DNA from: Saprospiraceae bacterium
GTDB taxonomy: Bacteria > Bacteroidota > Bacteroidia > Chitinophagales > Saprospiraceae
Direction: 5' to 3'
Assembly: GCA_013214355.1 (NCBI GenBank)
Contig: JABSSL010000040.1
Span: 47,180 to 81,408 of the forward strand
Length of the DNA stretch: 34,229 nt
Shown: positions 1 to 34,229 of the stretch, piece by piece
Layout: each line of letters starts with the position of its first letter
Position numbering within the stretch: position 1 is the first letter of the stretch
Notes under the pieces: generated by a model
The model's input: only the letters and a program-made list of their open reading frames with translations
Databases searched by the model: none
What the model was told of the DNA's origin: nothing
Translations under genes and position numbers: made by a program

Positions 1-2
1 GC

Positions 3-3000
3 GCGATCGTGTTGACGGTAGAAGGCGGTACCCCAGATTATTCATTTGCCTGGTCTACGGGAGCAACGACCAAAGACTTGAGTGGTTTATCTGGAGGAGC
101 CTATACGGTAACCGTTACCGATGCGAATAATTGCGAACAGATAGAAACCTTTACCGTTAATGAGCCTTCCTCCTTGTCGGTAGAAGTGACGCAGGTGGAT
201 GTATTGTGTAATGGCGACTTAACGGGCAGCTTAAGTCTATCGATCAGTGGTGGTTTGCCACCTTACAGCGTACTTTGGACAGATGGGACGACGGGTACAG
301 ATCGTCAGAATCTAGGCGCGGGCACTTACGGTTACACCGTGACGGATGCCAATCAATGTACCTTCACCGGTGCGCCCGAGATTACCGAGCCACCCGCCCT
401 GGCCCTCGATCCAATTGTGGTTAACATTACCTGTTTTGGAGACCAAAATGGCTCCATCGATCCTCAGGTAAGCGGTGGTACCCCTCCATACAACTATGCT
501 TGGTCGAATGCGGCTACTACGCCGACGCTCAGCGACCTAGGTCCTGGCAGCTACAGTGTGGTGGTGACGGATGCGAATGATTGTGTCTTGGAATCGGCCA
601 CTTTAGAAATACTAGAGCCAGAAGAGATTATTATTGAAGGCAATGTGACGGATGCTACCTCCTGTGAGACCACTCCAGACGGAGCTATTACAACTACTGT
701 TGTTGGGGGGACAGGTAACTATACTTTCTTATGGTCTACTGGCTCTACTGATCCAAACCTGAGTGGTCTAGGTGGAGGAGTATACTCGCTAACTGTGACC
801 GATGAAAACGATTGCGAACAGGTCGCGAGCTTTGAGGTAGGAGAACCTTCTAGTATAAGCGCCGAAGTAACCGTCACACCTGTTAGCTGTTTTGGCGAGG
901 CAGATGGTTCGGCTAGTTGGACCATCACGGGTGGCCTGCCACCTTACAACATCCTGTGGTCAGATGGCAATACGGAACAAGATCGCCTAAACTTGGCGGC
1001 TGGTGTATATGATGTGACTATTTCAGATGCTAATAACTGTACTTTCTTAGCGCAGGCAGATATAGGCTCACCCGATTCACTAGAAATCATAGCAGATATC
1101 ACTAATATCAGTTGTGCGGGAGAAGCTGATGGCCAGATAAACATTACCCTTACTGGAGGAACGCCCCCTTATGTATTTTCTTGGTCGAATGGAGCAACTG
1201 CTGAGGATATCCAAGATCTGGATGAAGGGGAGTACAGTGTGGTGGTGACGGATGCCAATGATTGTGTGTATGAGAGTAATAGTTTTACTATAAGTGCTCC
1301 AATGGAGTTAGAGGTCCAATCAGTGGTAGTGGATGCGACCGCTTGTGGAAACGGAATGGATGGTAGCCTAAGTCTGACGGTCACCGGTGGGACAGGTACC
1401 TATAGTTATCTTTGGAACACAGGAGATGAGACACCAGATTTGCAAAATATTGGACCAGGTATCTATGCAGTTACAGTTACCGATGAAAACAACTGTGCCA
1501 CAGTTCATGAAAGAACGGTGAATCAACCACAAGGACTTGAGGTGGTAGCAAATATTACGAATACAAGCTGTGTTGACGCTACCGATGGAGCCATAAGCTT
1601 AGATATATCTCGTGGTATTCCTCCTTATACTATCCTCTGGGATGATCAATCAACCACTACGGAAAGGACAGGACTTGCTGCTGGCACGTATGCTTACACG
1701 GTCACAGACGCCAATAATTGTGAAGAACTGGGAGAGGCTGTGGTGGAAACACCTCCACCATTATCCATTGAGGCTACCATTTTACCGATCAGTTGTGCGG
1801 GAGAATTTGATGGGGGAATTGTGGTTATCGCGTCCGGAGGAACCGGAGGTTATCGCTTTGAATGGTCTAATGATCGATCCACTCCGGTAAATAATGCCTT
1901 ACCAGCCGGAGAATACACACTATTATTGCGTGATGCTAATAACTGTGTACTCGATACAACCTTTGTTTTGACAGAGCCTCCAGCTTTGTTTATCGAAGAC
2001 TCTCAAGTTACTGATGCAGCATGTAGTGGAATTGCCAATGGTGCAGTGGATATATCTGTAGTAGGAGGCGTTGAGCCCTATCAGTTTACTTGGTCTAATG
2101 GCGCGACTACGGAAGACTTGGTGGATGTGGAAGGTGGAGCATATGATGTTACGATCACCGATGCAAGTGGTTGTTCATTTGAAGACTTTTTCACGGTATT
2201 TAATACCACCGAGCTATCAGCTAGTGCGGAGACCGAAGCTGCCACCTGCGATGAGGCTAATGGAAGTATTTTGCTAGAGGTTGGTGGCGGAACCGAGCCT
2301 TACACTTTTGATTGGAGTATTGACGGAACCGGAGATAATGATGATGAACAAAGTCCTACTGGAGTACCTGCTGGAATTTATCAGGTAACCATACGAGATG
2401 CGGCTTCATGTAGCATTACCCTGGAAGATATTGTGGTAGAAGGTAAAATTGCTCCTGTACTAAGTTTGGTGTCAACCGAACAAAGTGTCTGTGGTGAAGC
2501 CTCTGGTAGTGCCTTGATTGATCTACAGGGAGGGGCCGAACCCTTCACTTTCAGTTGGTCAAATGGTACAACAGAGCAGAATCTAAGTGGGGTTGATGCA
2601 GGTATGTATACGCTAACCGTTACCGATGCTGATCAATGTGAAGATATCTTAGAAGTTACAATCAATTGCTTCGATCCTTGTTCAGTCGCTGTCGGTACCA
2701 TGGGACAAGAAAAGCTGATGGGTTGCCAATCTCAGATCTTGACAGCTACTTATGATTCGACCAACGAAGTAGTGGGAGACGGAGAAGTAAGACTGTTTGT
2801 TATACACAATGCCAGTGGAGATATGTTGGGAACTTCAATCCTCAACGTCTCCACCGATCCTACCATTGCTTATACCAGTGCATTGAGCCCTAATGTTGAG
2901 TACTACGTCTCCGCTGTGGTCGGTAAGGATGACGGAAATGGACTGATTGATTTTAATAATTCCTGTTTGGCGGTTGCGCCAGGAACACCTTTCTCTTTTG

Positions 3001-4133
3001 CGCCAGCGCCAACGGGTCCAGCACAATTGATTGCTACCAATTCGACCTTATGTCCTGGGCAACAGTTAGAATTAAAGGTTCAAGTACAAATTGACGGTGA
3101 TCCATCCTACGTTTGGGATACACCCAAGGGTACAATCACGACCACCATTCCAGAGCTTATTGTCAATAACTTTGGAGCAGAAGATGTGGGAGAGTATTTG
3201 GTCGCTTATAACATCGGTGGATGTGACTCCGAGCAACTAGGTCCCCTAGTCGTGACATTAGATGAGGGAGCAGGTGAAGTTACGGCTGGGGAGGATCTAA
3301 GGCTTTGTGGGGATGGTTCTTTTGTTCTGGAAGGCAGTATGCCGGAAGGGGCTACCGGAACTTGGTTTACCACTTCCTCCGCTTTCATCGAGGACGATAG
3401 CGATCCCAACTCCTTTGTAGACTCCTTAGTCAATGGAATAAACACCTTCTTCTGGATTGTTAATACCGGGTCTTGTCTGGTTAGAGATACGGTTGAGGTA
3501 TATCACGCTGTAGCACCTACGACGCAGGACCGAAGTATAACCATGGAGGCTAACCAGGCCACCTTACTATTGAATAAAAAGGCACTATTCGATCAGATTA
3601 CTCAATCGATCCCTGATTCTAATTTAAGTTTCTCCATCATACAAGAACCTGATGAAGGCCAACTTACCGTGGATGATGAGGCAAGTCAATTGATTTACCA
3701 GCGAGACCTTGATATAGAGGGGGATCTAGATCTGGAGTTTATTTATGAGGTTTGTAATGTGGACCCTGAATGCGGAGAATTGTGTAGTGAATCTACGATT
3801 ACGCTCAGCATCAAGTACCTGGAGACGGAGATCATTTCCTACAAGAAAGGACTTAGACCCGATGGGAAGAGTCCAACTTGGAATATTACCCTCCTGCGAG
3901 ATCTCACGGAGGCGAAGCTCACAATTGTGGATCGATGGGGTAAACGTATTCATTCAGAAGAGTATCTTCCTGAGGATAACTTATCCAAGGGGAATATGTT
4001 GGAGGCTTGGGATGGCAAAAACTTTGCTGGGGTGAGTATGTATACGGGAGCCTACTACTTCATCTTTGAAGGTACGCCCACCTCGGGCGATAAACCGATC
4101 GTCGTCAAAGGCATTGTATATCTATTGAAATAG
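3..4133 (+). CDS. SprB-repeat surface adhesin with T9SS C-terminal sorting domain (5' end outside window)
   Basis: Very large cell-surface protein of the SprB type, exported by the type IX secretion system; in Flavobacterium SprB is the mobile gliding adhesin. The reading frame is open to the left window edge, so the signal peptide and N-terminus are missing and the apparent GTG at 9 is not a start. About 12 SprB-type modules of roughly 75 residues fill the first 890 codons; each has a G-x-x-PY/Y-x-W core and ends in a TDANNC-like strand. Residues about 890-1290 hold non-repetitive Ig/PKD-like beta domains with Cys. The last 85 residues (VDRWGKRI, AWDGKNFAG, YTGAYYF) match the gliding-motility-associated C-terminal (type B sorting) domain. 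The PorP/SprF gene follows after 20 bases, as in sprB-sprF loci. Function as adhesin is inferred from family; the ligand is unknown. Confidence 0.9.
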   Translation, partial: AIVLTVEGGTPDYSFAWSTGATTKDLSGLSGGAYTVTVTDANNCEQIETFTVNEPSSLSVEVTQVDVLCNGDLTGSLSLSISGGLPPYSVLWTDGTTGTDRQNLGAGTYGYTVTDANQCTFTGAPEITEPPALALDPIVVNITCFGDQNGSIDPQVSGGTPPYNYAWSNAATTPTLSDLGPGSYSVVVTDANDCVLESATLEILEPEEIIIEGNVTDATSCETTPDGAITTTVVGGTGNYTFLWSTGSTDPNLSGLGGGVYSLTVTDENDCEQVASFEVGEPSSISAEVTVTPVSCFGEADGSASWTITGGLPPYNILWSDGNTEQDRLNLAAGVYDVTISDANNCTFLAQADIGSPDSLEIIADITNISCAGEADGQINITLTGGTPPYVFSWSNGATAEDIQDLDEGEYSVVVTDANDCVYESNSFTISAPMELEVQSVVVDATACGNGMDGSLSLTVTGGTGTYSYLWNTGDETPDLQNIGPGIYAVTVTDENNCATVHERTVNQPQGLEVVANITNTSCVDATDGAISLDISRGIPPYTILWDDQSTTTERTGLAAGTYAYTVTDANNCEELGEAVVETPPPLSIEATILPISCAGEFDGGIVVIASGGTGGYRFEWSNDRSTPVNNALPAGEYTLLLRDANNCVLDTTFVLTEPPALFIEDSQVTDAACSGIANGAVDISVVGGVEPYQFTWSNGATTEDLVDVEGGAYDVTITDASGCSFEDFFTVFNTTELSASAETEAATCDEANGSILLEVGGGTEPYTFDWSIDGTGDNDDEQSPTGVPAGIYQVTIRDAASCSITLEDIVVEGKIAPVLSLVSTEQSVCGEASGSALIDLQGGAEPFTFSWSNGTTEQNLSGVDAGMYTLTVTDADQCEDILEVTINCFDPCSVAVGTMGQEKLMGCQSQILTATYDSTNEVVGDGEVRLFVIHNASGDMLGTSILNVSTDPTIAYTSALSPNVEYYVSAVVGKDDGNGLIDFNNSCLAVAPGTPFSFAPAPTGPAQLIATNSTLCPGQQLELKVQVQIDGDPSYVWDTPKGTITTTIPELIVNNFGAEDVGEYLVAYNIGGCDSEQLGPLVVTLDEGAGEVTAGEDLRLCGDGSFVLEGSMPEGATGTWFTTSSAFIEDDSDPNSFVDSLVNGINTFFWIVNTGSCLVRDTVEVYHAVAPTTQDRSITMEANQATLLLNKKALFDQITQSIPDSNLSFSIIQEPDEGQLTVDDEASQLIYQRDLDIEGDLDLEFIYEVCNVDPECGELCSESTITLSIKYLETEIISYKKGLRPDGKSPTWNITLLRDLTEAKLTIVDRWGKRIHSEEYLPEDNLSKGNMLEAWDGKNFAGVSMYTGAYYFIFEGTPTSGDKPIVVKGIVYLLK
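24..2670 (+). repeat. Array of about 12 SprB modules arranged in three-module super-repeats
   Basis: Three alternating module types are visible by their core: A (GGTGxYxxLW), B (GLPPYxxLW) and C (GGTPPYxxSW). The Gly-Gly codons of type A start at 24, 705, 1386 and 2064. Those of type B (Arg-Gly in the third) start at 249, 930 and 1611, and those of type C at 474, 1155 and 1836. Each type therefore recurs every 681 bases (227 residues), with one 678 step at the end. The fourth unit (2064-2670) is diverged and no longer shows the GLPPY form. DNA identity between units is modest, so the duplication is old while the spacing is conserved. Confidence 0.85.
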
Positions 4134-4153
4134 AAACACCTAAAAACCTGATC

Positions 4154-5158
4154 ATGAAATCTTTATATATATCCGTTCTGTTTTTCTTTGTTGGCTTAAC
4201 CCAACTACAAGCACAGTTACTCACGCCCTACACGCTCTATCGCGATCAATGGGGGGTGATTAACCCAGCCAGTGTTTCGAACAATTACACGCTGGACGAA
4301 TACACATTTGCCCTTTCTGCTACCAATCGACATCAGTGGTTAGGGAATGGCTTCAACTATGACTATTCACCCAATACCCAGTTGATCAACTTTGAGGGTA
4401 TTTTGGAATTTAGTAGAATCGTAGTCGGTGGGCATGTTCTACAAGATCGTACAGGTGATCTTTCAAATCTTGGATTCTATGGGCGTTTTGCTTACATGAT
4501 TCCTTTGGATCGTTTTTCTAAGCAGATGATCTCTGTCGGCCTGGCAGCTGGTTTTTTGCAAAATCGATCTATGATTGATGGATCGGACAATGAATATTTT
4601 GATTCTCCTGAAGAAGGTATCGTTCCTGGTTCTGTCTTGAAGCCGGATGTGAGTATCGGTATCTATTATTACAAGGAAGACATCTGGTATGCGGGCGTAT
4701 CTATTCCACAATTATTAAGTTTAGATTCCGAATTTGGCGAGGATCAAATTGCTTATTCTCTGAAGCAGCCGCGACATTACTATATAGTGGGAGGGGGATA
4801 TATTCCCTTCGACTTTTTTGGCTTTGGAGATGGCTCCTCCTTCCTAGAAATTTCCGGCTGGGGTAGATACCTTCCTGTTCGTCAGAGTAAGGCCGATTCC
4901 TTTGCCCATCTGTTTCGGGTAGATGGTAATGTTCGTTATCAACATAGTCAAATTGCTTGGGTAGGTTTTGGAGTAGGTACCGATCTGGCGACAGATTTTT
5001 CGACTTTTCATACCGAGTTTGGTTTCATTGGTGGAGAAGCCCTAAATCTTTCTAACGGCCAATTGAAAGTTGGCTTGGCAATGGATTTTTCCTTTGGTGA
5101 AGGGGTTAGAAGATTGGGGCCTAGTGCAGAAATCAATGTGATTTATGCTTGGTACTAG
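4154..5158 (+). CDS. PorP/SprF family type IX secretion outer-membrane protein
   Basis: Predicted outer-membrane beta-barrel of the PorP/SprF family, 334 residues, the usual size. In Flavobacterium SprF is needed to place SprB on the cell surface. A Sec signal peptide is seen at residues 1-21 (hydrophobic core, ending LQAQ). It is followed by the family's N-terminal pattern of an early YRDQWG and NPAS, then alternating amphipathic strands to the C-terminus. It lies 20 bases after the adhesin, on the same strand and probably in one transcript, so it is likely the dedicated partner of that adhesin. It lacks the CPKF-like ending of the paralogue at 12980-14035. Family assignment is firm; pairing with the adhesin is inferred from position. 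Confidence 0.85.
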   Translation: MKSLYISVLFFFVGLTQLQAQLLTPYTLYRDQWGVINPASVSNNYTLDEYTFALSATNRHQWLGNGFNYDYSPNTQLINFEGILEFSRIVVGGHVLQDRTGDLSNLGFYGRFAYMIPLDRFSKQMISVGLAAGFLQNRSMIDGSDNEYFDSPEEGIVPGSVLKPDVSIGIYYYKEDIWYAGVSIPQLLSLDSEFGEDQIAYSLKQPRHYYIVGGGYIPFDFFGFGDGSSFLEISGWGRYLPVRQSKADSFAHLFRVDGNVRYQHSQIAWVGFGVGTDLATDFSTFHTEFGFIGGEALNLSNGQLKVGLAMDFSFGEGVRRLGPSAEINVIYAWY

Positions 5159-5213
5159 TACTTGAAACCAGCATGTTTTGGGAACAGGAATGGTATGGCT
5201 TAACTGACTAATG

Positions 5214-5299
5214 CAAGTTGCGATTCAATTTAGAGCGCCCAAATGCGTCAGATATTTGCTGCAAAATCTTCCTTTTTTGCGCTCATCCATCGCAACTTG
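5214..5299. repeat. Nested inverted repeat in the intergenic gap
   Basis: Two perfect inverted repeats are nested. The outer arms are CAAGTTGCGAT (5214-5224) and ATCGCAACTTG (5289-5299), 11 bp. The inner arms are GAGCGC (5233-5238) and GCGCTC (5279-5284). The innermost part contains CAAAT/ATTTG and a run of six T. It sits between the PorP/SprF gene and the sulfatase. It could be a structured RNA or terminator of the adhesin operon, or a small miniature-element remnant; no target duplication was evident. Confidence 0.55.
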
Positions 5300-5356
5300 G
5301 GTGAACTAGCTTATCTTAAGCTGAATTAGGATTTAAAGCGAAAAACCACTAAACGA

Positions 5357-6844
5357 ATGTCTATTCCTGTTCCCACTCTTATGGCAGGCCTCCTGAGCCT
5401 TTGCCTAATCAGCTGCCAGTCTACAACGCCTTCCCAAGCGGAGGGTAAGCAAGTATCACCGCCCAATGTACTTTTTCTAGCTATCGATGATCTCAACGAT
5501 TGGTTAGGCTGCATGGAGGGTCACCCCAACGCCAAAACGCCGAATTTGGATCGCTTGGCCGCCCGTGGCACACTCTTTACTAACGCACACTGCCAAGCGC
5601 CAATTTGCGGCCCCTCCCGAGCCAGCCTAATGACGGGCTTGCGACCTTCAACCACTGGTATCTATGGCCAGATCAATGACAACAAAATTCGACAGGCGGA
5701 CAGTCTACTTGCCGATATTACTTTTCTACCCCAATATTTCCAAGACGCTGGCTACAAGACAATGGGAAAAGGGAAACTCTTTCACCACTTTGCACCTGAA
5801 GGAGTGTTCGAAGAACGAGGAGGAAGAGAAGGTGGGTTTGGTCCGAAGCCCAAAGAACGTTTTAAGTATGATCCAGCCTGGTTTGGCAAACCACCAGGTA
5901 CCCAGACCGACTGGGGCGTCTTTCCAGAGAAAGATGAGGATATGATCGATTACCAAACGGCTGAATGGACTATCCAAAAACTGAAACAAACCTATGAGCG
6001 GCCATTTTTCTTGGCTGCAGGCTTTATCCGTCCACATGTACCGTTTTATGCACCCCAGAAATGGTTTGATCTCTATCCATTGGATAGTATCCAATTACCG
6101 CCTTATCTAGAGGAAGACCAAAAAGACATCCCAGATATCTCAAGACAACTTCACAAGATTCCCCCAATGCCAACCACCGAATGGGCCAAAGAACAGAAAG
6201 AATGGAAAGCCATCGTGCAAGCTTATTTGGCTTGTATCTCATTTGTTGATCATTATGTAGGGAAGGTCTTAGATGCCTTGGAGGATAGCCCATATGCGGA
6301 TAATACCATTGTAGTAGTTTGGTCTGATCACGGTTATCATATTGGGGAGAAGAATCGTTTTGCCAAGCATTCCCTCTGGGAAGAATCGACACATGTCCCA
6401 CTAATCTTTGCTGGGCCAGGCATTAGTAGTGGTGCCGTTTGTGATCGCCCCGTCGAATTGCTGGACCTTTACCCTACCTTGTTAGAACTTTGCGGCTTAC
6501 CAGCCAATAGGCAAAATGAAGGGAAAAGTTTACAAGCCCTCCTTGAGAATCCAACAGCAGCTTGGGACAAGGCAGCCATCACGACTTATGGAAGGAACAA
6601 TCATAGCGTAAGAACAGAGGGGCATCGGTATATTCATTTCGAGGATGGAAGTGAGGAATTCTACGATCACGCCCAAGATCCGGAGGAATGGAATAACAGG
6701 GCCACCGCATCAAAACCACAGGATTATAGAAATTGGTACAAACAATTACCTACTATCAACAAACCCTGGAGTACTGCCAATTCCAAAGGAGCAAATGTAT
6801 ACCTGGAATCCCAAAGACAGCGTGATTTGCAGCTGGCAAACTGA
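5357..6844 (+). CDS. Sulfatase (iduronate-2-sulfatase-like), predicted lipoprotein
   Basis: Type I sulfatase hydrolysing sulfate esters, probably on a sulfated glycan; the substrate is not deducible here. The N-terminus has a lipoprotein-type signal with LISC and Cys20, suggesting export and anchoring in the envelope. The metal-binding Asp pair is in AIDDLND (44-45). The formylglycine site is C84-G-P-S-R within ICGPSRASLMTG, so activity needs oxidation of Cys84 by a maturase not encoded in this window. The later metal and substrate motif SDHGYHIGEKNRFAKHSLW is intact. Length (495) is normal. The overall pattern (NVLFLAIDDLNDWLG, PNLDRLAARGTLF) resembles the iduronate-2-sulfatase/choline-sulfatase branch. 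It converges with the methyltransferase, with 3 bases between stop codons. It is not in an obvious polysaccharide-utilisation cluster. Confidence 0.9.
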   Translation: MSIPVPTLMAGLLSLCLISCQSTTPSQAEGKQVSPPNVLFLAIDDLNDWLGCMEGHPNAKTPNLDRLAARGTLFTNAHCQAPICGPSRASLMTGLRPSTTGIYGQINDNKIRQADSLLADITFLPQYFQDAGYKTMGKGKLFHHFAPEGVFEERGGREGGFGPKPKERFKYDPAWFGKPPGTQTDWGVFPEKDEDMIDYQTAEWTIQKLKQTYERPFFLAAGFIRPHVPFYAPQKWFDLYPLDSIQLPPYLEEDQKDIPDISRQLHKIPPMPTTEWAKEQKEWKAIVQAYLACISFVDHYVGKVLDALEDSPYADNTIVVVWSDHGYHIGEKNRFAKHSLWEESTHVPLIFAGPGISSGAVCDRPVELLDLYPTLLELCGLPANRQNEGKSLQALLENPTAAWDKAAITTYGRNNHSVRTEGHRYIHFEDGSEEFYDHAQDPEEWNNRATASKPQDYRNWYKQLPTINKPWSTANSKGANVYLESQRQRDLQLAN

Positions 6845-6847
6845 CGC

Positions 6848-7672
6848 TTAAATCCATGGTCTCCAAGCGCTTGGAATCAAGCTGAAGTGCTGTTTAGGCT
6901 CCTCCGTTTTTCGGAAAAAGAGTACACCAAAATCGTAAAAGTCTACACTAAAGGTAACACTTGGATGAGCTTGGAGCGCTTGCCAGGCCTCCATCATTTC
7001 TGGCGACCAGTAGATATCTGCGACTACAAAGGCACTTTGCTCATTGAGGTAAGGCAGGCAGATTTCGAAATAGCGGAGCGTCGGTTCGTGGCTGTGGTCA
7101 CCATCCAGGTACACATAGTCAAGTTGCGGAAGTGTAGGAAGGAGCTTCGGGAGAACTTCATCGAAACTACCTTGGTAATACTTCATGTTCTTAAACTTCA
7201 TTCCCTGTAGGTGTCCTTTGGCTAATTGCGCAATAGCCGGGGAACCTTCAATGGTATGAAAAGTAGCATCTTGCGCGGCAGCAGCCTGATAGACCGCCGA
7301 TAGTCCCAGGGAGGTTCCCATTTCTAGCATTTGGGTCGGCTTCAAATAGTTGACAAGCCGAAATAGCAATTGGCCATTGCCTGCATCTACGGCTACCGTT
7401 CGGCCGAGATCAGAGATCCTAACCTGCTTATCTTTTATAATTTGTGATCCCGCTCCAAATTGGCTTTGCGGAATCAATTGGTGATTCTGGTAAATGTAGT
7501 CCCGCAAGCCCGCTGCATCGGAAAAGGCATAGAACCAACGTTTATCTTGGAACAAGGCTTTTCCTAAATGGAGAACAAAGGGGTTACGGACATGGCGGAG
7601 TCTCGTGGCCCTTCGGTAGAAGATCAGCCATCGCTTAAAAAGTTGCCACCTAACCGCCAATTGATTCAACAT
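6848..7672 (-). CDS. Class I SAM-dependent methyltransferase (O-methyltransferase-like)
   Basis: Predicted cytoplasmic SAM-dependent methyltransferase of about 274 residues. The SAM-binding glycine loop LEMGTSLGLSAVY lies near residues 116-128, an acidic ribose-binding residue is in HTIEGSP, and YLDGDHSHEPT (about 187-197) resembles the metal/acceptor loop of the Methyltransferase_24 and catechol-O-methyltransferase-like families. The basic, aromatic N-terminus (about residues 15-35) may contact membrane or substrate. The frame extends upstream to a TTG at 7756. I chose the ATG at 7672 because it is the first ATG, is preceded by AAGAAGGAA, and gives the usual family N-terminus. Acceptor substrate unknown. 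Confidence 0.85.
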   Translation of the reverse strand: MLNQLAVRWQLFKRWLIFYRRATRLRHVRNPFVLHLGKALFQDKRWFYAFSDAAGLRDYIYQNHQLIPQSQFGAGSQIIKDKQVRISDLGRTVAVDAGNGQLLFRLVNYLKPTQMLEMGTSLGLSAVYQAAAAQDATFHTIEGSPAIAQLAKGHLQGMKFKNMKYYQGSFDEVLPKLLPTLPQLDYVYLDGDHSHEPTLRYFEICLPYLNEQSAFVVADIYWSPEMMEAWQALQAHPSVTFSVDFYDFGVLFFRKTEEPKQHFSLIPSAWRPWI

Positions 7673-7826
7673 ACATTCCTTCTTTTCGGCTGCAAGATAA
7701 GAGAACTTGCTGGGTCCATGGACAAAGTTTATACCTACTCTTTGGTCTCGTATCAAAAAGAAGCTCTTGGAATGAAAACCATATGCTTAAAAAGCCTATA
7801 TTTCGCATTGAAACCAATGGAAAGCC

Positions 7827-8951
7827 ATGTCCTTATTCAAATTAAGGGGTAAATTAACCAAAACCCAAAACCTCGTATTAGGAATTGTTGGTCTCTTCAT
7901 CCTCGTCGCTGTCTGGTGGATATTGGCAGAAGTCAATGCTGAGCAGCGTGCGGTGATCGAGGATTATGAGACACACTTACCTTCTTCTATTCTGCAAGAT
8001 TCTACTGTTCAGCCCATTGATCGAGATTCCTTGGCGCGCGCAGATTCTATCAAACTAGCGAATGCTACAGAATTTGAAAAGGTATATCCCATTCTCCCAC
8101 CACCCAATCACGTGGTGGCTGCCTTCCCCGATCTATTTCAGGAAGATCGTTTGATCTACAATTCTAAATTGTCCATCTGGAGGAACTTGCAAGGTTACTT
8201 CTGGGCCATCTTGATATCTGTAGTAATTGGATTTATGATCGGGCTAATCCCTCTCTTTCGGGGACTATTTAGTAAACAGGTAGATGCCTTGCGGTACTTA
8301 CCCTTGACGGCCTTGACCGGACTTTTTATTATTTGGTTTGGGATAGAAGACAAAATGAAAATTGCCTTCCTAGCCTTCGGTATTCTAGTGTATATGCTAC
8401 CGGTAGTGGTACAACGGATAGATGAGGTCAAGGATGTTTATCTCAAAACCGTTTTTACGCTTGGAGCTACGGATTGGCAGACGATAAGATCAGTATATTT
8501 TCCTTCCGTTTTTTCGAAACTGATGGATGACATCCGGGTCTTGACGGCTATTTCCTGGACTTATATCATTATTGCGGAGCTATTGAATAGACAAGGTGGG
8601 CTCGGGGCATTGATCTACGTCAAGGCCAGGCAGGGGCAATTGGAAAAGGTATTTGCGATCTTGATTGTAATCATCCTCATCGGCTTCCTCCAGGATCGCA
8701 TATTCGTCTATATGGACCAACGATTATTCCCCCACAAATACGCCAAAAAACGGATCAATGGAATTAAGGAAGTAGAGTATGGCTTAATGGCTATCCTATT
8801 GGCCATTACTCTGGCGATCATTGTTCCCGCCATTATTCCTTCCACTTTAGGAATGATGGGGAATCTGGCTACTATTTTGGCCATCACTGGCGTGGTAGTG
8901 AGTTTGTACGGAGAATACCGATTGCGCAAGGCTTCGGTGGAAGCTGCCTAA
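7827..8951 (+). CDS. ABC transporter permease, NitT/TauT (nitrate/taurine/sulfonate) type, with extra segments
   Basis: Inner-membrane permease of a BPD_transp_1-type importer. TM1 is at about residues 15-35; the conserved permease core begins near ILPPPNHVVAAFP and continues through several helices with the cytoplasmic coupling loop TLGATDWQTIRSVYFPS (EAA-like). Two features depart from TauC/SsuC. Between TM1 and the ILPPP segment lie about 55 polar, acidic, Ser/Asp-rich residues, predicted periplasmic. After the core are two extra C-terminal helices (about 315-365). Length is 374 against roughly 250-280 for typical relatives. The ATPase gene follows after 36 bases. No substrate-binding protein is encoded nearby, so the substrate cannot be named and direct substrate capture by the insert is only a guess. 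Confidence 0.85.
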   Translation: MSLFKLRGKLTKTQNLVLGIVGLFILVAVWWILAEVNAEQRAVIEDYETHLPSSILQDSTVQPIDRDSLARADSIKLANATEFEKVYPILPPPNHVVAAFPDLFQEDRLIYNSKLSIWRNLQGYFWAILISVVIGFMIGLIPLFRGLFSKQVDALRYLPLTALTGLFIIWFGIEDKMKIAFLAFGILVYMLPVVVQRIDEVKDVYLKTVFTLGATDWQTIRSVYFPSVFSKLMDDIRVLTAISWTYIIIAELLNRQGGLGALIYVKARQGQLEKVFAILIVIILIGFLQDRIFVYMDQRLFPHKYAKKRINGIKEVEYGLMAILLAITLAIIVPAIIPSTLGMMGNLATILAITGVVVSLYGEYRLRKASVEAA

Positions 8952-8987
8952 TGGTATCCCTTTCCAAATGATGTAAATAGAACAAAA

Positions 8988-9791
8988 ATGAGCTTATTTC
9001 CAGATACGGAGAATCCTAATATAATAGAATTAAGACAGATCGATCAAAGCTATGATGGAGGCGAGAGCTTTATCATCCAAGGCTTGGATTTTATGGTAGA
9101 AGATAAACCAGCGCAAGGCCAGTTCGTAGTTATCCTGGGGATGTCGGGTAGTGGAAAGTCAACTTTACTTCGTTACATTGCGGGCCTGCAGAAGCCCACA
9201 GCGGGAGAGGTGTTAATCCATGGTAAACCGATCGACGATACCAAGCGAGTTGGGATGGTTTTCCAGCAGTATTCTTCTTTGCCATGGATGACCGTCTTAG
9301 AAAATGTCTCCCTGGCACTGAAATTCCAAGGGATTGAAGAGAAGGAACGGAAAGAAAAGGCCATGGAAATGATTGAAATGGTAGGACTCTTAGGTCATGA
9401 GGATAAGTTTGCTCAGTATCCTACCTTATCTGGTGGACAGCTGCAGCGGGTCGCTATCGCTAGAAGTCTCCTGGCAAACCCTGAAGTGCTGCTAATGGAT
9501 GAACCCTTCGGTGCATTAGATATCAATACTCGTCTTCAGATGCAGGACATGCTAGCTAAAATATGGTTGAAATTTCATCCTACGGTGATCTTTGTGACGC
9601 ATGATATTGCCGAGGCAGTATATCTAGGGGACGATATCTATATTCTAAAATCTCAACCCTCCCAAATAGTGGAGCACATCCACGTAGACTTGCCTTTCCA
9701 TCGCACAAAAGAAACCAAAAGAGATCCACATTTCGTGGAACTGGTACATATGGTAGAGGATAAGATGATTGAAGTAGCGCAGATGGGATAG
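8988..9791 (+). CDS. ABC transporter ATP-binding protein, NitT/TauT type
   Basis: Cytoplasmic ATPase that would power the permease encoded just upstream. All nucleotide-binding motifs are intact: Walker A GMSGSGKST (51-59), Q-loop in VFQQYSSLPW (91-100), signature LSGGQ (147-151), Walker B VLLMDE (167-172) with D-loop GALD, and switch His205 in FVTHDIAEA. Length (267) and the FQQYSSLPWMTVLENV pattern are typical of TauB/SsuB/NrtD-like proteins. It is in one transcription unit with the permease, followed by a hairpin that separates it from the converging barrel gene. Confidence 0.92.
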   Translation: MSLFPDTENPNIIELRQIDQSYDGGESFIIQGLDFMVEDKPAQGQFVVILGMSGSGKSTLLRYIAGLQKPTAGEVLIHGKPIDDTKRVGMVFQQYSSLPWMTVLENVSLALKFQGIEEKERKEKAMEMIEMVGLLGHEDKFAQYPTLSGGQLQRVAIARSLLANPEVLLMDEPFGALDINTRLQMQDMLAKIWLKFHPTVIFVTHDIAEAVYLGDDIYILKSQPSQIVEHIHVDLPFHRTKETKRDPHFVELVHMVEDKMIEVAQMG

Positions 9792-9800
9792 GGGGAAGTC

Positions 9801-9845
9801 AGAAATCGGAAGTGAGTGTTTTCAAATGCCTCACTTCCAATTTCT
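9801..9845. terminator. Bidirectional hairpin between convergent genes
   Basis: Arms AGAAATCGGAAGTGAG (9801-9816) and CTCACTTCCAATTTCT (9830-9845) pair over 15 of 16 positions around a 13-base loop. It lies between the stops of the ABC ATPase (9791) and the barrel gene (9862, minus strand). There is no long T tract, so it may act by structure or with Rho; the position supports a shared terminator. Confidence 0.65.
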
Positions 9846-9861
9846 CTTCCACTATTTTGAC

Positions 9862-10731
9862 TTAGTCTGTGCGGCAACCGCTACGTCTTCTTCCCGAGCG
9901 GCTTCGGCTTCCCACTAAACCATTATCAATGAAGTTGTAAGAAACGGTCAGGCCTAAAATGAAATAGGTGTCGGTCGTTCTACCATCCCCTCTTTGTGTA
10001 CCCGTCGGAACAATTACTGGGTCTGACCCCAATAACTCGCCTTGCCGATTGGCCAAAGCTGCTGTCAATTCACCTCTTGCTGCTAGCAATTCATCATACG
10101 AAACGTAGGTTGTACTAACATCGTCGATATAATCGCTAAAGGTTTTGCGAATACCCAATTCGATCCCCAAATTCCAATGATCATTAAGGGCATACTTGAG
10201 ACCAAATCCGAAAGGAATGGCAAATTGCTGTGTTTGGTAGGGATCCGGACGGTCAGGCAATCCTTGTCCTTCCGTACCCAGTGGCTGAAGGGCTACCAAG
10301 TCGCCCTGGTATTCTGCTTTTGGATTGAAAGTGAAGAAAGCTATCCCCCCGAACAAGTATGGCGAAAAGGGATTAGCTAGATTGTAAGGCTGATATCTTA
10401 AAATGTTGAATTCTCCGATTAAAGAGGCTTCGTATATATCGGTTTGGAAATGCAGGTTTCTATCTCTAAATACACCTACCGGGGCATTAGCATCTGCACC
10501 CGACAGAGAAGTGTAATTGAATCCCAGTCTAACACTGAGAAAATCATTGGCATTGTAGCGGCCAAATACCCCGCCGGCAAAATGCGTCTGTCCGAGGTAT
10601 ACCGTGGAGGAATTGTTCGAAAGATCCCCCTGGTAATTGCCACCACCACCCAAGATGCCGACTTCGAAGTACTGCGCATTTAAGGCTGTATGGAGGAAAA
10701 ACAAAGCCAAAAACGGAAAAAGAGATTTCAT
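9862..10731 (-). CDS. Outer-membrane beta-barrel protein (DUF6089-like)
   Basis: Predicted exported barrel of 289 residues. The N-terminus MKSLFPFLALFFLHTALNAQ is a Sec signal peptide. The mature protein begins YFEVGILGGGGNYQGDLSN, the pattern of DUF6089-type Bacteroidota barrels, and shows alternating strands with Gly and aromatic residues up to TYFILGLTVSYNF. A loop of about 60 residues (SYDELLAARGELTAAL...) looks helical. The C-terminus is a short Arg/Ser-rich tail ending GCRTD after the last strand, which is odd for a barrel. The open frame extends to a TTG at 10770; I chose the ATG at 10731 because it places the signal peptide at the start. Function unknown. Confidence 0.8.
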   Translation of the reverse strand: MKSLFPFLALFFLHTALNAQYFEVGILGGGGNYQGDLSNNSSTVYLGQTHFAGGVFGRYNANDFLSVRLGFNYTSLSGADANAPVGVFRDRNLHFQTDIYEASLIGEFNILRYQPYNLANPFSPYLFGGIAFFTFNPKAEYQGDLVALQPLGTEGQGLPDRPDPYQTQQFAIPFGFGLKYALNDHWNLGIELGIRKTFSDYIDDVSTTYVSYDELLAARGELTAALANRQGELLGSDPVIVPTGTQRGDGRTTDTYFILGLTVSYNFIDNGLVGSRSRSGRRRSGCRTD

Positions 10732-11220
10732 ATGAATTAAAATTGAGACCTTATAAGAAGTTGAATTCAATTATTACAGGGTCCCGAAGGCATGACTAGC
10801 GTCCTTGCCAATGGGGTAAGATATCTTGAAGGGTCTAGTTACAAAGTTCAAAAATCCCCAAAATATCTAGATAATCGTAATTTTAATCGGGAAAAATCAT
10901 CCACCGGGATGAAAGTTGCCCCTAAAGTACTACCTACAACAACTTCTTTACCAAATTATCCGTTTTGAATAATGCTCGCTGTTTTTGTCTAATCTGTTAC
11001 AAGGATTAGTATTTTCGCCGACGAATAGTCTAGCATTTGCCAAAACCCATACGTTTGTTTAAAAAAGCAAGATAATTCAGCTTTGGATTAAAGGATGTCC
11101 TTTATTTAAGCTTTAGATACGAGCTATATCATCACTCATTCTCCGTTGTATAAATTCTTGGCAAAAGCCAGATAAGGAAAGTGAGGGTTTCAAACTATTT
11201 AATTCAGAAAAAAAATCAAA
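10732..11220. other. Long AT-rich divergent intergenic region
   Basis: 489 bases between the divergently transcribed barrel gene and the protease gene. No convincing ORF, tRNA or known riboswitch fold was recognised. It contains one exact TAnnTTTG box (11050-11057, listed separately) and A-rich sequence directly before the protease ATG. It probably holds both promoters and a long protease leader of about 150 bases. Confidence 0.5.
11050..11057 (+). promoter_or_regulatory. Candidate -7 box TACGTTTG for the S8 protease
   Basis: Exact match to the Bacteroidota TAnnTTTG element upstream of the protease. No TTG was found at the expected -33 distance, and the implied leader is about 155 bases, so this is tentative. 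Confidence 0.3.
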
Positions 11221-12888
11221 ATGAAGATTCAGCAGTTAATTGCTTTTCTACTCTCCAGTGCGCTAGCATTAGTGGGCTTTGCCCAAGAAGAACTTCCTAA
11301 GGATTGGCCGCATTTAGATGCAAAGGCCGATGGCTATCCAGGAATGAGTACCCAGAAAACCTATAAAGAACTCTTACAGGGAAGAACCTCACAAACGATC
11401 GTTGTTGCCGTGATTGACTCCGGAGTTGACAAAGATCACGAAGACTTGAAGTCAGTGATGTGGGTGAATGAGGATGAAATACCGGGTAATGGTATCGACG
11501 ATGATAATAATGGCTATATCGATGATATTCATGGCTGGAACTTTATTGGCGGTAAAAATGGCAAAAACCTGGCTCATGAGAATCTAGAAATGACACGCCT
11601 ATATACCTTGTACAAAAAGAAATACGAAGGGAAAAATAAGTCCGATCTATCCAAGAAGGAAAAAGTGGAATTTGACCAATACGAAGAATATGGAAAGATC
11701 ATAGAAAAGAAAAAGGAAGAATTGGCCCCGCAAGTGATGTTGTATGGAGCAACGGTTGAAGCGTTCAGTGCCCTGGCGCAAGCTATTGGAAAAGAACCGG
11801 ATGATATTACCCTTTCCGACGTAAAGAATTTCAAAACCAAGGATGAGATGCTGGGTAGAGTGCGGGAAGCAGTAGTTGGATTTGTGGAACAAGGACAGGA
11901 CTTTGGAAGTATTTATGCCGAGGTAGAGGAAATCTACGATTACTACTACGGACAAGTTAATTACTACTATAATCCAGAATTTAGCCCAAGAGATATTGTA
12001 GGTGATGATGTCAACAACCCACGTGAGCAATTCTATGGTAACAATGATGTCAAGGGACCAGATAGCGAACACGGGACTCACGTGGCTGGTATTATTGCTG
12101 CTGCTCGTGGAAATGACGTTGGAATGGATGGCGTAGCAGATAATGTTCGGATTATGTCTATTCGTACCGTTCCTGCCGGTGATGAGCGAGACAAAGATGT
12201 GGCAAATGCCATCCGATATGCTGTGGACAACGGAGCCGCCGTCATCAATATGAGCTTTGGTAAGGGAGAATCTCCTAACAAGGGGGTAGTTGATGAAGCC
12301 GTGAAGTATGCGCTGAAAAATGATGTATTACTTGTACACGGATCAGGCAACGATGCCAAAGAAGTAACCTTCGACAATAACTTTCCGAATGATCGGTTTG
12401 ACAAAAAAGGATTTTTGGCCCCTAGGCACGCTAAGAATTGGTTGGAAGTTGGAGCGAGCACCTTCTCTGAGGACGAAAACATAGTAGCCTCTTTTTCCAA
12501 CTACAGTGCCGATAAAGTTGATGTCTTTGCACCGGGAGTTGAAATCTACTCCACAGTTCCAGATAATAAATACAAGAACTTGCAAGGAACTAGTATGGCT
12601 TCTCCTTACGTAGCTGGACTGGCGGCCTTACTTCGTTCCTATTTTCCAACTTTGACAGCAGCGCAGGTGAAATCCATTATCATGGAATCCTCTAGCAAGC
12701 AAAAATACCGAGTCATCAATCCTGAGAATGGAGAGATGGTTCCTTTCACCGATATGTGCATCACCGGAGGCTTGGTCAATACTTACGATGCCGTAAAGCA
12801 AGCCATGGCCACTAAAGGTAAGCGCAAGTTCGTTGGCTTTGGAAAAGGCAAGAAGAAAGCTAAGAAAGGAGACAAAGACCGCGCCTAA
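11221..12888 (+). CDS. Secreted S8 (subtilisin-like) serine peptidase with large insertion
   Basis: Exported serine endopeptidase of 555 residues. Signal peptide at 1-21 (ends GFAQ). The catalytic triad is complete: Asp66 in VAVIDSGVD, His284 in SEHGTHVAGI, Ser458 in GTSMASPYVAG; the oxyanion Asn is Asn377 in HGSGND. After Asp66 there is an Asp/Asn-rich segment (GNGIDDDNNGYIDD) that looks like a calcium loop, then a Lys/Glu-rich, probably helical insert at about 118-255. Asp and His are thus about 218 residues apart, against a few tens in subtilisin. There is no T9SS C-terminal domain; the protein ends in a strongly basic Lys/Gly tail. It stands alone with its own leader and a strong terminator, so it is probably monocistronic. 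Substrate unknown. Confidence 0.9.
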   Translation: MKIQQLIAFLLSSALALVGFAQEELPKDWPHLDAKADGYPGMSTQKTYKELLQGRTSQTIVVAVIDSGVDKDHEDLKSVMWVNEDEIPGNGIDDDNNGYIDDIHGWNFIGGKNGKNLAHENLEMTRLYTLYKKKYEGKNKSDLSKKEKVEFDQYEEYGKIIEKKKEELAPQVMLYGATVEAFSALAQAIGKEPDDITLSDVKNFKTKDEMLGRVREAVVGFVEQGQDFGSIYAEVEEIYDYYYGQVNYYYNPEFSPRDIVGDDVNNPREQFYGNNDVKGPDSEHGTHVAGIIAAARGNDVGMDGVADNVRIMSIRTVPAGDERDKDVANAIRYAVDNGAAVINMSFGKGESPNKGVVDEAVKYALKNDVLLVHGSGNDAKEVTFDNNFPNDRFDKKGFLAPRHAKNWLEVGASTFSEDENIVASFSNYSADKVDVFAPGVEIYSTVPDNKYKNLQGTSMASPYVAGLAALLRSYFPTLTAAQVKSIIMESSSKQKYRVINPENGEMVPFTDMCITGGLVNTYDAVKQAMATKGKRKFVGFGKGKKKAKKGDKDRA

Positions 12889-12910
12889 TAGCGAGAGCTT
12901 TGTCAGAAAG

Positions 12911-12953
12911 AAAAAAAGGCGACGAGTGTATCTTCACTCGCCGCCTTTTTTTT
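12911..12953. terminator. Bidirectional intrinsic terminator
   Basis: Stem GGCGACGAGTG (12918-12928) with CACTCGCCGCC (12935-12945), one A-C mismatch, six-base loop. The stem is preceded by seven A and followed by eight T, so it works as a Rho-independent terminator on both strands. It serves the protease (ends 12888) and the converging PorP/SprF gene (ends 12980). Confidence 0.9.
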
Positions 12954-12979
12954 GGCAACCCAATGGGAAGCTCCTGGAA

Positions 12980-14035
12980 CTAAAACTTCGGACAAAGGAC
13001 CGTCTCATCATCGTACTCTCCTAAGTAGGCAATGGATATCTCGAAAGCTCCTTGGCCTCTCCTAGACTGATTGAGATCATTAAGGTTTGCATCGTAACTT
13101 AGCCCTAAGAGGAAGTTGTTAAGTTCCAATCCAACCATTCCGACCACAGAATCCATAAAGAAAACATCCATTTCATTCTTTACGGGGCGTACCCAACTAC
13201 CTAGGTGTATTGCCACGCCTTTCACATCATCCACCAAGAAACGAAAATTAGAGCCAGCGTTGATCGCTAGGTGAGGTCCTTGGCTATACACTAGGGCTCT
13301 TGGCAACATCTGAACATTGGGCCCAAGTGGTATTTGGAAGGAAACGTGCCCTACATATTTTGCTGCTAAACGATCCTCCGGAAACTTATCCGGATTATCA
13401 TTATCGTAAAAGAAGCTAATTTGTGGTTCTAGAATATGATGCATACTTGCTCCAATGAAAAAGCCGAGCTTATTGGCCGGTGCATAGGCATAGTTGATGC
13501 CAATATTGAAGTCAGAGTGGGCAAAATTATTCTCCGGTAGGATTTCATCCGTACCGTTGGTATATCCGTTGTCTCCGTTGAATTGATCTCCAAAATTAAT
13601 ATTACCGTAGTTGATATTGCGCTGAGCAAGACCTACTTGCCCTCCAATACTAAGAAACTGATTGTTCTGATCACTTAAGGATTTATGGAAGGCTCCAGAA
13701 AGGAAAATTTGGTTATTGGAGTAGCCAATAAAAGGCACCTTATCGCTGTAAAAGATCACTCCTACACCAAAAGAATCATCGAATTTCTTGCGGTAAGGGC
13801 TCATGCGAAAGCGGAAATCAATCGCTCCGGAATACGTTACATATGGATTTTGTAATACATTCGCCCACTGGTCTCTATATATAACAGAAAATCTGTATTT
13901 CCCTTGCAATGCGCCAGTTAAGGCCGGGTTGAGACTGATCGGGGAAGCGTAAAACTGTGTGAAATGTTGATCTTGAGCGGGTAGGCAATAAACAAAGCCC
14001 AATAACAGGAGGAATAGTAAAGTTTTTTTACTCAT
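12980..14035 (-). CDS. PorP/SprF family type IX secretion outer-membrane protein (second copy)
   Basis: Predicted 351-residue outer-membrane barrel of the PorP/SprF family. Signal peptide at 1-20. The family hallmarks are clearer than in the copy at 4154-5158: QDQHFTQFYASPISLNPALTG directly after the signal peptide, then YRDQWANVLQNPYVTYSGA, and the typical C-terminal ending CPKF. No adhesin or C-terminal-domain protein is adjacent; the neighbours are a converging protease and a divergent NlpC/P60-like gene. It has its own promoter box (14061-14068) and a shared terminator, so it is probably monocistronic. Which T9SS substrate it serves cannot be told from here. Confidence 0.9.
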   Translation of the reverse strand: MSKKTLLFLLLLGFVYCLPAQDQHFTQFYASPISLNPALTGALQGKYRFSVIYRDQWANVLQNPYVTYSGAIDFRFRMSPYRKKFDDSFGVGVIFYSDKVPFIGYSNNQIFLSGAFHKSLSDQNNQFLSIGGQVGLAQRNINYGNINFGDQFNGDNGYTNGTDEILPENNFAHSDFNIGINYAYAPANKLGFFIGASMHHILEPQISFFYDNDNPDKFPEDRLAAKYVGHVSFQIPLGPNVQMLPRALVYSQGPHLAINAGSNFRFLVDDVKGVAIHLGSWVRPVKNEMDVFFMDSVVGMVGLELNNFLLGLSYDANLNDLNQSRRGQGAFEISIAYLGEYDDETVLCPKF

Positions 14036-14060
14036 AGGATTATGATATTCTTGCGAGCAC

Positions 14061-14068
14061 CAAAGGTA
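14061..14068 (-). promoter_or_regulatory. Candidate -7 promoter box for the second PorP/SprF gene
   Basis: Read on the minus strand this is TACCTTTG, an exact TAnnTTTG match, 25 bases before the ATG at 14035, giving a leader of about 20 bases. The -33 TTG is not clear. Confidence 0.5.
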
Positions 14069-14107
14069 AGGTTTATTTTATTGAACTTGCACTGATTCCT
14101 GTTTATT

Positions 14108-14122
14108 GTCTCGCGAAGAGAC
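14108..14122. repeat. Small GC hairpin
   Basis: GTCTC (14108-14112) and GAGAC (14118-14122) with loop GCGAA, upstream of the PorP/SprF promoter in the divergent intergenic region. Too short to assign a role. Confidence 0.3.
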
Positions 14123-14260
14123 CCAGCGGAATCAAATGAAATTAGTTTCTTGCTGATCAGGCTTTGATTCTATTGATCAGAAAGATATTTTAAACAACTT
14201 CATTTACAAAGCAACGGACTTTTTCCAATATTTATTATTTTTGATAAAGTAGTCTTCGTC

Positions 14261-14334
14261 TACTATCAGCAATTCGCTGCAGTAAGGATAAATCCTACCA
14301 AGAGGTACTGTATTTTTGTATTTAGCTGATAGTA
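14261..14334. promoter_or_regulatory. Promoter box flanked by an inverted TGATAGTA motif
   Basis: An exact TAnnTTTG box, TATTTTTG (14311-14318), lies about 90 bases before the NlpC/P60-like ATG. It is bracketed by TACTATCAGC (14261-14270) and GCTGATAGTA (14325-14334), a perfect 10-bp inverted repeat. A third related copy, TTGATAAAGTAG, is at 14241-14252. The right arm would fall at the transcription start, as an operator might. No -33 TTG was found at the right spacing. Confidence 0.4.
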
Positions 14335-14410
14335 AACAAGAGAGATCCTGGATTTTAGCAAAGACTAGCATAGCCTGAGCCCAAGGATCAGTGCACGATC
14401 AAAAACAGCA

Positions 14411-15268
14411 ATGTACATGACACATGGTATCTGCCCACTAAGTACGGTCGCTATCCGGAATTCTGCGTCTCAAAAGAGCGAGATGATTTCTCAGCTTCTT
14501 TTTGGTGAATTAGTGGAGGTTCTCGAAAGAAAGGGCCGCCAATGGGTCAAGGTTCGTTGTGGACATGATAATCTTGTGGGATGGGTGGCTACTAACCAAT
14601 TGGAGCGGATTACTCCTTCCGAATTTGATACCTACCAAGATAATTATGCCTTTGTTTTGGATGTGTTTCAGGCTTTGGCCACTGGAGATGCCTTTTTACC
14701 GTTGACCTTAGGAGCACGACTGCCAAACTTTGATGGATTACAATTTGCTATTGGTGAAAAGACTTTCAATTTTCCTGGTCAAGCCGTGTTTCCAAAAGAT
14801 CTTGTCCAAGGTCCAGAGATTATCCAGAAAATTGCACGAAAGTTTCTCAATGCACCGTATCTATGGGGGGGAAGATCACCCCTGGGAGTTGATGGTCCCG
14901 GCTTGGTCCAGGTAGTTTTCGGAATCGCAGGTCATGCGCTGCCTCGAGAAGCGTTTCAACAGGTGGAGAAGGGGGAAAATGTAGATTTTGCGGAACAAGC
15001 TAAACCTGCGGACATAGCCTTTTTTGAGAACCAGAAAGGAAGGATAACGCATACTGGCATTGTTTTGCCTGAAGGAAAAATTATTCATGCTCATGGTAAG
15101 GTCCGCATTGATAAACTAGACCACTATGGGATTTTTAGCAAAGATAAAGGTGGCTATACCCACCGACTCCGTATTATTAAACGCTTAATTGCACCTGCCA
15201 AGACTAGTCCTCAGGAGGAAACCGTAGAGAATGAAGAAGCTGTGAATCAGCAAATTCCACTTTTTTAG
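14411..15268 (+). CDS. SH3/NlpC-P60 (C40) family protein lacking the catalytic cysteine
   Basis: 285 residues. An SH3-like domain at about 5-70 (MISQLLFGELVEVLERKGRQW, GWVATNQLE) precedes an NlpC/P60 domain at about 130-260. Family members are Cys/His/polar peptidases that cut peptidoglycan stem peptides. Here the usual D-C-S-G-L motif reads D161-G162-P163-G164-L165, codons GAT GGT CCC GGC TTG, so the nucleophile Cys is Gly and the next Ser is Pro. The catalytic His (H214 in ITHTGI) and the third polar residue (H226 in IIHAHGKVRID) remain, as does PYLWGGRSPLGVD. The frame is otherwise intact, so it looks like a non-catalytic peptidoglycan-binding relative or a recent loss of function. No signal peptide is visible. 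The ATG at 14417 is an alternative start. Confidence 0.85.
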   Translation: MYMTHGICPLSTVAIRNSASQKSEMISQLLFGELVEVLERKGRQWVKVRCGHDNLVGWVATNQLERITPSEFDTYQDNYAFVLDVFQALATGDAFLPLTLGARLPNFDGLQFAIGEKTFNFPGQAVFPKDLVQGPEIIQKIARKFLNAPYLWGGRSPLGVDGPGLVQVVFGIAGHALPREAFQQVEKGENVDFAEQAKPADIAFFENQKGRITHTGIVLPEGKIIHAHGKVRIDKLDHYGIFSKDKGGYTHRLRIIKRLIAPAKTSPQEETVENEEAVNQQIPLF

Positions 15269-15351
15269 AACGGCCCTTGTACCAACGTACTGAACCCCAC
15301 TTTATCACGACTTGGATTTCATCATGAGTTAAGCTTCTATTTTTCGTAGGA

Positions 15352-15386
15352 TTGCCCATACTATCTGTAAGGGTTTTGTAAATTTG
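15352..15386 (+). promoter_or_regulatory. Candidate promoter, TTG-N24-TAAATTTG
   Basis: TTG (15352-15354) and an exact TAnnTTTG box (15379-15386) separated by 24 bases lie upstream of the DUF3298-like lipoprotein. The second half overlaps a direct repeat AATTTGCCG (15381-15389 and 15412-15420). The leader would be about 165 bases. Confidence 0.35.
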
Positions 15387-15562
15387 CCGCCAATTGGCAA
15401 GTCCCTTGTCGAATTTGCCGATTTAGTGGCTAGGCTTGATCAAGCATGTTCTGAGGCTTTTCAAAATTTCTTTTGGACAGAAAACTATACCCTAGCTAAC
15501 CTGTATATATAGAGACGCTATCAATCAATTTTCCCAAAACAACCGATTTTAAACAAAAACCT

Positions 15563-16411
15563 ATGGGGAGTAGCATATTTCCAGCTATTAGTAAGACACT
15601 GAACTTTTTCTTGGCTCTTATTGGCCTTATGGTCCTGGTTACTAACTGTGGAGAGCGCTCGACTCCCGCCGACACCAATCCGGAGCGACAGGATCCGGAG
15701 GAATCTTCACGACTGACCTTCAAGCTAGATACTTTGGCTCAACAATCGCCAAATTGTGAGACAGACTCCAGCAATTGTGCCAAGGTTAATTTGGTGTTCC
15801 CCTACGCTGAAAGAGGCCCTACGGCGATGTGCGTAGCCTTTAACCGACTGCAATTAAAATATTTGCGAGGATCATTGGCAGATGTAAATGGAGAGGAAGA
15901 AAAAGGCACTGTGAAAGAAATTATGAACCAGTTTTTGGAAGATTATAAAGAGTTACAGGGAGAAGATTTACCCTTCTCGATGCCATGGAGTCTGGAGACT
16001 GAAGGTCAGGTGCTTTATCAAAATGATAAATTGGTATCTGTGCAGCTCTATCAGTATTCCTATACCGGAGGGGCTCATCCAAATACTTTTAGTACCATTT
16101 GGATGTTTGATAAGGCTAGTAGCGAACCACTGCAGTGGGAAGACTTAGGCGTTAGGACCGATACTTTAGAAGTTATTGCCGAGCAAGCCTTTCGGAAGGC
16201 CGCAGAGATTCCAGTTGGTAAGAGTTTAGAAGAAGCGGGATTTTTTGAGGGTGAGGAATTTGCACTGCCTAAGAACTACGGTTTGGTGAAAGATGGATTA
16301 CTACTTTATTATAATACCTATGAAATTGCACCTTATGTATTTGGACCCACCGAGGTGATTATACCTTGGGCAGATCTTAAGGTGGTATTTGAAACAGATC
16401 AATGGCTATAA
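15563..16411 (+). CDS. DUF3298-like lipoprotein
   Basis: 282-residue envelope protein. The N-terminus has a hydrophobic stretch ending LVTNC, a loose lipobox of the kind seen in Bacteroidota, giving lipidated Cys at about 29, then a Pro/Glu/Ser-rich linker. The C-terminal half carries the DUF3298 pattern, with YSYTGGAHPNTF (about 166-177), a WEDLG segment and the end pattern YNTYEIAPYVFGPTEVIIPW. Related proteins include the C-terminal part of B. subtilis PdaC and RsiV, which bind muropeptide or lysozyme; that role is not shown here. The next gene starts 11 bases after this stop, so the two are probably co-transcribed. Confidence 0.8.
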   Translation: MGSSIFPAISKTLNFFLALIGLMVLVTNCGERSTPADTNPERQDPEESSRLTFKLDTLAQQSPNCETDSSNCAKVNLVFPYAERGPTAMCVAFNRLQLKYLRGSLADVNGEEEKGTVKEIMNQFLEDYKELQGEDLPFSMPWSLETEGQVLYQNDKLVSVQLYQYSYTGGAHPNTFSTIWMFDKASSEPLQWEDLGVRTDTLEVIAEQAFRKAAEIPVGKSLEEAGFFEGEEFALPKNYGLVKDGLLLYYNTYEIAPYVFGPTEVIIPWADLKVVFETDQWL

Positions 16412-16422
16412 AATCAAGAAAG

Positions 16423-16905
16423 ATGAAGTTTTTTTGGACAGTTTTATGTGTATGCCTGCTAGCGGCTTGCCAAAATTCGGAAGGAAAGGAAGGAGCGGAT
16501 GGTGCTTCTGCGGTGAGAAACGGAACAAGAGCATCACAGGGAGAAGCGGAAGAATTACTACCCGTGACAGAAGTTGATGGCAACTATGAAGTGGCTGGTG
16601 CTGAATTGGATGGGAAGTCAGTAAAATTGAGAGGAGAAAAGAAAACCAGTTTTTCCCTGGAACGTGGGAAGCTCAATGGTAAATCTCTTTGCAATAGCTT
16701 TAGCGGTGGTTTCGCACTAGGGGAAAACAATACATTATCTATTTCAGGATTCAAGAAGGGGAGCAGAATTTGTTCCGGCAAGATGGGGAAGGAAGCTAAC
16801 ATGCTTAGCATTCTTGAGGATGCCGTTTCCTATGAATTACTAGGTACAACTGCACTAAAGGTGAATTCGGAAAAAGGAAACTTGGTCCTTAGAAAAATAC
16901 AATAG
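16423..16905 (+). CDS. META-domain (HslJ-like) lipoprotein
   Basis: Small secreted lipoprotein of 160 residues. The start at 16423 (MKFFWTVLCVCLLAACQN) puts a clean lipobox LAAC near residue 15; an ATG at 16402 in frame would overlap the upstream gene and add seven basic residues, and is less likely. After a Glu/Gly/Ser-rich linker, residues about 50-160 show a META/HslJ-like pattern: LNGKSLCNSFSGGFALGENNTLSISG, a second Cys in SRICSGKMGKE, and a closing LVLRK strand. The two Cys could pair. META proteins are envelope proteins of uncertain function. Tandem with the DUF3298-like lipoprotein, closed by a strong terminator. Confidence 0.72.
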   Translation: MKFFWTVLCVCLLAACQNSEGKEGADGASAVRNGTRASQGEAEELLPVTEVDGNYEVAGAELDGKSVKLRGEKKTSFSLERGKLNGKSLCNSFSGGFALGENNTLSISGFKKGSRICSGKMGKEANMLSILEDAVSYELLGTTALKVNSEKGNLVLRKIQ

Positions 16906-16933
16906 TATCTATTGTCGCACTACTGAAAACATC

Positions 16934-16967
16934 GGTAAGGTGGCCAGCTTATTGCTGCCACTTTACC
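16934..16967 (+). terminator. Hairpin terminator after the lipoprotein pair
   Basis: GGTAAGGTGGCCAGC (16934-16948) pairs with GCTGCCACTTTACC (16954-16967) with one wobble and one bulged C around loop TTATT, followed by TAGATTTT. Located 28 bases after the META-gene stop. Confidence 0.75.
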
Positions 16968-17080
16968 TAGATTTTGATGGCCGTCCAATGGTGGCCCTTC
17001 TGATAAAAATCGGAAGTAGCTGACTAGACGGTCCTTTAGGTGTTCGATTGGAAGTAGGCTCATTTTGGGGGCTATAAGCT

Positions 17081-17230
17081 ATGGCTTATGGGCACTTGCG
17101 GGAACAAACTCCCCATCACTCTATACAACTCTTATCCCAAACTATTGATTTCGACATCCCTGAACAAGAGATGAAGTTCGTAGTCCAATTTGATTTACCG
17201 ATCGAACAAGCTGGAACAAGCCTGCCTTAG
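17081..17230 (+). pseudogene. Possible remnant reading frame
   Basis: A 49-codon frame from ATG 17081 to TAG 17228-17230 reads like real protein (DFDIPEQEMKFVVQFDLP) and continues in frame without a stop for 24 more codons after the TAG, to TAA at 17303. It fits a decayed gene fragment with an internal stop, but could be chance. I do not recognise a family. The rest of the 16906-17561 gap holds the terminator at 16934-16967 and nothing else I can assign. Confidence 0.25.
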
Positions 17231-17561
17231 GATCGAACCGACTTATCTACCATCCGTCCTGGAGGAAAATTGAAACCAAACGCTCATTTAGAAGTACTAG
17301 ATAGGTAAGTTTTTTGTGAAAAAGGCCGGCTTATCTAAGCCCCAAATTTCAGCTAAGTCTACAGTAACATGCTTATATGGAGGAAGCCTTGAGCAAAACC
17401 GCAGGCTCTGACTTTTGATGCTCTCGTTTTCTCTCAGGATTCAGGGAAGTTCCTCGCGACTCCTTGTTATCTGAAGCTTAAATTCGGATGGAATGTCCTT
17501 GGATTTCTTCCGATTCTCATTGATATATTACATTTTTACGCCCTCAAATAACATTCTCGCC

Positions 17562-19214
17562 ATGTTAAGCAAACAAATTCCTACCACTACAGCTGCGTGG
17601 AGCGCATTGCAAGCTCACTTTTCTGACATCAGTACGATGGAGATGAAGTCACTCTTTGCAGAAAACCCGGATCGCTTTGATAAGTTTTCTATCCAATTTG
17701 AGGATCTCCTGCTAGATTACTCTAAAAATCGGATTACCCAGGAAACAATGGATCTCTTGATTCATTTGGCCAAGGAAACTGACCTTCCGGCCAATATCGA
17801 TGCCCTATTTGCGGGCGAAAGAATTAATCAGACAGAAAATCGAGCTGTATATCATATGGCCTTGCGACATCAAGGGGCAGAGGCAATGAAGGTGGATGGT
17901 GAAGATGTCATGCCAGCGGTTCGCAAGGTCCTCGACAAGATGAAGGGGTTTACCGCACAATTACATGGCGGAGAATGGAAAGGTTACTCCGGTAAAACCA
18001 TTACAGATATCGTCAATATTGGTATTGGTGGTTCTGATCTCGGGGCCGTTATGGTGACGGAGGCGCTTAAGCCTTACTGGGTAGAGGGAATACGGGCCCA
18101 TTTCGTTTCTAATGTCGATGGAACAGACATTGCAGAAACTTTAAAGGGTTTAGATCCAGCGCGCACCTTATTTATCATTAGCTCAAAAACCTTTACGACC
18201 CAGGAAACCATGACGAATGCGCATACGGCAAGGACTTGGTTTCTGGAAACTGCAGAAAAAGAAGAATTTGTAGCTCAACATTTCGTAGCTGTTTCTACGA
18301 ATGCGGAGGGGGTACAAGCCTTTGGTATGGCAGCTGAGAATATGTTTGAGTTCTGGGATTGGGTAGGTGGTCGATATTCCTTGAGCTCCGCCATCGGTTT
18401 GTCTATTGCTTGTACGATTGGATACGATAATTTTGCCCAATTACTTGGCGGTTTGTACGCCATGGACCAACATTTTAAGCAGGCACCTTTAGAGCAGAAC
18501 ATACCTGTTATTCTGGCCTTAATCGGTATTTGGTACAATAACTTTTTTGGAGCCGAGACGGAGGCCATTTTACCTTATGATCAATATTTGCATCGGTTCC
18601 CAGCCTACTTTCAGCAGGGTAATATGGAAAGTAATGGTAAGTATGTAGATCGAAATGGGAACAAAGTAAGTTACCAAACCGGTCCCATCATCTGGGGCGA
18701 GCCTGGAACAAATGGCCAGCACGCTTTTTACCAGCTCATCCACCAAGGAACAAAATTGATTCCTTGTGACTTTATAGCTTCGGCAAACAGCCACAATGCC
18801 ATTGGTCAACACCATCCCATCCTCTTGTCCAATTTCTTTGCCCAGACGGAGGCATTGATGAAGGGTAAAACAGCTGATGAGGTGCGAACTGAATTGGAAA
18901 AGGCTGGAAAATCTGAGGAAGAAATTAAAAAATTGCTTCCCTTCAAGGTTTTTGAAGGCAACAAACCGACTAACTCTATTTTACTCAAGCGCTTGACCCC
19001 TCATACCTTGGGGCTGCTGATAGCTATGTATGAACACAAGATATTTGTACAAGGAGCCATCTGGAATATCTACAGCTTTGATCAATGGGGCGTAGAATTA
19101 GGCAAGCAATTGGCGAAAGGGATTCTTCCAGAATTAACGGGAGAGGAATCCATTAGCAGTCATGATGCCTCAACCAATGGCTTGATCAATGCCTATAAGC
19201 GCATGCGAGAGTAG
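17562..19214 (+). CDS. pgi: Glucose-6-phosphate isomerase
   Basis: Cytoplasmic enzyme interconverting glucose 6-phosphate and fructose 6-phosphate in glycolysis and gluconeogenesis. It has 550 residues, the standard length of the long bacterial/eukaryotic form. Both family signatures are present: [16 protein letters not shown] (about 266-281) and [17 protein letters not shown] (about 504-520). The catalytic Glu is E380 in [12 protein letters not shown], and the phosphate-binding [11 protein letters not shown] and [12 protein letters not shown] motifs are intact. The frame extends upstream to an ATG at 17493; I chose the ATG at 17562 because the enzyme family begins here ([13 protein letters not shown]) and the preceding 23 residues are unlike the family. 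It is monocistronic, with gaps on both sides. Confidence 0.96.
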
Positions 19215-19317
19215 CTTGTAAAGCTTTAATTCATAAAAAATTTCAAAGCGACCCAACCTTTCCATTTTCTTTACCTGTCTTACCCAGCAGTAAGAAAGCT
19301 TACAATAAGAGATATGG

Positions 19318-19354
19318 TTGTTTAGCTTCCATTTTAGGGGGAAGATAGATTTTG
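19318..19354 (+). promoter_or_regulatory. Weak candidate promoter of the sigma-factor operon
   Basis: TTG (19318-19320), 25-base spacer, then TAGATTTTG (19346-19354), which has one extra base relative to TAnnTTTG. It lies about 70 bases before the first gene of the operon. Confidence 0.25.
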
Positions 19355-19425
19355 CAAGCCCGTCCGCATTTACTTAAATTGCTGGACCGACTCGAATCAC
19401 CCGAATATTTGGAAACTAGCTAGCT

Positions 19426-20457
19426 ATGAAATTTTATCAACTATTGCTCCTATCTCTGTTTAGTTGCATTTCCCTCTATGGCCAAAGCCAAGATACCCTG
19501 GACGTAATCTACCTGAAAAATGGCATGATCATGGAAGGTTTAGTCACTAACTTCAAGGAAGATCGTTCCTTAAAGTTATCACTACCGGGTGGTGTGAAGA
19601 TGGGAATTCGATTGGAAGATGTCGATAGTATCAAATGGGTGAATAAGTTGTCCGATTCCCAAATGATGGATACCCAACAGGCCATCAGGATGAGCAGGGT
19701 ACAGCTACAGATGGGACAAGGAAATCTTTCTATTCCGTTGATTGAAACCGTCTATTTGAATGATGGACAAATTATCGTGGGTAGAATTGATTCCTACAGG
19801 AAGGGAGAGCAGCTAAGAATGTACGATCAGGCGGGTAATGAATTCGTTTTTAAGGATGCTGATATCCGACGAATTGTACAAGATGTCGATCGGCCAACGC
19901 TCAAGAGATACCTTCGTCAGCGAAGAAGAATGATGCGCCCCTTCAACTATGCCTTTACAGAGAAGGGAATGTACTATGAACTATCCCTGAGCACTTTCAC
20001 TAGTGATACGGATATTGATGAACCAGACGAGACGGCAGTAGGGATACATTTTGCCATGGGGAAGCAATGGAATAGAAAGATCGGAACAGGGATCGGAATA
20101 GGCCTAGATGGATACAACTCATTCGGCAGTGGGACTACCTTGATGCCCTTGTATCTACAAGCTAGGGGATATTTTCGAAAAAAATGGCAATCTCCATTTT
20201 ACCTGCTAAACGGAGGCTATTCAGTTGCAGTAGGAGGAGATACGGAGGCCTTTCAGATTGAGGCAGAAGGTGGCTGGATGATTCATCCGGCATTGGGCTG
20301 GCGATTTGGCGCCTCAGCGAAGAGTAACTTTACCATTGATTTGGGCGTCAAATATCAAGAAGCATACATCGAACGAATCTCCAATTTTAATGGAGATCTG
20401 GAAATTAGAGATATACTGTACAGGCGATTTACATTACGTTTTGGGCTGGTTTTTTAG
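19426..20457 (+). CDS. Outer-membrane protein with two N-terminal beta repeats and a C-terminal barrel
   Basis: Unassigned 343-residue exported protein. Signal peptide at 1-19 (ends LYGQ). Two related segments follow: residues about 26-70 (DVIYLKNGMIMEGLV ... EDVDSIKW) and about 107-152 (ETVYLNDGQIIVGRI ... DADIRRIV). Each has the form hydrophobic strand, L-x-N/D-G, G-x-I/V, then an acidic D-x-I turn, like a small Sm/SH3-type beta domain. A basic stretch (about 160-175) leads to a barrel-like region ending in FTLRFGLVF, with a C-terminal Phe typical of outer-membrane insertion. The sigma-factor gene follows after 20 bases, so it is probably the first gene of that operon and may be a sensor or regulated target. 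Function not known. Confidence 0.7.
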   Translation: MKFYQLLLLSLFSCISLYGQSQDTLDVIYLKNGMIMEGLVTNFKEDRSLKLSLPGGVKMGIRLEDVDSIKWVNKLSDSQMMDTQQAIRMSRVQLQMGQGNLSIPLIETVYLNDGQIIVGRIDSYRKGEQLRMYDQAGNEFVFKDADIRRIVQDVDRPTLKRYLRQRRRMMRPFNYAFTEKGMYYELSLSTFTSDTDIDEPDETAVGIHFAMGKQWNRKIGTGIGIGLDGYNSFGSGTTLMPLYLQARGYFRKKWQSPFYLLNGGYSVAVGGDTEAFQIEAEGGWMIHPALGWRFGASAKSNFTIDLGVKYQEAYIERISNFNGDLEIRDILYRRFTLRFGLVF

Positions 20458-20477
20458 AGACCGAAGTCTAGCTGTTT

Positions 20478-21038
20478 ATGTTTAAGAAAAAGGTATTGTC
20501 CGAAAAAGAGTTAGTAGAGGCTTGTGTCGCCAACGATAGGCGTGCACAGGAAGAGCTGTTTCGACGGTTCTTTCCTACTATGATGCGTATGTGCATGCGC
20601 TACGCTGATGATCGAGACGTTGCGATGGAAATCGTCAATACCGGTTTCCTGCGTGTTTTCAAAAAACTACACACCTTCTCCTTTTCCGGTTCGCTGGAAG
20701 GGTGGATCCGCAGATTGGTCTTCCACAGTCTATCGGATCATTTCAAAAAGCAAACAAGATCGGTGCATTTCCTATCGATTGAGGATCGAGATGCACCACA
20801 CGAATCAACTGCCCTTGACCAATTGTTTTGGGAAGATATCATCAAGTTGGTGGACTATTTACCGGCTGCGAGCAAAGAAGTATTCTGGTTATATGCTATT
20901 GAAGGCTATTCTCATGCAGAGATTGCTGAGCGTGTAAATATCAGTGTGGGTACTTCCAAGTGGCATTTGTCTAATGCTCGTTCTAAATTGAAAAAACTAG
21001 TCCAACAAGTTAATAACCGAACAAATTATGCTGGATAA
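20478..21038 (+). CDS. ECF-type RNA polymerase sigma factor
   Basis: Sigma-70 family protein of the extracytoplasmic-function group, 186 residues, directing RNA polymerase to a regulon not visible here. Region 2 is at about 15-95 (EELFRRFFPTMMRMCMRYADD, GSLEGWIRRLVFHSLSDHFKK). Region 4 is at about 120-175, with the helix-turn-helix YSHAEIAERVNISVGTSKWHLSNARSKLKK. There is no extra C-terminal domain. The upstream outer-membrane gene ends 20 bases before. The downstream gene starts at 21028 inside the last codons (overlap 11 bases, ATG within TATGCTGGATAA), a sign of translational coupling, as usual for a sigma factor and its regulator. Confidence 0.9.
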   Translation: MFKKKVLSEKELVEACVANDRRAQEELFRRFFPTMMRMCMRYADDRDVAMEIVNTGFLRVFKKLHTFSFSGSLEGWIRRLVFHSLSDHFKKQTRSVHFLSIEDRDAPHESTALDQLFWEDIIKLVDYLPAASKEVFWLYAIEGYSHAEIAERVNISVGTSKWHLSNARSKLKKLVQQVNNRTNYAG

Positions 21039-22431
21039 CAGGAATAGCGGATTGGATCCCAGCTTTATTGATAATGCCTGGGAAGATATGCGCAGGCAAT
21101 TGGACGAAGCCATGCCGGTCGAATCTAAGAAACGTCGCCCCGTCTTGGCCTGGTGGTGGTGGGGTGCTGCCCTTTTATTGCCAATTATGATCGGACTGGG
21201 ACTATATCCTCGGACCGCGGCTCCCAAGCTACAGGCGCTTCCAATCCCCGGCCAAGGAAAAGCCATTGCCGGCCCGCAAATCCAGCAGCAAATGGCACCA
21301 GTAGAAGCCGTAGTAGATATCGAAAACTCAACTCATTCTTCACTAAATTCTTCTATTAAACCTCCAGTAATATCGAAAAGAACACTTACAACTAATTCCC
21401 CAGTTTCCCCTCAGATAGTCAATGATCAAGCAACGAAATCCATAGTGGATGTGAAACCTCAATCACCCACTCGCCAAGAACCAGCCCTGGAACCTAAGCG
21501 GCCCAATACCCAGGCAGGAACCCCTAAAACCCTAACGCCCGCCAAGAATATAGCGAGCAATCGACAATTGCTTCCCTTGTTGGAAGCTATCCCTACAGCT
21601 TTAACGACGGAATTGCCCACGGATGACTTAAGCTTCCAGATGGATCCCAAAGCCTCACCCGTCAATAGCCGATATATGCTAGAGATGGGAACTTCTACTC
21701 GTAGCTTCCTGGCCTTAGATGGTTTCTTCATAGGCTTGAATAAGGAATGGCAAAGGACTGAAAGCCGTTGGTCTTTTGGGGCGGGAATTCACTATCGACA
21801 GCAGATATTACCTTTCGAAACTTCTGATTTATTGAAGGTGAGGACCACACGTTCAAATAATGCAGATCAGCTAGATTCTCCGATTAATCAAGAAGCCAAT
21901 ACCGGTGGTTTTGAGTATGTAGATTTTTCTACTGGGGTAGCGAGGTTCGCTTCTGGCGATAGTTCCATCAATGTGCCGATCAATAGCCTGAACCTAATCC
22001 AAAGATTACATTACCTAGAGATTCCCACGCAGGTTAATTATAAATTAGGGCGAAGATGGGAGACATTTGCGAGTGTTCGATTCTCCTATTTGGCGAAGGC
22101 TTATTTGGAACATACAGATCGTCCAGTGGGAACTGCAACGGAGGACTTTGCTTTCAATAACAACGGCGGTGGTAGTGGCCAAGTTGGGGTTCCTCCACTC
22201 AGCTCCTACGCCAATGATCTGGATTCAAATATTAAAATCGGCAGCAATACGAATGATTTTCATCGTTTTATGCTTTCCGGAGCTATCGGTTTTACCTATT
22301 ATCCCTCTCCGCGAATGGGCTGGCGATTACAGTACAGCAGCACGCCAGTTAGCTTGTACAACATAGGTTCGATCAATATTAGGGATCAATGGCTTGGCAC
22401 TTCTCTAATCTGGCGATTTGGAGGGAGGTAA
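21028..22431 (+). CDS. Putative anti-sigma-type protein: cytoplasmic segment, one membrane helix, Pro/Thr linker, C-terminal beta-barrel
   Basis: 467 residues. Residues 1-38 are polar, probably cytoplasmic, with the W-x2-M-x3-L-x3-MP pattern (AWEDMRRQLDEAMP) common in short sigma-linked proteins of Bacteroidota. Residues about 39-60 form one membrane helix that includes four successive Trp. About 150 residues rich in Pro, Thr, Ser and Gln (61-210) have no predicted fold and look like a periplasmic spacer. Residues about 215-467 are a PorT/OMP-type barrel with strands YMLEMGTSTRSF, WSFGAGIHYRQQ, IPTQVNYKLG, FMLSGAIGFTYYP and the end SLIWRFGGR. The ATG overlaps the sigma-factor gene. Role as sigma-factor regulator is inferred from position and topology; no classical zinc anti-sigma motif is present. 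Confidence 0.75.
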   Translation: MLDNRNSGLDPSFIDNAWEDMRRQLDEAMPVESKKRRPVLAWWWWGAALLLPIMIGLGLYPRTAAPKLQALPIPGQGKAIAGPQIQQQMAPVEAVVDIENSTHSSLNSSIKPPVISKRTLTTNSPVSPQIVNDQATKSIVDVKPQSPTRQEPALEPKRPNTQAGTPKTLTPAKNIASNRQLLPLLEAIPTALTTELPTDDLSFQMDPKASPVNSRYMLEMGTSTRSFLALDGFFIGLNKEWQRTESRWSFGAGIHYRQQILPFETSDLLKVRTTRSNNADQLDSPINQEANTGGFEYVDFSTGVARFASGDSSINVPINSLNLIQRLHYLEIPTQVNYKLGRRWETFASVRFSYLAKAYLEHTDRPVGTATEDFAFNNNGGGSGQVGVPPLSSYANDLDSNIKIGSNTNDFHRFMLSGAIGFTYYPSPRMGWRLQYSSTPVSLYNIGSINIRDQWLGTSLIWRFGGR

Positions 22432-22548
22432 TCCTCCAACAGCAAAGTACGGATGATTCAATTCTATACCATTGTCTGACTTAAAGGCATCTAAAACGCT
22501 TTTTCTACGTTAGAATAGAGGTACCTTAAACGGATGAACTAACTTACT

Positions 22549-23316
22549 ATGAGAGTCTTAATCCCCTCTATCCTGATTAGTCTAGCCCTTTTATGTGTCT
22601 TGGCTTGCAATAAGCGTGTTATCCAGGAACCCAGTCTGGATTTTGGCTATGAATATTTTCCACTTGCCGTAGGTGATTTTTGGGAATATGAGGTTGATTC
22701 CTTCATTTATCGCCCGGGACAAAATGGTGGCGTTGCCATTGATAGCATTCAGTCCCAGCTGCGCGAAATTGTGGTAGATACCTTTCGTGACAATGCCAAT
22801 CTCCTCAACTTTATCGTTGAACAATATACTCGTCGATCGGATAATGATCCTTGGCAGGTTCGCAATGTTTTGCGCCTGGCTCGAAATGAGGAGCAAGCCT
22901 TCCGGGTGGAGGATAATTTGCGATTTTTGAAAATGGTATTTCCGCCCAATACCAATCGATCCTGGCCTGGTACCAACTATTTTGATGAGTTTACTGCCGT
23001 TCCTGTAGCTGGAGGCGATATAGAGGTGTTTAAAGGATGGGAATCAACGATTTTGAGTCAAGAGGGAACTTGGCAAGCGGGAGATTTAGATTTTGGGGAA
23101 GTTCTAGAAATAGAAATCGCTGATTTCAACACTTTTATTGAGCGAAGAGAAGGGAAGGAGTATTATGCCAAAGGAGTGGGGTTAATTTCCAGAAGTCTTA
23201 CTATTTTTGACACGCAATGCCAGATCTGCTGTGGGGGAGATTGTGGAGATCTACCCTGGGAAGAGAAAGCGGAACTAGGTTTTGAAGTGCAACAAAGACT
23301 CATTAGGTATAAATAA
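22549..23316 (+). CDS. Hypothetical lipoprotein
   Basis: 255 residues. Signal with lipobox CVLAC gives lipidated Cys20. The mature part is beta-rich and begins with YFPLAVGDFWEYEVDS, a pattern seen in many Bacteroidota lipoproteins of unknown function. A Cys-rich motif DTQCQICCGGDCGDLPW (about 222-238) near the C-terminus has four Cys and may form disulfides or bind metal. It starts 117 bases after the barrel/anti-sigma gene, so it could be the last gene of that operon or have its own promoter. I cannot assign a function. Confidence 0.75.
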   Translation: MRVLIPSILISLALLCVLACNKRVIQEPSLDFGYEYFPLAVGDFWEYEVDSFIYRPGQNGGVAIDSIQSQLREIVVDTFRDNANLLNFIVEQYTRRSDNDPWQVRNVLRLARNEEQAFRVEDNLRFLKMVFPPNTNRSWPGTNYFDEFTAVPVAGGDIEVFKGWESTILSQEGTWQAGDLDFGEVLEIEIADFNTFIERREGKEYYAKGVGLISRSLTIFDTQCQICCGGDCGDLPWEEKAELGFEVQQRLIRYK

Positions 23317-23393
23317 CAAGATTTCGCTCTACCATTAGAATCTCATTTCCAAGACTTAGGAAATTTGGTGCTGATGACGGTGCGAAGCTGCAA

Positions 23394-23924
23394 ATGTATA
23401 TGGCAAAAACCTCTTTGCAAGAAGTTGGAAAATTGGGCAAGACCTTTGGCTTTGATGGGACGCTCAAAGTAAAAATCGAAAGCTCATTCCTTGCTCAGCT
23501 AGAAACGGCTGAAGTCGTATTTATAGAAACAGCTGGCAACAAGCTTCCTTATTTCCTGGAAAAAATCTCCCAGGAGAATCCCACCACCATCAAGTTTGAG
23601 GATGTAAATTCCAAAGAGGAGGCTCAGGTCATCTCTGGGCAAAAGCTATTCTTGGAATTGGAAGCGGAGGAAGTCAAGGGGCCATTGGGCATGACTGAAA
23701 TCAGCCACTGGACGGATCTCGTCGATTTTCGATTGGAGGATGAAAAGGCAGGTCCCTTGGGTGTAATAGAAGAAATATATGAGTTGCCCCAGCAATGGAT
23801 GGCCAGTATAGATTACCAAGGAGAAGAAGTATTGATCCCACTCAATGAAGCCTTTGTAAAAGGTATCGATCCCTCAGAAAAAGTAGTGTTTGCGAGCTTG
23901 CCAGAGGGTTTACTAGACCTGTGA
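23394..23924 (+). CDS. rimM: Ribosome maturation factor RimM
   Basis: Cytoplasmic 16S rRNA processing factor that binds ribosomal protein S19 and helps mature the 30S head; 176 residues, the normal size. The N-terminal RimM domain has EVGKLGKTFGFDGTLKVK (about 11-28). The C-terminal PRC-barrel domain has DLVDFRLEDEKAGPLGVIEEI and the closing LIPLNEAFVKGID ... LPEGLLDL. The ATG at 23400 is an equally possible start two codons later. In many bacteria rimM sits with rpsP, trmD and rplS; here none of these is adjacent. Its 3' end overlaps the converging udk gene by 12 bases. Confidence 0.88.
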   Translation: MYMAKTSLQEVGKLGKTFGFDGTLKVKIESSFLAQLETAEVVFIETAGNKLPYFLEKISQENPTTIKFEDVNSKEEAQVISGQKLFLELEAEEVKGPLGMTEISHWTDLVDFRLEDEKAGPLGVIEEIYELPQQWMASIDYQGEEVLIPLNEAFVKGIDPSEKVVFASLPEGLLDL

Positions 23925-24539
23925 TCCATCCAACCTGGCTCGCAGGAATCCTGCTAGGACCTCCATGCCCATATCAAATCCAATATTATTGTTAATGATC
24001 AAATCCGCTTCTTCGATGTAGGGCTTAATGTACTTTTCGAAGGTGGGCAGTACATGATGTTCATATCGGTACAAGACATCATCAAGCGGATAATTTCGTT
24101 CCACTCGATCCCGCTTAATCCGTCTGATTACTTTGAGGTTTTCTTTGGCATGCAGGAAGACCTTCAAGTCCAATAGTTGTTTGATCTTCTTATAATGAAA
24201 AACGAAGAGTCCTTCCACGATTAGGATGGGTGCAGGGTGAAAAGTGAGCATTTGGGGATTTGCCTTTTCATTGTTAAAGGTGTATTCTACCCTTTCTACT
24301 ACTTCCCCTGCAATCAAACGCTGGATGTCCTTGTAGAAGGCTTTTTTATCAATAGACTTGGGACGATCAAAGTTTTTAATGCCGTTGGCATCTATTTCCT
24401 GCATGTCCCGAGGGAAATAGTAGTCATCTTGAGAGATCACGCAAATATCATCCCGCTCAAACCGCTCGCTGAGTTGACGGATGAACGTAGTTTTGCCAGA
24501 CCCGCTACCGCCGGTTATCCCAATAATTAGTGGTTTCAT
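23913..24539 (-). CDS. udk: Uridine kinase
   Basis: Cytoplasmic kinase of pyrimidine salvage, phosphorylating uridine and cytidine; 208 residues, typical. The P-loop is GGSGSGKTT (10-18). The substrate region QDDYYFPRDMQEIDANG and NFDRPKSID is characteristic of uridine kinases, as are EGLFVFHYKKI and RIKRDRVERNYPLDDVLYRYE (lid). The ATG at 24539 is clear. It runs opposite to rimM and overlaps its 3' end. A TAnnTTTG box directly upstream (24557-24564) suggests its own promoter. Confidence 0.93.
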   Translation of the reverse strand: MKPLIIGITGGSGSGKTTFIRQLSERFERDDICVISQDDYYFPRDMQEIDANGIKNFDRPKSIDKKAFYKDIQRLIAGEVVERVEYTFNNEKANPQMLTFHPAPILIVEGLFVFHYKKIKQLLDLKVFLHAKENLKVIRRIKRDRVERNYPLDDVLYRYEHHVLPTFEKYIKPYIEEADLIINNNIGFDMGMEVLAGFLRARLDGSQV

Positions 24540-24556
24540 GTGCCAGTATTATGGCG

Positions 24557-24591
24557 CAAAAATAAAAATATTCTTCCCGTCAAAGAATATT
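24557..24591 (-). terminator. Hairpin terminator of the histidine kinase, overlapping the udk promoter box
   Basis: AATATTCTT (24567-24575) and AAGAATATT (24583-24591) form a perfect 9-bp stem with a 7-base loop. On the minus strand it is followed by TTTTATTTTTG, a T-rich tract, as in an intrinsic terminator for the kinase ending at 24630. The same tract contains TATTTTTG (24564 down to 24557), an exact TAnnTTTG box 17 bases before the udk ATG, with TTTG 16 bases upstream of it. The segment may thus end one transcript and start the next. Confidence 0.6.
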
Positions 24592-24629
24592 CGACAGGAC
24601 ATCCTGCTGAAGATGTTTTTAAATCATCT

Positions 24630-26651
24630 CTAGAGTACCGATTGTACCGGTAAAAAGGAAAGTGAAAAAGAAAATGTGGTACCTTTTCCAGCCTGTGATG
24701 CTACGGAAATGGATCCGCCATGACGTTCAACCACCTTTTTGCAGATGGCTAATCCTATACCTGCACCTTGGTAATTTCGTCCGTCATGGGCTCGCTTGAA
24801 GACCTCAAAAATCTCTTCCTGTTGCGATTCTGGAATGCCTATCCCATTATCCTGAACGGAAAAGTTCCAACGATCTTCTCCTTCCTGACATCTTATCGTT
24901 ATTGCTGGGGTAGTACCTGGGGCTACAAATTTTATTCCATTGGAAATCAAGTTTTGAAAGAGTTGAACCAATTGAATCTTGTTCCCTATGATCTGCTTTG
25001 GAATGCCTTCCAGCTGGATGCTAGCACCTGTAACTCGGAGTTTTTCCTGCAGGTTATAGCGCACCAAGGTCATAATGTCATCAAAATCAACGTCTACCAT
25101 CCGCGAAGCTCCCCGGCCAATCCGAGAATATTCCAGTAGACCTTGAATGAGTTGTTCCATCCTCAGTACCCCTAGGTCGGCATATGAAAGATATTCTTTA
25201 ACGTTTTCCGCCACTTCGGGGCCAATCCGCTCCTTGATGAGATTCAGATATCCTTTGACCGTACGTAGGGGCTCTTGCAAATCATGAGAAGCCACATAAG
25301 CAAAGCGTTCTAGGTCATGATTGGAACTCTTGAGTTCTTCGATGGTAATCTTCAGTTGCCCTTGAGCTTGTTCCAGGTCGAGCGTACGCTGCTCTAGCAG
25401 AGCCTTGGAGGCCTTCAGTTCATTTTCCGCTTTGATCCGGGCGCTGATATCTCTGACCGCAGCGGTGAACAGATGTCGCCCTTGAAACTCGAGATCTGAT
25501 ATATTTATCTCTAGGGGGAATACCTGGCCATCCTTTCTTAGGCCTTCCATAATGACATTGGTATTCAACACTTTTGATTTTCGGGTCCCTAAATACCTGT
25601 TCATGCCACTGCTATGTCTAGATCGATAGTGCTCTGGCATGAGAACGGTGAGATCCTTGCCGATGAGTTCGGCTGAAGTATATCCCCAAATTTCCTCCAC
25701 CTCTTTGTTGATCATTATGATCTCACTCTTGTCATTTGCAGTGACAATGCCGTCCTTTACTGCGTTCATTACTTCTCTTAGCTGTAGATAAGCTTCTTCA
25801 CTAGCCTTCTGGGCTTTTCGAACCTCCGCTTGTGCTTGCTGTAAGGCGATATTCCGTTCGCCCAACTGTTGGTTTAGATCCTCTAGAAAACTCACTTTCT
25901 CCAACAGGGTGGCAGAAAGCTGGTGTTTAGTCAGAAGTCCAATTTTATCAGTATCTAGAAATTGCTGGGGGATAATGGAGATGATGATGGGAAAAGTATT
26001 CAGTAATTTGTAGCGATTGGCAATATCTTGATAGGCATTATCATAGACTCTTTGGGTAAAGCGAGCACCCATTTTTTGTTCTAGGCTACTAGCAATCTGC
26101 TGACTCACATCTGATAAATACTGCGGTGTCATTGGGAGTGGTGGGATCTCCTCCAAGAGATAAGGAAAAGCCCTTTCCACGTCTGGAAGGTCATCTACCC
26201 ATTGTAGAGAGTGCTCGAAGAAGTGATCTTCCGCTTTCCCCAGAATATTTATAGCACCGCGAAGAATAGCGCTTAAGAAGGTTTTACCCAGAAGAACATT
26301 CTGCTCTTTTTCTGGAAGGAAGATCAGGTTGAAATGTGGAAGTTCTACCAGTTTGGGAAACCTAGACCGAACGGCATCACGGAGATCTGCTTTTGTTTTT
26401 CGATTGGGTTTATACTCAGAGATGCGTTGCTCGTGATTCAAATATAGGGCCGACACCTGCTCGATCATCTGTTCTGCAGGTAGCTTAAAATATTCTCTAT
26501 CAAACTGTTGAATAGGACTTGATAGTAGCGGTTGCGCCGACTGTGATAGCAAGAACTCATGTAAAAGTTCGATCTCCCAGAATACAGGTGCCTTTGCCTT
26601 CGGAGTACCAAGGACCAGGCGTTTAATCCAACTTAGCGCTTTTGATAACAT
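24630..26651 (-). CDS. Soluble PAS-domain sensor histidine kinase with unrecognised N-terminal domain
   Basis: 673-residue signalling kinase with no membrane helix, so cytoplasmic. Residues 1-245 form a mostly helical domain I do not recognise. A coiled coil (about 250-290) leads to a PAS domain (about 292-405) of FixL-like type with LMPEHYRSRHSSGMNRYLG; His346 and Arg352 line up with FixL His200 and Arg206. A second coiled coil (405-445) precedes the dimerisation helix with phosphoacceptor His456 in VASHDLQEPLRTVKGYL. The ATPase domain has N567/N571 in QNLISNGIKF, DNGIGIP (601-607), GAGIGLAICKKV (629-640) and GKGTTFSF. All kinase motifs are intact. No response regulator is adjacent, so it is an orphan. 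It has a good promoter at 26676-26710. Confidence 0.92.
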   Translation of the reverse strand: MLSKALSWIKRLVLGTPKAKAPVFWEIELLHEFLLSQSAQPLLSSPIQQFDREYFKLPAEQMIEQVSALYLNHEQRISEYKPNRKTKADLRDAVRSRFPKLVELPHFNLIFLPEKEQNVLLGKTFLSAILRGAINILGKAEDHFFEHSLQWVDDLPDVERAFPYLLEEIPPLPMTPQYLSDVSQQIASSLEQKMGARFTQRVYDNAYQDIANRYKLLNTFPIIISIIPQQFLDTDKIGLLTKHQLSATLLEKVSFLEDLNQQLGERNIALQQAQAEVRKAQKASEEAYLQLREVMNAVKDGIVTANDKSEIIMINKEVEEIWGYTSAELIGKDLTVLMPEHYRSRHSSGMNRYLGTRKSKVLNTNVIMEGLRKDGQVFPLEINISDLEFQGRHLFTAAVRDISARIKAENELKASKALLEQRTLDLEQAQGQLKITIEELKSSNHDLERFAYVASHDLQEPLRTVKGYLNLIKERIGPEVAENVKEYLSYADLGVLRMEQLIQGLLEYSRIGRGASRMVDVDFDDIMTLVRYNLQEKLRVTGASIQLEGIPKQIIGNKIQLVQLFQNLISNGIKFVAPGTTPAITIRCQEGEDRWNFSVQDNGIGIPESQQEEIFEVFKRAHDGRNYQGAGIGLAICKKVVERHGGSISVASQAGKGTTFSFSLSFLPVQSVL

Positions 26652-26675
26652 CTAAGAGCTTGCTTGAAATTTGTC

Positions 26676-26710
26676 CAAACTTAAAGTAAACACCTCAGTA
26701 ATTTGGCAAA
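26676..26710 (-). promoter_or_regulatory. Promoter of the histidine kinase gene (TTTG-N23-TAAGTTTG)
   Basis: On the minus strand: TTTG (26710-26707), 23-base spacer, then the exact TAnnTTTG box TAAGTTTG (26683-26676). It lies 24 bases before the ATG at 26651, giving a leader of about 18 bases. This is the best full match to the Bacteroidota promoter in the window. Confidence 0.55.
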
Positions 26711-26813
26711 CGATGTACCATGAAGTTAAGAGAGCTATAGGATAGCACTAGTTGACCACCATTTGCGAAAGTGTGGGGTGTCAGATAGCTGAAATTTGAA
26801 CTTACGCTAGTAT

Positions 26814-27242
26814 CTACCCACTCTTGCTTACTTTATAGATTCGGTAAAAACCAATGGCAGATAATCCCCAGGTGATGATCAGTGCAATGAACCAGGCAGT
26901 ATTACCTAAGAAGTGGCCTAAGGTATCTCGAAAAACGTCATAATGGAAGATGTGCTGAATCTGCATAGCGATATGTCCAACTGCCATGACCAGAAATCCC
27001 CAAGCCAAATAGTTCATTCCTTGTCCGAAAATTCCACCCTTTAAGGCTCCCGCCGTTCGGAAACTGTAATATACACATAAAAAGAGAAAGGGGAGTTCTA
27101 AAACGCCGAACCAAAATACACTGTCAAGTCCTTCTGATGTGCCACCGTGATCGTGAATTTCATTCCCCTGTGCAGCTAGTAAGAATGGTAAACATAGGCA
27201 CACTAATAGTAGGAACGAACAAAGCTTGTTTCTTTGTGTCAT
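26814..27242 (-). CDS. Small four-helix membrane protein with conserved-looking histidines, unknown function
   Basis: 142 residues. A cleavable signal peptide or first helix at 1-24 (ends LLAAQG) is followed by HDHGG, then helices at about 42-62, 76-98 and 112-135. Histidines cluster at HDHGG (about 31-33), in and after the third segment (GHIAMQIQHIFHYD) and in LGHFLG. Membrane His in this arrangement could bind haem or metal, but I do not recognise the family. It reads toward the histidine kinase on the same strand with a 162-base gap that contains the kinase promoter, so co-transcription is possible but not required. An inverted repeat (27281-27298) lies upstream. Confidence 0.65.
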   Translation of the reverse strand: MTQRNKLCSFLLLVCLCLPFLLAAQGNEIHDHGGTSEGLDSVFWFGVLELPFLFLCVYYSFRTAGALKGGIFGQGMNYLAWGFLVMAVGHIAMQIQHIFHYDVFRDTLGHFLGNTAWFIALIITWGLSAIGFYRIYKVSKSG

Positions 27243-27280
27243 TATACATTGAATTTGAAATATGAACGATACATGTGCTT

Positions 27281-27298
27281 ATCTGACAAGGGTCAGAT
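27281..27298. promoter_or_regulatory. Inverted repeat upstream of the small membrane protein
   Basis: ATCTGAC (27281-27287) and GTCAGAT (27292-27298) form a perfect 7-bp inverted repeat with spacer AAGG, 39-56 bases before the ATG at 27242. It could be an operator or a short hairpin; no TAnnTTTG box was found nearby. Confidence 0.4.
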
Positions 27299-27506
27299 GA
27301 TAATACGATTGCGGGTGCACATGGTTTCATATCCAAAAAATTAGATATGAGTGGCGTGCAGGTATCTTAGAAGGGACTTTTTACTAAGATAGGCCAAAAA
27401 GCCTAAATAGCAAAGAATTGTGATATACTATCGCCTGAAACACAAGTGATAAGTAGACCTAGGCTAGATTTGCTTAGTTCAACAATAACAGCACATTTTC
27501 GTAAGA

Positions 27507-29555
27507 TTAATAAATGGGTGTATGATTAGTGTTATAAAACAGAAACGCCCACTTATCAGCCTGCTCATCAATTATTTTTGAAATTGGCTTGCCCGCTCCA
27601 TGTCCTGCATTTGTATCTATCCTAATCAAAACAGGGGCATTACCGCCATGAACATGTTGTAATTGAGCCGCAAACTTAAAGGAATGAGCTGGTACTACTC
27701 GATCATCGTGATCCCCTGTGGTAATCATTGTTGCGGGATAACTCACCCCTTCTTTAAGTTGATGCAAAGGGGAGTAGGCTAAGAGCGTTTTGAACTGTTC
27801 AGGATCAGCACTGCTACCATACTCGGGAATCCAAGCTCTTCCTATCGTAAAGAGATGAAATCTCAGCATATCGAGTACTCCGACGGCAGGGAAAGCCAAA
27901 CCAAATAGATCAGGGCGTTGCGTCATACATGCACCCACTAATAAACCGCCATTTGAGCCGCCACCGATGGCTAGCTTTTCAGTTTTGGTGTAACCGCCAT
28001 CAATCAGAAACTCCGCTGCTGCAATGAAATCATCAAATACATTTTGTTTCTTCTCCAGCATACCTGCTTGATGCCAAGCTTCGCCATATTCTCCCCCTCC
28101 TCTTAAGTTGGGCATCGCAAACACACCATCATTTTCCAGAAGAATAAGGCGGGTGGAACTAAAACTAGGGGTAAGGCTAATGTTAAATCCTCCGTAGGCA
28201 TACAGGTAGGTAGGGTGACTACTATCCAGACTAAGTCCTCTTTTATGCACCAAAAACATAGGTACCTGGGTGCCATCTTTACTGGTGTAGAAAACTTGCT
28301 TTTCCTCGTAATCTTCAGGATTAAACTGTAAGTCCGCTACAAAAAAAGGGGTGGAGGTACCTGATTCAATATCGTATTTGAAAATAGCATTCGGATATAA
28401 AAAAGAGGTAAACGTATAGAAGAGCTGTTTATCCTCTTTCTTTCCGCGGAATCCTCCCGCCGACCCTAGGCCTGGCAGTTGGATTTCCTGTCGGCCGCTG
28501 CCATCGTAATTGAGTTGGATGAAACGATCCGTGGCATCTTGTAGATAATTGGCAAAGAGTTTATTACCGCCAATATTCACCGTTTGCAGGAGATGCTCAG
28601 ATTCGGGCAAGATCTCCTCCCAATGGGCTGGTTCGGGGGCTGATAGCTGAATTTTGACCAGTCGATATTTTGGGGCATCTATATCGGTTAGTACCCAGAA
28701 ACTTCCCGCTCGGTGATCGATAATATAGTTCTTATTGCTAAACCCATCAAAGAGCTTTATGAAAGGTTCATCTGTGCCCAATGCCTTGTAATAGGTGGTA
28801 AACCCATCGGTTCCTGGAGAAGCATTCACGATAAGATAGGCCTTATCCTCCGTGATATAAATATAGTGATTTAAATCAGGCTTCGCCGCGTCTTCGTAGA
28901 TTAGTTGGTCTTCCGATTGGTCCGTGCCTAAAGCATGGTAATAAACTTGGTGGTTTTTATTTTTCCCACTCTTTTTGGAAACATTGGTTGGGGCTGGATA
29001 GCGGCTATAAAAGATGCCATCTTTGTACCATGAAGCACCTGAAAATTTGATCCAATGTAAGACATCAGGCAGCTTGCGTTTGGTGGCGATCTCCATGATG
29101 TGTATTTCCTGCCAGTCTAAACCGGCTTCAGCTTTGGAGTACGCTACGTACTTGTTGTCTGCCGAAAAGCTTAGCAGCGTAATGGCCACCGTTCCTTGCT
29201 CCGAAACCTCATTAGGATCAAGGAATACCTCAGCCTCACCATCGAGACCTTTCTGAAAATATATGACGGGCTGGTTCTGCAAACCTTCATTCTTATAAAA
29301 GAAATAATAGTCGCCCGCTCGAAAAGGGGAGGAGTAGCGAGCATAATTCATCAACTCGCTTAGACGTGAACCTATTTTTTGACGGTATGGGATTCCCGAT
29401 AGGTATTGATTAGTCACTTGGTTTTGAGCCTTTACCCAGTCTTCCACTTCGGGGGCCATATCATCTTCTAACCATCTGTAGGGGTCAGGCACGCTAGTAC
29501 CATGGTAGTCATCTGACTGAGTTACCCTTCTGGTAGGGGGGTAGGTAATTTGCAT
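27507..29555 (-). CDS. Prolyl oligopeptidase (S9A family)
   Basis: 682-residue serine peptidase that cuts peptides after proline. The N-terminal helix-propeller part starts YPPTRRVTQSDDYHGTSVPDPYRWLEDD, the standard opening of the family. A seven-bladed propeller occupies about 60-410, and the alpha/beta-hydrolase domain the last 260 residues. The triad is intact: Ser534 in GGGSNGG, Asp618 in GDHDDRVVP, His652 in NAGHGAGKP. The NLRGGGEYGEAWH motif is also typical. No signal peptide, so probably cytoplasmic, unlike many Bacteroidota relatives that are lipoproteins. The frame extends to a TTG at 29600; the ATG at 29555 is preferred because it matches family starts and follows an AT-rich leader. 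Confidence 0.93.
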   Translation of the reverse strand: MQITYPPTRRVTQSDDYHGTSVPDPYRWLEDDMAPEVEDWVKAQNQVTNQYLSGIPYRQKIGSRLSELMNYARYSSPFRAGDYYFFYKNEGLQNQPVIYFQKGLDGEAEVFLDPNEVSEQGTVAITLLSFSADNKYVAYSKAEAGLDWQEIHIMEIATKRKLPDVLHWIKFSGASWYKDGIFYSRYPAPTNVSKKSGKNKNHQVYYHALGTDQSEDQLIYEDAAKPDLNHYIYITEDKAYLIVNASPGTDGFTTYYKALGTDEPFIKLFDGFSNKNYIIDHRAGSFWVLTDIDAPKYRLVKIQLSAPEPAHWEEILPESEHLLQTVNIGGNKLFANYLQDATDRFIQLNYDGSGRQEIQLPGLGSAGGFRGKKEDKQLFYTFTSFLYPNAIFKYDIESGTSTPFFVADLQFNPEDYEEKQVFYTSKDGTQVPMFLVHKRGLSLDSSHPTYLYAYGGFNISLTPSFSSTRLILLENDGVFAMPNLRGGGEYGEAWHQAGMLEKKQNVFDDFIAAAEFLIDGGYTKTEKLAIGGGSNGGLLVGACMTQRPDLFGLAFPAVGVLDMLRFHLFTIGRAWIPEYGSSADPEQFKTLLAYSPLHQLKEGVSYPATMITTGDHDDRVVPAHSFKFAAQLQHVHGGNAPVLIRIDTNAGHGAGKPISKIIDEQADKWAFLFYNTNHTPIY

Positions 29556-29841
29556 TGGAATATTTATTTGTTCAAGCTTTTGGTTGCTGTAGATGGGCAA
29601 AATCAGCTACCATAGCTCATCCTGCCTTTCAGCTTACGCAAAATGCTAAACTATTTTGGACTTAGAACCACATTCGCGCACAAAATCTACAATCTTCTTG
29701 CGCATTTACCGAAAGCATCTAAAACTCTGCTTACAAAGCCTTGAGCATCTGGAATATCCATGGAGTTTTGCTACTTTGGTAAGTAGAAGCCTGACTAGCA
29801 GAGATCTCATCTTGCGAAAATAACAACCAACCAGATACAAC

Positions 29842-32800
29842 ATGATTCGACAGTACTTCTTTTCAACGATTCTATTCCTACTAATGTTCCAACTTGCGTG
29901 GACCCAATCTGGCAAGAAAAATGAAAAATGGAATGTTAATGATCCTCCAGGAGATCATAAGGAGGTAAGCTTTAAGGTAGATGAAGGCACCTGGATGAGT
30001 TTGGATGTCAGTCCAGACGGGAAAACCATTGTTTTTGATATTCTTGGAGACATTTATAGCATGCCCATTACAGGGGGAACGGCTACTGCCTTAAGAAGTG
30101 GTTTAGCTTGGGAGGTGCAGCCGCGCTTCAGTCCTGATGGGCAAAGTATCTTATTTACTAGTGACGCAGGCGGGGGAGACAACATTTGGTGGATGAAGAC
30201 AGACGGCTCGGGGGCTAAGCAGATCACCAAAGAAAGCTTCCGACTCCTCAACAATCCAACTTGGATGCCTGACGGCCAGTATTTTGTAGCTAGAAAGCAC
30301 TTTACTAGCGGCCGTTCTCTAGGAGCGGGGGAAATGTGGATGTACCATATCAGCGGCGGACAAGGGATTCAGCTGACTAAGCGTAAGAATGATCAGCAAG
30401 ATGTAAATGAACCTGCTGTCTCACCTGATGGTAGGTACCTGTATTTTAGTGAAGACATGTATCCAGGTGGATTCTTTCAGTATAATAAGGATCCCAACAG
30501 CCAGATATACGTCATTAAGCGATATGATCGTGAAAAGGGTGCATTAGAGACCTTAATCGGCGGGCCAGGTGGTGCCATCCGTCCACAGGTTTCTAATGAT
30601 GGGAAGAAGCTGGCTTACATCCGGCGAGTGAGAACAAAAAGTGTCTTATTTATTCATGATTTGGAAACAGGGGAGGAGCGGGCCATTTTTGATCAACTCA
30701 GCAAGGATCAGCAAGAAGCCTGGGCCATATTTGGAGCCTACACCGGCTATGATTGGATGCCCGATGATCAATCCATCGTAATTTGGGGACAGGGTAAAAT
30801 ATGGAAAGTTGACGTGGCCACTGGCAAAGGAGAAATCATCCCGTTCTCAGCTGAGCTTACCCACCAACTAGCGCCAACAGTACGTTTCAAAAATGCTGCC
30901 TTTGAGGAAAAGGTAGATGTAAAGGTAATTCGTCAAGCTATCCATTCGCCCGACGAAAAGATGTTGGTATTTAATGCAATCGGTTATCTATGGAAAATGG
31001 ACCTTCCAGATGGAAAAGCAGAACGATTAACCAGCGATCAACATTTCGAATTTGAACCCGCCTTCTCCCCAGACGGCCAATCTCTAGTCTATACCAGTTG
31101 GGATGATGAAGCGATGGGCGCCATCTGGAAAATGAATCTAACTTCCGGGGCAAAACAGAAATTAACGAGCGAAAAGGGAATCTACCGAACGCCCACTTTC
31201 TCCCCGGATGGGCAGCAAATTGTTTATCGAAGGGATGGTGGAAATAACCATCAGGGCTTTATTCACACGAAGAATCCTGGCCTTTATCTGATGTCCGCAC
31301 AGGGTGGGGAAAGTACCCTCGTGACCCCAAAAGGAGAATATCCGATCTTTAGCCAAAACGGAGAAGAGATTTTCTTCCAAACAGGAGGATATCTATTTGG
31401 CAGCCTAACAAAATCTTATCAAAGCATCAAGCTTAATGGAAAGGATGAAAAGACGCTTTTTACCGCAAAATATGGCCAGCGTTTTGTGCCAAGCCCAGAT
31501 AACAAATGGGTAGCTTGGTCAGAGTTGTACAAAGTGTATGTAGCACCCTTACCTCGTGCCGGCAAGACGGTAGGCCTCTCAGCCTCTACCAAGGCGGTTC
31601 CAGTGGCGCAAATTGCAAAAGATGCGGGGATTAACTTGCATTGGTCAACGGATAGTAAACGCTTGTACTGGATGCTTGGGAATGAGCTTTTCAGCGATGA
31701 GTTGACAGAACGTTTCAAGTTCTTAGAAGGAGCAGTAGATAGTTTGCCTCCTCTGGATACCGTAGGGCAGAAGATTGAAGTTCCAGTCATGGCGGATCGA
31801 CCTAGTGGCATTATTGCCTTTAAGAATGCTCGGATCATCACCATGGAGGGAGATGAGGTGATCGAACGGGGTACACTGGTAGTGGAAGACAATGTAATTA
31901 AAGGAGTAGGTACGGCCAGACAAGTCAAAATCCCAATCGGCGCCCAAGTGATTGACTGTCGAGGTAAAACTATCATGCCAGGAATTATAGATGTACACGC
32001 CCACGTTGGGAATTTCCGGTTTGGACAAAGTCCCAAAAAACAATGGGAATACTATGCCAATTTAGCTTACGGAGTTACAACCTCCCACGATCCTTCGGCT
32101 AACTCGGAGATGATTTTTACACAATCTGAGATGATCAAAGCGGGACATATGGTTGGACCGCGTCTTTTCTCAACTGGAACAATTCTGTATGGTGCTGATG
32201 GAGATTTCAAGGCTGTGATTAATAGCCTGGAAGATGCTAAGTCAGCCATTCGCAGGACTAAGGCTTATGGCGCTTTTTCTGTAAAGAGCTACAACCAGCC
32301 CAGAAGGGAGCAGCGACAACAAGTGATTCAGGCTGCACGGGAATTAGATATTCTCGTTATGCCGGAAGGTGGATCTACCTTTTTTCACAACCTTAGTATG
32401 GTAGCAGATGGGCATACCGGCATTGAACACAATATTCCAGTGGCTCCGATATACGCTGATGTGATTCAGTTTTGGTCAAATACGGATACCTATAACACGC
32501 CCACCTTAGTCGTCAACTATGGCAGTGTCAGCGGAGAATACTATTGGTATCAGCACACAAATGTTTGGGAGAAAGATCGTTTACTAAGCTTCACACCCCG
32601 GGCAGTCGTGGATGCTCGGGCCCGCCACCGAACGATGATTCCAGAAGAAGAATACATTAATGGGCACATTCTTACTTCCAAGTCGCTAAATAAGCTACAA
32701 TCCGCCGGTGTAAATGTTAACCTGGGCGCACATGGACAGCTGCAGGGATTAGGAGCACATTGGGAATTGTGGATGCTGCAACAGGGAGGAATGAGTAATC

Positions 32801-33120
32801 ATCAGGCGCTAAAATGTGCCACTATAAATGGTGCGAAATATCTGGGTATGGCCCATCAGATTGGATCCCTAAAGGCTGGCAAGCTAGCGGATCTTATCAT
32901 CCTAGATGCCAATCCATTAGACAATATTCAAAATACGGAGCAGGTAAAATACACCATGGTAAATGGTCGCTTATACGATGCAGCTAGTATGAATGAAGTT
33001 GGTAATTATGACAAGAAGCGAGATCGCTTCTTCTTTGAAATGCCAGGGAGCAAAAATGCTTATCCCATCTTCAGCGAAAGCAACACTTTTATGCCTACTC
33101 AATGTAGTTGTCGACGATAG
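29842..33120 (+). CDS. Exported TolB-like propeller / amidohydrolase fusion protein
   Basis: 1092 residues. Signal peptide at 1-21 (ends AWTQ). Residues about 35-620 contain many PD40/TolB-type blades with the signature FSPDGQ (for example RFSPDGQSI, AFSPDGQSL, TFSPDGQQI). Residues about 660-1060 are a metal-dependent amidohydrolase: HxH at H719/H721 (IDVHAH), Lys815 in SVKSYNQP, His858 and H863 in DGHTGIEHNIP, and His964 in LGAHGQLQGLGAHWE, then KAGKLADLIILDANPL. Such fusions are common in Bacteroidota and are presumed periplasmic hydrolases of cyclic amides or dipeptides; the substrate is unknown. The C-terminus has CSCRR, which is short and odd. The next amidohydrolase begins 40 bases downstream, so they are likely one operon. 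Confidence 0.9.
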   Translation: MIRQYFFSTILFLLMFQLAWTQSGKKNEKWNVNDPPGDHKEVSFKVDEGTWMSLDVSPDGKTIVFDILGDIYSMPITGGTATALRSGLAWEVQPRFSPDGQSILFTSDAGGGDNIWWMKTDGSGAKQITKESFRLLNNPTWMPDGQYFVARKHFTSGRSLGAGEMWMYHISGGQGIQLTKRKNDQQDVNEPAVSPDGRYLYFSEDMYPGGFFQYNKDPNSQIYVIKRYDREKGALETLIGGPGGAIRPQVSNDGKKLAYIRRVRTKSVLFIHDLETGEERAIFDQLSKDQQEAWAIFGAYTGYDWMPDDQSIVIWGQGKIWKVDVATGKGEIIPFSAELTHQLAPTVRFKNAAFEEKVDVKVIRQAIHSPDEKMLVFNAIGYLWKMDLPDGKAERLTSDQHFEFEPAFSPDGQSLVYTSWDDEAMGAIWKMNLTSGAKQKLTSEKGIYRTPTFSPDGQQIVYRRDGGNNHQGFIHTKNPGLYLMSAQGGESTLVTPKGEYPIFSQNGEEIFFQTGGYLFGSLTKSYQSIKLNGKDEKTLFTAKYGQRFVPSPDNKWVAWSELYKVYVAPLPRAGKTVGLSASTKAVPVAQIAKDAGINLHWSTDSKRLYWMLGNELFSDELTERFKFLEGAVDSLPPLDTVGQKIEVPVMADRPSGIIAFKNARIITMEGDEVIERGTLVVEDNVIKGVGTARQVKIPIGAQVIDCRGKTIMPGIIDVHAHVGNFRFGQSPKKQWEYYANLAYGVTTSHDPSANSEMIFTQSEMIKAGHMVGPRLFSTGTILYGADGDFKAVINSLEDAKSAIRRTKAYGAFSVKSYNQPRREQRQQVIQAARELDILVMPEGGSTFFHNLSMVADGHTGIEHNIPVAPIYADVIQFWSNTDTYNTPTLVVNYGSVSGEYYWYQHTNVWEKDRLLSFTPRAVVDARARHRTMIPEEEYINGHILTSKSLNKLQSAGVNVNLGAHGQLQGLGAHWELWMLQQGGMSNHQALKCATINGAKYLGMAHQIGSLKAGKLADLIILDANPLDNIQNTEQVKYTMVNGRLYDAASMNEVGNYDKKRDRFFFEMPGSKNAYPIFSESNTFMPTQCSCRR

Positions 33121-33160
33121 TCAGTTTACCTAAATACACTTAAAACTTATACCAACCTTT

Positions 33161-34120
33161 ATGAAAAAATGGACCCTAGCTTTAAGCTTGATGCTTGGCA
33201 TGATTTGTCTCCAAGCTCAAGTGCTGAAATCTCCTAATCGAGGAGATGGGGAGGGAGAAGGCCCCTTCCCGCAGCTGATTGTCAGAGGAGCGACCCTGAT
33301 TAATGGAAATGGTGCACCTCCAATTGGACCAGTCGATATCGTGATCGAAAACAATAAAATTAAGGCCATCAAGAATGTAGGTTATCCGGGAGTGGAAATA
33401 GATCCCAAGAATCGACCTGCACTAGCTCCCGGTGGCAAAGAAATTGAAGCAGAAGGTATGTACGTGCTGCCCGGGTTTATAGATATGCACGGGCACATAG
33501 GCGGTAAAGCCCAAAGGGCAGACGCTGAATACGTATTCAAACTTTGGATGGGACATGGGATTACCACGATTAGAGAACCTGCCTGTGGTAATGGCTTGGA
33601 TTGGGTATTGGAACATAAAACAAGGAGTGAGGCTAATGAAATAGTAGCACCCCGGATTGTGGCTTACACGGTTTTCGGACAGGGTTGGGAAGAATCACCG
33701 AGTACCCCGGAAGAAGCAAAACGATGGGTAAGAGAAAACAAAAGCAAAGGAGCAGATGGGATTAAATTCTTCGGCGCACCACCTGAAATCATGAAGGCCG
33801 CTTTGGAAGAGAACAAGCGATTAGGGCTAGGTTCTGCCTGCCATCATGCGCAAATGGATGTGGCGAGGTGGAATGTGCTAAATTCTGCTCGAGCAGGCCT
33901 AACTTCTATGGAACACTGGTATGGGCTCCCGGAAGCCTTGTTCGCCGATCGTACGGTCCAACATTACCCATTGGATTACAACTACCTGAATGAGCAACAT
34001 CGCTTTGGCGAAGCTGGTCGTTTGTGGAAACAAGCTGCACCCCCATATTCTGAACATTGGAATAAGGTAATGAACGAGTTGTTGGAACTAGATTTTACTT
34101 TGGATCCAACACTTAAGTAG
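33161..34120 (+). pseudogene. Amidohydrolase truncated at its 3' end, apparently by an insertion sequence
   Basis: 319 codons of an exported amidohydrolase. Signal peptide 1-20 (ends CLQAQ). Residues 38-100 are the amidohydrolase composite N-terminal strand region (LIVRGATLINGNG). The metal site HGH is in PGFIDMHGHIGG (about 108-119); further ligands are in SACHHAQMD and SMEHWYG. Homologues run to about 500 residues and continue after LDFTLDPT with a helix bundle, the metal-binding Asp and the KAGKLADL end. Here the frame reads LDFTLDPT-LK-stop. The sequence then turns AT-rich and a transposase-like start appears at 34166. The active site is therefore incomplete and the product is probably non-functional. 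The cut is direct observation; the insertion as its cause is inference. Confidence 0.75.
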
Positions 34121-34146
34121 TTCGACAAAAGAAAAGTTGTATATTC

Positions 34147-34164
34147 AGTATCAAAAGAGATACT
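34147..34164 (+). promoter_or_regulatory. Hairpin directly before the transposase start codon
   Basis: AGTATC (34147-34152) and GATACT (34159-34164) form a perfect 6-bp stem with loop AAAAGA, ending one base before the ATG at 34166. It could limit transposase translation, as in other insertion sequences. Confidence 0.4.
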
Positions 34165-34165
34165 A

Positions 34166-34229
34166 ATGCGATATATCAAGGAATTAACACAAGCTCAGCA
34201 ACAAGAATTAAAAGAGGGCTTTGAACAAG
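34166..34229 (+). CDS. IS630-like transposase, N-terminal fragment (cut by window end)
   Basis: Only 21 codons are visible. The opening MRYIKELTQAQQQELKEGF resembles the first helix of the helix-turn-helix domain of IS630-family transposases in Bacteroidota, which commonly begin M-R/K-Y-I-K-E-L. The catalytic DDE domain lies outside the window. Assignment rests on this short match and on the broken gene next to it. Confidence 0.5.
   Translation, partial: MRYIKELTQAQQQELKEGFEQ

Follow-up and report, generated by a model that had tools for sequence, protein, structure and literature searches.

In the window analysed here, a 34,229-nucleotide stretch of contig JABSSL010000040.1 from a Saprospiraceae bacterium, a histidine kinase gene and the uridine kinase gene udk are arranged in tandem on the minus strand with 90 nt between them (kinase end 24630, udk start 24539; Table 1). 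A first-pass annotation had placed a hairpin and a T-rich tract in this gap, with an exact TAnnTTTG promoter box inside the tract, and had proposed that the segment ends the kinase transcript and starts that of udk. Can one piece of DNA be terminator and promoter at once at this locus? The elements themselves were confirmed, letters and coordinates alike: the AU-rich inverted repeat, the tract, the exact box TATTTTTG and the 17 nt that separate it from the udk ATG (24556-24540) are all present, and the minus-strand stretch 24592-24557 reads GAATATTCTTTGACGGGAAGAATATTTTTATTTTTG.

A simple model would be that udk has its core promoter in this segment, a promoter of the Bacteroidota housekeeping (sigma-ABfr) class, with the hairpin as a by-product and at most a weak, leaky terminator. 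We regard this model as probable. It is based on where the box lies and how well it is conserved, and on a hairpin that is weaker in two congeners and missing from a third. The surrounding 78 nt would be conserved as DNA, probably for promoter and regulator contacts. The hairpin would form as GAATATTC near -33 and GAATATTT in the spacer make a dyad, and whatever termination of the kinase transcript it causes would be weak and leaky.

Table 1. Features of the kinase-udk region, all on the minus strand of the window.
Feature	Position	Remarks
udk, uridine kinase	23913..24539	PF00485, E 4.6e-39; ATG at 24539
Predicted 13-nt udk leader	24540..24552	+1 at A24552 if F. johnsoniae spacing (G of box at -5) applies
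Block identical in three congeners	24540..24573	from inside the 3' arm of hairpin A to the base before the ATG; 34/34 columns
-7 element TATTTTTG of the udk promoter	24557..24564	exact TAnnTTTG match, conserved before udk
Hairpin A, inverted repeat AATATTCTT/AAGAATATT	24567..24591	9 bp, adjoins T tract
Hairpin B, CCTGTCGAA/TTTGACGGG	24576..24598	overlaps hairpin A, more stable; isolated fold -9.6 kcal/mol
GAATATTC, where the -33 region is expected	24585..24592	separated from the box by 20 nt; 7/8 columns conserved in three congeners (source, G001, G002)
Conserved block ATCTT.AG.AGGATGTCCT, upstream of the -33 region	24596..24614	17/19 columns identical in three congeners (source, G001, G002)
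PAS/HisKA/HATPase_c histidine kinase	24630..26651	Pfam; upstream of udk, same strand

The promoter box and its conservation

In published extracts, sigma-ABfr promoters carry TTTG at -33 and TAnnTTTG at -7 (TAHHTTTG in F. johnsoniae), and the box before udk is an exact match with a non-G base at both free positions. The AT-rich upstream region, the short predicted leader and the poorly defined -33 region are further points of likeness, whereas the udk site differs in having no TTTG at the usual -33 spacing and in an unusually conserved spacer. The motif shows no excess over the whole window (28 seen, 27.34 expected). Its distribution around genes in 1.89 of the 11.19 Mb of the source genome favors the sense strand: within 100 nt of gene starts, 92 sense and 24 antisense copies were found in tandem gaps (684 genes), and 119 sense and 38 antisense copies in divergent gaps (438 genes). 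Convergent gaps, counted in a smaller sample, hold 10 copies on both strands together compared to 15.15 expected. The form present before udk, TATTTTTG, is the most frequent one near starts, accounting for 14 of 92 boxes in a smaller sample of the source genome.

The position of the box relative to udk was compared across relatives and named records, many titled Saprospiraceae; the named records are the best 80 of at least 438 matches, a limit that applies to all counts of udk loci given here. From 111 loci (L001-L031 and L135-L214), 92 had the start and at least 150 nt upstream (19 dropped), and 84 of these were distinct (8 dropped). An exact box lies within 60 nt of the udk start in 48 of the 84, mostly at 10-29 nt, and is absent from that interval in the other 36; shuffled controls gave a mean of 3.05 and a maximum of 10 in 200 shuffles, and the antisense strand gave 10. 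Within the genus, TATTTTTG itself is retained in the three further genomes examined (G001, G002 and G003). In F. johnsoniae the -7 element is numbered with its T at -12 and its G at -5, and the -33 motif is much less evident (PMC6847099, excerpt). Judged from the position of the box, with TATTTTTG taken as the -7 element, the probable start of udk transcription is A24552, which would leave a 13-nt leader before the ATG. Upstream of the box, the bases at spacer 20 are TTC and a TTTG occurs at spacer 16; the absence of TTG at the usual -33 spacing counts against the promoter model. In the source genome TTG peaks at spacer 20, though only slightly (11 of 133 boxes), which marks the -33 motif as weak.

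The distribution of the box among relatives also bears on whether the kinase and udk are co-transcribed, the box then being a minor internal promoter. The order S9 peptidase, g142, kinase, udk is common to all four genomes examined of the genus, and no strong terminator was found between kinase and udk in the source genome or in G003, as co-transcription would have it. Loci of other genera nevertheless keep the box close to udk, although the kinase found no match in the roughly 1.5-kb flanks of udk loci L004-L030. We consider co-transcription with a minor internal promoter improbable.

Conservation of the DNA around the box points in the same direction as the model of a core promoter. Among the three congeners (the source genome, G001 and G002), all 34 columns directly upstream of the ATG are identical, compared to only 11 of 62 fourfold-degenerate sites in udk. 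Together with the sense enrichment across the genome and the 48 box-bearing udk loci, this upholds the first-pass assignment of the box as a real, conserved -7 element, and the udk promoter is of a known kind, one more well conserved Bacteroidota housekeeping promoter. In the 44 nt preceding the core, 30 columns are identical in the same three genomes. G003, a more distant genome, keeps the box, CCATAATACT and part of the spacer, and has no hairpin abutting the T tract. The GA.TATTC element occupies the place expected of a -33 element, which would be enough to explain why it is conserved. The spacer CGGG.AGAATATT is more conserved than a -7/-33 promoter needs, a point against the promoter model.

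The conserved 78 nt may be mainly an operator or activator region, with no role for the RNA hairpins. In that case AGGATGTCCT and the GAATATT repeats, with starts 19 nt apart, would be candidate protein sites regulating udk, and the block ATCTT.AG.AGGATGTCCT is a possible regulator site. The agreement of the upstream columns compared to the fourfold sites speaks for such a region, as do the GAATATT repeats, about two helical turns apart, and the failure of any demonstrable pairing to account for the conservation. On the other side, the combination GAATATTC-N11-GAATATT is exact nowhere else in the genome (two further places have one mismatch), and AGGATGTCCT has nine copies in the 1.89-Mb sample, one other of them intergenic. 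Moreover, a second gap of the locus, before g142, is equally conserved (185 of 272 columns agree in the three congeners, as against 15 of 98 in the g255-rimM gap), so that nothing special is needed for the conservation of the udk gap. The operator reading is held tentatively, at somewhat less than even chances; it overlaps with the promoter model, and the two are not exclusive.

A repeated operator was considered separately and is unsupported by the copy counts of GAATATTC-N11-GAATATT and AGGATGTCCT. A coding explanation for the conserved stretch (frame ATG TCC ... TAA, in frame with udk) was ruled out, as its fourth codon is a stop in G002 and most source/G001 changes, read off the alignment, fall outside third codon positions (two of eight fall there). 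An Rfam search of the window returned no RNA family at gathering scores, and a loose-threshold RNA family search of 24000-25000 returned one chance-level match (24619-24689, E 0.86). The other intergenic copy of AGGATGTCCT lies in the same window at 11092-11101 on the plus strand, before an ORF at 11221 (position 58270, zero-based, of the joined stretch L032-L035), and may be coincidence.

Two mutually exclusive hairpins

Intrinsic terminators consist of a stable, usually G+C-rich stem followed directly by a U tract. The arms of hairpin A, AATATTCTT (24591-24583) and AAGAATATT (24575-24567), pair perfectly around the loop TGACGGG, and the tail TTTATTTTTG, the last eight bases of which are TATTTTTG, follows the stem directly. 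The stem is neither stable nor rich in G+C, with one G-C pair in nine, and the structure is not kept in relatives with the same gene order. Its TransTerm-style score is -4.5, its tail score 4.05 and its isolated fold -6.9 kcal/mol. The udk site therefore shares with an ordinary intrinsic terminator the direct passage from stem to T-rich tract, but differs from it in an AU-rich, weak stem, a tract interrupted by A, a competing hairpin and poor conservation.

On the reading of a true dual element, transcription of the kinase would end at the AU-rich hairpin with its T tract, and that tract would double as the udk -7 element. The geometry of stem, tract and tail just described is what this reading expects, and its occurrence is not easily put down to chance: with the 3' arm and the tract fixed, a hairpin at least as strong arose in only 0.275% of 4000 shuffled upstream sequences (P about 0.003). 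Comparison with the congeners tells against it. The score falls from -4.5 in the source genome to -2.2 in G002, which retains a reduced stem, and to -0.4 in G001, and at +5.1 in G003 the hairpin is absent, all with gene order unchanged. The corresponding fixed-tract P values are 0.0095 for G002, 0.063 for G001 and 0.40 for G003, values that are not independent of one another because the genomes share ancestry. When the positions that vary between species were resampled, with five stretches of sequence, hairpin A was unusually stable in the source genome (P 0.003-0.021), and no more stable than controls in G001 (P 0.27-0.93) and G002 (P 0.35-0.72).

Nor does the alignment argue for selection on the helix. 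Hairpin A with one further G-U pair is paired in 90% of cells across the three species, and its core TATTC/GAATA is retained in all of them; seven of the ten pairs are invariant, and none has changed on both sides. The hairpin bases are thus conserved, but not because of any demonstrable pairing.

A second hairpin, missing from the first-pass annotation, competes with the first. Hairpins A and B are mutually exclusive, and the minimum-energy fold of the whole stretch contains B (-18.7 kcal/mol, compared to -16.9 kcal/mol with A forced). In the growing RNA, B is completed first; afterwards A is the minimum-energy fold for six lengths, those with the 3' end in the first part of the tract, at a margin of 0.1 kcal/mol (-16.4 versus -16.3), and then B again. 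With margins so small and switching, energies cannot decide between the two. Early completion and greater stability of B in the full stretch nevertheless count against a dual element. B itself ends 7 nt before the T run, a placement unlike that of the usual terminator stem. As a conserved structure it was rejected: with one further pair it is paired in 80% of cells in the three species, its two double-changed pairs are not above shuffles, and the summed fold energy of the three species gave P 0.17 against column permutation.

Terminator tails and boxes across the genome

Strength of hairpin A can be judged against other 3' ends of the same genome. For these counts, genes were called by a home-made program and hairpins scored in TransTerm style with ungapped stems, over 1,888,598 bases of the 11.19 Mb (17%). 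In a first sample, with cut-offs of -6 for the score and 3.0 for the tail, terminator-like hairpins followed 28 of 161 convergent and 20 of 376 tandem 3' ends, compared to 0.3 and 0, respectively, in shuffled controls. Such hairpins are real as a class in the source genome, a point in favor of a dual element. The larger sample gave candidates at 75 of 685 tandem and 53 of 291 convergent 3' ends, with median scores of -8.5 and -12.2 and median stem GC of 0.50 and 0.57, respectively. Hairpin A, at -4.5, is among the weaker ones: 21 of the 75 tandem candidates (hairpin A counted in) and 4 of the 53 convergent ones score no better. The role first proposed for hairpin A, ending transcription of the kinase, is thereby made doubtful, its stem being weak and AU-rich beside other candidates of its own genome and its score poor in the two congeners, or the structure gone in the third, that keep kinase and udk in order. 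Among four related species, hairpin A is well formed in a single one, and it is unlikely to be a strong stop for the kinase.

The broader proposal was that terminator T tracts, naturally similar to TAnnTTTG, could be reused as promoter boxes in compact genomes of the phylum. At 11.19 Mb, the source genome is not compact. Among the larger sample of candidates, the box occurs in the tails of 6 of 75 tandem hairpins (1.59 expected from shuffled tails) and of none of 53 convergent ones (0.79 expected), a difference with p=0.041 that is uncorrected and the best of five cut-offs, and the udk site is itself among the six. The four stricter cuts gave p values of 0.12 to 0.24; for hairpins of -6 or better, the box is found in 2 of 46 tandem tails (1.05 expected) and in none of 47 convergent tails. 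The list of six takes only the best hairpin per 3' end, and a rule admitting any hairpin, applied to a smaller sample, changes one member. In only two of the six, one of them the udk site, is the next start within 100 nt. The six tandem tails are a weak hint for reuse, and speak for a dual element at udk.

Divergent gaps provide a fair control for a count that starts from the boxes, because no transcript enters them from behind. A hairpin tail contains the box in 3 of 116 cases in tandem gaps and in 1 of 148 in divergent gaps (p=0.32). Looser cuts gave 8 versus 8 and 4 versus 5, and others 2 versus 1 and, at a stricter cut, 2 versus 0 (the last with p=0.19). In G055, a 2.9-Mb genome of the same order sampled over 400 kb, the box occurs in 1 of 14 tandem and 0 of 7 convergent terminator tails, and boxes lie in a tail in 1 of 30 tandem and 0 of 47 divergent cases. 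The empty convergent tails and the non-significant box-centred comparison do not bear out the idea that T tracts naturally become boxes; routine reuse is not demonstrated by a count covering 17% of the genome, within which a small effect is possible. With this box-centred test not significant, the hairpin weak or absent in congeners and B in competition, a true dual element at udk is unlikely.

Three of the five other box-holding tandem tails (L082, L045 and L036, on contigs C200, C90 and C1, at the 3' ends of called genes 32, 32 and 65) have the box 168, 205 and 66 nt, respectively, before the next called start, and two of the three have much stronger stems than the udk site (-14.6 and -10.4). 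They are better candidates than the udk site for a dual element.

Comparison with known arrangements and the neighboring locus

An overlap of terminator and promoter between operons is known from tufB-secE of Salmonella, where its manipulation affects expression and fitness (PMC7055797, excerpt). The udk site would resemble it in consisting of tandem units whose end and start signals share DNA, and differs from it in that the hairpin is poorly conserved and the terminator putative. A dual role at udk is possible, and would be an instance of an arrangement already described. No report of such an overlap in Bacteroidota was found among the titles and abstract openings listed by searches of open-access literature, and the transcriptome papers on F. 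psychrophilum and B. thetaiotaomicron, in the portions available, describe a promoter motif and predicted terminators and leave an overlap of the two undescribed.

Were a dual role true, the site would be a test case for recycling of polymerase from terminator to promoter, which has been reported in single-molecule studies (PMC6978380 and others, in excerpt). Polymerase stopped on the T tract in the source species would be released at the -7 box, rebind sigma and restart as the udk transcript, so that kinase transcription would feed udk by recycling rather than read-through; the more stable upstream hairpin B might act as an antiterminator that sets the ratio. We consider such a course of events very improbable. 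The model of a core udk promoter with an incidental hairpin is preferred.

Several further features of the locus were observed. At the other end of udk, rimM on the plus strand and udk on the minus strand overlap tail to tail by 12 nt (23913-23924), leaving no space for a terminator between them; the two also overlap in G001, as judged by the ends of tblastn matches. Upstream of the kinase, TAAGTTTG at 26676-26683 on the minus strand, 24 nt ahead of the ATG of that gene, may serve as its promoter; G002 has TCAGTTTG instead. Next to it, g142 is a 142-residue ORF (26814-27242) with no Pfam match. Between g142 and the S9 peptidase gene lie about 200 nt (27243-27440, minus strand) that are highly conserved in G001 and G002 and largely diverged in G003. 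They contain the repeats CATATC/GATATG and TCTGAC/GTCAGA, the latter between GTGC/GCAC arms (CATGTGC/GCACATG in the source genome), and this region, which had no Rfam match at gathering scores, may be a structured leader RNA.
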